A DNA stretch of 64,000 bases from the NCBI GenBank assembly GCA_963920705.1, contig OY987226.1, forward strand, positions 15,626,501 to 15,690,500, written 5' to 3'. Shown in pieces: positions 1 to 64,000 of the stretch. The notes beneath the pieces are model-generated. The model was given only the letters and a program-made list of their open reading frames with translations. It searched no databases and had not been told where the DNA came from. Every line of letters begins with the position of its first letter. The first letter of the stretch is position 1. This stretch comes from Odiellus spinosus. Its lineage: Eukaryota; Arthropoda; Arachnida; Opiliones; Phalangiidae. The position numbers and the translations under genes were made by a program.

Positions 1-410
1 AGACAAAGGACCGGGCAGAGTTTGCAATGGAAACCAAGCTATATCTATGATAAATAATATACGCTGGAAAAAGATTCGATAAAATTGAAATCTTAAACTT
101 CCTAAGGTAGTTTATATAGTTTGTTCGACATTTTTCATGCAAAGTGTACAAAGCTATTTTGGGTGAAATCTTTCTACCATGCAGTAACAGTTTTATTTCA
201 TATTTAATACCGTTTCATTAAATGAAATAACTGAAATATTTAAGACATTTCTCGTTCGACTTATTTGAATTAACGAGTACAAAACTGTTTAGTAAAGATT
301 TTAAATACGAAATATTCTATTATTTCCCCAATTTCGCGTTATTGAATGAAATAACTCGAACATTAAATATATTTCGTATTCAGCATATTTTAGATAAAAT
401 TATGTAAATT
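1..410. repeat. Degenerate ~125-bp tandem repeat, left part
   Basis: AT-rich DNA with no gene. Two diverged units built around a core like ATTgAATGAAATAACTCGAA start near 216 and 340. Two more units follow element A1, near 1179 and 1309. Spacing is about 124 bp here and 130 bp on the far side, and about 120 bp across the A1 insertion once A1 is subtracted. The array therefore appears older than the insertion. Confidence 0.5.
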
Positions 411-1129
411 TTAAAGTGATACTATCACCATTTTTTCGTAGGTTTATCAATTATATTTTACTTTACCTATCATACTATTATATCTACTTATATTCAAAAT
501 ATTACACCTTTGTTTAAAATAAACAAATGGAAAATTATTATTTTTTCGTTTGATGACGAAGAATGTGGGAAAAACCTAATTTACAAAAATTGGTTCAAAT
601 TAAGAGAGGAACTTTCTGGATTAAGTAATGATGTACTTTCGCGAATGAGATAGCGAAAGCAACAGCTATATCACTCGCCAAAATGTTGGTAACATAGGCT
701 CTAAAATAGATAATCGATCTATTAGTGATGACGTAGAATGTAGGAGATTTTTGGTTTCCAAAATGTTCAAAGATACCGATATATTTTTTCAGTTGAAGTG
801 ATTTTTAGTGTAGTATATGAAATAATATTAATTTACAATGTGTGTATGTCCGTAACGTTTTCCAGAATGTTCTAGAAGGTTCAAGAAGAGTCTGGAGAGG
901 TCTAGAAAATTCGGGAAAGTTCTAGAAAGGTCTGGAAAGTTCTGGAAAATTCTGGAAAATTTCTATTTATGAATTTTCAACTTCAAAATCTTGAATTTTA
1001 TATGTCCCTTGATTTTTCACGGGTTTTGCTAATTTAAATTTAATTTTAATCGTATTTTAACGTTATTTCCGTAAATACTTCTCATATTTCAAATGGCTTT
1101 CATAAAAAACAGTAACAGTATCACTTTAA
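411..1129 (+). mobile_element. Family A element copy A1, TTAA-flanked, carries heat-shock-like array
   Basis: The left terminus reads TTAAAGTGATACTATCACC and the right terminus is its imperfect inverse, ending CACTTTAA. The TTAA at 411-414 and 1126-1129 is consistent with a TTAA target duplication as in piggyBac- or Kolobok-like elements; the superfamily is an inference. No transposase frame is present, so it is non-autonomous. Around 600-745 it holds the family's inverted core (ACGTCATCACTAA, then TCGCGAAAGTAC). At 860-957 it carries a 10-bp periodic TTCnnGAA array described separately. Confidence 0.75.
860..957 (+). promoter_or_regulatory. Tandem heat-shock-element-like array (TTCnnGAAnn)10
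   Basis: Half-sites fall in exact 10-bp register. GAA occurs at 865, 875, 885, 905, 915, 925, 935, 945 and 955, with GAG at 895. TTC occurs at 860, 870, 880, 910, 920, 940 and 950, with GTC at 890, 900 and 930. Alternating nGAAn/nTTCn pentamers are the known heat shock factor binding arrangement, and three are normally enough. The first six half-sites (860-887) are perfect. Whether HSF binds or drives transcription here is inference; no gene follows closely. Confidence 0.65.
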
Positions 1130-1650
1130 ATACACAATCGACAACAGCAAGCATTTTCTCATTCCTCCAATATGGCATCATTAACTAAAATAACTCGAAT
1201 ATTTGAATATTTAATATATAACGTTTCATATACGAGTTAATTCGTACAAGGCTATATACTTTGAACATTCCCGTCTCCCAGTTTTTCTCCTCTCCCCAAA
1301 TATTACTTCATTAACTTTGTTCACTCGAATGATGTGTTTAAAGAGTCCGACTTTTAATTAAACTTTTCCATATATTGCGCAGTTAACAAGGGAGATAGAA
1401 AAGGGGTCGGTTTAAAATTTAAAGTCAAAACTAAAATTGCCCTAAGAGGCGAGAGGCAGAATGGTACTATTTATATATATATATAAAGGGGGCACTTGAG
1501 CGGCGAGAGATACGAAGCTCGCTAACTGGGTGGGCAGACGGGTGGGCGCGGACATTTAAAAGTAAAAATTTCAAGATTGCCTCGTTGGACGAGCTTTTAA
1601 AAATTCCGTAAAAATAAAATTTTAATATTGAAAAGAATGCGAAGAGGAAA
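1130..1650. other. Right part of degenerate tandem repeat, then unassigned
   Basis: Two more units of the ~125-bp degenerate repeat lie near 1179 and 1309. From about 1370 to 1650 I see AT-rich unique-looking DNA with a short TA run near 1470-1487 and no supported gene. Confidence 0.4.
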
Positions 1651-1654
1651 TTGC

Positions 1655-2375
1655 GAGTTCAAAGGGATAGGGCCACTCATTTTTCCCAAAAATTTGGGTT
1701 TTTAAAGTATTAATTATGTTATGAAAATCATTCATCACGAGTAAGACGGCAAGTGAAAAAAAATGTATTCTTTTTAAAATCAGGAAAATAATATCAGCAA
1801 GAGAGAGGTATCTATCTCTCTCCTCGGTGTCATCCCCCTTAGTGAGGGAAATACAGCATTGGCCCCTACAATCGCTCCCCCGGTAAGGAGGTTCCTTAAC
1901 GTCAGGGTTTCTTTCGCCCTTGGCTCTCTGCTGTCTCCTTGTACCAATATTATGACGTAACATAAATTTTTAACGATGAATTTCCCAAAATTAGAATCCA
2001 TGGTAAAGTAATAGTTTTTTAAATTTTATAAAATGAAGAAATGGAGTAGTGGCGAGAAAGCTTTCTGCCTCGTCAGCCTGACTATGAAATTCTAACGAAC
2101 TCTACAACAGCGCTTGATCGACTTTGACAATAAGAGTTAGACCTAATTAAAGTTAAAAACGTCCGCAATAAATAAAAGCCTGAATAAAATTTAAAATCAA
2201 CTTTAGGGTTACATCCGATCTTCACGTCATTACAAGACTGCCGTATTCAACTCGAAAAACTATTCTGCGTGAGATAGCGAAAAAAATGGGAAGTTTGGGC
2301 TGTTGCTTGAAAAAAAGGATACTATAGTAAATATATATTTCGAATAAGGAATGTTAGTTCATCTGTTATATTTAA
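1655..2375 (+). repeat. Dispersed repeat F1 (diverged partner of 47245-47680)
   Basis: Shares an ordered series of blocks with 47245-47680: GAAAATCATTCATC, then CTACAACAGCGC..GAT..CTTTGACAA, AAGAGTTA, a CGATATCCGAT-like block, CTCGAAAACTATTC, GAGATAG and AAATGGGAAG. It is interrupted by module G1. No coding potential is evident; two overlapping short frames on the minus strand (1622-2001) fall inside the repeat and are not credible genes. Confidence 0.55.
1795..1933 (-). mobile_element. Module G1, short GC-richer element inside F1
   Basis: Homologous on the opposite strand to 37091-37244. The two share a 24-bp exact identity (1824-1847 against 37178-37201) and the outer sequence CAGCAxAGAG. 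The ends form an imperfect inverted repeat, CAGCAAGAGAGAGG against CAGCAGAGAGCC. F2 lacks this block, which supports insertion into F1. No clear target duplication was found. Confidence 0.5.
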
Positions 2376-2812
2376 ATTAAAAAACATTTAAGTTTTGGAT
2401 TCCGTAGCCCTTTATGGCCAAGAATTTTTACGCGAGGCTTAGAATGCTTGTCCGGCGGGCAATTTATTTATATTATATTATTTAAACTAAGTTTAAGTGG
2501 CTTATATTGTTGCAGTACCGGTATATATGAATGGTTTTGATGTTTTTACGTTATTACGATTTATAAGAATTATCTACCGTTAGTAAATATTTAATTTTGG
2601 AATTATTTTCCCTTCAGCGAGGAAATAATATTCGCTGTGTTTCAGGACCGTTAAAGTTGTTTAATTTTGTTTTAATTTAATTTGAGAGTCATATAGAGTG
2701 AGAAGAAAAATAAACACTGTATTGTACCTGTGGAAAGGCATTAAAATAATAATAATAATAATAATATTTTTTTCTCAACTACTTTGGCATAGCCTAATGA
2801 CGTTATGTAATT
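2376..2812. other. No gene seen; AAT microsatellite
   Basis: AT-rich DNA with an (AAT)n run at about 2745-2765. Nothing else recognised. Confidence 0.5.
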
Positions 2813-3322
2813 ATAATTATTTAACTTCATTATTATTTGATATTTAACTTCATTATTATTTGATATTTAACTTCATTATTATTTGATATTTAACTTCATT
2901 ATTATTTGATATTTAACTTCATTATTATTTGATATTTAACTTTATTATTATTTGATATTTAACTTTATTATTATTTGATATTTAACCTCATTATTATTTG
3001 ATATTTAACTTCATTATTATTTGATATTTAACTTCATTATTATTTGATATTTAACTTCATTATTATTTGATATTTAACTTCATTATTATTTGATATTTAA
3101 CTTCATTATTATTTGATATTTAACTTCATTAAATATTGATATTTAACTTCATTAAATATTGATATTTAACTTCATTAAATATTGATATTTAATTTCATTA
3201 AATATTGATATTTAACTTCATTAAATATTGATACTTAACTTCATTAAATATTGATACTTAACTTCATTAAATATTGATACTTAACTTCATTAAATATTGA
3301 TATTTAACTTCATTATTTATTG
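2813..3322 (+). repeat. 23-bp minisatellite, about 22 units in two variant blocks
   Basis: The unit GATATTTAACTTCATT plus a 7-bp tail repeats every 23 bp (for example at 2885, 2908 and 2931). The tail is ATTATTT in the first ~14 units and changes to AAATATT in the last ~9. Spacing is identical in both blocks. Point variants (TTTATT, CCTCATT, GATACTT) cluster in neighbouring units, as expected from local unit turnover. Confidence 0.95.
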
Positions 3323-3853
3323 AAAATTTATAATTTATTTTATAATTTATTTTATAATTTATTGTTTTAAATATATTATTAATTATTATTTAAATGTATT
3401 TAATTTTTTTATTTGTTTATTTACCGGTAAATTATATAAACTAATCTAAAATTGGCAACCTAACGTTAATATTAATATCATAAGTAACATTATATCAATA
3501 CAGATAATAACCAATATTAATGATTTAAAAATTAAAAATAAAGGAATAAAAAATTTCTACGCTAATAAAATTTAATAAAAATAATCAAATTAAAGTTATT
3601 ATCATAAGGATATAATACATATTAATATTTATTCTGATAAACAAATAATCCGGGAGATAAAAATAGAGTAGTAGCAAAGGTTTTTGGTTCCGGGCTGATA
3701 AAGCGAACGAAAAACTAGAGAGAGATAAACCTAACCAACGTGGCTCTCGCGCGTAAAAACAAAAGTGGGTCACAAACGGCGCGCGCCAAGAACCAGTTTT
3801 GCCAAGACTAGTGTCAACCAACTTAAGAGAATGTTTAGGCTTGTGCAACGTCA
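3323..3853. other. AT-rich region upstream of tRNA-Arg, no gene seen
   Basis: Starts with short TTTATAATTTA repeats (3330-3362). G+C rises around 3690-3850, just before the tRNA. An 87-codon minus-strand frame (3585-3848) has no recognisable features and is probably chance. Confidence 0.4.
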
Positions 3854-3926
3854 GCCCCCGTGGCCCAATGGATAAGGCGTCGGTCTCCTAAACCGAAGAT
3901 TGCGAGTTCGAGTCTCGCCGGGGGTA
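3854..3926 (+). tRNA. tRNA-Arg(CCT)
   Basis: Intronless 73-nt cloverleaf. The acceptor stem GCCCCCG pairs with CGGGGGT (one G-T pair) and the discriminator is A. The D arm is typical of animal tRNA-Arg (GGCCCAATGGATAAGGC), and the TCGGT/ACCGA anticodon stem presents CCT at 3887-3889. The T arm is GCGAG-TTCGAGT-CTCGC. D-arm and T-arm sequences also serve as the A and B boxes for Pol III. It decodes AGG. 3' CCA is not encoded, as expected in eukaryotes. Confidence 0.97.
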
Positions 3927-3937
3927 CGTAAACAATA

Positions 3938-3941
3938 TTTT
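3938..3941 (+). terminator. Pol III terminator of tRNA-Arg
   Basis: First run of four T residues, 12 nt after the mature 3' end; the minimal Pol III stop signal. Confidence 0.6.
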
Positions 3942-4113
3942 AATAAAAACCAATTAAAAATGATAGTGATTTAAATTAAATCTAAATTAAAACGCGGTTA
4001 AAATAGTCGTCAAATTAATTAACGTACAGGAAGGATATTTAAAATAGAAAATTTAGGTATTTTTAAATATTTTATATAATAATCAAAATGATATTTTTGA
4101 AAATTATATTTTT

Positions 4114-4728
4114 TTAAAGGGACCAAGAAACTGGGTTGAAGAATTTATAGTTAAACGAAATTTTAGATAAAAAAATTCAATAAAACATAAAATAAACACA
4201 CAAATAATGGTGATTTGCAAAAGACATTCATTAACTAATCACGGATCCAAATACCACTAAGATCCCCTTTTCTACAAGGGATTAACAATAAATATAACGA
4301 AATGGAGTACCGAAGTGAAAACGATATTATTCTAACTATATTATCAATAAAATTGTTCATTTTTACAAGCAGGAAAGATTTTTCTGGTTGCTTTTACGCT
4401 AATCGAATTTTAATTCTGGCCTAATACTGAACTTCGTGGGCCTACAGAAATTTTTATGCGCATGTTTTCTTGCGTTTCCATCACTCTAATAAAGCCTGGC
4501 GCATCGAGAGCGCCCACAAATCTCTCATTGACCTCACCTCAAACTTGATTTTAATTGAAATTGCTTTGAAATTTAAATAAATTTCAAACAAAAAAAATTG
4601 GTTTTTGTATGGTAAAAATTGATATTTAAAATTAAAATAGATTTAGATATCTGATTTCAACGGCTTGTTCTAACTAAAAATCAAGAAGAATTAGCCATTT
4701 TTCAAAACTGATTCCATGGTCCCTTTAA
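4114..4728. mobile_element. TTAA-flanked inverted-repeat element K1
   Basis: The left end TTAAAGGGACCAAGAAAC is matched by the inverted right end (CATGGTCCCTTTAA). TTAA is present at 4114-4117 and 4725-4728. The ~615 bp between hold no open frame. Same terminal logic (TTAAAGGG) as families D and E, but a different subterminal sequence. Superfamily assignment (piggyBac- or Kolobok-like) is inference from TTAA alone. Confidence 0.6.
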
Positions 4729-5431
4729 AAATATCTCGAAAGCGAATTTAACTTAAATTTAAGCTGAAATAAATAACATTTGTCGTATCAGTTTAAGCAT
4801 GATCGTTTTATTAGCGTCAAAATAATATTAACCCGCCTTTAATAACGCTCCATAGTTACTATGACAATAGATAATTCTCTAGGATAATTAGCGAGCTAAA
4901 GAATTTGAAAACTTTCGCGTAGAAAAATAAAGAACTACCGCAATAAATTAAGAATATTTGCGAGGGTATATTTAATACTAATTAATACTGTATGAATTCT
5001 ATCACGGTCACTCGTTTTCTCCCTTCTATTTCATTACTAATTACTTCACGAACAGATATTATCACATTTTATACTAAATCTCAACCTAGAAAACATAAAT
5101 TTTGTAACTATAACTATAATATTTGGTATTGATCAAACTTGTTGTTTCTAAGCTTGAAACGAACTATATAAAGGTCGTTATCGAAAAGGTTGAGAGACTT
5201 TCTGTTTTCATCTCCAACTTGTCAAGTAATCTAGTTACAATCAAAGATAAGGGCGGGGTACGTAAGAAAACAAGCCAAACGAGGGAGAATTTTGAAAAAG
5301 ACATTCATTCTACGGCAACCTTATCTTTATTAGTTCTATCTAATCAAACATATATCTATCGAGAAGTTTCTCCTTATTTTCGGAGCTAAGAAAAATAATA
5401 AATTTCGGAGTCCAAATTAAATTGATAAAAT
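4729..5431. other. No gene seen
   Basis: AT-rich, no tandem structure noticed. An 88-codon plus-strand frame at 5123-5389 has low-complexity composition and no motif. Confidence 0.4.
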
Positions 5432-5640
5432 TTAAAGGGAAAGTCTCATTTAAATTTATATTTATGTTTTAACGGGAGATTTTAGGAAACCTCAATGCGG
5501 GCTACAAAACGAGCCCAACTACGTCGAAATAGGCCAAGGAATAAAAATATTATAAATCCTTAAAGTTTACTAAATCGTCGATCAACTATCGCTAGATATG
5601 TTTCAAAATTCAAACTGGCAAATTGCTTATCTTTACTTGG
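5432..5640 (+). mobile_element. Family E left-end copy E1
   Basis: Begins TTAAAGGGAAAGTCTCATTT, matching E2 (54156) and the inverted right end of E3 (63722). About 80 bp in, it carries the family interior (GCTACAAAACGAGCCCAACT, ACGTCGAAAT, then AAAGTTTACTAAATCGTCGA). The right end was not identified. Confidence 0.55.
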
Positions 5641-6465
5641 AGTATTCATACGAAATTTTTGGAAATTGTTTATGCCTATGATAATTCTGTGGTAAGTATA
5701 AGCGCATCTGAAGTAGTTTCCTTTGTATTAGTTCTTAGGGGATTGAATTTGTTCTTGCTAATTCTAGATACAGTTTTAATTCCTTTGGAATAAATATATC
5801 AAAACTGTATAGGAATATATATATATTAACTAACCATTTAATTATAACATTATAAATAATTGTATTAAGGACTTGTGCATAATTATTGAAATATAATTTT
5901 ATCTTCTTATTTAATGCAAACTCCGATTGAATCAATTTGTTTTTATTGTTCATTGATTTAGATGGTATTATTCCTAAGGCATTGTGATCAGTCTAAATAA
6001 ATTACCTTTCTCCCTCCCTTTAGCTGTATTGCTTCAAAACCAGGTGAATATATTTTATTCATATTTATATATAGGATAAATATCCGAGTTGAACTATAGA
6101 AAAGGCTTAAGCATGGGGTGGGCAACGCCCCTTTGTGGTACCATCCAATTCCGCTAATGCAGAACTTCACTCATATTCTCAGCCCCCCAAAAAAAGCATT
6201 CTTCGTATAATAATTACAGTCAAGGAATGGTACGAAATACTTATTGAAAAACAGGCTATTATTATGTGGTATTTCAACCTATTTAAGATTGTATAAGACT
6301 GGGGTCGAATTTAGTTACCGTTTCAGTGAACAATAACTGACCACAAATGTGCATCAGCCCTACGAAATATATAGAGCGGACCCCAAAGTCTGATTTCTAT
6401 TAATATAGTTTAAATCTAACATACTTGATTTTGCTCCAAGAAATATTGCATATTATACGCTTATA
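5641..6465. other. No gene seen
   Basis: AT-rich. Short minus-strand frames at 5735-5953 and 5988-6170 lack any recognisable domain. Confidence 0.4.
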
Positions 6466-6665
6466 GCAGAGAAAATATACCAAAGGAATAGAAGGAGTGG
6501 TTTAAAAGACGATCCTTTTTATTTCCGGTTATGACGTCAACGAATGAGAGACAACCGGAACAAGAGAACCCTAAAATGGAGGTGAAACAAGAGGGGCGTC
6601 TATGCCATTCTAGTAATGCCTGTACAAATGGGGGACCTTCTATTCCCTTGGTATATTTTCTCTGC
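6466..6665. mobile_element. Short inverted-repeat element M1 with TTATA duplication
   Basis: About 200 bp. Ends are near-perfect inverted repeats of about 33 bp, outer part GCAGAGAAAATATACCAA, and are flanked by TTATA at 6461-6465 and 6666-6670. No transposase. An internal TGACGTCA palindrome lies at 6532-6539. This is the cleanest MITE in the left third of the window. Confidence 0.8.
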
Positions 6666-6670
6666 TTATA

Positions 6671-8581
6671 GGGACTTGAAACAAAAATGAAAGAATATTG
6701 CGCGAAAACTTTACGGGTGTAATATGGGGGCAGTGCACAAAAAATAATAAAGTGTTTGAAATTTTCTATACTTTTTATAAACGCCTGTAGGATTTATGCA
6801 TGATCCCTATCGGATAGGGAAAAATGACGTACCCAATAAAGAGTTGAGTCTGAAGAGTGCACTTTGATGCGGTCAATACGGTCAATATCTAACAAGAAAT
6901 ATACCTATGTCTGACCATTATGGACAGAAAAAACTTGGATCGAATTCATTGATCAAATATGTAATGCTCGGTATGATCAAAAAAAGGCAAAAATTAGACC
7001 TAATTTGAACAAACTTTTGTCGTAATCTCGTTAATGTTTACGGGTAATTAATGACATTCAGAGAAAAACCTTAGATAAAAGAAATTCATTGGCTATAATT
7101 TGAGTTAAGTTGGGTAATATAGGGTAAAGGTTACGTAAAAAACAGTTTAATTTCCTAAACATTTGGGAAATTCCATGAGTCTGATTTGTTTTATGGATAC
7201 TAATTATATGTTTAGATACAAGTTCAGTTCAGATTTAAATTAGAAACATTTTATTATTTGATTAATTTAATTTTTATTAAATTAAATTTTATTTACTGTT
7301 ATTAATTCTAATTTCATTAAACTTTATTTTAATCACGGGTATTAATTTGACTTGTATTCCTGTACAATATTTTATTTCAATATAGGTGTTAATTTAACTC
7401 AGTAAAACCTGGCGTTACTTAAAAAAAACTTTAAATTTCCTAAAATATTCTTTCCAGGGTTAATTTGTTTATAGAATTCAAGACTTAATCAAATTTTATC
7501 GTGACAGTCTGTAAAGTTGCAAAAGCGGTGAATTTCTTTAACGATAAGCGCATGCGTTAATATAAAATTAATAATCAAACCAAACGTTCCGTGTCTCTCT
7601 GTCTGTCTGCAAAGTTTAGACAATTACGAGAAAAAACCCTAATATCAAACTCATGTAAGTTTACGAATAAGATAAATACAAAGCGTTATAGTTAGGACCA
7701 TTATGGCGTGCGGTCATATAACGCGTATCAGTCCGAGAATACAATACGCAAGAAGATATTCATCCCTTTATCTCCAGTAAGAAACCTAACCAAATCAATT
7801 AAAAAGAAATGTAGCATTGCTCGTGCTGCAAACTCGAACTGATTCTCTAAATAAATAAATTTCCGCGCGTGAGCTTCACGCGCTTGGAATTGATGTTCCA
7901 TACTCGTGATAGATAGAAGTTGGCATGACTGCTTCTTTCTATTACGATGTTTAACATTATGTATCAATCCGCCGCAGCTTTTCTCGTCTGGTCAACTTAT
8001 CTTCAATATAAATATACAATATAATCCATCTTGAGTTGACAGTACGATCCAAGCTACGCTGCCCATATCTTTAAGTATAGTTAAACAATCATAAAGAAAG
8101 ATATATACAGCGCTGCCAATATAAGGTGGAATCCTTTTAGTGGGAATCAGTTTGAAGTTACAGCGCCTGAGAAACGCGTGCACTCATATATATATCTAAA
8201 GAAACTAGCGTTGTTTGAAAAAGAAGTCTAGGTTCGCATGCGCTGTCATCTTAAGGTGAATTTAGATACTATTGTCCCTGGGTAATCAATGTAATAATAT
8301 AAGAGGGAGAAAAAAATAGTAATTTTTGAAGAAGCTTGGATTGCGTGAACGGCCCGTGTATCTTAAATGCCCAGTTGGTTTCGAATTAATGCCAAAAAAT
8401 AAAAGCTTTACGGACTCTTTTGTTTTAGCGTAATCGTGGAAACGTTTCCATGGAAACTCGAATTTAAAACAAAGAACTTTATGCGCTTTACAAGTAAATG
8501 CTATAAATGCGTAATTAAAATTTTCTTCTGACAACTTTGGTTCATATTTTCGAACTATATTATATATAACTAAAAACAAAA
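6671..8581. other. No gene seen
   Basis: Mixed AT-rich DNA. Minus-strand frames at 7728-7967, 7992-8183 and 8286-8579 are short and unlike any family I recognise. 7250-7400 is a low-complexity ATTAATTT-rich stretch. Confidence 0.4.
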
Positions 8582-8870
8582 TCTAAAGTGATACTTTCAC
8601 TGATTTATCAATAAGCTAAAACGGAATTTCACTATCATTTGCTTTCAAAAGATCATCAAAAAACTCTTTGCAATAAAACAATAAAGTCGACTTGAAAATC
8701 AAAATATACCCAGCATTCTACGTCATCACTAAGGTCGCGTGGTTTCAATTGAGTTTACATTTAATTCTCGCGCATTCTGGCATTTGTTTAGTTCTGTCAC
8801 TTTCGTGAAAGTACTTAATCAAGATTAAACTTATCGTTAACCACCTTCCAGAAAACAAGCCAAAAAAAAT
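8582..8870 (+). mobile_element. Family A fragment A2
   Basis: Begins CTAAAGTGATACTTTCAC, the family A terminus with the first T changed. It contains the core ACGTCATCACTAAGGTCGCG, then ATTCTCGCGCATTCTGGCA, then TTTCGTGAAAGTACTT. The right terminus was not found. Confidence 0.6.
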
Positions 8871-9370
8871 TCTTTTGATTTAAAATCAGCCATTAAAACT
8901 TTACTTTTGTTCAAATCGTGTTTTGTTCGTACGAAATGAAATTTATTTAATGATTAAAAGTTATAATAGTTTGGAAGTGTATAATTATATAGTATAATAT
9001 TATACGGTAGTGTGATTTAATTATTATAACTAAACTTTCTTGTTTCGATAACGTAAGAAACTTTCGGGCAATCAAGAACAATTTTAACGGTATTTCTTTC
9101 CGGCTGGGGTCGTATAAGATTTAATTAACCACTGTTATTTTTAGTTAAATATTTCCACCAATAATACAATTTTTATTTTTATTAACTTACGCTATTTAGG
9201 GTACCAGTAAATATTATTAAAATTAATCTTAGTTAAATTTTTTTCGCGGATTTAATTAACCCTCTTTGCATTTTCAATTTGTATTATTGAAATATACAAT
9301 TAACAGTTCAAGAGAACGGTAGGTAAGGCTGTGGAGCGTTTTAAAGTACTTAAAGTAGGAGACTAAAGTT
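8871..9370. other. No gene seen
   Basis: AT-rich intergenic-type DNA without clear repeats. Confidence 0.4.
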
Positions 9371-9374
9371 TTTC

Positions 9375-9605
9375 TTTACCATGTTTGACTATTTTCTCAA
9401 ATTATCTTTGACCATTTTTCCTACCAATCTTTGCCCCGTTTCTCTGACCATTTTTCCAACAATTTGCCCTGAATATATTTGCTAATTTTCCCTGACCATC
9501 TTTACCCAATTTCCCTGACTATCTTTGCCAATTTTCATGACAATCTTTGCCAATTTCCCTGATTATCTTTTCACATTTTCCTTGACCATCTTTGACCATT
9601 TTTGT
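9375..9605 (+). repeat. Degenerate CCCTGACCATCTTTGCCAAT repeat (family C interior)
   Basis: About ten diverged units of 20-25 bp with the core CTGACCATCTTTG(A/C)C. The motif resembles the interior of C1 and C2. Terminal CAGGGTT was not found here, so this is probably a relic. The overlapping small frame at 9525-9803 translates the repeat. Confidence 0.55.
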
Positions 9606-9770
9606 AGAGATTTTCTTTTCATGGGATTGATTCTAACTCTACAAAGGTTATTAAAAATATGTATAGCCCGGGTACCCGCTAAGGTTTCACTATTGGGACT
9701 TGCGGGGCTAGAGAAATTAAATGGTCTGTTGTCTAGGGGATTGAATGTTAATGAAATAAAGAAATTATTT

Positions 9771-10582
9771 AGGGTTGCCAAAGTAACAATTAGGTTTAAT
9801 TAAAAAGGTAACTTAACTATACAAATAAAGTTTCAACATTTAAAATAAGGTATACCTTTATCTTAACTTAATCTTAAGGCGCCTTAACTATATAATAAAA
9901 ACCGCAAAGCGGGGTGGTACAATGTACCGATACTTAAATGTTTTCCAGCGTGAGTCCAACGGCAGCACGAGGGTTTATCTCCCAACCGGAAACCAGGGAC
10001 GGCATATAGATGATTTATTCCTGGCACCCACACACACGATTTTAACAGAAGGTAATTACGGTACGCGGTAACGCGAATTTGCGCGCGATGGTGCACTCGG
10101 CGTGGCGTAGATTTTCGGACATCGGTTCAGCTCGGTCGCCCGTGGGTGATCGATTTCGGCAAGGCCGGAGGATCTGGTAATCAGCGGGCTGGTTCGGACA
10201 TCCTGCTCATCTCTTCGCAAAATCAGCGATCTTGGGCGGCTAGCCTATCGGTTTTTCCTCGGCGTGCGTTACTTTTCAGCTTACCGATTCCCGATTTTAT
10301 TATTAACGCGGAGTCGCGAGTATGGTTTTTAACCGCGTGGTCAACGAGGACAACTCTAGCTATATTTTTAACCTTCCATGGTCATGGCCGAAACGAGAAT
10401 CATCTCTCGAGTTTTTCTGGTCCTACCGTCCTTCTTCAATCAACACCCTCGACCTTCGCGGATAGTATTTCTCAATTCGCACCTGGTCGCGACCCTCTTG
10501 GGGTTTTTCATTTTTCACACTTTATAACGTTAATGTACAAATATATAAAAAAAATACATACAATGGGTTTGGCAACCCTAGT
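9771..10582. mobile_element. Possible 0.8-kb element bounded by TAGGGTTGCCAAA inverted repeats
   Basis: TAGGGTTGCCAAA at 9771-9783 is exactly inverted near 10570-10582. The end resembles C2's CAGGGTTGCCACA. Outside the ends lie diverged direct repeats (a GGGATTGAATGTTAATG block at 9732 and 10588). The interior 9900-10520 is markedly GC- and CpG-richer than its surroundings. A 154-codon plus-strand frame (10146-10610) spans much of it but shows no domain, and I do not call it a gene. Confidence 0.4.
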
Positions 10583-10940
10583 TTTCTATGGGATTGGAAT
10601 GTTAAAATAAATGGGGAAAATAAGCTGGAGTTCAGCCTCGCAAGTCCCTGCAGTTGGACCTAGCGAGGAGGGAAGTATGTTATCTAGTAGGTTAGTAGCC
10701 TTTGCGCGTAGGGTCAACTAACCAATGTAGATGGTAAAGAAATATTTTTGGGCATCTCCCATTCAATTGTTCCGAACGCCTGCGTTCTTCGCAACGGGAT
10801 GGAAAATACCCAGCTGGATTTCTTGAACAGTATAGGCTTAGTAAAAGCAGAAACGTGGAAATTTAGTGTAAAATATAATTATTATAAATGAGTTAAATAG
10901 ATAAATTTAAAATTTAGAAAACCCCTAAATTCCACGCTAC
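10583..10940. other. No gene seen
   Basis: Short intergenic-type stretch between two repeat blocks. Confidence 0.35.
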
Positions 10941-11185
10941 ATTTTTTCTGACCGCATATTTTCCCATTTTTGACAGTTTTCTCTCACCATCGTTTAGCAT
11001 TTTTCTCAATCAAATGATCATACTATACATCATCTATCACGAGCCATCTTTATATGGATAGCAATTTCGATTTTCCCTGACCTTATGAGCGAATATTTCA
11101 ACCCCACGTCTTCTCCCAAACCTTTTGACCTATAATTTTCAAATTCCCTGACTATTCCAGGTTTTAACTGACCAGTGACACCGCT
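10940..11185 (+). repeat. Family C relic
   Basis: Contains TTTTCCCTGACC, CAAATTCCCTGAC and ATTCCAGGTTTTAACTGACC, the interior words of C1 and C2. Termini not seen. Confidence 0.5.
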
Positions 11186-11934
11186 GTTAGACTTCATCCT
11201 CCCTTTAAATTCCGGAAAATCAAAGAATTTAAAATGATTTTAAATTTAAGAATCATTGCATTTGTGTCTGATATCAGATCAGATATAATATATTGACCAT
11301 GCGTGCATTAAAAGGAAGTTTACAATATTAATAAAATATTTACCATTATAACAAGATATCTTTCAATAGGAATAGCTCTTCTTCACGAAGAAATATATGT
11401 ATGAATCATATTCCAAACACGATTTCCCAATTGATCACAAAATAACTTTTAAACAAGACATTTTGATATAATATTTCCAATCACGGAATAGATACCGGTA
11501 AAAAAGAAGATTATATAGCCTATAAAAGATATAGAGGAGGGCTTTCCCTTCACCCTTGTCCAGTGTCCACGTACTAAACGAGCTACTGACTGTTATAGAA
11601 AAGACAAAGGGGAAGCGCGCGATATCGAACAGGTGGATCTATTTCAGATATAATAAGCTTAAACCTTTTTGCTTCCTCGAGTTCCTTCCTATTCGCGGCT
11701 GACTAACGCTATAAGAGCAAGTACATTGTATTTACGGCGCGTTGCGTGGACTGTCCTTCAATTTAGAATGAGTCACTGCTCTTCTCTGGAAAGTCTTTTA
11801 GCTACTGGACACAAACTATATGTAAAGGCGGATACGCTTAAGGAAGGGGGAAAGAAAGAAAAAAATCCCAGGACGAACAAGATCCACAAGACATACCATA
11901 AACTGTGAAAACCCTTTAAAGTGTTTCTTCCAAG
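11186..11934. other. No gene seen
   Basis: A 79-codon frame at 11669-11908 has a lysine-rich tail and no recognisable motif; probably chance. Confidence 0.4.
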
Positions 11935-12165
11935 ATTTGGAATTTTAAATTTTTTTAGATTTTCCAGGCACCTTTGTGATAATGTTCCCTGACTAAATGA
12001 CTAATATATCCATATATTTTATATTTTCCATTCATATACTGGACGTCATTTGGTACGACCCATCTTTACAGGGATGAAAGGTTTCGTGGCACAATTCCAT
12101 GAATTTTTTTTGCCCTAATTTTTTTTCTGATTTTTTCCAGCTTCCCTGAACTGGTGCAGTTATAA
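11935..12165 (+). repeat. Family C relic
   Basis: Words TTTTCCAGGCACC, TTCCCTGACTAAATGAC and TTCCAGCTTCCCTGAAC recur, in the same orientation as the other family C relics. Heavily diverged. Confidence 0.4.
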
Positions 12166-13816
12166 ACAGCACGTCCGTTACATGAGACTTAAGTTCTGGA
12201 CAAAAAGTCACACATTTGTTATTGATGGCCTTGACGAGATTACGTATAAGTAATTACGAGGCCAAAAAGAATCTTAAACGTTTTGATTCGTGCCATAAAA
12301 GATCAGGTGAACAAACCTGTAAACCTATTTTCCTTAATGGTTTAAAAACCCCGTGATCGACTCAATAAAAGGCACTTGGCCGCTAAATATGAAAGTTTTC
12401 GTCAATAACAGACAGAGTGGAAGCTCATGTTATATTCATCGTCGACTGAGAACGATCAGCTATTTCCCTCGAGAGGGGCCGCCACTGCACAGCGTCGCGA
12501 CGCCACTAGAAGGGGTTTTCCCAGAGCTTACTCTTTATGTTTTGTCCATTGCGAGCACGTCTTACGCTGGCCAACCCTACTAGGTTTTTTGGGCTCTTAA
12601 TACCTATTACTTATACGAAGTTGCACGAGATCCCGTTCGTGATAAATTCCTTAGATTAAGTAAACAAAATGGCCTCTGCTACGCGCGTGCAAACAAAAGA
12701 AATTGACGTCACGAGCAAACGAAGTTCTGAAAAGCTCTAATGCTAAAAGTCGCCTAGAGTAATTTAAATGAAAGATATTGTATACGGTTTTGTACTCTCA
12801 TATTAAACTATAATTTGTCATTATCTTGAAAGGGACATATTTTAACATTGTATAATCGGTTTATCTACGCGAATGTGGGTCATTTTAAGGTTGTAACTGC
12901 AATATAGAGATGGATTACTTTGAGTTTCATTAAAGTGGTTTATATTTTTCGTTATTATATGCCATGAAAGTGAATTCGTATCATAATGAAAGGTTTGGGA
13001 TTCTTAAAGTGTTTTATGACAATTTTGAAAATTGAACAAAGGTCATAGAGGTCAATTTTTATTCATTCAAGAATTTAAAGTTGGAATTATTATATTGCAA
13101 ATATCTTTCAAGTTATGATAAAATTTTAATTGGTATTATTAATTTTCATAATTAAATTAAATTGTAATAAGCTTCAAATAACTGAGCATTTAAATAAGTT
13201 TATAAATAGATTCCAATTTCAGAATTAATGTACTTAAATTAATGTTTTTTCGACAACAAAGGCTTATAGGTATATGGTTCTCTTAAGCCTCCCCAGGTAA
13301 AATATCCATTCTTCTTTTATTCGGCCGCAGAGAATGCCGAGCGGATAAAAGAGATAGAGACCGAGGGAATTAACTAGCCCAAGGTGAGAGGCTAAAGTGG
13401 CCTTCTTAGGTTTTAGGGGTCAATGGTCCCTTTAGAAATAGGCTTAAGGCCACCCACAGTAATCCCTAATCCTTTTCATCCTAAAAAGAAAGTCTATGGG
13501 CGCGCGAGCATTCAACAACTATTTGTATTTACGCCTAACACTCTTTTATCCAACCAATCTTTTCTCTTGCTGACAAGGCTTAAGAACCAGTAGAAAAACA
13601 ATCTTCAGAACTTTAAGTAAATTCCTTCAGTTATGAAATGTACCAAGTTGATTACAAAGGGTGAACCAAACAAGGTGAAACATGAAGGGGATAATTTTTT
13701 GGGGGATAAACAGCTAGTTCTCAGTACCCGCGTTTCTCTACGTTCAAGGCAGCAGAAGCCGATGAGTGTTTCATTTGCTTCTGGTTCAAGTGAGACAATC
13801 GAAAAAAAATGGTGAC
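12166..13816. other. No gene seen; small GC-richer patch
   Basis: 12450-12590 is GC-richer with a 76-codon frame (12353-12583) lacking recognisable features. A TGACGTCA palindrome lies at 12704-12711. A hairpin-forming TTTTATTCGGCC/GCCGAGCGGATAAAA stretch lies near 13317-13350. A 60-codon frame at 13633-13815 is unsupported. Confidence 0.4.
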
Positions 13817-14190
13817 AGGTAGAATGAAACGTTACACCAAGTAATTGTTTATCGATTAATTATCGTTTAAATAAGCCTAATCCACCAGTAAAAATAAATT
13901 AAAAACAAATAACTAACTAGAAATAAATTTAAAACTTACCATCAAAATGGATTCATGGAGTTCCTGAACTCCCCATATAAGGACTCGTGACCAATGAAAT
14001 TGATCTATGGCCCTTATATGGGGACTGCAGGATCTACATGGATCCAGCTAAGCCTATTTTTCGGGTAAATTTTAAATTTATTTCTAGTTTGATATTTGTT
14101 CGTTAAATTTTTTTACTGCTGAATTAGGCCTATTTAAACGATAATCAATTGATAAAAATCACTTGTTGTTAGGTTGCATTCTCCCTTTAA
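13817..14190. mobile_element. Palindromic TTAA element D1
   Basis: Nearly self-complementary over its whole length. The left arm (AAGCCTAATCCACC, ACTAGAAATAAATTTAAAAC) is mirrored by the right arm (TTTAAATTTATTTCTAGT, AGGCCTATTTAAACGATAA). The right end GCATTCTCCCTTTAA matches D2 and D3; the left end is diverged. Transcribed from either side it would form one long hairpin. Non-autonomous. Confidence 0.75.
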
Positions 14191-15204
14191 GGTAAAGGGT
14201 GAAACATAGAGTATTGTCATAGTGTGTTATTTTCCCATAGCCACCAATACAGTCAAAGACACGGTGTCGATAGTACTCTATATAAATAATGAAACTATGT
14301 TGTTCTTGTTACAGGGTCAGTTGACATTGAGGTATAATCGTAACACGCGATAATTTTAAACTGGAACTTCTGAGAGAAAGAGTCAGGCGTTATAGACTCG
14401 TAAAACAATCCGGAAGTTTTCTTAAACTCGCTATAGTTAAAATCAGTCTGAGAATACAATGGAAGCGAAGTTTATAGTCCAATTTAATCTACTCGTAAAC
14501 TTAGTAACTAAAAACAAGGATCCTAATGTTGTTAACACTGACGTTTCCGAGTGATTATGTGCGAGAAAATACTATAATAGGAATCAGTCTAAGATTTCAA
14601 TGAATATAAAACTAGGCTCCCATTATTTCTTTTAGCTCTCTTTTAGTAAACATCGCAACTTGTACGAGATACGAGGGAGGTTCAAGTTCATACGTAATGC
14701 AAATGGACAGTGAGACATATTCCGACGGGGGCTATCAAGGGCACCTGGCTCTTCGACCGACATTTCCCAGCCCGAGCCGATTCTTTTATCCTAAGACTAA
14801 TAAGAAAGAAGAATCAAATTCCACCCATCTCCTCATTAAGGAAACTCGGGGAAACTAGATATTACGGTAGCGCCCTCTGGTTTAAGATTCATTAAACAAA
14901 AACTTTAGTTGTATGGTTGTCAACCCACAGCGCCCATCATTTGAAAATTAATGTTATACGATTTCAATGTTATTTCGAAGATAATGACAAAATTGTAACA
15001 TTATTTTATGAACGCTCTCCTATTAAGAAACTACTAGTAACTTGCCTTAGAGTGACATTTAATTTAATAGTATATACCTTTATCTTTGTTATATTGACCA
15101 TATCTTTCGCCACTTATGTTAATAAACTGAATAACGTATCAGTGATTAACTAAATAATACCAAGAATCTATAAATAAATAAATATAGAAGAAGTATTGGC
15201 GTAC
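14191..15204. other. No gene seen
   Basis: Two frames (14710-14895 and 14917-15153) have no recognisable domain. The second is hydrophobic near its end, but that follows from AT-rich composition. A short diverged direct repeat (AATCAGTCTGAGAATACAAT-like) occurs at about 14441 and 14582. Confidence 0.4.
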
Positions 15205-15410
15205 TAGCAAAAATCCTTGAAAAATCATGGGAGTTTTCTGGAATTTAATCCGAATTTTCCAGATTTCATTTTCAGAACTTTCCATAATTCGTTTTCCAGA
15301 ACTTTCAAGCACTTTTCTAGAATTTTCTAGACCTCTCCAGACTTTTCTGGAACATTCTAGGACATTCTGGGGAAAGTTACGGACATTGCAAATTAATAGT
15401 GTTTGATTTA
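15205..15410 (-). repeat. Second copy of the heat-shock-like module, inverted and degraded
   Basis: On the minus strand this aligns with about 805-1035 in A1, through both flanks (AATGTCCGTAACTTT on one side, TAGCAAAAATCCTTGAAAAA on the other). The periodic array persists at 15304-15372: TTC at 15315, 15325, 15345, 15355 and 15365, with GAA at 15320 and 15350 and one-base variants between. Because the homology stops short of the A termini, the module seems to move separately from family A. Confidence 0.6.
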
Positions 15411-16385
15411 ATTACCGTTTTTTGCAATTTAACACTTTTTTAATAAATATTTTAGGGTCTATAAGAAATCTAAAAATTAAGTTATCGCATAGTACACTCT
15501 ATTTCCTTCGATTTACCTTTAAAGCACCCTAAGAGATGGCGACAGCGATCCTTTTTTAGCCACTGGATATACGCGGCCCAATCAAAAAGTAAGACTTGAT
15601 GGGAAAGTAAGCTTTTGGTTTTACTTATCTCAATCATAAGTTACTTTCGGTAGTATTGTGATTTACGATAAAATATTACAAAGAAACCCGTTATTTTATT
15701 CTAGAATAACAAACTACTAAAATTTACAAGGTCGAATTAAGGTTTAAGTTTCTTTAACAAGAAGTTGGTAATAATAATAAAAATGTTTTCATTATGTCCT
15801 TGGAATTTCTTCTTACGAATAAAATAAAACAAAGCCCCCATTTCAAAAAGGAAATACATTCCCATATATTAGCACTTACAGCAGCCTAAGAAGGAACTAG
15901 TTAATCTCCCATTGATTACTAGGTTTTTTAGATAAAATTAGGACCCTTATAAGGATGTAACTTTAAATATATATAATACTATATCTTTAAAATCTTAATC
16001 ACGTTTCAAATAAGGCGATTTTAAATTTAAAGGTAGACAGTCAGGATTTAACTGAAAAATTCCACTGAAAAATATTAACTATAGGCCTATTTTCTTACAA
16101 ACAGAAACTGAAACTTGATCGACGCATATTGTTCGAGAGAGCAAATTTAAATTTTCAGAAAAGGGCGTGGCCAATTAGCTCGCGATTTCTAGAATAAATT
16201 AAATCTAGCTATCTATTGCGGGAAAAGCACGTGAATAGGCACGCGCTAAGCCTACTTTGGTTGATTCATTTTTAAGAAAAGCGCGGGAAAAATCTCGAGA
16301 TTATCATATTTTCTTTCATTGCGGAAATAACGTAAAAGGGATTTTCGATTAAAAACACTTTTAAGAAATCGACAAATAACAATTA
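15411..16385. other. No gene seen
   Basis: AT-rich with no tandem structure noticed. Confidence 0.4.
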
Positions 16386-16855
16386 AGCTACGGTCGCATT
16401 AGCATTTCTTAATCGGTTTGAAACGGTAAAATCAAACCGATATTCAAATCGCCAGGTATCATTTAAAGCATCGCGTGTTCACACATTATCTTTACCAAGA
16501 GGATCAGACAAGGAGAGGAAAAGTGGGGGCGGCGCAGTTCCTACTGCGTCGGCCTAAACTCAAACTCTGGGAGAACGGGGGTAGAGATGTTTCGTGGTAA
16601 AATGTTGTCACGTGGGTAAAACGGATCCTTTATCAGCTTCGTAGTAGCCACCGACGCTAGTGACCACGTGACATCAGTTTACCTCGAGAATTTCCTATCC
16701 CCCTTTCCACCCGAGTGGGAGGTTGGCTCTTCTCTCTCTCTAACTCAACGCAGCCCTACTTTTCCTCTCCTTGTCTGATCCTTCTTGTCTTTACAAATCG
16801 ATTTATTGTAGCATCATCTATCGGTTGTTGAAACCGAATCGGTATGAACGCAGCT
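16386..16855 (+). mobile_element. Family H element H1, split by N1
   Basis: Starts AGCTACGGTCGCATTAGCAT and ends GAATCGGTATGAACGCAGCT. The ends are weak inverted repeats (AGCTxCG). The left half (16386-16495) and right half (16788-16855) align with H3 at 58567-58860, which is uninterrupted at the corresponding site. Non-autonomous. Confidence 0.7.
16496..16787. mobile_element. Nested inverted-repeat element N1 (hAT-like)
   Basis: About 292 bp. Termini of about 29 bp are inverted with one indel, beginning CAAGAGGATCAGACAAGG. Flanked by TCTTTAC on both sides (16489-16495 and 16788-16794), or 8 bp allowing A/G at the first base. H3 provides the empty site (TTATCTTTATAAATCG at about 58668-58683). 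The 8-bp pattern nTnnnnAn would fit hAT targets; that assignment is inference. GC-richer than its surroundings, no transposase. Confidence 0.8.
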
Positions 16856-17071
16856 TTTGGGTGATATTTGTTTTTGCTTAATTTGAGCATATTAAGGAAT
16901 TAAAAGTATTAAAAGTACTAAAAGTATATATTTTCTTGGATAGTTTTTATGACTGCTATCTAAGACCTGCTAAGCCTAAAATCTAAGATTAATTAATGTG
17001 TTGTCCGTTTTCCTTCAATCTGTTTTATAATTTACGAAAAAGTAAAGAAGTGGAATATAAACTTTTACAGC

Positions 17072-17102
<31 letters not shown>

Positions 17103-18960
17103 AATTATCTGGCGCCACAAATTCTGCTTATATAGAAACTAGAAACGGGAGAAGCCGGCTGTAAAGTAATTTTTGGAGGTCGCGCCAATTTAATACGTAT
17201 AGTTTATATTAATTCAAGGCTGGGAATTACGTAGTTTCATTTATATACTAAGAGGATAATTCTAGAAGGGGAGATACTAATCTATAACCAATAGGATTAG
17301 CTAGGAGTCTGACAAACGTCGGAATAGGCTGGTTACAAAACAATAAACCGAATCGCAGAAATTCAGTGGCGTATCTTGGGGGTGAGGGGGCAAAACTATT
17401 AATTAACAAAACCTCTTGCTTGGCTACTATGGATAAAGAATAGGCAGATGTGGTTTTGTTAGTTGAGTTCCTCTTTTTGTCGTTAGAGGATGCTTATGAA
17501 CGCCAGTTAGTTTTGGCTATTAATTTTTATCTAATAAGATAGGAGTAGCCCTAGGTTCGACACAAAGCTATTTTCTAAGTTTGCTATTTCTTAAACTTCT
17601 ATTTAGTTTAGGATCCATGGTAACTTTTTTTACGCCTTGATAAATGAAGGTAACCTAAATCCCTTCTGCAACAGGGGCAAAAAGAGTCAAAGAAAATGAC
17701 TCGCACACTGACTATTAAAGGTCAAAATACATACAAATATGATACAGGGGGATTTGTACCAGTGTAGTAGGCAAGTCAACAATAAACTGAAGTTCTTAAC
17801 ACTTACACGTTTTAGAGAGATAATTATGTTCTTCTGATAATACGTCATTTGAGTGTACAAGTGCAGGGTGATCAAATTGAACACGATAAGAACATATATA
17901 TTCACGATTTTAGTTATAACACAAACCCAAATAAAAACTTTACACATAATTAAAAAATTTACATACCAGTCCTGTGCGGCGCCGATGAGAAGTTTTCTAC
18001 TTGACTGAAGTCTTTTTTAAATCTATAGAAAGAGAAAAAGAAAATACAGTTTTAATTAATTTATAATAATATTTAATATACAAATATAATTAAATCGTTA
18101 AAATGGTTAGGATATTAAAATGTTATTTGTTTTATTGGAATTTTAAATATTTATATCATTATTGTTATAAAATGATATTTTTTCACTTCATTTAAATGAA
18201 TGGTAAATTTAATGAATATGATAATGGTTTTAAAAGTATATTTTTTTACCTAAATTAATATGTTAATTTAATCATGATATTAAAACATTATAGAGATATT
18301 AAGCCTTTGTCTCACTAATTTTTCAAGTAAACATTATTTGAAAGAGTCATTGTTTAAATAATAATTTCAATGAACTATTAAAATCTGGAACAAATTATAT
18401 TGAAATCTGATTATTTCGTTAAGCGAAATATGATTGTATAATTTCTCAATATGATAATTGTTAAATATGTCAGTTAACTAATTTAACTAAACAGAATTTT
18501 AACGTAATCATATAGGTCATTTTATATTAAATTTAAAAATGATTAAAATCGGATAATATTGCGAAATCAATTTTCTTTCGTTAATAAATAAAATGCCTGT
18601 CAACAAACTTTGATGCAATAATATATTTCCGCTTATCAGAACGAAAAATGACTCATCTACAAAAACAAATTCTACGAAAGAATCCGAGAAAAACAAATTG
18701 ATTATCTAATTTCTAAAAACCTTGATAAACGTATTATCGCGTCCAATAAAATTAATTCTCTAGCACGTATTGACACCAAATAAAACCGAAAGGATCATAT
18801 TTTGATTTAATCTCATATACCAGTGTACTTTAATTTACTGCAATTTAAAATTTGATCAACCAATGAGAAAATAAAGGAATGAAATTGAAATATAGCACAC
18901 CGGATTAATTTTGAAAAATGTATATGAATATATTGTGATGTTGTATGTAATGTTATCAAG
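16856..18960. other. No gene seen; T26 run
   Basis: An uninterrupted T run lies at 17077-17102. The minus-strand 86-codon frame 17687-17947 is hydrophobic and low in complexity, without recognisable identity. 18000-18550 is very AT-rich. Confidence 0.4.
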
Positions 18961-19107
18961 ATTGATGCTCGTAAATCGAGTTGCAGGTGCTAGCTCTTAA
19001 TAATAATAATATTTATTTCGCTACAACGTAGTAGGCAACCGCGGAGGAATAGCCTATAATATGTGGTTGCAGTAACAATACAGAGTCACTAATAAAATTT
19101 TTAATCT

Positions 19108-19640
19108 TATTCGATCGAAATTCTATTCGACCGAAAACTTTATCGTTTCCATTTGGCATTAGTCCGAAAGTTCTACTAAAAATAGTGGCCATGGTGTTTT
19201 AGCTGTTTTCTGGTGAAATGAAATATAAAATAGGGTCATGTTAAAGCTAAATTGGGCGTAAAAAATTATGTCAATACCAATTTTCTCGTACATGCCCTTA
19301 AACATTCGGTCGAATGGGATTTCGATGGGATAAGTAGTATTTGGGGTAATATATATTCAGACTTCATACGTGATCGCCAGAAATCCATTTGGTTGAATGA
19401 GATTTCGCTCCAATGGAGAGGGAAAAAAAGGTGTTATTTTAAAACCGTACTTTTGGAATAATATAATTTCGGTCGAATGAATTTCGGTTCAATGGAAAAT
19501 AGTTATTTTATATAATCGAGCATTTGTTTTAATATAAATTCGGTTAAATGGTAAAGAAATAGTTATTTTAAAACTGAAAGATTGGATTAATAGAAATTCC
19601 GTCGAATACACATTCGACCTAACGCCATTTCGGTCCAGTG
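19108..19640 (+). repeat. Degenerate TTTCGGTCGAATGG repeat block
   Basis: At least ten diverged copies of a TTCGGTCGAATGG / TTTCGGTTCAATGG motif are spread over ~530 bp, in one orientation after an inverted pair at the left (TTCGATCGAAAT..ATTCGACCGAAAA). Spacing varies from about 20 to 80 bp. The 69-codon frame at 19252-19461 is a translation of this repeat. Confidence 0.6.
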
Positions 19641-19964
19641 TGCCTGAAGCCGAGCTAGAGCGTTAGCGCTCGGTTAAAAAAAAAAAACAATATTTTTAAA
19701 AAAGACTTAACTCCGTTTGGCTAGAATAAATTGAAAAGCCACTCTCATTGTTATTCAAGGTTATAGGCATTCGTGAGAGAGAAATGACGCCGATATTTCA
19801 AGGAAAAACTCCTCTTCGCGTTAGTAACAAGCGCAGAAAACTCCTTCCAACTTAAAAGACATAAATCTTCCAGGCACCCACACGTGGTTAAAGAATGCTA
19901 AAGGGGCACTGAAACGTTGCGCCACAAATATAACATCAATGATTTTCAAATGAGATGATTACTC
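19641..19964. other. No gene seen
   Basis: Includes an A run near 19678-19687. Nothing recognised. Confidence 0.35.
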
Positions 19965-20533
19965 CACGTAGTTGAAGCTACGATAAATCCATTTTATAAA
20001 GATTATGCGTGAACACGTGCGCTTAAAATGATTCCTGGCGATTTGAATATCGGTTTGATTTTATCGTTTAAAATCGATTATGAAATGCTAGTGCAGGGTT
20101 CGTACAAAATTTTGGAAGTTAATTTCCCTGACTTTTCCAGGTTTTTCCTGACCATTTCTAAATAATTTCCCTGACCAATTTTAATACTTTTTTCATGAAT
20201 ATATTCTTACGAGCGAGCTGCTGGCAATTCCCACATTTTATTTGAAATCGGGGTCAGGATAGTTTACTCAGAATATGAGAAACAATTTGAATCTTTAGGC
20301 ATATATTTTCAGTTTATAATAATTACGTTACAACTGATTGGTAAACCAATCATAAACAGTTCCTCGACACATAAGAAAATATTTATTTTCTCTGACCATT
20401 TGGGCTATTTTCAAATTCTCTGACTTTTCCCTGACCTTTGGGGCCCCTTTCCAAATTCCCTGACTTTTTGGGCCAATTTCCAAATTCCCTGACTTTCCAG
20501 GTCGTGTACGAACCCTGTAGTGTGACCATAGCT
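19965..20533 (-). mobile_element. Family H copy H2, inverted, split by C1
   Basis: On the minus strand it reads AGCTATGGTCAC-ACTAGCATTTC across the insertion point, then ATCAAACCGATATTCAAATC, GCCAGGAATCATTTTAAG and CACGTGTTCACGC, in the same order as H1 and H3. C1 separates the first ~16 bp from the rest. The far end (near 19965) is diverged. Confidence 0.65.
20094..20517. mobile_element. Family C element C1, complete, TAGTG duplication
   Basis: 424 bp with 13-bp exact inverted ends, CAGGGTTCGTACA. TAGTG flanks both sides (20089-20093 and 20518-20522). The interior near each end is built from CAAATTCCCTGAC and TTTTCCAGG(T) words. Inserted in H2, whose relative H1 reads AGCTACGGTCGCATTAGC without interruption. 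No transposase. A 99-codon frame starting at 20438 is repeat translation running into flank. Confidence 0.85.
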
Positions 20534-21734
20534 AGAGTATTCCATAATCCCTTGATGGAGAGAGATGACCAATTTTTACAAATGATATCATTACGTTATC
20601 CCTTTTATATCTGTATGGGCGTTCTTCAAAAGCGGGGAAGCCGTTTCGCGATAATCCCCCGCTTGCTAAAATTCCTACGTATCAAATATTTGCCGTCCTT
20701 GAGCGAAATAAAACGTAAACAGCTTTCAAGGCTGTAAACGTCCTTTTTTCTGATACGTAAGTACCACTTACAAATTGCAGCAGGAACTAATAAACTATAA
20801 GGACTTTGTACCTCTTATAATTAGACGAGAAAGAAAGCGGGCTTTGTGTGACTACTCTCTACAGAAACTTCTGATTGATACGGGCTTAATTTTTATTCGC
20901 GACTATGACGTTACCCCCATAAAGTCTTGTCAGCTGATTCTTATTATCTGAGCACATTTTATTTCGAATTTTATTTTTTCAATATATATAATAAATTCTG
21001 CGCAACTTGTTTTGAACGGACCTGGAGACGCCAATTTATTATCTATAGTTTACTGCGACCCAGGCAGAGTATATGTATTATTGAGACCACCGTCGAATTC
21101 ATTTTAATTACCGATGCGACGAAATTTAAGTGGCATATTAAAATGAAACATTTAGGAAGTTTTAATGATATATTTGTGTCTATTTTTTACTCTCAAAATC
21201 GTTATTAGGTTAATAAATGTGTCCTAAACGAACTAAGCTTAGCTTAACCCAAGAACAATAGAATATTTAAAATTAAGTATTTATATATACGTAGTCACGT
21301 AAGTTCTGATAGCTAGTTGGCTAGCATAAATATTAGGTACTTTTAAAATCAGTACTCTGATTATAATTAAAAGAAATCCTAAATGATTGTTAAATTTAAG
21401 CCTAACAAATCAAAAATTGATTCTTAAATTAATACAAAATTATTTAAAAATTCTAAACCAAACATAATTTTTTTTTTAATATTTAGATTAATTAATTTAA
21501 TTAACTGAAGACTTCCTGGATGTTTTACTAAGAAAACATGCCTAATTTTTAGAAGCAGAAAAAAAAATTATTTTCCTATTCACCCTTCCTTTAATTCCTC
21601 TTGACCTCCAAGCACAACTTAATTTCGTCCCAATCTGGAAAAAAAGCCAGCATATCCAATAGAAACAGGTGCTTTTCAACGGCTGTTTTTGGTGTTTCCA
21701 AGGTTATTTTATTATACCAACAATTAAGTACGTT
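20534..21734. other. No gene seen
   Basis: A 93-codon plus-strand frame (20927-21208) has aromatic-rich composition expected of AT-rich DNA and no motif I recognise. Confidence 0.4.
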
Positions 21735-21886
21735 TACACTTGACAACGTAGGTTCGATGTTCAAATATTAAGATATTAATTTTGCTTATTGATCAAATGT
21801 CTACGCATATGACCCCAAAATTTTATAATCTGACCTTTCCAAAACGGTTAAAATCGGTTTCAAAGTCTGTAGTGTGAACGCAGCTT
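21735..21886 (+). repeat. Family H relic H4 (right end)
   Basis: Ends with AACGGTTAAAATCGGTTTCA followed by AGTGTGAACGCAGCT, matching the right end of H3 (GGTTAAAATCGATTTCAAGG then GAACGCAGCT). The left part is too diverged to align by eye. Confidence 0.45.
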
Positions 21887-22460
21887 TAATGAAAGCGTTT
21901 AGGTCCCGATTAAAATTTTGAGCAGAATCGTGTCACTACCCCTTTAGGAATGAGCAGTTAGAAAATTGGTAATTGTTTTAACTGAAGTATTAATAGGGGG
22001 AGGAGCGACGTGGGGTATAATAATTTGGCGTAATAGCGCCGGGGAAAACGTAATAGTCGTAATTATACGCTTAGTGTTAAATTATTCGCGAGAATTCAGA
22101 ATTTGAAGCCCCCGCTAGTTGCCAGTTCGAAGTACTGTAGGGTATTTATAATATATTTGCTCGTTTCGTGTTTAATAGTGGAGAGCACCGCGCCGCTCGT
22201 GTTTAATTTAATAACGGGAAGGTTAATAATGTACAGGCTCAACTATATTCCAGTACAATCAATATTAAAACGACCATGTGACCTACACAAGTATATGCCC
22301 CATCACATTTAACAAACAATGCTTAGTATACGAGAGCAACCGAAAAAAAGTTTGAATTCAAATTATGTGAATATTTCATATCTCAAGATAGCCTACCATT
22401 TTAAAATTATTGGATAACGCCTTCGTTTTTACATTCTAGTTAAATTAAGGTGTATATGGA
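21887..22460. other. No gene seen
   Basis: Moderately CpG-containing stretch (22000-22210). A 69-codon frame at 22103-22312 is unsupported. Confidence 0.35.
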
Positions 22461-22463
22461 AAA

Positions 22464-23489
22464 TGATACTGGTACGAATTTTCTAAAAATATTGGTACCG
22501 GTACTGATTTTTAAAAAATATTGGTACCAGTACTAATTTTTCTAAATTATTGGTACCGGTACTGATTTTTATAAAATATTGGTATCGGTACTGATTTTTG
22601 AAGATATTAATACCAGTACTGATTTTTGAAGATATTACTACTGTAATGATTTTTCAAGGTTAATATCTGTACTGATTTTTGAAGATATTAATACCGGTAA
22701 TGATTTTTGAAGATATTAATACCGGTAATGATTTTTGAAGAAATTAATACCGGTACTGATTTGTAACCATATTGGTACCGGTAATATTACTGATTTTTGA
22801 AAATATTGGCACCACTAATGATTTTTAAAAATTTTGGTATCAGTACTGATTTTTTAGATAATAATATCGGTACTGATTCTTGAAGATATTAATACGTGTA
22901 CTGATTTTTGAAGATATTTATATGGGTACTGATTTATACCGGTAATGATTTTTGAATATAATGATACCGGTAATGATTTTTGAATATAATGATACCGGTA
23001 ATTTTTTTTAACATAATGATACCGGTAATTATTTTTGAAGATCTTAATACCGGTAATGATTTTTGAATATAATGATACCGGTAATGATTTTTGAAGATAT
23101 TGAGAGCGGTAATGATTTTTGAAGATATTAATACCGGTATTGATTTTTGAATATATTAATGCCGGTAATGATTTTTGAAGATATTAATACCGGTATTGAT
23201 TTTTAAAGATTTTAATACCAGTATTGATTTTTGAAGATATTAATATCGATACTGATTTTTGAAGATATTAATACTGGTATTGATTTTTAAAGATATTAAT
23301 ACCGGTACTGATATTTGAAGATATTAATACCGGTACTGATTTTTGAAGATATTAATACCGGTACTGATTTTTGAAGATATTAATACCGGTACTGATTTTT
23401 CAAGATATTAATACCGGTACTGATTTTTCAAGATATTAATACCGATACTGATTTTTCAAGATATTAATACCGGTACTGATTATTGAGGA
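22464..23489 (+). repeat. 28-bp minisatellite with TACCGGTA palindrome, about 36 units
   Basis: The unit is GATATTAATACCGGTACTGA plus TTTTTGAA; the period is 28 bp (for example 23345 to 23373). Units at the left are the most diverged (TTGGTACCGGTAC, several deletions), while the last eight or so are nearly identical. The palindrome TACCGGTA, with a CpG, is the most conserved part of the unit. Confidence 0.95.
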
Positions 23490-24108
23490 TTATATAGAGA
23501 GCTAACAGTCCTGATCTTAAAACGTCACACTTTTCTATCTGTTACCTCAAGTGTCATCCTGGACAACTACAATATCCCCATGTACCAAGAGAGAATGCTG
23601 TCTTACCTTCCTATCTAACTGTTAGCTCACTATTGCTTTTGACAAATCCAGTATTAAATGTGAGAGATGGCACTGGGGTCAAGTGCCCAGGCCCCAAAAT
23701 TTTACTTACAGGACAGTAGCTTTCATTCCTACAAGTAGTCGGTGTGCAAGCCTGCAGCTTTGATTGTACTAGCTGAGTGATAACTTTAAAGCATTACCAA
23801 AATCGTTAATGAAATAAGTACAATCGTGTAATCGATTACAATCCAATTATAATGGCACATCACGAGGTGACGGATGTGGTCGCTTAATGAACCGTTGAAC
23901 TATTAATAACACTCTAGTAATATGATAACTTCAACTAATAGCGAATAAAAACTGATTTAAGTCCAATGATATTAAATATTTCCGATTAAAAATCATTTTA
24001 ATTAATTGATATATGTTATTAAGGACAAGTAAATTGTTTAGAATTTGAACAAAAGAGATCACGTTTGACCCCGAACAGCGAATTCAACCCGCGATAAAAC
24101 CTCAACGC

Positions 24109-24145
<37 letters not shown>

Positions 24146-24279
24146 GAAGGCATATTCTCCTTGAACAGCGCATGCGCTAGACTCAACTTCGCTAAAGTTC
24201 TCTCTCTCTAGCGCGGCGCTCGTTTTCCCGGGAGAGGGAGTCGCGTACATAATGCTTATTATCTCGCCCGTTTCTCGAA
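23490..24279. other. No gene seen; GA microsatellite
   Basis: A (GA)n run covers about 24110-24147. 24150-24260 is GC-richer and immediately precedes the tRNA gene. The 63-codon minus-strand frame here is a translation of the microsatellite. Confidence 0.45.
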
Positions 24280-24363
24280 GCCAGGATGGCCGAGTGGTCT
24301 AAGGCGTCAGATTTAAGCTCTGATCCTCGAAAGAGGGCGTGGGTTCGAACCCCACTTCTGGCA
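24280..24363 (+). tRNA. tRNA-Leu(TAA)
   Basis: 84-nt class II tRNA without intron. The acceptor GCCAGGA pairs with TTCTGGC (one G-T) and the discriminator is A, as expected for leucine. The D arm TGGCCGAGTGGTCTAAGGCG is the A box. Anticodon stem TCAGA/TCTGA holds loop TTTAAGC, giving TAA at 24314-24316. A long variable arm (CCTCGAAAGAGG) and T arm GTGGG-TTCGAAC-CCCAC complete it. It decodes TTA. Confidence 0.97.
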
Positions 24364-24369
24364 GGATAA

Positions 24370-24378
24370 TTTTTTTTT
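24370..24378 (+). terminator. Pol III terminator of tRNA-Leu
   Basis: A run of nine T residues, 7 nt after the mature 3' end. Confidence 0.85.
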
Positions 24379-25470
24379 ATTTCATAATTAATTTTAAAAT
24401 AATTCCAAATTATTAGTTAGTATTAAATCAAAATATATTCAGCTAAAATTAAAGCGTTTATATTCGATTTTGAATATTTAAAACATTAACTTTGTAATTG
24501 TAAAAAATATATAATATAAAAAAGCTTTGGATTTTTTAAATTTGAGATAATTTCTAGCCATTAGTTAGTAAAATATTAACGCTATAAAATTGAAATTAAA
24601 TGCATTTTAATTATAAATATATAATTAATATTATAAATATAAATTTTTTAGTTTAAAATCAGTATTAATATTATAAGAAAAAAATTGAGGTTTGCTCTAA
24701 AAAATGTCAGCTACTTTTTTAAATCATAATTAATTTTAAAATAATTTCTAATCCTTAATTAATATTATATTAATGCTATAATATTAAAAATAAGCGTGTT
24801 TAAATTAGATTTTTACATTGAAAAATTACTTTAAATTACTTTAATAAATAAATGAATCTAAATTAACTTCGAATTGCTAGTTATTAATGCTATAAATAAA
24901 AATTAAACGTGATTAAATTAGATTTTGTTATTTAAAAATAAATTTTAAGTTGAAAATCATTATTATTACTAAAACGTTTTATAGTAGCAGTAATATATTA
25001 TAACCTTATCATAAAGGTAATATAATTATTAACAAATTAAATGCAATATTTAAGTGTTTGAAAGTTTGTCAAATAAGATAAGAGATAAAACATTATAGCC
25101 ATTATGTAATGTAATAAATATTGAAGTATAATAAATATAAAAAGGAATTTGTAGAATTTTTTTAATTAGCTTTGAAAATATATTTAAAAAAATCAAATTA
25201 TATTAGAAATTACTAAATGAACACTAGAATATTAATTTAATTAACTAAGAAATGAACATGATTAAAATAAACCCAGAATGTTATTTTTATCACGATCAGT
25301 TTGCATAATGGCGAATACCGAGGCGGATTGATACACAATGTTAAATCCCATCAATATAAGAAAAGTTTTAGTAGAATTGATAAATTATATTAAATAAAAG
25401 CAAAAATCTGTTAAAAATGTGTAGATTTAATTTTCTTTTACTAATTTTAAAGGTAATATGATATATTATG
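24379..25470. other. Very AT-rich, no gene seen
   Basis: Low-complexity AATTTTAAAATAATT-type sequence. A diverged block containing TTAGTTAGTATTAAATC recurs near 24413, 24563 and 24755, suggesting an old tandem repeat of about 150-190 bp. Confidence 0.4.
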
Positions 25471-25474
25471 TAAT

Positions 25475-26050
25475 GTGGGATAAAAATGCAAAGCTATATA
25501 GTGAATTGGCAGCACCCTGTCTTTGACTGTATTAAATCGAGTATGAAAATAACATGGGTGTGTCAACAACTCTTAAAACTCGGCTATGGAAATAAACCCA
25601 CAGTTCTCAGGCGAAGATGACAAACAGAATGTGGGATTAATATACAAAGCTATAGTGAATGGGCAGCATTCCGTCTTTGGCTGTGCTAAATCGAATACGA
25701 AAATAACATGGGGTGCCAACAACATATAAAACTGTGCTATAAAAATTAAACGACAATTCATAATCATATTGAATAGAAATGATCATATTAAATAGAAATG
25801 ATCATATTGAATAGAAATTATCATATTGAATAGATATTATCATATTGAATAGAAATTATCATATTGAATAGAAATTAAAAACTGTTAAAAATATGTAAAT
25901 TTAACACTTTTATAATAAATTTTAAAGAATGCGGGATAAATTTACAAATCTATAGTGAATTGGCAGCACCTCGTATTTGATTGTTTTAATTTGAGTATGG
26001 AAAAACACGCTGTGTCGATTCTATATGAAAAATAACTCGCAATTCTGAGG
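25475..26050 (+). repeat. Three diverged ~150-bp tandem units with embedded 19-bp array
   Basis: Units begin near 25473, 25627 and 25927 with GAATGTGGGATAAAAxT, then CAAAGCTATAGTGAATTGGC, AGCACC, TTTGACTGT and AACATGGG. A related fragment is at about 36380-36490. The 64-codon minus-strand frame at 25573-25767 lies within the repeats. Confidence 0.7.
25763..25876 (+). repeat. 19-bp tandem array, six units
   Basis: ATCATATTGAATAGAAATT repeats six times without gaps, with one or two substitutions per unit. It sits between the second and third ~150-bp units. Confidence 0.95.
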
Positions 26051-27690
26051 GATAATACACTTGAAGAGAACTTCAAGGGCAAAATTTTAAAATTTCTGTT
26101 GCTAAAGGAGGATAGAGTTTATGTTCCATTGAAACATAACCTTGTTTTTCAAAATATGTAAGTTATAAAAGAGCTCTTATTTAAGCGATAACTGATTGAC
26201 ATAGTAATCGTAAAAGAGTTGAAAGATCTCTTTTCTTCGACCCTGATCAGGACGGCAAACCTAAAACTTAAGCCTTATCTAAATAACCCAAGTATAGTGA
26301 TTAGAAACCCGGGCTAAAAGACTCGAAAAGCTTCTAGAAGATTTGATTAAACAAATATAATCTTTGATAAAGTAATATAGTTACATAAACTATTAATATA
26401 TATATATTTGTAATATAGTTTTAGTGTGCAAAGGGAAACTTTACTCTGGAAACATGTTATAGATATTTTGAATCGATTTAAACTATTAAAATAAATGAAA
26501 AAACAGCAAAACTTGACAATGGTGTTGCAGAAATTCGCGTTAAATTATAAAATTCAGATTTATTTGAAAAAAGACTCATTTTCTGGCAATGTCAATGAAT
26601 GTTTATCTTTGTAAGGGAGTTCTACTCAAACGTTAATTTAATAAACTATCTTTCTTAACCGTTAAGTAGCAGTTTCGTTAATTAATTTATAATTATTAGT
26701 TAATCACCATAACCCATAAATTTCGTGTAACCAACCAATTCATCCCAAGTATCATTTCATCTATTTCATCCCACCTTTAAAATTCAGTACATCGTACAAG
26801 GCTTAACAACGTCTAAATCTAAGCTAATAAACCCCGTTAATATAGTATTTAATCTTAATGTATTCTGAGGTTGGGAAATCCTATCCAAATTTGAAAATTC
26901 AACCGCTTATTCTCCATACAATTTGCGTTCGAGTTTAATCAAATAATTAAGGGAATACGGGGGAAATAGAGATAATGGGAAAAGGTATTATCCATTAGAA
27001 GCCTTTCTATGTATTCACTCACGACCACGAACATTATATTACAGTTGGAAACCCCCTCTAAGATACGTAGGATTAATGACTAAACCAAGCATACAGTAAC
27101 CACGTGTTCGTCGGATTTAAACCATTTAGCATATTGAAACTCCGCCCCCCTTCCTCCTTCTGAAGCTACTATAGCGCAACGCTTCCAGCGTAATACATCA
27201 AAAGATCGGATCTAATCCAACATTAATCGATTATTGAATAATTATTGGATTTTCCTACGAAAAATTACCGGAATTGAAATTTTAGTATTTATTTGATTGT
27301 ATATAATTTTACCTTTTTTTCACTTTTAGTTTAGGGGGATTTTTAGGCGGGTAATTCTAGCTGGTTTTACACGTGCAAGTTTCGTGACAAATATATATAC
27401 TGGATGATGATATAAGACCGGTTTTTTACATTTTTATTAATGTTTTTTCACCACCGGATGAATGACGCAATCTGGTTCAGAAATTTATTTTTAGATTCTT
27501 ATTTAATAATATGATATGACTGTTTTTAATGTCGGATATTTATTGGCTTATCATTATCGTGATGAAAATGGTCTTATTTTAATTTTTTTATTTTAGATGC
27601 TAATTTATATTAACTTGGTTCTGTAATTAAAATAAGTTAAGTAATGTTGATATTAATAAATTAAGTGGTAATGTAGAATAATAATTTTAA
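26051..27690. other. No gene seen
   Basis: AT-rich intergenic-type DNA. Nothing recognised. Confidence 0.4.
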
Positions 27691-28160
27691 TTATATTATA
27701 TTGCAACGTAATTTTTAGTAAATTTATTTAAGATTTTGTTAAATTATATTATATTGCACCGTAATGATTTAATTATTAATGTTTTTGTATTTAATAGTTA
27801 ATTTGGATAAGTTATATTATATTGCACCGTAATTATTAGTTTATTTAAGTTTTTGTAATTAATCGTTAATTTGTATTATATTGTAATTAATGTTTAATTT
27901 CGTTAAGTGATGTTGTAACTAATGTTTAATTTCGTTAAGTGATGTTGTAACTAATGTTTAATTTGATTAAACTATGTTGTAATTAATAGTGTAGTTAAAA
28001 TATATTATAATTCATAGTTTAGTTAATCTAGTTAAATTATGTTATAATTCTTAATTCAGTTTAGTTAATATAGATAAATTATATTATAAAATAGTTTAGT
28101 TTAGATAATCTAGCTTAAATCATATTATAATTCATAATTTAGTATGGTAGTTAATCTAGT
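27691..28160 (+). repeat. Degenerate AT-rich minisatellite, ~30-32-bp unit
   Basis: The clearest units are two 32-bp copies (TGTTGTAACTAATGTTTAAT plus TTCGTTAAGTGA) at 27911 and 27943. Around them are diverged AATTATATTATATTGCACCG and AGTTTAGTTAATCTAGTTAA units. Confidence 0.6.
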
Positions 28161-31110
28161 TTAAATATTTTAGATTTAATTAAGTTTAATGGTTAATTAA
28201 AATTAAGAATTCTGAAAGAAAGTCAATTTAAATTATTGGTATCCTAAAACTCATAATTTAATAGTACTAGTAAAATGATTAAAATATAAAATTCTAAATT
28301 TACTTAAATAATATTGTAAATCAGTAATTAAATTAAATTTAATTTAATAGTAAAATAATCAATTATTAATAGTAATAATCAATTAAATTATATTGCAAAA
28401 TATTTCTCATAATATCGAAACTTGCAACAACAAAAAAAACCTTGATCAAAAACACAAATTATTACAATAACCTAACTTAACCTAGACAATTGCCCTATAT
28501 ATTGAACATATACGTTCTACCTAAAAAATACACTTTACTTAAATTAATTAAAATAAAATATGAAACAAATAAAACAATAAATAAGAAAAAAATAATATTC
28601 TTTATTTTATGATGAATTCGAATAAGGTCCTAAAATTTGAGAGAAAAAAATAAATAAGAAAAGGATGGTTAAAACGATAAACTCGTGCCGAATTGAAGTC
28701 GAGCTCGTGATAACCGTGTGCTTCGCTATAATTGGCTGACGAGGTGAACACGTGAAGACCGCGTGTACGACCGAAAAATACTCGCACCTGCCATTAACCG
28801 CGCAACAAGTTGTATCGCGCGAGATTCTCTTAAATTCCCGCCAAAACAAAGTAGAATCATTAGTTTTCTAGGGTTTCCACGACGGAAAACGGAAGTAATA
28901 TATCTCTACCAACAACAGGGAGCGTTTATAACCCTTTACCTTGAATGCGCTATTTAAACTTTACATTTGTATACTACATGACAGTTGAATATTCTACCAA
29001 CAATACCGAATGCTGACTAAGCCTAATACTTTTCTTGGCAGATTCTTTACGTTATTTCAATGGATAAATAGTTTCTTTTCGGAGTTTTTGGGGATTTTTC
29101 ATTTGATTTATATTCTCCGCTTATTTGCGTATATAATTCAATATTTATCAGGGCAAATTTAAAGGTATTTATGGGAAGATGAAATATACAAATAATATAT
29201 GATATTACTATTGCTACATAATCACAAAAATTGGATAAAACGATTTTTTTAATAATTCTAATTAATTATTAAATTTAAGATTGGAAAATGAATGCTTTAA
29301 TTAACCCTAAAACTCTTTAGATAGGGGGAAATTATAAAATACCATAAACTTTCGTCAAAATTGTTGTAAAATTTATTTTTGTGAAATTATAACATTGATA
29401 TCACAAAAATCTTTCCGAAAATGATACTCAATTTCCATTTGAAGATTATGAAAAACCCGTGACAACCTAACTTAAATATAATAATTAAAACTAACTTTCA
29501 AGCATTCTTGTCTATGTGTAATTGTTTAATATCACGGATATATTGATAAGGATGATAATATATTTATGTGTGTGTGTGTGTGTTTTTTTTTAATTTATCA
29601 GTCAAAGTATGTTAAAGGTAATATAACCTACTTGATTTTCCCCATAATTTTTAACATCACCCTCTTAAATAGCCACTATTTAGCGCTAATATTCATGGAA
29701 ATAAATTACCCGGGCGACAAAACTTTAAAAAGGTTATACACTCTGCAATGATAACATTCCCCCATAAATTAACTTGAAAAAGCTATAACAAGGTTAAGAA
29801 AAATATCGAATTCATTACCATTTCACTCTCCCTTTTGTTAGGATAAAACATTTCAAGCCTTTGTTGTAATAGCACGATTCGTTGTTATTTAACAATTCAC
29901 GAGGCGAGCACGTGTAACGAGGCAAACGAAAGCGTTCTATTTACTATAATCCCCAGTTAAAGAGATAATGGAGATGAGTATCGTGTCACTTTTATATCGA
30001 TTAGAATCGCAAATATCTGAAACTAATCAAAGAGCGTCTTCAAATGTTTTGCTGCAACAGTTTAATTTAAAAGCAAACTATTTGATTAGATTTTCTGTCA
30101 TTTTACCGGTATGAAAAAAGAGTTAGGCTTAAGGAACTTCAAAACCAATTTTGTTAATTGAAATAAAATATTTTGTGTCTTGTAATATTTATTTTAATTT
30201 CAATTTTTATTCGCAAAACAAAAGAGGGACTAAAAAAATACACGCGATATCACGTCGATAAGCCTATTAAATAAGGCCTAGTGACAAAATAATCTTACGT
30301 TTAACCATTAGTACTTCAAATTTACCTTTAGAGTTGCGGTTAAACAACAAAAAACCGTGGTTTCTGAATTAACCGATGATTTCCCCCCTTAACTTGAAAC
30401 TTTGGTTGAGTTTAAACAATTAATTTTAAGCTTAACGCTTTACTAATCTAATAAAATAATTGGTTACTTATCTTCATTATCCCTTAAAACTCTGCAATGT
30501 ATTATGTATACAATATATACTCTAGGAATATATAAGGCTAGAAAATTTAATTGCTAGAAATTCTCTTAAAAACTCTAGACACGAAAAATAATCAAAAATT
30601 TATATGATAATGAAAAAAAGTAAAAAAATACCCACATCTAAAATTTATCGAATATAAGAACTATAACCTTGACCATTTTGCACTGCCAAAGTTAGATAAA
30701 GTAGGGTTGTCGAGGAGGACGAGGCGTGGTTTAGAAGGAATCCCACGGTTGATACGTAAAAATGACGTCAGAGGCTTTTTCCATAATATATCGCCCTACT
30801 AGCCAAAGTCGGGCGTTAAAAACATATAAGAGGTTCCGTAATAGTACTTGTAAAAAAAATTCTACAACTAAATAGGATTATTTCTCCTATACTGGTTTAT
30901 AACAACTTTTTTTATTTCTCATTCCAAGGTCATCTCTCCCCAGTAACGGGTCATAATAGGGCCAGTAAAAACAGAGACAGCATGCATTCAACGCGTGAAA
31001 TAGCTTCGGAACGGATCGCGCGCGCTCGTTGAAGCGTTAATAAACCTTATTATTATTATTATTATAGTGTTAAAAAAACTTCAGAACATTTTTCTTCATT
31101 TTTTTTTCTT
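28161..31110. other. No gene seen; CpG patch and TG microsatellite
   Basis: 28680-28870 is CpG-rich and includes one copy of the CACGTG/GCGTG motif (28746-28765). A TG run lies at about 29566-29582. TGACGTCA lies at 30763-30770. Several short frames here (28602-28849 minus, 28763-28957 plus, 29566-29751 plus) show no conserved features. An upstream exon of the LRR gene could lie here undetected. Confidence 0.35.
28746..28765 (+). promoter_or_regulatory. CACGTG/GCGTG composite motif, distal copy
   Basis: GAACACGTGAAGACCGCGTG differs from the copies at 31118 and 31297 at one to two positions. Sequence on either side is not obviously shared, which argues against simple repeat carry-over. Binding by a bHLH or bHLH-PAS factor is inference. 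Confidence 0.4.
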
Positions 31111-31117
31111 GTTCTTT

Positions 31118-31137
31118 GAACACGTGAAGAGCACGTG
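31118..31137 (+). promoter_or_regulatory. CACGTG/ACGTG composite motif, proximal copy 1
   Basis: GAACACGTGAAGAGCACGTG holds two ACGTG cores in the same orientation, 11 bp apart (about one helical turn). CACGTG is the canonical E-box of MYC/USF-type bHLH proteins; RCGTG is the core of hypoxia-type bHLH-PAS sites. The factor is unknown. Confidence 0.5.
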
Positions 31138-31296
31138 CGATATTCAGTGGAAAAGTAATTTTATATATTTTAAAGCATCACGCGCCAACCAGCGCTCGTA
31201 ATATTGAAAAGCGCGCGGAAACTCTATATGAAAAAGTAGAAAAAAACCTGTATTTTAGCGGGAAAACAATTCGCAGGGAAAGAAAGAAAAAGGTAT

Positions 31297-31316
31297 GAAC
31301 ACGTGAAGAGCGCGTG
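31297..31316 (+). promoter_or_regulatory. CACGTG/GCGTG composite motif, proximal copy 2
   Basis: GAACACGTGAAGAGCGCGTG is one base different from the copy at 31118, in the same orientation and 179 bp downstream of it, about 200 bp before the start codon. Confidence 0.5.
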
Positions 31317-31513
31317 CACCGGAAACGCTTCTATATAGGTTATAACTATCACCACCACGCGCACGCTACTCAGTTGAATAACGCGGGTTAAAAGCAAGCG
31401 CGCTTAAAAGAAAGAGAAGCGAATTGAAGGAGGGCTGTGAGCCAGGCTGGGGGATTTAAAAGGGACTCCTTATCTCGCGAGAGGTGGCAGAAGACAACCG
31501 ACTACTTTCTCAA

Positions 31514-33181
31514 ATGCCGCAGTCTGAACAAGAATCGCGTCAAGGAGAGGAGAGGACGGGAGACGTCGTCGTGTTAGATAATCTAGAGGGTTCAATGCCG
31601 TTGGAACCTCGCGCCGGAAAACTACTAGAATTCGAGTTAGAAGAAGAAATTGAAAATCAAGATCTGCTGGAGGCTAATAACGAAGAAGATTACATGATGT
31701 GGGGTGAGCGAGCTAGACCGGACCCTAATACCACTAACCGTCTCGCTACCCGAACGGACGGTGAAAGACTTTTACCACCGTGGTCTCTCAGAGATTCTTG
31801 TTTATGGAAGGTACGAAATGACATTTTAAATTGGAGTCGCGAAGGGAGTCTGCGCAAAAGTAGAAATTCTTACGCGCATTATCAACCGTTCGCGAACTAC
31901 CCCATCCAATTACGACAAGAGATTCTCGACTCAATGTTACGTCTAAAACCGGACGGTCGCGAAGTGGTCGGCGCCGTGAAGTTGTTAATTCAATCGGGCA
32001 TTTTCAGTTTTGACTTAAATTGTTTAAACGAATGCGAATCTTACGACGTTTTTCGCGTCATTAACTCTCTAGTGCGTCACGGTAACTTGTTACTAGAATT
32101 GAACGTCGGCGGGCAATGGTTGTACGATCCACGAGCTAATTACTTGGTCTGTAAGTTACTTCGTAACGCCCCTAATCTTAAAAAACTCGTCTTACAAGAA
32201 GCCACCGAAGAAGGCAGAGAATTGGAAACAATCCTGGCCTCTTGTTTCAACTTGAGACATTTGGAAATACGACATCCTTCCGTCGATGACAAGTACTTGG
32301 AAATTTTATTACGGGGAGGAAGAGAACCCAAATCTACAAAGTTGACCTCGGTCATAGTTCCTTCGACGGTCAAAGCCGAAGGGTTACTAACGTTACTCAA
32401 AGTTTTTCCTAATCTTCAGTACATGGAATGCAGTCATTTGGAGGAGACTTTAGACGCGTTAGAAGCCAAAGACGATGACAAAGATTGGTGGAAAGAAAGA
32501 GGGGCCGGAATACTCGGAGTCAAAACGACTCAACCCATGGGACCCAAAGGAGTGTCAAAATTAGTTCATTGGTTTCCTAATTTGAAGACGGTAGCGTTGG
32601 AAGTTCAAGAGTACATGAATTTATCATCTTTATCCGATTTACGGAACTTGAAGTCCTTGGAATTACGCAACAGCGCCACTTTACCGGCATCTTACATTCA
32701 ATGCGTGTTACCGTTATTAAACGAAGCCGGTCGTAAATTAACTCATTTAGGATTAGAACATTTCGACGTGGTAGATTTATCCAAAACGTCTCTGTCGTGT
32801 CCCGAACTTAATTCTTTAACTTTACGTTGGTTTACTTTGTTGGGAACTTCGTCCGTAAAGGTTAAAGGTCACGTGCCTTTCGAAAAACTTCAATCGATCT
32901 GTTTAAGGCCTCGCACTAATCGTCACATTAACAAAGAAGCGTGCGAACTTCTGCTAAGTAATTGTACGGGTATGAGACACGTCGAGTTGTACTGTTGTCA
33001 CGGTTTGGACGATAACACGGTCGAGAAATTGGTTAAAACTAATCCCTTGGCATCACTAAGAACGCTAATTCTGCGACACGGACACGGATTATCCTCCAAA
33101 GGAATTCAAACCCTAATTTGTAGATCCAAACATTTGTTATATTGGGATTTCGGTGAAGTTAGTTCGCCCAAATCAAATTGA
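31514..33181 (+). CDS. Leucine-rich-repeat protein, FBXL/ZYG11-like repeats, intronless
   Basis: Encodes 555 residues from the first in-frame ATG; the frame is open from 31460 (TAA at 31457-31459). Residues 1-80 are acidic and probably disordered. Residues 80-180 form a tryptophan-containing helical region (LPPWSLRDSCLWKVRNDIL, YPIQLRQEILDSML). From about 190 to 535 I count around twelve irregular leucine-rich repeats (NAPNLKKLVLQ, CFNLRHLEIRH, FPNLKTVALEV, LRNLKSLELRN, CPELNSLTLRW, CTGMRHVELYC, LASLRTLILRH). The pattern recalls substrate-recognition LRRs of FBXL and ZYG11/ZER1 ubiquitin ligase adaptors, but I see no certain F-box or VHL box, so a ligase role is inference. No signal peptide or membrane segment. 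The ATG context (CAA before ATG) is weak; a 5' exon joined at a possible acceptor near 31490 cannot be excluded. No AATAAA lies close downstream; ATTAAA occurs at 33371. Confidence 0.85.
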   Translation: MPQSEQESRQGEERTGDVVVLDNLEGSMPLEPRAGKLLEFELEEEIENQDLLEANNEEDYMMWGERARPDPNTTNRLATRTDGERLLPPWSLRDSCLWKVRNDILNWSREGSLRKSRNSYAHYQPFANYPIQLRQEILDSMLRLKPDGREVVGAVKLLIQSGIFSFDLNCLNECESYDVFRVINSLVRHGNLLLELNVGGQWLYDPRANYLVCKLLRNAPNLKKLVLQEATEEGRELETILASCFNLRHLEIRHPSVDDKYLEILLRGGREPKSTKLTSVIVPSTVKAEGLLTLLKVFPNLQYMECSHLEETLDALEAKDDDKDWWKERGAGILGVKTTQPMGPKGVSKLVHWFPNLKTVALEVQEYMNLSSLSDLRNLKSLELRNSATLPASYIQCVLPLLNEAGRKLTHLGLEHFDVVDLSKTSLSCPELNSLTLRWFTLLGTSSVKVKGHVPFEKLQSICLRPRTNRHINKEACELLLSNCTGMRHVELYCCHGLDDNTVEKLVKTNPLASLRTLILRHGHGLSSKGIQTLICRSKHLLYWDFGEVSSPKSN

Positions 33182-34454
33182 AAAAACAAAACAAAACAAT
33201 TTATATTTTCGCGCCAATATTTGAAATCGCGCGCGCCACAATATAAGATTGGAAGTAAATTATACAATCTTTATTACCTAGACCGGAAGTGATGAGACAG
33301 TTGATGGCGGTTTAATTCTAAGCACGTGGATGAAAAAAAATCACGTGTTGCAGATTATTTTTATACTAAAATTAAACTTTTAAATTTTAATCGACGACGA
33401 GCGCGTGAGATGAACCAATAAGGTAATTTAAAATTTAATTTTATTCGTACGACCATGCAGAAATTTCGTGATTTTAAATTAAAAATGGGCAAAATTGGTA
33501 TTTTTATATTTCAAGAGAAGTTTAAACATTAAGGGTGAAACTAAATTTGATTTAAAATAATATTCGCCTTCAATTTTCAGCACAAAAATTACTTCTGGTG
33601 ATGTTAACTTTATTTACTTCTGATCATAAGCGTCTATTCCTAAATAAGATCTCTCTTAAACGAGCTTAAATATTTTTGATACTAAAAAATACATTTACAT
33701 TAAATAGGCTTAGAAATTAAAATTGTTACGCCGCTATAATTAAATTAAATTGGAATTAATTGAATCAACCCTAAAATCTGTACACCGATTACATGATTAC
33801 GTAACTGATTACGTGTTTAATGCCGTAAAAGCTACGGACTCTTTGAAATTGCGATTTTAAGTGCCTTGATAAATGTGTGGAGTGCAAATGTACTGAAAAT
33901 TCAAACTGTTGGTGGGAAAAACAAATTAAATATCAGGCTAGGAGCGAAGTCTTGTTTTTTGCGCGTTAGAGAGAAAGCAGGATTAATTGAAATGATATAA
34001 AAAAAAGTTGTAGACCTTGGGGGAAGCCAGGTGAATATCCTGGTTTTAGAACGGATTAGAAACCTTGGTTGTTAACTTGTTATTTTAAATTTCTATGGTT
34101 ATAAAACTAATTCCTCTACATAGTTGGGTTATAATGGAGGAATTTTATTATGTTCCAAAAAATATACTCCACCCAGTAATGATAAAATTTTTTTAAATGT
34201 ATTTCCAAATTCTAACAAAAGTATTTGAATTTAAATTGAAAGCGAGAAAATCAAAATTTTAAAATTTAAAAAAAAAAATTCCATTTTAAATTTTTTAAAA
34301 AGCCAATTTTAATTTTTGTTTTTATTTTGAATAAAGTAAAATAGTATTCAGAAAAATGTGAAATTTTTATTTTGTTTTGATAAGTTCAAATTTTAAGTTT
34401 TGGTATTTAAAAAAATATTTTTTTGACTTTTAGATAAATTTAAAATATTAAATA
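33182..34454. other. 3' flank of the LRR gene, no further gene seen
   Basis: The first 250 bp stay CpG-rich (GAAATCGCGCGCGCCAC near 33225). The rest is AT-rich, becoming low-complexity after 34200. Confidence 0.4.
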
Positions 34455-34850
34455 TTTAAATTTTTGATGAATATAAAAATAAAATTTTAAAAATTTTGAT
34501 AAATATAAAAATAAAATTTTAAAAATTTTGATAAATATAAAAAATTAAATATTAAAATTTTTGATAAATATAAAAGTTAAATATTAATATTTTTGATAAA
34601 TATAAAAATTAAATATTAATTTTTTTTATAAATATAAAATTAACTATTAAAATTTTTGATAAATATAAAAAAACTATTAAACTTTTTGATGAATTTAAAA
34701 ATTAAAATTTAGTTTTGATAAATATAAAAATTTAAATATTGAGTTTTGATAAATTTAAAATAAATACCAAAATTTAAAATTTTGGAAATAATGTTAAAAA
34801 AAATCCAAAATTTTGGAAATAATGTTAAAAAAAAAATCCAAAATATTGGA
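34455..34850 (+). repeat. Degenerate ~32-bp AT-rich minisatellite
   Basis: A TTTTGATAAATATAAAAATT core recurs about every 32 bp (34466, 34498, 34530, 34563, 34595) for roughly ten units. It ends in a CCAAAATTTTGGAAATAATG direct repeat near 34790-34850. Confidence 0.75.
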
Positions 34851-35227
34851 TTAAAAAATAAAAAAATAAACTGTAAATAAAATTTAATGTAGTATTTTTT
34901 ATAATTACTATATAGCTAGTCGTGTCAACAATGTATATTATTATCACTATTTTTTTAAGATCATACGAATTCAGTGCCTTAAAAACGTAAGACGATTAAA
35001 AATATTGTTTTTATAATCATGTTAAATCATCGAGTTGTTTCATTTCAGTATATACATATATATTAAGCCTATAATTATGCAATAATATTGCTAAAAAACA
35101 ATTTTGGGTATATTCCAAAAAACTATTTCAAATCGGCGTTAGTACGAAAATTACAGCTACCCTGTAAACTAGAACTAGGAACGAATATTAATTTCATAGC
35201 ATCAATATATAATCTAAAAATGATTAT

Positions 35228-35963
35228 TTAAAGTAATTCTGTCACCATTTTTGTTCAATGATTAATTGGCATTTTTTTAGCATTTTTCAAACTGTTAAAT
35301 ACCTAAAAAAAAACATTTGCACCTTTGGGTTGACGCGCAAAGAAAGATATTTTAAAAGAAAAATGAGAAAAATACGAAAAATTAATTTATCCAGATTGAG
35401 GACGTAGAATATGGGAATTAACTGATTTCCCCGCGTATAGGGGTCCAGCGACCAATCGAACGCGATTGTAAGTCTCGTTTAAATCTCGCGTGAACGACGG
35501 GCCCTTGCTCATTGGTCGCTAGACCTTACACGGAGCCAATTCAGAATCTCCATGAATCCCGCTAAGCCTATTTACCGGGTAAGTTTTAAATTTATTTCTA
35601 GTTTAATATTTGTTTTGTAACGATTTTATTGATTAATTTTAGGTCTATTTAAACGATAAGGAATCGATTAAAAAAATCACTTGTTATTAGATTGCATTCT
35701 CCCTTTAAGTACGTTCAGGAAAAAGACTGTGGGAAAGCAATATCCATATCACGTACGATAATCAAATATTGATTCAATAATAGCCACTGGACTGACGTAG
35801 AATGTTGCTGAATTTCTTATTTCAAATGTTTCTTATTGCAGATTATGTAATAATTTTTAACTGTTATGGTTAATTTTTAAACGTTAATTGTATACATATT
35901 TAATGGTCTTTCCGAAAATGCTCAGCTCAAATTCATAAGAAATTGGTGTCAGAATAACTTTAA
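35228..35963. mobile_element. Family A copy A3, interrupted by D2
   Basis: Left end TTAAAGTAATTCTGTCACC and inverted right end GGTGTCAGAATAACTTTAA, with TTAA at both edges. It contains family A words GACGTAGAATGTTG and TCATAAGAAATTGG. D2 occupies about 35430-35708. No coding sequence. Confidence 0.7.
35430..35708. mobile_element. Palindromic TTAA element D2, nested in A3
   Basis: The right arm matches D3 closely (AATCCCGCTAAGCCTATTT, TTTAAATTTATTTCTAGTTT, GCATTCTCCCTTTAA). The centre holds an inverted pair, GCGACCAATCGAACGCGA against GCTCATTGGTCGCTAGA. The left arm is mostly lost. Confidence 0.65.
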
Positions 35964-37010
35964 ATAATAACAATTGATGTTGTTTTTCCCGATCTTCTTG
36001 TGATTTGTCCAATTAATTAGAATTAATAGAGTAGAAAGCGGGAAGTAGATCATCATTATGACTCATTTTTTATCATCCCACGCTTTCTATAACAATACAT
36101 ATATTTCAATAGATGAACTCTAAACGGGTCGTTTGTTACTATGCGGTTTTTCTAGTACAATGCCTTTGTTTGGGAAGATACAGGTATTTTTGACGTTTCG
36201 AAAGTTTCAAGGTAAGTGTTTACCGCGGAAAAAGGAGGATATAATAGTGTATAAAATGAATTTTAACACAATGGATACCCGCTTTAATTCCAGTATAAAC
36301 TAAATTTGAAAACGAAAAAACATACCTAAATATTGTTTCTTTGAATTGACAGAAAATTCTAATATATAAAAATTAATTGTCTATACAAATAAATAATCGG
36401 CAGTATTGTGCCTTTGGCTGTATTAATTTGAATATAGGGAAATAATATGATGCGCCGACTCCCCTTAACAAAACTACGCTTCGTGGCAACTACATGGCAA
36501 ATTTGTTAATTTTAAATATACAAAGGTACTCAAGCAGACGACAAGTTGAATAATTCTAATTTAAATTTTGATTCATTTCTACCAAAACTAAATTTAAAAA
36601 TATATATATTTATAATTTGAACCAACGCCTATTTGACGTCACATATAAAATAGGGGTTTGCCAAATTCCTCGACGAGGCTCGAGGGTCCAAAATTTAACC
36701 CAATTACTTTCCTCAAACTTGAAATTTTACTGGTGAAAGTAAAATTTTCGAAAGTTTTCTTTAACGTATATGAATTATCGGATAAGAAAAAACTATTAAA
36801 ATGTCCTTGTTCAAATTTATCAACAAAACACTTGAGTTTGTTAAGTACATTTATTACCAGTTATTGCTTAGGTTCGAGATAGGTTTATATGAACTACTTT
36901 TTTCTTACTATACGCAAGGTTTTGTACTTCATTACAACAACGCTTTTGAACAGTTTACAATTACAATCAATAAATTAAAGATAAGATTGGGTTTAACTGA
37001 TATTTCCTAC
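35964..37010. other. No gene seen
   Basis: Contains a 60-bp hairpin (TAGAAAGCGGGA against TCCCACGCTTTCTA, 36031-36091), a fragment of the 25.5-kb tandem unit (about 36380-36490), and TGACGTCA at 36634-36641. Short frames at 36658-36882 and 36801-37019 are unsupported. Confidence 0.4.
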
Positions 37011-37724
37011 TTAAAGTGATGCTGTCACTATTTTTTCGAAGGCCTATGAATTATGTAATTTTTTTATACTATAAAAACTGACTAGAGAGACAGCAAAGAG
37101 CCAAGGGGGGAAGAAAGCCTGACGTCATGGAACCCCCTTACTGTGGGAGCGCTTGTAAGGACGAATACTGGAACTACCTCACTAAGGGGGATGACACCGA
37201 GGTTAGAGATAGAAACCTCTGACGTATCAATGTCTCCCTTGCTGACTCCCTTTAGAGCTAGGTTGAAACGTTCAAAAGAAACTTCAAAATTAAAATGACA
37301 AAGTATATAGATTGATTTTTTTCTCTGATTGAAAACGTAGTATTAACGAGAAGTTTCGAATGGAAGGTGAGATTTTCTGTCCAATTAAGTACTTTCACTT
37401 AACCAGAATACGCAGGACAATAGACTGTGGGTTCTATAATAGCCACGTGACCATAGTTATGACCAAGTTGTATTGAGAGGAATTTTTATTTTAAAAATTT
37501 CGAAGATGCTAATTTTAAAATATATATTTTTACCAATACAGTAACTACATATTGATTATTTTATTAATGAACTTTCCAAAAATGCTACTCATATTTCATT
37601 TGGTTCACGAGAAATTGGTTAACCACCATGTTCTTAAAAACTGCTAATTACGTACTGTAGTACAGTCAAAACTACCAATTACGTAAGAGTGGTAAGACCC
37701 TCGTCGGTGACACAGTCGCTTTAA
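37011..37724. mobile_element. Family A copy A4, TTAA-flanked, contains module G2
   Basis: TTAAAGTGATGCTGTCACT at the left and an inverted GTGACACAGTCGCTTTAA at the right, with TTAA at 37011-37014 and 37721-37724. The inverted core is at about 37380-37470 (AAGTACTTTCACTTAACCAG, GCCACGTGACCATAG). Module G2 occupies 37091-37244. Confidence 0.75.
37091..37244 (+). mobile_element. Module G2 inside A4
   Basis: Homologous to G1 (1795-1933, opposite strand), including CCTCACTAAGGGGGATGACA and flanking identity, with a TGACGTCA at 37120-37127. Its presence in two different hosts (F1 and A4) indicates mobility, but no target duplication is visible. Confidence 0.5.
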
Positions 37725-38230
37725 AATAAAATTGTTTATTTCTAATATTATTATCAAAAAACTATAAGATACGTTGCACAAATTTTCCCTCACGCACTCC
37801 CACGCATAAAGCGTGTCAAGGGACTTTCTAAGCTTAGCTATACTTTAATGTTCAGTTGCTAGGGTATATCAAGGAATAAAAAAAAGCAAAAGTTCATATT
37901 TGGTTTGGTGTACCTAAAAAATGAAATTTTAGCTGGGCCTCTCAACGTCCTACATCTGTTTTGATTAATAGGATAAGGTTCCATTTCTATATGGTTATAA
38001 ATTACAACTTATTTTGGCAGTACGTACAAAGATACAAACCTTGTACTGTTAATATTTAACGATAAAGCTTGGCCCTTAGCTTTCATTGAGGTGCCAACTG
38101 AAGGTGGAAATTATTGACTAAATAGGGTGAAAAGCTTAGCTTCCTTCTTTGTCGTATACTTATTGTAAAGCTTAGATTCAACTTTAGCGCTAAAATTTAT
38201 TTTTAAATTTTAGATCCAAAATAAATATAA
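37725..38230. other. No gene seen
   Basis: AT-rich; nothing recognised. Confidence 0.4.
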
Positions 38231-38358
38231 TTAAAGGGAGAATGGAACCTAATAACAAGTAATTTTTTTATTGAAAGGCCTAATCCATCAGTTTAGATGT
38301 AATCCACTTATAAGTAAATGGTATTATTTGTATCTAAGTCTAAGTTTAATCGTACTGA
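38231..38358 (+). mobile_element. Family D left-end fragment D4
   Basis: TTAAAGGGAGAATGGAACCT, then AACAAGTAATTTTTTTATTG and AGGCCTAATCCATCAG, follow the D consensus left arm, then similarity is lost. It abuts D3 directly. Confidence 0.55.
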
Positions 38359-38764
38359 TTAAAAGGAGAATGCAATCTAACAAAATGTGAATTTTTATCG
38401 ATTTCTTATTGTTTAAATAGGCCTAATCCACAAATAAAAAGTTTACAAAACAAATATTAAACTAGAAATAATTTTAAAACTTACCCGGAAAATAGGCTTA
38501 GCGGGATTCACGGAGATCCTGAATTGCTTCCTTGTAAGGTCTAGCAGCCAATGAGCAAAGGTCCGTCGTTCACGAGACTTAAAATCGCGTTCGATTGGTC
38601 GCTAGATCTCCGTGAATCCCGCTAAGCCTATTTTCCGGGTAAGTTTTAAATTTATTTCTAGTTTAATATTTGTTCGTAATTTTTTTAAATAGTTGGTTAG
38701 GCTTTTTTAAACAATAAGGAATTGATAGAAAATCACTTGTTGTTAGGTTAAATTCTCCCTTTAA
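38359..38764. mobile_element. Palindromic TTAA element D3, full length
   Basis: 406 bp including TTAA at 38359-38362 and 38761-38764. The arms are about 190 bp and nearly self-complementary from end to end (GAGAATGCAATCTAAC against GTTAGGTTAAATTCTCC; GGCTTAGCGGGATTCACGGA against CCGTGAATCCCGCTAAGCC). Best-preserved member of family D. Confidence 0.85.
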
Positions 38765-40164
38765 AGGGAATTTCCATATGGATTGCTAATTAGTTCCTTA
38801 GGTATTATATTTTTAAACATTTGAAAATTGTTGGCATAATGAGTAAAAATAATTAAGAAGCGATTTAAAAACCAATTAATCTCGAAGAAATTCCTAGTTA
38901 ATTACTCTTCAATTATCTTTGGCGTATTACGAAGATTAAAACCTTGCGCGACAAACAAATTATCAAATATATAACTTTTTTTTTTGAAGTCCAAGGTTCT
39001 TGAAAGAAATATAATCGTAAAAATTAAATCTGTTGCTTCAGAGCCTCGGTCTTCCGTCCTTGAATGAATTCCCTCATTTATAAATTACTTTTAAATACAC
39101 GTCACATTTCCTGTAGCCCATAAATGCGGCTACAACTGGTATAACTCCCTAAAATATTTTCTAGTTAAGAATATTCCGTAGTTAAAACGTAATACGGTAT
39201 TAAAATTATATTTTATAAAAACAAACACCCCGCCTTTCCACGCGGTAGACTTTCCTCGTGAAAATAAAATTTTTGTAATTTTTTTTCAAGATGAGAGGAA
39301 ACTACATTTGAAAGTGGGGAAATAAGGATATAAGATGCGTGATAAGATGCTTCAAAAAGAACAACCTCCCGCTTTGACCCTTGGTACAATCTTCTCTTGC
39401 AAAAAATAAAAACACGCGATGCTTTTATCACGCGCCAGTAAAAAAAAAAAAAAAAAAACCAACTAATTTAAAATTCAAAGCACGCGCCTTGAGAAATTCT
39501 CTGGCAAAGGCTTAGGAAAGCTGTTTCAATACAAGTAGTTTTGGGGTAAAATGATTTAAAAAAATAAATTAACACACCCTATATAGTTTATCCACGTGAT
39601 ATAAATAAACCAATCAAAGTGATTCCTATAATTTTTATCGGGGAGGAAATAATCGACAATCTTAGCCGCGTGTCATTCGATCCCCCTTAGCGATTAGGAC
39701 ACCCCATAGTTTTATATTTATTATTATTATTATACCCTATAAGTCTAACCAAGGCTTAACTCAACACGCAATCGGAGATATTTAGCCGAAAGCCATTTTG
39801 AAATGTTTTGGAAAAATACCTGAAATTACGTAATGATTAGCGCGAGGGTTTTTGGAGCAACCCAAAATATAGGCTCTCATAGAAAGAAAGACCTTATTAT
39901 GATGTTTATGAATGAACAGTTGAAAACCACATAATGCTTTTGTTCTAATGTAATTTTTATTCTTCGAGGGAAATATTGATTTCCAATATAAGTTTACCTA
40001 TAGGTCTTGTCATTTTCTTTCCTGCTTTTTTCAAATTTATATAAGAGCCTAGCATGATTATATTAATTATTTGAAAGATTTTAGATACAAAAAACGAATC
40101 TGTGATATTTAAATGCTTGGTTTTCAAGTCGGAAATTAATAATTTCAACGATTTCAATGTTTTT
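38765..40164. other. No gene seen; A-run
   Basis: An A run lies at about 39440-39458. Minus-strand frames at 39213-39431 and 39957-40157 are unsupported. Confidence 0.4.
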
Positions 40165-40520
40165 TATAAAATTTAAGCCCTTAGAAACAAATATTTACGA
40201 TATAATTTGAATTTAATTGATAAAATCCTCAAGAAACATTTGCTCAGTTTAACTTAACGTTTTTTTCTAAGTCTATTTAGACAGATTTTCCTTCATTTAA
40301 AGTTTTTCGAAATCTGATAAACCCTTAGAAATATTTTTCAAAATTTCTGATATAATTTTAATTTAATTGATAAAACCCTTAAGAAACATTTTCCTCCTTA
40401 TCCTTAATGTTTTTTATAAGTCTGATTTAGATTACTTCCTACAGTTTAATCTGATAAACCCTTAGCAATAGTTTTCAAAGTTTTTGAAAAAAATGTTCCA
40501 TCGAGTTTTTAACCTTAAAA
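40165..40520 (+). repeat. Three diverged ~140-bp tandem units
   Basis: CCCTTAGAAA-type starts lie near 40178, 40322 and 40458, followed by GATATAATTTxAATTTAATT, GATAAAACCCTTAAGAAACA and TTTTTTxTAAGTCT. The third unit is partial. Confidence 0.65.
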
Positions 40521-41259
40521 ATATTTCATTATATTATTTCAGATTTTCTCAATAAAAAGTAAAATATGCGTGATATTTTTTACAATTTTTCAAATAACTG
40601 AAAACTTTCAAACATTTCTCAATATTTTAAGAATTCAATTATATTTTAGTCCCAAAATTAATCTCAATAATATTTTATCAATATTTTCCAATACTGACAA
40701 ACCCCTAAGATTATCTCTTAAAATAAATCTACGTGATATTTCCCATTCATGTTTTTCCAAATATGATTAATAAACGAGTAAAAGCAAAGGCCTAAAAAAG
40801 GTCTACAATATTTATAGTGACTCAATACAAAAAATTCGATGAAAAAGCGCAATGTTCAGCTAACCTAATTCAACATGAACAAACCTACAGTTTCTCTATT
40901 TCTCAAACAATTTATAAGACCCTAACTACATACTAAACCTATATATAGCTCCAATGATTATAGAAACTGGAATGAACTTATCATTATAAGGACCCATTTC
41001 GCGTAACGCGTAAAATACATATCTTTCTTTTTTAGCTAATTTGATGATTACTTATAGAGGGGGAGAACTGTGTCAAGTTAAAATGGTAGCGCAATGAATA
41101 GCAAATAATATGTTATAGGAGTCTCATCAAAAAGGAATACGTCCCAGCCTTATTCTTCGGTACCAATCTAACCCTGACAATTATTACGAAACGTTTCACT
41201 TCAAAAATTCTATTCGGACGAAACTATGATCAAATATAATAAAAGTATAGAAAAAAATA
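40521..41259. other. No gene seen
   Basis: A 66-codon frame at 40570-40770 reads AT-rich repeat-like sequence. Nothing recognised. Confidence 0.4.
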
Positions 41260-41844
41260 TTAAAGGGATAGTAACACGATTTGTTAAACAAATTTAATTT
41301 TGAGAGTTTGATATATCGTCGTATAACAGTCTCCGACCAATGAGCAAAAACCCAAGCCTAATAAAGTGAGTTCACAGAATTTTCATGAACTACACATGGG
41401 ATTTGAGTAGCATTTTCAGAAAGATATTAGAAACTATTCAAAATATATATACTTATATCATAGCAAAATATTTACAGCCATAATTTTTTTTATAATGGCC
41501 ATCAAAAATTCACCGAAATACTACGTCATCACTTGGTCGTCTGGCTATTGTAACTCTAGCCAATAATAATAATTCTCGTGCATTCTGCCACATGTTACGG
41601 ATGCTTTCACGCGTCCTTTTTCGTGAATGAATTTATTCTAGAAAGTCTTACCTCTTTAATACGAAACTTTTCGTTAATTACGTAACAGAATCAAACTACG
41701 TCATCAATCGGAAAAAAAAGTATATATATTTATCTTATTATTTTTGAAGTTTCTTAATAATTGGAATATGGATTTTTAATATCATGAAAAGACTAAATAG
41801 AATCCAAAGGCCTGCGAAAAAAAATGGTGAAAACTTCACTTTAA
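41260..41844 (+). mobile_element. Family A copy A5
   Basis: TTAA at 41260-41263 and 41841-41844. Left end TTAAAGGGATAGTAACACG (diverged), right end GGTGAAAACTTCACTTTAA. The interior has TTTGAGTAGCATTTTCAGAA, the core ACGTCATCACTTGGTCG (the intact counterpart of the B1 target in A7), and GTGCATTCTGCCAC. Confidence 0.65.
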
Positions 41845-42424
41845 ACCTATAGTTTCAAAAAAAGTATTGTGGGAATAAAGAACGCGCTTCTAAAGTGATT
41901 AATTTAACAGTCGATTTTAAACTATCTATGGATCCTTGTTAAGCCATTTTTCCGAGTAATTTAAAAATTGTTTTCTAATTAACTTAATATATGTTTTTAA
42001 TTTTTATTTTTTTACCACCGAATGAAACTATTTCCATTGAAATAACCGAGCTTATTCTTTCATATTCATTGTAATCACGAATCGGGATGAACCATGCAAT
42101 GAGGAGTACAAAAACTTCTTCCGTCCGTTACGTTAATACGTAATGTAGTGGTGTATATATATGTATTCTAACGCTCACAATGTTAGGCAACTGAGGGTCT
42201 TATAACACCCTCTACAGTGTTTTCGCGATATCCGTAACATTCGCGTTTCTCAGATTAATACGTTTAAGCTAGGATAAACTTTATAGGGATGATGAAGTGG
42301 AAAAAAACATGCTGTTTTTCATCGATTAATTACAATATTAAAAAAAAATGATAACTAAACTCATCAAAGGTTTTTCATTAATTTAAAATTAATTTTCAAA
42401 AGTCGTAATTTCGTCTATATAATA
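41845..42424. other. No gene seen; possible D fragment
   Basis: 41925-41995 (GTTAAGCCATTTTTCCGAGTA then TTTTCTAATTAACTTAATA) resembles a diverged D right arm. Nothing else recognised. Confidence 0.35.
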
Positions 42425-42555
42425 CCCTATTCAGACGATGCTAAATTAGCCCGGTTTAATTAGATTTAACCGAGGTTTACATAGGCTTCTCAGTTCAATA
42501 AACCTCATTTAAATCTGATTAAACCTCGGTTAATTACGTCTCGTCTGAAAAGGGG
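42425..42555. mobile_element. Small palindromic MITE M2
   Basis: 131 bp. Ends are CCCTATTCAGACGA and TCGTCTGAAAAGGGG, flanked by ATA on both sides. The interior continues the palindrome (TTAACCGAGGTTTA against TAAACCTCGGTTAA). The 3-bp duplication is too short to assign a superfamily. Confidence 0.65.
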
Positions 42556-42739
42556 ATAAGCATATCCCCAATTTCATTCTGATAAAAATTTATTAAAATG
42601 TCATAAAAATTGCGAGTAATCAAAACGAGTTTTAAATAATTTTAGACGCGTCTTCCGATAATTTTATTAGCTGAAAAGTTTCTGTTTTGGTTATAAAATG
42701 TGGCTGTCATTATATTTATTTCGCAATCCAATTTTAATT

Positions 42740-43010
42740 TATTTTGGAATTTTGGGAAAAATCGTTAAAAAACGATTCAAAATATGACATAGAAAAAGTT
42801 ACTGGAACAGGATAAAAATAGTTATATTTAATCGCCTCTTCGAAATGTTTCGAATCAAAATCAGAAACGATCCCCTGGCCAATTAAAGTGCTCACACTTA
42901 ATTCTCATGCGTTCTGGCACGTGATATGGATATTACTTAATCCAGAAACTTATCGTTGATCATGATAAAGAAACATTATACGTCATCAAACTTAAATAAT
43001 TTAATTTAAA
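42740..43010 (+). mobile_element. Family A fragment A6
   Basis: AATCGTTAAAAAACGATTCAA and then CACTTAATTCTCATGCGTTC, TGGCACGTGATATGGATAT and ATTATACGTCATCAAAC follow the family A interior. Termini not found. Confidence 0.5.
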
Positions 43011-43790
43011 ATATTTTGTCTATTTTAACTTTTAAGTTTATTAAAAATGCACAACTCAACAGTGTAAAATTTAAATGCTGGTTTATAATGTAAAAATTAA
43101 AATAGTAAAATAAGATTATTTTAATTAAATGTAAATTCAATAGAAAATTTGGATGAGCTTAAATAATATTTTTTATACTTCATTATCACTTTATCATCCC
43201 ACGTTTTTCTTTCCTTCCCCCATCATTTACTTATTAATTGTAACAACACGAACACTCTGTTAAAGGTTCCTGCCAAAAAACGACGGGACTTGTTTAAGTG
43301 CGTAATGGTTATGTCCCTGACTGCATTAAGACCAACACGTGAATCGAATCAGTCGACAGGACCCAGACCTACTGATGCCAAAATTTTGAAAGGGGGCGTA
43401 TCACCCTTGTCAATCAAATTTATATATTATTTATTAGAGTATATGGTAGGAAAATCTCGGCTAAAAAAACTATAAGAGTGACGTCATCGTCGTTAAATCT
43501 ATATACCCTTCCAAAAATTGCCCGTATAATACCGCCATTATGATGGGGTTAATAACACGTCCAAAATATGACGTTCAGAACGGCTCAGGATTCAAAAAGG
43601 ATGTCATTTTCCCCCATAGTAATGGGATAAGGTTCGGTGAACATCATTTTGGATTTTTTTTTTTTTTTTCAACTTTCTATATTGTTTTGGCACCTAAGGT
43701 AATATCTTTATAGGAATTAGTGTAGTTCAAAGAATAAAGCTGCCATCATGAAACTTGTATTACAAACTTATACAGTATGTAAAGCATTGA
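43011..43790. other. No gene seen
   Basis: TGACGTCA at 43479-43486; T run near 43656-43669. The frame at 43290-43475 has no recognisable feature. Confidence 0.4.
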
Positions 43791-43794
43791 CGCT

Positions 43795-44192
43795 TAATGT
43801 TTTGTCTTACAATGAATTAATATGGCTCGAATTAAACAGCTGCCATTACGCAACTTTTTCGGAATAAATATTTTATAGAAAGATTTGAAACTAATATGTT
43901 TTGTCTTCAGATTAATATGGCCAAAGGTAGATACTAGATACGTGTCATTACGCAACTGTTAAAAAAATATACTTGTAATCTACCTGTTAAATATGTTAAA
44001 TAATAGTTTCGCAAGAGGCTTCCAATAGCGCATTAATTTATGTAAATTATTAAATACGAATAATTATGATTAAAAGTATATAGTTGTAATTGCGATATTT
44101 TTAATGTTTATATATAAAGATTTAGGCTGTAATGTTTTGTCTTCAAATGAATTAATATGGTCAAAGGCAGACATTTGCCATTACGATAAGTT
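43795..44192 (+). repeat. Three diverged copies of a ~60-bp motif
   Basis: TAATGTTTTGTCTTCAAATG, then AATTAATATGGTCAAAGGCA and a GCCATTACGCAACT-type end, occur near 43796, 43893 and 44130. Spacing is irregular, so these are dispersed or rearranged rather than a regular array. Confidence 0.6.
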
Positions 44193-44199
44193 CAAGGCG

Positions 44200-44510
44200 T
44201 GAAATGAACTTTTCCACTTTTTTCATGACCGTTTAAAAACCCTTTGTTTGACCTTTATGGATCATATTTTAAATTTCCTGAATATTTAAGGTTTCCAAAC
44301 ATTTTAGAATTGTAGGAAAAATTCAGAAACTGGGGAAAAAAAAAATTCTACGCCTTTAAAAGTGTTTCAACAACCGTGCACCAACGTTCGTTGTGAAGCA
44401 ACTTCTACAGGATGAAATATCCTAATGTATTTTAATCTGGCCCCTGTAGAAGTGTTCTAACAGCTATGCATTTATGTTCGCTATGAAGAAACGATTTGGG
44501 CGTTTAATAT
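44200..44510 (+). repeat. Family C-like relic followed by a ~95-bp local duplication
   Basis: 44200-44345 has TTCATGACCGTTT, TTGACCTTTATGG and AAATTTCCTGAATAT, a weak echo of family C. 44365-44510 contains two diverged copies of AAGTGTTTCAACAACCGTGC / AGTGTTCTAACAGCTATGCA, each followed by CGTTCGTTGTGAAG. Confidence 0.4.
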
Positions 44511-45969
44511 AGTTTTTTAACTGACACGAAGAATTAATACACTTTATACAAATATTTTTTTCGAGTCAATCCAGATGTGTAAAATTTGGAATATATGTTT
44601 TTAGTATTAATTCAATGACGTGACATCATCGATGTCAGAAATATAAATTTACTTGACGAATTTAAAATATAATAGACGCCTTATAACACCATTTCTTTAT
44701 CATCCTTGCTATTATGACCTTGAAATATTTAATTTTTGAAAATTGATTCTAAGCTAATTAATCTTTGCAAATCACGATAAACGAATCTAGGTTCAGTTCT
44801 CTACCAAGTGAAAGATAAAACCAAAATTTGGGGTCTACTTTTCTGCATCGTAATTCGTACATAATGTCTAACCAATTACAACCATAGAATGGTCGTAAAC
44901 TCCTATTATAATACCGGTTTTCCAACGATAATTTAGGTTCATTTTAGGACTAACACTTTTGTATATATAACAGGGTGTCAGCTCTTCACGGTGTATACCT
45001 TATCCATATCTTTGTGTGGGTGATATCCCCGTGCCTATGACTCATATCGGGGCTTACATAATTCCAGGGATCTAGGTGTATAATGTTACATTATTAATGG
45101 TTTAGTATGCCATTCTATCTCTTCATATATATATAGTTTATTTCACTTTCAGTTGACATTAAGTAGAAAGACGGGGTTATCTTTATCTCTAAGTATTAAA
45201 AACAAATATGAAAGAAATATATCGTAGGTTTATATACGCTGCAAATTCAGGGAGAAATAAACTTAAATTTGCTATATAAAATATATACAATGAATCAATC
45301 AGAGTTTACACTACGTATAAACCTAGGCTTCCTTTACTTCTAAGCATAAATTCAAATATCAAACTGGTAGATTTAACTTTGTACTTGCTGTCAGTTCAAA
45401 ATGTAATTATTATAGATACTCTATTTTATAAATATATCGGAGTTTACACTAAAGTGTCTTTATTTTCTACGTGATTTCGTTTATATTCTACAGTGAAATG
45501 TTAGGGATTGAACAGCTTTGTGACTATTGTAAGTTATTGAATACTGAAACTGCATTCTTAGTACGTAATACTTTTCAATTGTTATCCTCACGACCGATCG
45601 TTTATATTAGAATTCCCATACATGTACACGCAGCGGCTGACTACTGGCAGTTATCCAAGGCTTACAGATCATACAATATCTATGCCCATATATAGTGTTT
45701 CACAACCTTTCTTAGACAGGGTCAAATTTAACATAGAAAAACAGGTCTGTTTTCTACGGAAATTTTAATTCTTATCAAGATTGCAAACTGCTATAGATGA
45801 GAGTTAGGTGATGGAGGGATGAAGGATGGATTACTTATAGTTTGGTTAGGATCATAAATTTAATTGGAGATGATCGTTCTTCCGCCCGGAGATGAAATTG
45901 AACTACAAAAGATAAATCGAGTTATCTTTCGTTGTCAATACGGATTTTTGATAAAGAAAAAATGATGCC
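44511..45969. other. No gene seen
   Basis: A 74-codon frame at 45471-45695 and part of another at 45932-46138 have no recognisable features; the latter runs into family A sequence. Confidence 0.4.
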
Positions 45970-46535
45970 CCTTAAAAAATCTCTAAAAATCTGTCAAGAG
46001 TTTTTTACGAGTAGCAAATGTAATTTGAGTAGCTTTTTCGGAAAGATCGTTAAAAATAGATTCAAAATAATTATACATATGCCACCTTCTAAAATTTCCT
46101 GCAATACAACGTCATTAGAGCTCGGAATCGGAAAATGAATAACTTAGGATATCCAAATTTGATAACTAGGTTTTTCCAGATATTTTAATCTCGGATAAAT
46201 TATTTGTTAATATAAAACCATAAATTATATCAAATCCGGAGATAAAATTTTAAAGCTGGATTAATAAACAAACGAATAATTGCCTTATATTCGGATACGT
46301 TAACTAGAACAAGAAATGGAAAATATCTGACTGGCATTCACAATGGTCTTATTCGATTAACAAAAGATATACGAATTCCGAGATCCGTCATCACAATGGT
46401 CGCGTGACTATATAGAGCCTATCACCTAATTCTTGCGCATTCTGATTGCTTTCGTATGGTCTTTTTAATGAAAGTACTTCACCCAATACTTTTATGTTAA
46501 TACCTTCGGTAAAAATTGTGACAGCCTCACTTCAA
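45970..46535 (+). mobile_element. Family A copy A7, interrupted by B1
   Basis: Interior TAATTTGAGTAGCTTTTTCG, GAAAGATCGTTAAAAATAGA and the core TCATCACAATGGTCGCGTGA, ATTCTTGCGCATTCTG. The right end TGTGACAGCCTCACTTCAAG is itself duplicated in tandem (46514 and 46549). The left end is diverged. Confidence 0.6.
46118..46385. mobile_element. Family B element B1, nested in A7 with 8-bp duplication
   Basis: 268 bp. The ends GAGCTCGGAAT and (inverted) GATCTCGGAAT are short inverted repeats. Flanks are CGTCATTA (46110-46117) and CGTCATCA (46386-46393), an 8-bp duplication with one difference. A5 supplies the empty site (ACGTCATCACTTGG). The interior matches B2 at 54929. 8-bp duplication suggests hAT or P-type; unresolved. 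Confidence 0.7.
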
Positions 46536-47244
46536 GTTAGAACTACACAGCCTCACTTCAAGTTAAAACTACACCTAAATATGTTTCATTGTCTTCTTAA
46601 ATAAAAACAATTCACACGAATTTGGACATGGGGTAAGTTTCGTTTCACTCCACCTTCTGTTCATAAAAAATATTAAAACGATAATTTTGAGATTTAATTT
46701 TTTATTATGACGCGCGCGTTTAAGAACGGTGTCGTCACCTATTGGCGGTTTATTAGAAGCAGCCGGTCTTCTCGGCACGCGGAGCAGAGAGCGTGCCGAC
46801 CTCCTTTTCTATTTAGACGCGCTCTCTTCAAAAATACTGTCCCCAAAAATGGATATAACGCGTGCCGGTGTGAAAAACACGCGTGCCCAAAATTCGTGAG
46901 AGTGTCTGCTTAGCGAGACGGAATCACTTTCGACACCGCGTCGCGCAACTCCAACGCGTCACACAATGAACCCATTATAGTGACCCCCAAAAAGAGGAGG
47001 CCTCGATTTTTCCTTCATAATAGAAATAATACCCATTTTCAGCAGTTCCAAAAATGTTTTCTCACAAAAACGAACGCTACAGTTATAAATGCCGGGGCCC
47101 ATATATAGGGGCCCCATAATTGTTTGGGCCTAAGGACCCGGAACCAATCCGCTCTACACTAGAACATAAAATATTCAGCTATACGGGTATCCACTCCTAA
47201 TTTGAATATTTTATAGAGTTTATTTTTTATATATATAAAATTTG
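46536..47244. other. CpG-rich patch, no gene confirmed
   Basis: 46700-46980 is dense in CpG and CGCG words, unlike its surroundings, and could be an unrecognised promoter or first exon. A 68-codon plus-strand frame (46707-46913) covers part of it with no motif. A near-palindrome GGGGCCC-7 bp-GGGGCCCC is at about 47094-47115. Confidence 0.35.
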
Positions 47245-47680
47245 ATATTATCCTAAATTTAAAGGTATACTGACTCGTATTCCGGAAATTGGCCGGTTTG
47301 GGCATTAAAATATTAATTTTGTTACCAAAATCATTCATCAGAAGAGTATCATGGCAAGAGAAAAATATAATTGACATTTTGACGTCATTAGAAGACCTTT
47401 ACAGCTACAACAGCGCGTGATTGATTTGGACAACAAGTTAGGCTTAAAAAGAGTTAAAACCTCCATATCAGCGCGTGCTTAGCCTAAATACACTTTAAAA
47501 ACGATTTAATTGGGGCTCGCGATATCCGATAGGAGACTGTCCAATTTGTCTCGAAAACTATTCATGGAGATAGATTAGCTACAAAATGGGAAGATTTGAT
47601 AAGGTTTAACAAATAATAATAAATATATATTTAATCTTAATGGAATGAGTTACGTGTGTGTATCTGTTAGTAATGAAGTA
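47245..47680 (+). repeat. Dispersed repeat F2
   Basis: Collinear with F1 (1655-2375) but without module G. Blocks: CAAAATCATTCATCAG, CTACAACAGCGCGTGATTGA, TGTCTCGAAAACTATTCATG, CAAAATGGGAAG, AATAAATATATATTTAATC. TGACGTCA at 47380-47387. Confidence 0.55.
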
Positions 47681-48132
47681 ATTAAAATATAAAAATTTTC
47701 TTTTGAAATCTCTAACCCTTTAAACTTACTGTCGGGCTTATTTTCATTACTGCAAGACCGAGAGCGTGGCTTAATAATAATATCAATGATTAATTATGTG
47801 TCTAAAAATGATTGGAATTATAGGCGCTCAAAATGATATCAAATTTTGACAATTTAAATATACCAAGCTTTGTCATATTTAAAATAAAGACTTAAGCCCA
47901 ATTCAAGGTAGGATTAAAATCTCTCAACTTCAAAGTAAATCTTAATTGTCCAATTGTAAATTGGATAAAATCAATAATGTCAACTTTTAGAATTTCAAGA
48001 CGTGATATATAAACAGCTCTTTGAATACCAAGTAATACGGTATTGTTAAAGTTTCAATTTAGTTCGTGAACTAATTGAAAAGATTTGATTTGTTTAAAAT
48101 TTATCCAATTTAAAGCTTTTCCAACTCTATAT

Positions 48133-48650
48133 CAAAATAGACTATAAACCCATGCTAATTAAAAATAGACTAAGCCATTGTTGATTTAAAATAGACTAAG
48201 CCATTGTTGATTTAAAATAGACTAAGCCATTGTTGATTTAAAATAGACTAAGCCATTGTTGATTTAAAATAGACTAAGCCATTGTTGATTTAAAATAGAC
48301 TAAGCCATTGTTGATTTAAAATAGACTAAGCCATTGTTGATTTAAAATAGACTAAGCCATTGTTAATTTAAAATAAACCAAATGTTTGTTAATTCAAAAG
48401 AGACCAAAGGTTTGTTAATTCAAAATAGACCAAACGTTTGTTAATTCAAAATAGAATAAACGTTTGTTAATTCAAAAGAGACCAAAGGTTTGTTAATTCA
48501 AAATAGACCAAACGTTTGTTAATTCAAAATAGAATAAACGTTTGTTAATTCAAAATAGACTAAACTTTAGTTAATTCAAAATAGACTAAAGGTTTGTTAA
48601 TTCAAAATAGACTAAAATTATGTTAAATACAAAGTAGACTAAACTTTTAA
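48133..48650 (+). repeat. 26-bp minisatellite with two variant blocks and a 78-bp higher-order unit
   Basis: The first block is about eight near-identical units (AATAGACTAAGCCATTGTTG plus ATTTAA; period 26, for example 48191 to 48217). The second block uses AATAGACCAAACGTTTGTTA plus ATTCAA; there, three successive variants (AAGAGACCAAAGG, AATAGACCAAACG, AATAGAATAAACG) repeat as a set, with the first variant at 48399 and again at 48477. Confidence 0.95.
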
Positions 48651-50488
<1,838 letters not shown>

Positions 50489-50774
50489 ATATTTTGAGTT
50501 TTTAATGCATTTTTATATAGATTTTAATTAAAATATTTGAGATTTTAGATTTTACTGAAATTTTTTTGAAATTTTAAATTTAAATGATATTATTTTAGAG
50601 ATTTGATATTTTAATGAGAAAAAAAAAAAAAAAATTGTGATTATAATTTTTTTTTTAATAGTTTTTTGGGATTTTAATGTAATAAACAAATGTTCCAAAG
50701 AGTAAATTAAGAAATTTCGGTGTTATTTTTTATAGTTAAATATAATTTATACTTTAGTACCATTAAAGGGTATT

Positions 50775-51127
50775 CAGGGTTGCCACATTTTTATCAGATT
50801 CAAATTCCCTGACTTTTCCAGGTTTTTCCCTGACCTTTTCCAACGATTTTCCCTGAACGTTTGAGCTAACACTACCCAATTTTTAACCTTTTATCTTTTA
50901 TATTACTTAAAAATATATATTTTAAATAACATGGTAATCATTTAGGTTGTTTTAAGCCTTTGCTTCAAATCAAGATAATGATTGTAATATCCTGGCTTCT
51001 TGACAGATCTTTAAATTCCCTGACCTTTTTGGTTCATTTTCAAATTCCCTGACTTTTCCCTGACCTTTTTGGCTCATTTTCAAATTCCCTGACTTTTCCC
51101 TGTTTTCCCTGACCTGTGGCAACCCTG
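50775..51127. mobile_element. Family C element C2, complete, GTATT duplication
   Basis: 353 bp with 13-bp inverted ends CAGGGTTGCCACA, flanked by GTATT at 50770-50774 and 51128-51132. Subterminal words CAAATTCCCTGACTTTTCC, AGGTTTTTCCCTGACC and GACCTTTTTGGxTCATTTT recur in direct orientation. Same architecture and duplication length as C1, with different terminal bases after CAGGGTT. Confidence 0.85.
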
Positions 51128-52022
51128 GTATTGTATTTTACCATTATAGACAACCCACTCATTGTATATATGAGTGTGCTAAATAAATAAATAAATCAAC
51201 GATTTTAACGGCTTCTACAGCATATATATACACGAGAAGAGTCAGCTGTTAAATTCGATAAAATTACAAAATAAGGATTTAAAACCAGAGTTAGTTTCAT
51301 AGATAATTTAACGAAAACAGCTGAAATAACAAAACGATAATAAATTATATATTTGGGCCGAATTTAGGAACATATTTAGAAGTTAGGTACAATCAAAATA
51401 ACGCGCGCAAAACTAAATAAATTGTGAAAAATCATTCGAGCGATTAAAATTTTACGCGAAAACGAATAGGATCCATTATCCCATTATCAAACAATAAATT
51501 AGGAGCCGTTAAACCTAATTCTGTTAGCCCCGGGCTAAAATGATAACAAAATCGTTCTCTTTTTTTTCTTTTAAGGGATTTAGTCACGCACCAAGGACTT
51601 AAAAATAAGGTAAAGGTCACCCTAAGGGTCACGCTCCACGCTTTTGGACCAAGATACCCGAGAATACCAGTAAAAACTCAACTATTCTAGGCAAACACGG
51701 AGAAAATATAATTTTATCATCATGACACCCTTCGAAACTAAATCCCAGCTGAAAACGACGAGGGCACAACCGATTTTTTTTTTTAAAGGAACCAAACAAT
51801 GACCTCGATGACCCTCCAGTTTTGAAATATATCCCCACACTCGTATATTACGATTAGCGTCATTGCATGGGATACTGAGCTTTGTAATGCAGTTCACCCC
51901 GAGTTTGCAGGGCTTACAATTTTTAGCGATTTAGTATTTGAACTAAAGGGAGAATGTAATATAATATCAAATCTATTTTAATTATTATGAATTACATGGT
52001 TCATAATAATATTTAGAAAACT
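51128..52022. other. No gene seen; possible family D end
   Basis: CTAAAGGGAGAATGTAATAT at about 51944 resembles a family D left end. Minus-strand frames at 51444-51632, 51629-51838 and 51682-51897 are unsupported. Confidence 0.35.
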
Positions 52023-52291
52023 AATTGAACCCTGATTTTTAGAGGTTTTCCCACTGAATTTTCCCTGATATTTCCAGGTACACCTTTTTTGCAAAAACCA
52101 GGTAATTAAAACTACGAATTTAGCTGATTGAGGTCGAAAAACCTTAGCGTCATTGAACTTTATGATAAGTTACTCTTATTTCCATAAATTTAACTGATTT
52201 ATGATTTTTTTTTAAGTTTCCTTGATTTTGTCTACATTCAAATTCTCTAATATATCTAGGTATTACAGTTTCTTATGAACCCTGAACTATT
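52023..52291 (+). repeat. Family C relic
   Basis: Contains TGAATTTTCCCTGATATTTC, CAGGTAC, and a right-end-like TTCTTATGAACCCTGAAC near 52268. The matching left end is absent. Confidence 0.45.
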
Positions 52292-53429
52292 TATTTCATA
52301 AACTATCGTGTTCATTACATTAAGCCCCAACGTCAATATACATGTCGTGTTAATTTTAATGAATTAATTTAAATAATTTGAATTAAAGAATGAATTATCT
52401 TACAAACAATCAGTGTGAGTTTAATTTAATATTTAAAAAATTCCGATAAGCCTTTTCAAACTAAGTATTGTAAGTGTTTAATTATGAATCACTAGATTGT
52501 AATTAATTTCAATTCGAAACTGTTTAACGCTTAATTTTTTGTTACACTAGAGATTTGAGGTTTTTGGCTGGCGAATTTTTTATTTCATCAGAAATATAAC
52601 GCGAGATAGTTGCATTTAATTCGTTTTAAAATTACAACTGAAAATGAGCCCCATCTCGAGAGGTTTCGTGAATATTTAAAATATATACCGTGCCGTAACT
52701 CTGCTACTAACTTTTACATTCTTAAAAGACGTATTTTTCACCCTCCCTTTAAACGGGATATTATTAAAAACGTTGCATTTTCAGTATGAAATTTAACCGT
52801 ATTTTCACTGCTTCCATTTTTACTATTCATGAATGATCTCAACGACCTGGACCACAATTTATTCAAGCAGCAAAACTGACTATGAAAGATATGTTTCCCC
52901 CATCTCTCCGCATACACGCTATATCTCCTTCCCCTAACAACTCTTCATTCCTAATAATTTCGCGAATTTTATCACAGCTGTTCGTGATCAGTTCATTAAA
53001 ACTATTTTATAACCAATGAGGATTAACATTATGTATAATTCCGCGTTAGCTTTCGATAAATTACAATACAACTGTTTGATAAAAAAGAAATAACCGTTAC
53101 AGTTATATTTTTTTATATTTTTGTGTGTTCTTAGACTGGTAAGGGGCCAACCATACCATATATTATATCATCGCCAAGGCCCAAAGTTAGGCTTATACAT
53201 ATAAAATCGCAAACAAGCTTAGGCAGGACCAAATTCTCGTTATAAAACCAAAATTTCAAAAGAATAGAGCTCCACTTCGAGATGGAAATCGATGCTAGAT
53301 TATGAAGGACCATATTCTTGCAATAAATAAAAACTTATTCCTTCTAAGTATGAAGTTAAACAATTTTCCACTCAATAAAAAAATTTCCACAGCAAGAAAA
53401 AAATAGACATTTTCTAACTTTTTAATACT
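52292..53429. other. No gene seen; possible TTAA-type right end
   Basis: CACCCTCCCTTTAAACGGG at about 52740 looks like a family D/K right terminus but no partner was found. The 60-codon minus-strand frame at 53131-53313 is unsupported. Confidence 0.35.
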
Positions 53430-53620
53430 AAAATATGTCATCACTATGGTTCTTTCACTCTGTGGCTATTATAGAGTCAACAGTTGATTCTCGCGCTTTC
53501 TGGCACGTGATACGGATATTTCATTCGCGCGATCTCTTTCGTGAAAGTACTTGATCTAGGAACTCTAAACTTTCATTCGAAACATTTTACGTCACCAAGC
53601 GGGAAAATATAATTTAATAT
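53430..53620 (+). mobile_element. Family A fragment A8 (core)
   Basis: GTCATCACTATGG, then GTGGCTATTATAGAGTCAAC, TTCTCGCGCTTTCTGGCACG, TGATACGGATATTTCATTCG and TCTTTCGTGAAAGTACTTGA. Best-preserved family A core in the window; termini not found. Confidence 0.6.
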
Positions 53621-54155
53621 ATTTGTTATTTTAATTTCGCACCAACCCAGAGGTGTTTTTTAATTATTAACGTTTAATTTTCTATAATAAGAATTTGAAA
53701 ATTTGGCGATGTCGATCGAGTTAAGTTTTCGTTTTTAACTTACTTAAAAACATAACTTCGTCAGTTTGAGACTGACGAAGGCCTTACGAGGACAAAAGCT
53801 TGCTCGCACAGTTACTGTTTTTAATAGAATGAAAAATACACAAAAAATTTCTCGTCTTCTAAAAAATGGTGGCTGCGATACTTTAAAGGAAAACTAGGGG
53901 CTAATTTATTGTGGAAAAACTACATGGCAAGGCTGTCTGGCTATATAGGAGAACAAGAATAATGAGTTTTGGAACCCCAGTTACAGTAGCTTATATAGAA
54001 TCTGAACTACAGGGAAAAAAATACATATTGTTGTAATCCTATCGAATATTTCCCGTCTGTGTGTGTGGGGAATAACTTTTTAAATATTAATAGATCTAAT
54101 AAAAGTGTAAGTTTCGACATTGCGTGTGGTTACAAAATATGAACTGGACTTTCGT
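53621..54155. other. No gene seen
   Basis: A short inverted pair (CTTCGTCAGTTTGAGACTGACGAAGGCC region, 53756-53783) can form a tight hairpin. Nothing else recognised. Confidence 0.35.
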
Positions 54156-54340
54156 TTAAAGGATAGGTCTCATTTAAAATATCATTTTAGATTAACACGA
54201 GCTTAATGAGAGCTTCAATAGGTGACCAATAGTAGAAAAATTACGTCATAATCGGATCACAAATAAGAAAGTTACACATTTTAAAATTTCATTAAATCGT
54301 CGATTTCGAAAACTAGGCCGAATTATTTTTCAATTGAATT
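54156..54340 (+). mobile_element. Family E left-end copy E2
   Basis: TTAAAGGATAGGTCTCATTT, then AATTACGTCATAATCGG and CATTAAATCGTCGATTTCG, match E1 in order. Right end not found. Confidence 0.5.
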
Positions 54341-54894
54341 TAATTAGATATAGGTCTTCAAAGGTAATTATTCTAGTTTTTCCATACTACATCTTTGGGT
54401 TAGTCAAAAGAAAATTGAAAATTTAAAAAATATTAATTTAGCTTTCGATAAATTACAATACAACTCTTAATAAGAGAAAAACATGATTAAATATGATAGG
54501 AATTTAGAGATTAAGAACTTTCATGAAAATGTTGCGCGAAAACAGCCCTAGGTGCCGCAACGCGCGTGAATTAGGCCTACCTGTTGTTACTACAATAGCA
54601 ACGCGACTGCAGTGTTGGCTTTCCTTTAATAATGTGAATCTAATACACGGCCCGGTTGTGATAAATGTTGTTATTGATTAAATATAGTGTCATTAATCTG
54701 GTACCGATAGTCATAACTTATCGCAATATCTAAAGTCGACTTTATAAGTGGATTATAAAGTCTCGCCGCTATACGAGTCTGGGAAACTAACATAAGGTGA
54801 GTAATAATCTTGAAAGATTATACTTTATTTATAAATTATTAAAAGATAATGGAGTATAAAATCCAATTCCTTATAAATCGATCGTTAAAGTAAG

Positions 54895-55200
54895 GCTGTC
54901 ACGAATATTTTTCGAAGGCCTATGAGTAGAGCTCGGAATCGGATAATGAATAACTTGAGATATCCATTGATAATTAAGGTTTTTTCAGATATTTTAATCT
55001 AGGATAAATAATTTATCAATATAAAACCAAAAATAATATAAACAGACGCATCAAATGGATACGAATTATCCGGAGATAAAATTCAAACTTGATTTTTAAA
55101 CAAATTACGCGTTTATTTAAACAATTAATGCGAAGATAAAAATGTGATGTTTCTCGAAATTCGTGTAGAATGAAATATAATAATTATATTTTAATCTAAA
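54895..55200 (+). mobile_element. Family A left end A10 carrying family B copy B2
   Basis: TTAAAGTAAGGCTGTCACG, then TTTTTCGAAGGCCTATGAGTA (A4-like), is replaced at 54929 by GAGCTCGGAATCGGATAATG, the B1 left end. B similarity continues (ATATCCATTGATAATTAAGG, TCAGATATTTTAATCTAGGA, TATCCGGAGATAAAATT) to about 55100. The right end of B2 was not found. Confidence 0.55.
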
Positions 55201-55977
55201 TTTAAAGGAACCAACTAAATTACTGAACTTAATTATCAATTTAAAGTATAATAATACTTTCAGACTTCCCATTCATTAAACAATTTAAAGGGTTATTGAA
55301 ACGGAAAATATGTTAAGCCTTATTCGTTGTAATTAACCTTGAAACTGAAGAATATTGATTAAGAGTTCCCTCCAAAAATACAATTAATCCCATTGCTTCA
55401 ATATTTCAACACGGAGAGCTTTAGGTTTATCCGGATACAAGATCTAAAACGCTAAACTGTGGGTTATATATCCCCCTATGATTTGGGGATTTGAACTCGT
55501 AACCTCGGGTATTTGTCGGGGAAAACAAAATCATAATTCGAATGAATGAATTCTGACAAAAATTTGGGGAGGGTGTCTAATATTTGAAAACTAGAGCTGC
55601 AGATACGCATCATGATGGGGTCCCTGGCCCCATTGTGGCTTCCCCTTACACACGAGGAATACAATGAAATCGGGGTACTGGCCCCCCTTCTATAGTAGCT
55701 TTATCAGACTTAAACCTTCCCCAAATTTTAAGCTTTCAGTACATGGGTTAAAGCCTAAGATATTAAAGATTATAATTTTTAAAACTACTTTTATCGTCTA
55801 TGAGACTTTACATTGTGTAAGAATCCGCAATACCGTTGACATTATTGCTAACAGTCACGAGACGAAATATAGCCCTTTATAGACGCTTCGAATAAGAATT
55901 ATAATGGTGCCAAAACGTCTCTAGAACAGATTTCAATGATGTCAAAAGTGAGCCACCAAAATTGACAAATTTAATAT
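55201..55977. other. No gene seen; inverted pair
   Basis: AAAATTTGGGGAGGGT near 55558 is inverted with one mismatch near 55717, and a GGGGTxCTGGCCCC word recurs inside the loop. Frames at 55476-55664 (minus) and 55664-55882 (plus) are unsupported. Confidence 0.35.
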
Positions 55978-56125
55978 TTAAGGTGAGGCTGTCACACAGT
56001 TTTCGTAAGCTCCAAATGGAATTTGAGTAACATTTTCGGAAAGATCGCTAATAAACGATTCAAAAAATATATACACATGCCATTGACAAAAATTACGGCG
56101 ACCATAAAAATATTTAATTAAGGTT
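55978..56125 (+). mobile_element. Family A left-end fragment A9
   Basis: TTAAGGTGAGGCTGTCACAC, TTTTCGTAAGCTCC, GGAATTTGAGTAACATTTTC, GGAAAGATCGCTAATAAACG follow A5 and A7 closely. Confidence 0.6.
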
Positions 56126-58566
56126 TTAGTAGTATGAAAAAATATAATGCATAAGCTTCTGTCTCAATCTTAAAAAGGTCTTAAATTTCCATTGAAAAAT
56201 CTTTTTTTTATAGAAGAATAGGTACCTTTTAAGGCTGTAATTAAATTTATATCTTATACGTTTTTAATTATCTTAGAATTTGAACTATTTTATTAAGGTG
56301 TCCAAGCCAACGAATTATGTTTGTTAATAATGTTTGTTAATTGTATTTGTGACTAAAAGAAGGGACAAGCGAAGGTATCCTAGACTTTGATAGTACTAAC
56401 GAGTGACATTGTCATTAAGATATACAAGTCCAATATATCTACCACTATCGATAAGCTTGTCCGCCTGGTCGTACAATACACTCGGGCCCAACTTCAAAGA
56501 TATTTCTAATACACAAGACAATAGACTTAAAATCAACCCTTTCTCTTTTATGTATTTTGTCCACTGTATAGTAAATGTTATTACTGTAGAAGGCTGCGAA
56601 AGAGCTAATTTCAAAGCTTTAGCTTAAGGGGTAACTCTCCTTTTCCGAACCTATACTAATTCAGAATTATATAACGAACAGATATATAATTTTCCACCGT
56701 TAATATTTATTAAAGAGAAGATGAAATGAAATAAATTTTAGTTTCATTGTTAAAGTGGTTGAGAAACTTTACTTAATTAAACGTGAACGTGTACGTGAAG
56801 GTGCAACTTCTTCAGTGCTCCGTTAAAACGATAACCTTAGATAATTCTGGTTAAAAATTATTTCACATTCTCAATTTTTTTCGTACAGTATAAGTCGAAC
56901 GCGAACGGGTACGTGAAGCTAGCTTCACGTTCAAGTACGCGTTACAAGTGTATAACAAAAATTTCTAAATCGATATGGTAAAATTAATCCTTAAAAACTC
57001 CCCTACTAATAAGGTTCTTCGTGATTAGTTAAAATTTACGCCACTAAAAAATTTCAAAATATTTCTTTTCGTCGACAGTTGAAAGTTAATATTATTTTTG
57101 GACGGCCGACCAAAATAGTGCTTCAGTTATTTTGACGATTTAAGTTGGCCTAAGGCGAATAAGGCCCCTAAAATTATGGAGAACACGTACAAATGATTCA
57201 GAGGTTGACTATTATAGGTCTAAAAATTAAATAAAAGTGAGATAAAAACCATACAGATATTATCCTATTTTACAGGGAAATTTGTACAAGAAATTTCCAC
57301 TCAAAAAAAGGAAGCAAACCTTTAGGAGTAGGATTGGACAAGATAATTTCTCTTTGTTTTAAATACCTTTATTCATAATTTGAAATTATCCATGTGAAGT
57401 CTATGATAAATCCAATGTCATCTCGAATATTTAATAAATGACTGATTAACCTAATATTTGTGGATTATCATATCCAATTAATCTCGACCTCTCCCAAAAT
57501 CTCTTGAAACTTTCATCTTCTCTTTAAAATGACGTTAAGTCTGTGTGGGATGATATATGGTAGTTTTGAAAGACGCAAAAGGCGAGTTAATTGAAACGCG
57601 AAACAAGTTAATCGCGTTTACAGGAACGGCGACGAAGGAATTAATCTTATTTCTCCTTCGAACCGATGTGGAAAATTTATAAAGGTCTTCGATTGTCCCA
57701 AGATAAGTCTCGCCCCCCAGATTAAGTTCCAGTATTATCCACGCAAACCCCCAATTTAACCCGAGACGAAATAGACCATCGAACCACCAATTCATTTAAC
57801 TAAAGATTACGTTTCGCCCGGACAAGAGATTAAATTTTAATTGTAATTTTACGCCATTTAGGTCAACTATACTTCGATAGTCACATGTTTTCTCGTTCAA
57901 AGGAATGGGACTTTAGACGAAATAATCAATAAGGTGTACTTACAGTATCTTAGGCCTAAATTTTCAAGGAATTTTAAATTAAATTATACGTAATTATACT
58001 TAAGATTGTTAACAACTTAAGCCCATTAAAATCCAGCAACAACTAATCTTACATATATGTATGTAAAGTTTCCAACTTAAAATAATCTTAGTAAACATCA
58101 TTAAATATACGAATATACATGTTATTCCTCTTTTGGTAAACTTCCCTTATCGTTAATAGTATTTAAATAAAATTGAATTTAAACTTTACAATCTTGAGTT
58201 TTAAAATTGTTTTAAAACTTTTATTATAAAGCTTATTTACTGGAAGTAGGTCAATTTCAACGTAATTTGTTAAATAATTCAAGTATCTCACTTACAAACT
58301 TGAGAATTTCGCTCAAATAACTTTTTTTTATAAATAAATTTATAATTTAAACTTTAAACACTACTCAAACTTTGAGTCAAATTAAGTTGAAATTCGATTT
58401 TAATGATAATTTGTTACTATGGGTATAAATTAAAAACTTCATCAATAATAAAATAAGTTAAAAAAAGAAATCTTTTACATTATATTATAATTACAATTAA
58501 ATACAAAACCATCCCATGGCCACATGAGTAACGGTGCTTAAAATAATTTCTATTATTCTATACTTA
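56126..58566. other. No gene confirmed
   Basis: Overlapping frames at 56396-56627 on both strands, and a minus-strand 86-codon frame at 57535-57795, have no recognisable domain. A 20-bp perfect palindrome lies at 56911-56930. The stretch 57540-57800 is GC-richer than its surroundings. Confidence 0.4.
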
Positions 58567-58860
58567 AGCTAGTCACATTAGCATTTCTTAATCAATTTTA
58601 AAAGGTAAAATCAAACCGATATTCAAATAGCCAGGAATCGTTTTAAGCCTCACGTGTTCACGCGTTATCTTTATAAATCGATTTATCGTAGCTTCATCTA
58701 TCGGTTCTTGAAACCGAATCGGTACGAAACTGGTTCCCGAAGCAGTTTCGTGAAATCTAATGAAATCGATTCGAGAAAAGACGGTTTCCCGTTCACACGA
58801 CTCTAGCGAAACGTTTAGAATCGGTTAAAATCGATTTCAAGGCTTAGTATGAACGCAGCT
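58567..58860 (+). mobile_element. Family H element H3, uninterrupted
   Basis: Begins AGCTAGTCACATTAGCATTT and ends TTAGTATGAACGCAGCT. The order of blocks (AATCAAACCGATATTCAAAT, CACGTGTTCACGCGTTATCT, TATAAATCGATTTATCGTAG, CATCTATCGGTTCTTGAAAC) matches H1 without the N1 insert. The right ~120 bp is longer than in H1. Non-autonomous. Confidence 0.7.
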
Positions 58861-60401
58861 ATAAAAATATTTGAAATCGGAGCGATTCATAGTTAACCCC
58901 GGTTGTAGAAGTGTTAGAGCTAGATGTCAAAACTTCTTTTGTATAGAAGCCTTACACGTCAGCTCTATCCTTTTAGCCCATCACGCTTTGGGATATATAA
59001 CCCATTCTGTCGAAACTAAATCCGTTCTTTCCTCTTCGCAAACTTTTTAATCCTCTAATTTTAATTTTTTCTCCAAAAACTTCCCATGTCCATCCGGTTT
59101 TAATATCCTCCCCCTCCCCATTTATACCTTTATATGCAAAAAAAGGCGGGAAAGACCTCTTCTATATACAGACTTCATTCTGAGTCACGTGGTTTCGTGT
59201 TTCACGACGCTCTGTCACGCTATACCTAACATCTCCCATTACATTTACGAGTTAAGCTTTCCTGCCTTTCATAAAAGATAGTCCGTTTCAAAAGCAGTAA
59301 GCAACGAGTACAAAGCTAAACCCGCGTCTAAAGTAAATATTAATACAAGGAGGAGTTAGTTTTGGTCCTATTGCTTAGTTTTAAGTAAATAAATTTGGCG
59401 CAATCTACCCTTTTGAACAAACACAGACAGTCCGAGGAAAGGATAGGAGTCTCAAATTATTCCAGGTCAGCGAAATTTTAGGGTTAGACTATACTACAGT
59501 TTACTCTTAGTTCTAACTTAAAATATAGACGTAGAAAACGTATTAACCGCGCCTTTCAATTAAAGTGAAAACTAAGCTTGATAAAATTTTAAATTTATTC
59601 ATGACATTATTCAACAATCATTTTTCCAATGATCAATAACTCTTAAAATGAGAATTATTTTGAATATAAAATAGCTAAGGGGCGTAAAACTATGATAAGA
59701 GATATAACTTTATACTAAGCAAACTTAGGAGTATTTTTGATCTATTATCTGTATGGAAAAGGAACTCGCAAAATCCCAATTCATTAAAATAATTGATTTT
59801 ACGAATCTGGATCGGCCTTTAGTGTGTTTTCGAAATAATCACTAGTATAAACTCCCATTCGCTATACGACAAGTTGTTCGAAAAACTACTTTAAATTTAT
59901 AAGAGGTTTAATATTGTGTATTAATCCGCTACAAGTTTCACTACATTGCAATTTATATCGGTAATCTGATATGATATTGAATATATTTTCATATCCTTGA
60001 GAAAATGCGCAATCTTTTTTTTTTTTTTTTTTTTATCATATTTATACATTACGACTTATGGGTTGTTGTTTTTGATTATTCCAATATTTATTTAGATTCG
60101 ATACAATTCGATATTTTGAGTTTTTTTTTTTTTCGAATTTTAATATATTTATTCAAAACGATGCTTTCACCATTTTATTATTATTATTTATTTTTTCGAT
60201 ATCAACGAATAAATTAGTTTTGGAAGGGCCTCAATAAATTTAGGCAATAAAGTAAATTTTAAATAAAATTAAAGTTCCGTGGTATAAATTAAAAATAACT
60301 TAAAAATCGAACAAAACTAGTTTGGTAATTAAAACGGAACTACTACAGAAGATAAAGTAATGATACCACCACTTTTAAAAGTTATACTGCAATTTTAAGA
60401 T
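58861..60401. other. No gene seen
   Basis: T runs at about 60015-60034 and 60121-60133. The frame at 60005-60217 is a translation of T-rich DNA. Confidence 0.4.
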
Positions 60402-60705
60402 ATATGGGTCCATTTTGGTAATTTTGCTCGATTTCTATTAGTGGCGTGGCATCTTTTTCGGTGGCGAGGGAAGGCTTTATTATTATAAAATAATTTAGGT
60501 AATGTCTACTTTCTAATGGTGCAATCGGTTTATGCCTAGGAGATTGTAAAGAAAAATTTTGGGCATATGGGTCCATTTTGGAAATTTTGCTCGATTTCTA
60601 TTATAATAGCAAGGCATCTTTGTCGAGAGGCGAGGCTGGATTGTATTATTTTAAAATAATCTAGGGAATGTCTACTTTCTCATGGTGTCATCGGTTTATG
60701 CCTAG
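60402..60705 (+). repeat. Tandem duplication, 163-bp unit, two copies
   Basis: ATATGGGTCCATTTTGG at 60402 and 60565 opens each copy, followed by TTTTGCTCGATTTCTATTA, GGCATCTTT, AATGTCTACTTTCT and ATCGGTTTATGCCTAG. About 85-90% similar by eye. The 64-codon minus-strand frame here is not a gene. Confidence 0.85.
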
Positions 60706-61250
60706 TATTAATTTTTTTCTTCGAAAATTATTTTAAATTAATAATTAAAATTATTAAAAACCATGAAACAAAACTTTAAAGTTAATAAAGTGTGTGTAAA
60801 TTTACTAATAAAATTAATTTAAATATTGATTCACAACGTGAAATTATTCTTTCTAAATTAATTAGAATAACATAGCTAAAACCCAAATATTTATAATATG
60901 ATAATAATCAGATTAAAATTGATTTTTAACGCAACCTTTTTCCCTCACATTAACATAATAAATAATATATTCATTATTTATAATAATATCTACAATATCT
61001 ATATACCATAAATAAATTCTTAGGAGCTAATCTAGTCTTAAGTAATTTGCATAATAAAATATTCATAAAAAACGATATGGAGGGTATGGAATATTATAGA
61101 CACTAAAAACACTTTTCCGCGTAATGTTTTTTACCCGAACCCGGGTGGCTTAATCGAGGTCCAGCCATCTACGAGGTCTGTCCCCTGGACATAAATCTAT
61201 AATGACCCCACTGGGACAACAGGAGCCGATAAAAACAAATTAGTGTTATT
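60706..61250. other. No gene seen
   Basis: AT-rich up to about 61130, then GC rises. Confidence 0.4.
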
Positions 61251-61530
61251 AGCAATAACCTATCACGCTTGGCGTAACGCCTAGCTCATACACTCATCAA
61301 ACCCACCCACCCACTCACTCACACGCGCGCGATGGCGACATATACTAATTCAGCTCAAGAGTATAGCGCGCGAGACATACGGACTAAACTCAAGCACTCT
61401 GCGCGCGCAACGCTACAATAAGCTAGTGTGTAGCTTGCAACACTAAGCACGCGCGAGAGTGCATATAGCGCGTGCAAAACTATCGAGGGAATTTATTGAA
61501 TCGCACGCGCTGAATCTTCAACATTGAAAC
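61251..61530. other. CpG-rich patch
   Basis: Many CGCG and GCGCGC words (61324, 61365, 61401, 61448, 61469) in otherwise AT-rich DNA. Could be promoter-like, as upstream of 31514, but no adjacent reading frame supports a gene. A 61-codon frame at 61648-61833 shows no motif. Confidence 0.35.
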
Positions 61531-62329
61531 CATAGGCCTCTATATTATAATAACTCTAATCTAAAAAACAACTCAAGACCATGCAGATGTGAAGAAGGTT
61601 TTTTACCAAACCATGGTTCTACGGATAAATCCCATAATTTCCCCGTATTGACCACTATGCCAGCTGAGACTGACCACGAAATAGAGTCCCTATATATATG
61701 CGCGTGGTGTCCAAATTACCCCCAACGTGTTCTTAATGCATCCGTAGACACTATGAAAAGAGAACCCCGACGACAGAGACTAGTATTATGCAGTACTGCA
61801 TATATTGTCTCGCAATCTTTGAAAGTATCTTAATTCCAATATGAAAAATCAGGTTTACAATGTAAATTTTGATTCGTTCTAAGGTTATAATCTAGAAAAA
61901 TATATATTTAAAGGGAGGGTGTAGATGTAAATCAGGTATTTTTATCGATTATTAAATAGGGCTTCTTTCCGTGATTAAATATTCAGAAAAGGTCTCTAAA
62001 TTGCGCAAAAGATTCCCTAAAATCAATTACAACACCCTTCAACTTTGGCCTATTAAAATCCCCGCGACATGAGCTGTGACGCGCACAATCGTGCGCGTAT
62101 AATATAATAAATGATCGATTTATCGTTTACTTTATTTAAACAAAAGGTAAGGCGTCTTTTGATTGGACGAAGAAACTAATTTTAATTCAATGGTAAAATT
62201 AAAAGATTTAGCACAATTTAAATTACTAAATGCAAAAGTGTTTTTAATCCTCGGAATGGATAAAATAATCTCTTTTTTTCCTCTTTACCTTCCTTTAACG
62301 AAAAACACCACGAATATATACCTAAAATC
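61531..62329. other. No gene seen; family D left-end fragment
   Basis: TTAAAGGGAGGGTGTAGATG at 61908, then GGTATTTTTATCGATTATTA, resembles a family D left arm for about 60 bp. The frame at 62163-62387 is unsupported. Confidence 0.35.
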
Positions 62330-62600
62330 AACTTCAATACCAAATTGCAATATATTTAATGATAACCCAATGCTTTTAATGTCATAAAGAGAGCCGAATA
62401 ATCTATTGAACACTTAGTTTGACACAGGGCCCAAATATCATCCCATGCTCGAATATGTTAGTCAAAATCAATTACAATTCCAAAATTCAATGCGTTTAAT
62501 AATATTTCTACGATTCTAATATCTTCGTAATATGTATGATTATCGTAACACATACTGAACACTCAGTTTGAAAAAAGGACCCCAAATTTCACCCCTACAA
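62330..62600 (+). repeat. Two diverged ~150-bp tandem units
   Basis: TGAACACTTAGTTTGACACA (62409) and TGAACACTCAGTTTGAAAAA (62560) with following GGxCCCAAAT and CATCCC/CACCCC. CCAAATTGCAATATATTTAA (62341) pairs with CCAAAATTCAATGCGTTTAA (62480). Confidence 0.5.
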
Positions 62601-62990
62601 AGCGTGGTGTTAGCTCGGGGTGCTGTTATTGTCACCCTGGTTTGGTACCGGGACCGTAAAGAGGCCATCTGTTACTCAGGGTCGTCCTGGTTCGCCCTGG
62701 TTCACCATAGCGCCCCATTGGTCCACGTGCGAACAAAAAAAAAAACGGTATTGGGAACCAGACTTGGGGAGAGTTAGTGAAGTCACTGGCCCGTAAGACA
62801 CGGTTCTGTGGTGTTACCCCGACAATGCTGTCTTCACCGCCGGACCACTGACATCGAAAGGAGAAGGGTGGGGATGGGGGACACCCCGATGAGCCCAGAC
62901 GTAAGAGGAGGGGCGGATGTAGCTTTTCTTTATTGATGGATAGTACCTAGCCCAATATACCCCAGAAGGGGCACTCGTGAATCCCACGTT
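62601..62990. other. GC-rich unassigned segment
   Basis: About 390 bp clearly GC-richer than its flanks, with short CCTGGTT direct words (62636, 62687, 62697). Frames on both strands (62568-62777 plus, 62814-63005 minus) contain no motif I recognise. It ends where E3 begins. Confidence 0.35.
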
Positions 62991-62994
62991 AATG

Positions 62995-63722
62995 TTAAAG
63001 TACAAGTCTAGTTTAATTGAAGTTTTCGCAATAACAAGAGAGTATATTAGATCTTAACCACAGCTACAAAACTAGACAAAATACGTCAAAATCGGGCAAT
63101 ATAAATGAGATATTAAACAGTTAATCCGTATCAATTACGCCACTTTTAATAAAATGTCGGAATTGTAACGCGCATAAATAAATTACGCCTAGAGAACAAA
63201 AGAACCTAGTAGAGTTCAATGGAAGCTACAAAATCAGACAAATTACGTAAAAATCGGGCGAATCATAAACGAGATATTAATTTTCAAAGTTCACTAAAGA
63301 GTCGAATGCGAATCAATTACGCCAATTCTATTAAAATTTCGAAATTGTCAAGCGCAAAGATAAATTTCACTCATAGAATCAAAACCTTCTAGTCGAGTTA
63401 AATGGAAGCTACAAAATTAAACAAATTTCGTCAAAATCGGACTATAAATAAACGGGATATTAATTTTCAAAGTTCACTAAACCATCACCACTTATATTTC
63501 ACGTAAATAACCAAAGATACCATATTATTTTAAACCAAAGAAATTAATTAGATGAGCTACAAAATTAACATAATCTCCTTAAATAACTTTAATATCACAA
63601 TTTTGACGAAATATAACTAAAAAGAGCGTGATTTTAATACATCATGAAATTATTTCAATATTGAACTTTTTCTTCTAACGAAAAAATACGGGATTTCTTT
63701 TTAAATGATACTTTCCCTTTAA
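62995..63722 (+). mobile_element. Family E element E3, full length, with internal tandem repeats
   Basis: TTAA at 62995-62998 and 63719-63722. The left end TTAAAGTACAAGTCTAGTTT and inverted right end AAATGATACTTTCCCTTTAA match the E1 terminus. Inside, three diverged units begin AGCTACAAAA at 63062, 63224 and 63407 (ACGTCAAAATCGG, GAGATATTAATTTTCAAAG, TCAATTACGCCA). Non-autonomous. Confidence 0.7.
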
Positions 63723-64000
63723 ATTCCTCGAACCCCCTGACATTTTCAAAGATAGATGGTCAATTGGTGAAAAAATTGGATTTAATATATTCCATACTCG
63801 TGTAGATAGATGAAATAATGTGCTTTTTACAGCGCATATAAATCTAACATTATTTTAACACGAGGAGTTATAGTTTTAGAATATTCCCTGAATGTTTTAT
63901 GGGTTATGGTTGTAAGCTTTGCTGGATTATCATCGTCAAGTATGGTACGGTATTAGTGTACTATGAATATAGGATATTAGCTCAGTCATGTTGCAAAAAA
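63723..64000. other. No gene seen
   Basis: AT-rich to the window edge. Nothing recognised. Confidence 0.4.

Follow-up and report, generated by a model that had tools for sequence, protein, structure and literature searches.

A short non-autonomous Helitron family carrying heat-shock-element-like arrays in a genome of apparent arthropod origin

What carries a ten-turn array resembling heat-shock elements (HSEs) near the start of the window, as we call the whole 64,000-nucleotide stretch of DNA analysed here, and was the array ever a binding platform for heat-shock factor (HSF)? The array lies at positions 860–957 (no strand assigned) and consists of ten 10-bp units of the form TTCnnGAAnn, reading in order TTCCAGAATG TTCTAGAAGG TTCAAGAAGA GTCTGGAGAG GTCTAGAAAA TTCGGGAAAG TTCTAGAAAG GTCTGGAAAG TTCTGGAAAA TTCTGGAAAA. 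Our recount gave the same figures as the initial annotation, with exact TTC in seven and exact GAA in nine of the ten units, and the perfect alternating run of six half-sites from the array start was also recovered. Tandem Repeats Finder places a 10-bp unit in 9.9 copies at 860–958, with the consensus TTCTAGAAAG. When a four-half-site pattern (≤2 mismatches) was counted over the window, 24 matches were obtained, whereas 100 shuffles gave 6.56 on average and never more than 14; eight of the matches fall in the array and five in a second array at about 15.3 kb, which leaves 11 elsewhere, a number that shuffles also reach. With at least three alternating TTC/GAA half-sites at 5-bp spacing, six in this case, the letters of the array conform to the HSE architecture that had been ascribed to it, and, in line with the claim that it is far longer than a usual promoter element, it exceeds the HSEs of the host Hsp70 genes examined below.

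The array had further been placed inside a TTAA-flanked transposon, and such an element is indeed present: an outer MITE spans 411–1129 (no strand assigned), with TTAA at 411–414 and 1126–1129 and the element proper at 415–1125. Its terminal repeats read AGTGATACT / AGTATCACT and its inverted arms (410–436 and 1104–1130) match at 85%. The MITE surrounds the array, but the array itself belongs to a Helitron nested within the MITE, because MITE relatives at three other loci (L047, L048 and L050; 68–73% identity) cross the insertion point without it. That the MITE owns the array, as first proposed, has the position of the array between TTAA-flanked inverted repeats in its favour; however, the array is found with ends of its own at many other genomic places, and together with the array-free relatives this leaves the proposal next to no likelihood. 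The TTAA-type (piggyBac-like) MITE was accordingly rejected as the carrier, on the three relatives lacking the array and on the empty site described below, in favour of a Helitron with an A|T target, 5' TC, a 3' hairpin followed by CTAG, and empty sites. A MITE-related terminus also occurs at window positions 37011–37054 (AGTGATACT termini), and stretches related to the MITE are found in L045, L047, L048, L050, L055 and L058.

The ends of the carrier were derived from the 443 Mb of genome that was searched. Twenty loci were fetched from the list of HSE-pattern matches, and 13 of these, picked by eye, were written out in one orientation beside one further locus (L008) and the two window copies, which suggested the putative ends TCAAACACTATTAATTTACAATG (5') and CCCGTGATTTTTCACGGGTTTTTGCTAG (3'). 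Genome-wide, the 5' end (≤3 mismatches) was matched 431 times as against five for its reversed control, and the 3' end, searched as a 30-mer, 199 times as against none. We then characterised a set of 72 copies, comprising 70 chosen by the 5' end alone (≤1 mismatch) and the two window copies. The base preceding the 5' end is A in 65 of the 72. The 3' end is recognisable in 42 copies, 34 of which have T as the next base, and A before and T after occur together in 31 of these 42 copies with both ends. The 3' terminus reads CTAG in 21/42 and CTAA in 5/42, so that CTRR is present in at least 26/42, and the family form ends in a hairpin with a 7-bp stem and a 4-nt loop, 6 nt before CTAG (−7.9 kcal/mol, z −6.45). 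Copies with both ends recognised (42/72) have a median length of 218.5 bp and range from 143 to 858 bp.

To examine insertion, the two flanks of each of the 42 copies were joined, and the joined sequences were compared with the window and with the loci that had been fetched. Matches crossing the junction were obtained for seven copies. Clean empty sites were seen for L097 against L055 (84.8%), for L064 against window positions 41380–41469 (81.5%) and for window copy 1 against the related sequence L048:941–1035 (72.9% identity); a weaker one pairs L101 with L041 (71.0%), in the match of L045 the junction is interrupted by a gap of 3 bp, and nothing could be learned from L043, which matched itself, or from L052, where a repeat array is involved. 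No target duplication was seen in the junction-crossing empty-site matches. Helitrons are marked by a 5' TC, a 3' CTRR, a 3' hairpin and insertion between A and T without target duplication. All of these ends, the hairpin and the A/T insertion are found here, with no terminal inverted repeats, and the array carrier is a short non-autonomous Helitron family of hundreds of copies. Two peculiarities of individual loci may be recorded: on contig C4 three 5' ends on the same strand, at 11698987, 11699071 and 11699155, are spaced by exactly 84 bp, apparently as a tandem repeat that includes Helitron ends, and at L036 a 481-aa open frame of C2H2-like zinc-finger repeats adjoins a copy of the Helitron 5' end.

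Helitron copy 1, the carrier of the array in the window, occupies 818–1032 on the plus strand (215 bp), with the target bases A817 and T1033, and is non-autonomous; it is defined by its 5' 23-mer, its CTAA end and its empty site. The 5' terminus (818–840, plus strand) reads TGAAATAATATTAATTTACAATG, three mismatches from the family form TCAAACACTATTAATTTACAATG whose genome-wide count is given above. A 3' terminal hairpin, CCCTTGA-TTTT-TCACGGG with one mismatch, lies at 1006–1023 (plus strand) and folds as DNA at −3.3 kcal/mol (z −2.65; 5/200 shuffles equally good), followed by the terminal CTRR, here CTAA, at 1029–1032 (plus strand), as read from the letters and the family ends. The termini of this copy thus read TG and CTAA, a single terminal base having decayed. 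Helitron copy 2, identified by self-comparison, alignment and the family ends, lies on the minus strand at 15204–15406 (203 bp) and has the form A / ... CTAG / T. Self-comparison and alignment show that the two copies have in common, besides the units, a left flank with TATTAATTTrCAATG and TCCGTAAC and the right flank TGATTTTTCAmGG. The array of copy 2 is more decayed than that of copy 1, its longest perfect run being three half-sites.

HSE-like half-sites are a property of the family at large. A five-half-site pattern, TTCnnGAAnnTTCnnGAAnnTTC, is matched 821 + 865 (=1686) times in the genome, as against 3 + 8 (=11) for the reversed pattern. Within 400 bp of the 5' end, 69 of the 72 copies have three or more perfect half-sites that alternate in steps of 5 bp, 47 have four or more and 14 have six or more; first-order shuffles reach three or more in 1.7% of cases. 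Of 24 loci selected through the HSE pattern, 13 have a family end at a distance of no more than 3 edits, as against 0/24 in reversed sequence, a line that was set afterwards and that gives no discrimination at 6 edits (22 vs 20).

The array of the family consensus begins about 50 bp behind the 5' end, and nearly every copy examined has one, which would suit a subterminal repeat bound by the Rep-helicase or a host replication factor, with the likeness to HSEs being secondary. We regard this explanation as improbable, since array length and period differ widely between copies, and since no such array lies in the 3.5 kb upstream of five Rep genes that belong to other or unknown Helitron families. 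Tandem Repeats Finder detects an array in 65 of the 72 copies, the period being divisible by 10 in 52 cases and not so in 13; without three rows whose unit is not HSE-like (L036, L057 and L100) the figures become 51/62 and 11/62. That selection keeps individual insertions in the HSF register was on this account judged unlikely, arrays being off the 10-bp multiple in 11/62 HSE-like cases (13/65 overall). Expanded arrays have periods of 19, 21, 24, 31 or 42 bp and reach about 38 units. Among them, L055, L037 and L024 display a runaway expansion into 21-bp repeats off the 10-bp register, with about 38 copies in L055.

Such off-register expansions are also what would be expected if the array were a 10-bp minisatellite borne by the Helitron, in which a TTCTAGAAAG unit grew by slippage and unequal exchange, resembled HSEs by chance and never had a role with HSF. 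Internal tandem repeats are common in Helitrons. Yet, by our estimate, only about 0.3% of random 10-bp units would match TTCnnGAAnn in one phase or another, and further evidence bearing on this explanation, which we hold to be unlikely on balance, comes from the decay of the copies and from the host promoters.

It had been suggested at the outset that half-sites be compared with spacers for conservation across copies, and the answer was divided. In the best-aligned columns, with the 23 columns used for copy selection excluded, divergence of the inserted copies from the consensus amounts to 333/2560 (13.0%) at half-sites and 279/1710 (16.3%) at spacers, but to 189/1572 (12.0%) in the non-HSE flank; over a longer, less surely aligned stretch the values are 15.9%, 21.5% and 12.0%, respectively. 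The half-site advantage is confined to A (5.9 vs 13.4%, p = 6e-7) and G (17.9 vs 23.6%, p = 0.018), whereas C and T decay without difference between half-sites and spacers. Half-site C and G decay faster than the same bases of the flank (21.5 vs 16.1% and 17.9 vs 12.3%), and most of the spacer excess comes from unit positions 10 and 5, at which some copies have A and others G. Because half-site loss is about equal to non-HSE flank loss, the inserted copies appear to decay much like neutral DNA, which speaks against the upkeep of individual insertions. With a divergence of about 12% from the consensus at the non-HSE flank, the family is, as judged by this measure, old.

A different picture is given by the consensus itself. 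Over its ten units, the half-sites deviate from TTC/GAA in 6/60 cells and the spacers from their commonest base in 13/40 cells (Fisher p = 0.008), counts made by hand on a single consensus, whose units are not independent of one another and whose resolution is poor in the last of them. Unit positions C3 and G6 are invariant among the 10 consensus units, and C and G are the fastest-decaying bases in the copies. This pattern is consistent with constraint having acted on the source elements and with neutral decay of the copies thereafter. The neutral-like loss of half-sites is also in line with a minisatellite of chance resemblance; the consensus half-sites, steadier than the spacers from unit to unit, argue against one.

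The same decay bears on whether the copy in the window serves as a co-opted heat-shock enhancer of a nearby gene. Its run of six half-sites does rank it with the 14 of 72 copies that reach this number. However, the copy sits within a MITE, no open frame of at least 130 aa begins closer than the one at 10056, no recognised gene lies closer than a tRNA at 3854 (multi-exon genes lay outside the gene search), both ends of the copy are decayed, and across the family half-sites are lost in a neutral-like manner. Local co-option was therefore judged very improbable and set aside.

We also asked which HSEs the host itself uses. One match to the HSF DNA-binding domain was found among two candidates in the genome; as judged by eye, an apparent intron separates its exons reading SFIRQLNM and GFRK, a stretch that we take to be the usual recognition region of this domain. 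Five Hsp70-family genes have a nearly full-length uninterrupted match, intron-split Hsp70 genes being outside this sample, and roughly 900 bases covering the start of each were inspected. In four of the five promoters TTCTAGAGCTTTCTAGAA is located 16 bp upstream of TATAA. This block is one mismatch from four perfect half-sites and resembles two array units closely, and each of the four promoters has a second HSE cluster (≤2 mismatches) 47–49 bp further upstream. As four promoters carry TTCTAGAGCTTTCTAGAA, these host Hsp70 promoters use the half-sites of the Helitron together with its TA inner spacer, which weighs against a chance likeness of a minisatellite. The HSE–TATA block of these four promoters (L110, L111, L113 and L114) is almost identical between loci on two contigs. 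The fifth gene (L112) is without the TTCTAGAGCTTTCTAGAA block, its only similar match being separated from the apparent ATG downstream by over 500 bp, and its N-terminus looks like that of ER BiP. At position 88 of L112, far upstream of this BiP-like gene, TTCTAGAAAGTTCTAGAC is similar to a Helitron unit; no Helitron family end was found in the 901 bases of this locus.

An autonomous partner was sought among the Helitron_like_N matches of the genome, which number at least 150 (150 of 184 candidates were scored), many of them in long open frames. Of these 150 matches, 104 were compared with 100 listed 5' ends (of 431) and 43 listed 3' ends (of 199), and in no case was the distance 20 kb or less, the closest approach to any listed family end being 52 kb, and the 3.5 kb upstream of five Rep matches contain neither the family 5' end nor an HSE array. 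The autonomous partner may be extinct, diverged or beyond the lists compared. That no heat-responsive one was found among the Helitron_like_N matches compared is a further point on the side of the minisatellite. Several Helitron_like_N matches have identical scores and open frames of up to thousands of residues, which suggests that other, autonomous Helitron families may have been active recently.

Taking these observations together, we favour, with a probability of roughly 0.6, the reading that HSF-bound elements were spread by a once heat-responsive Helitron lineage, of which the window copy would be a decaying relic. HSF trimers would bind the Helitron arrays on heat shock. In the source elements, an array close behind the 5' end would have acted as a heat-responsive promoter or enhancer, tying their transcription, and hence their mobilisation, to stress. 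Non-autonomous copies would have inherited the array and scattered putative HSF sites through the genome, where most inserted copies, the one in the window included, would decay with no selection acting on them in place and are probably either inert or passive HSF-binding DNA.

Repeats with HSF sites are known in other settings. Human satellite III is a tandem repeat whose unit supplies HSF1 sites, which resembles the present case, but it is a pericentromeric satellite and not a dispersed mobile element. ONSEN/COPIA78 of Brassicaceae, a heat-responsive LTR retrotransposon, likewise has transposon-borne heat-responsive cis elements, although these are few and form no ten-unit array. The genome studied here has TTAGG repeats at three of the four contig ends checked (the right end of C1 and both ends of C2, with none at the left end of C1), and this telomere repeat points to an arthropod.

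The closest parallel is offered by Caenorhabditis, since the mobile unit of the array is a Helitron. There, Helitron1_CE, Helitron2_CE, HelitronY1_CE, HelitronY1A_CE and HelitronY4_CE are described as Helitrons with dense, tandem, overlapping HSEs spread through the genome (PMC6927752), a likeness that we draw from the description of these elements. According to the excerpts of that study drawn upon here, the HSEs of C. elegans Helitrons bind HSF-1, the Rep-helicase mRNA of Helitron1_CE rises with heat, induction of Helitron-associated genes is greatly reduced in wild isolates, and heat-timed transposition has been suggested (PMC6927752). HSF binding is thus demonstrated for the worm Helitrons, whereas in our case it is putative, read from sequence; in addition, the present genome apparently belongs to another phylum, as its TTAGG telomeres indicate, and its copies are short, with no autonomous HSE-bearing copy found. 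Multimeric HSEs are reported to bind as many as five HSF-1 domains cooperatively (PMC9148306), and long arrays are therefore plausible strong HSF sites.

In the annotated genomes surveyed by Garrigues et al. (2019), enrichment of HSEs in Helitrons was restricted to Caenorhabditis, as far as the excerpts of that paper go (PMC6927752). The portions of the literature searched contained no HSE-bearing Helitrons of insects or other arthropods, and work on HSE-Helitrons only for Caenorhabditis. The pairing of an HSE array with a Helitron is thus apparently new outside this genus, and apparently in another phylum. What had been reported as a peculiarity of Caenorhabditis now has a counterpart in a second, distant animal genome. 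It could be, and we offer this as a rather unlikely speculation, that Helitrons gained dense arrays of HSF sites on two or more occasions, or have retained them from before the arthropod/nematode split, coupling transposition to heat stress, and that hundreds of arrays form an HSF-binding reservoir here which has rewired or buffers the heat-shock response. It can now be tested whether recruitment of heat-shock factor is a recurrent means by which Helitrons time their movement, and whether the set of heat-responsive genes is altered by scattered HSF arrays. In genomes of this kind, transposon copies can swamp HSE scans unless they are masked.

Two features elsewhere in the window may be added. 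A 573-aa open frame at 31460–33181 (plus strand) has a weak leucine-rich-repeat match below the Pfam cut-off, and no PDB relative was found for it at E 0.001. Minisatellites at 9403–9602, 20386–20496 and 50805–51102 have the motif TTCCCTGAC in common and apparently constitute one dispersed family.
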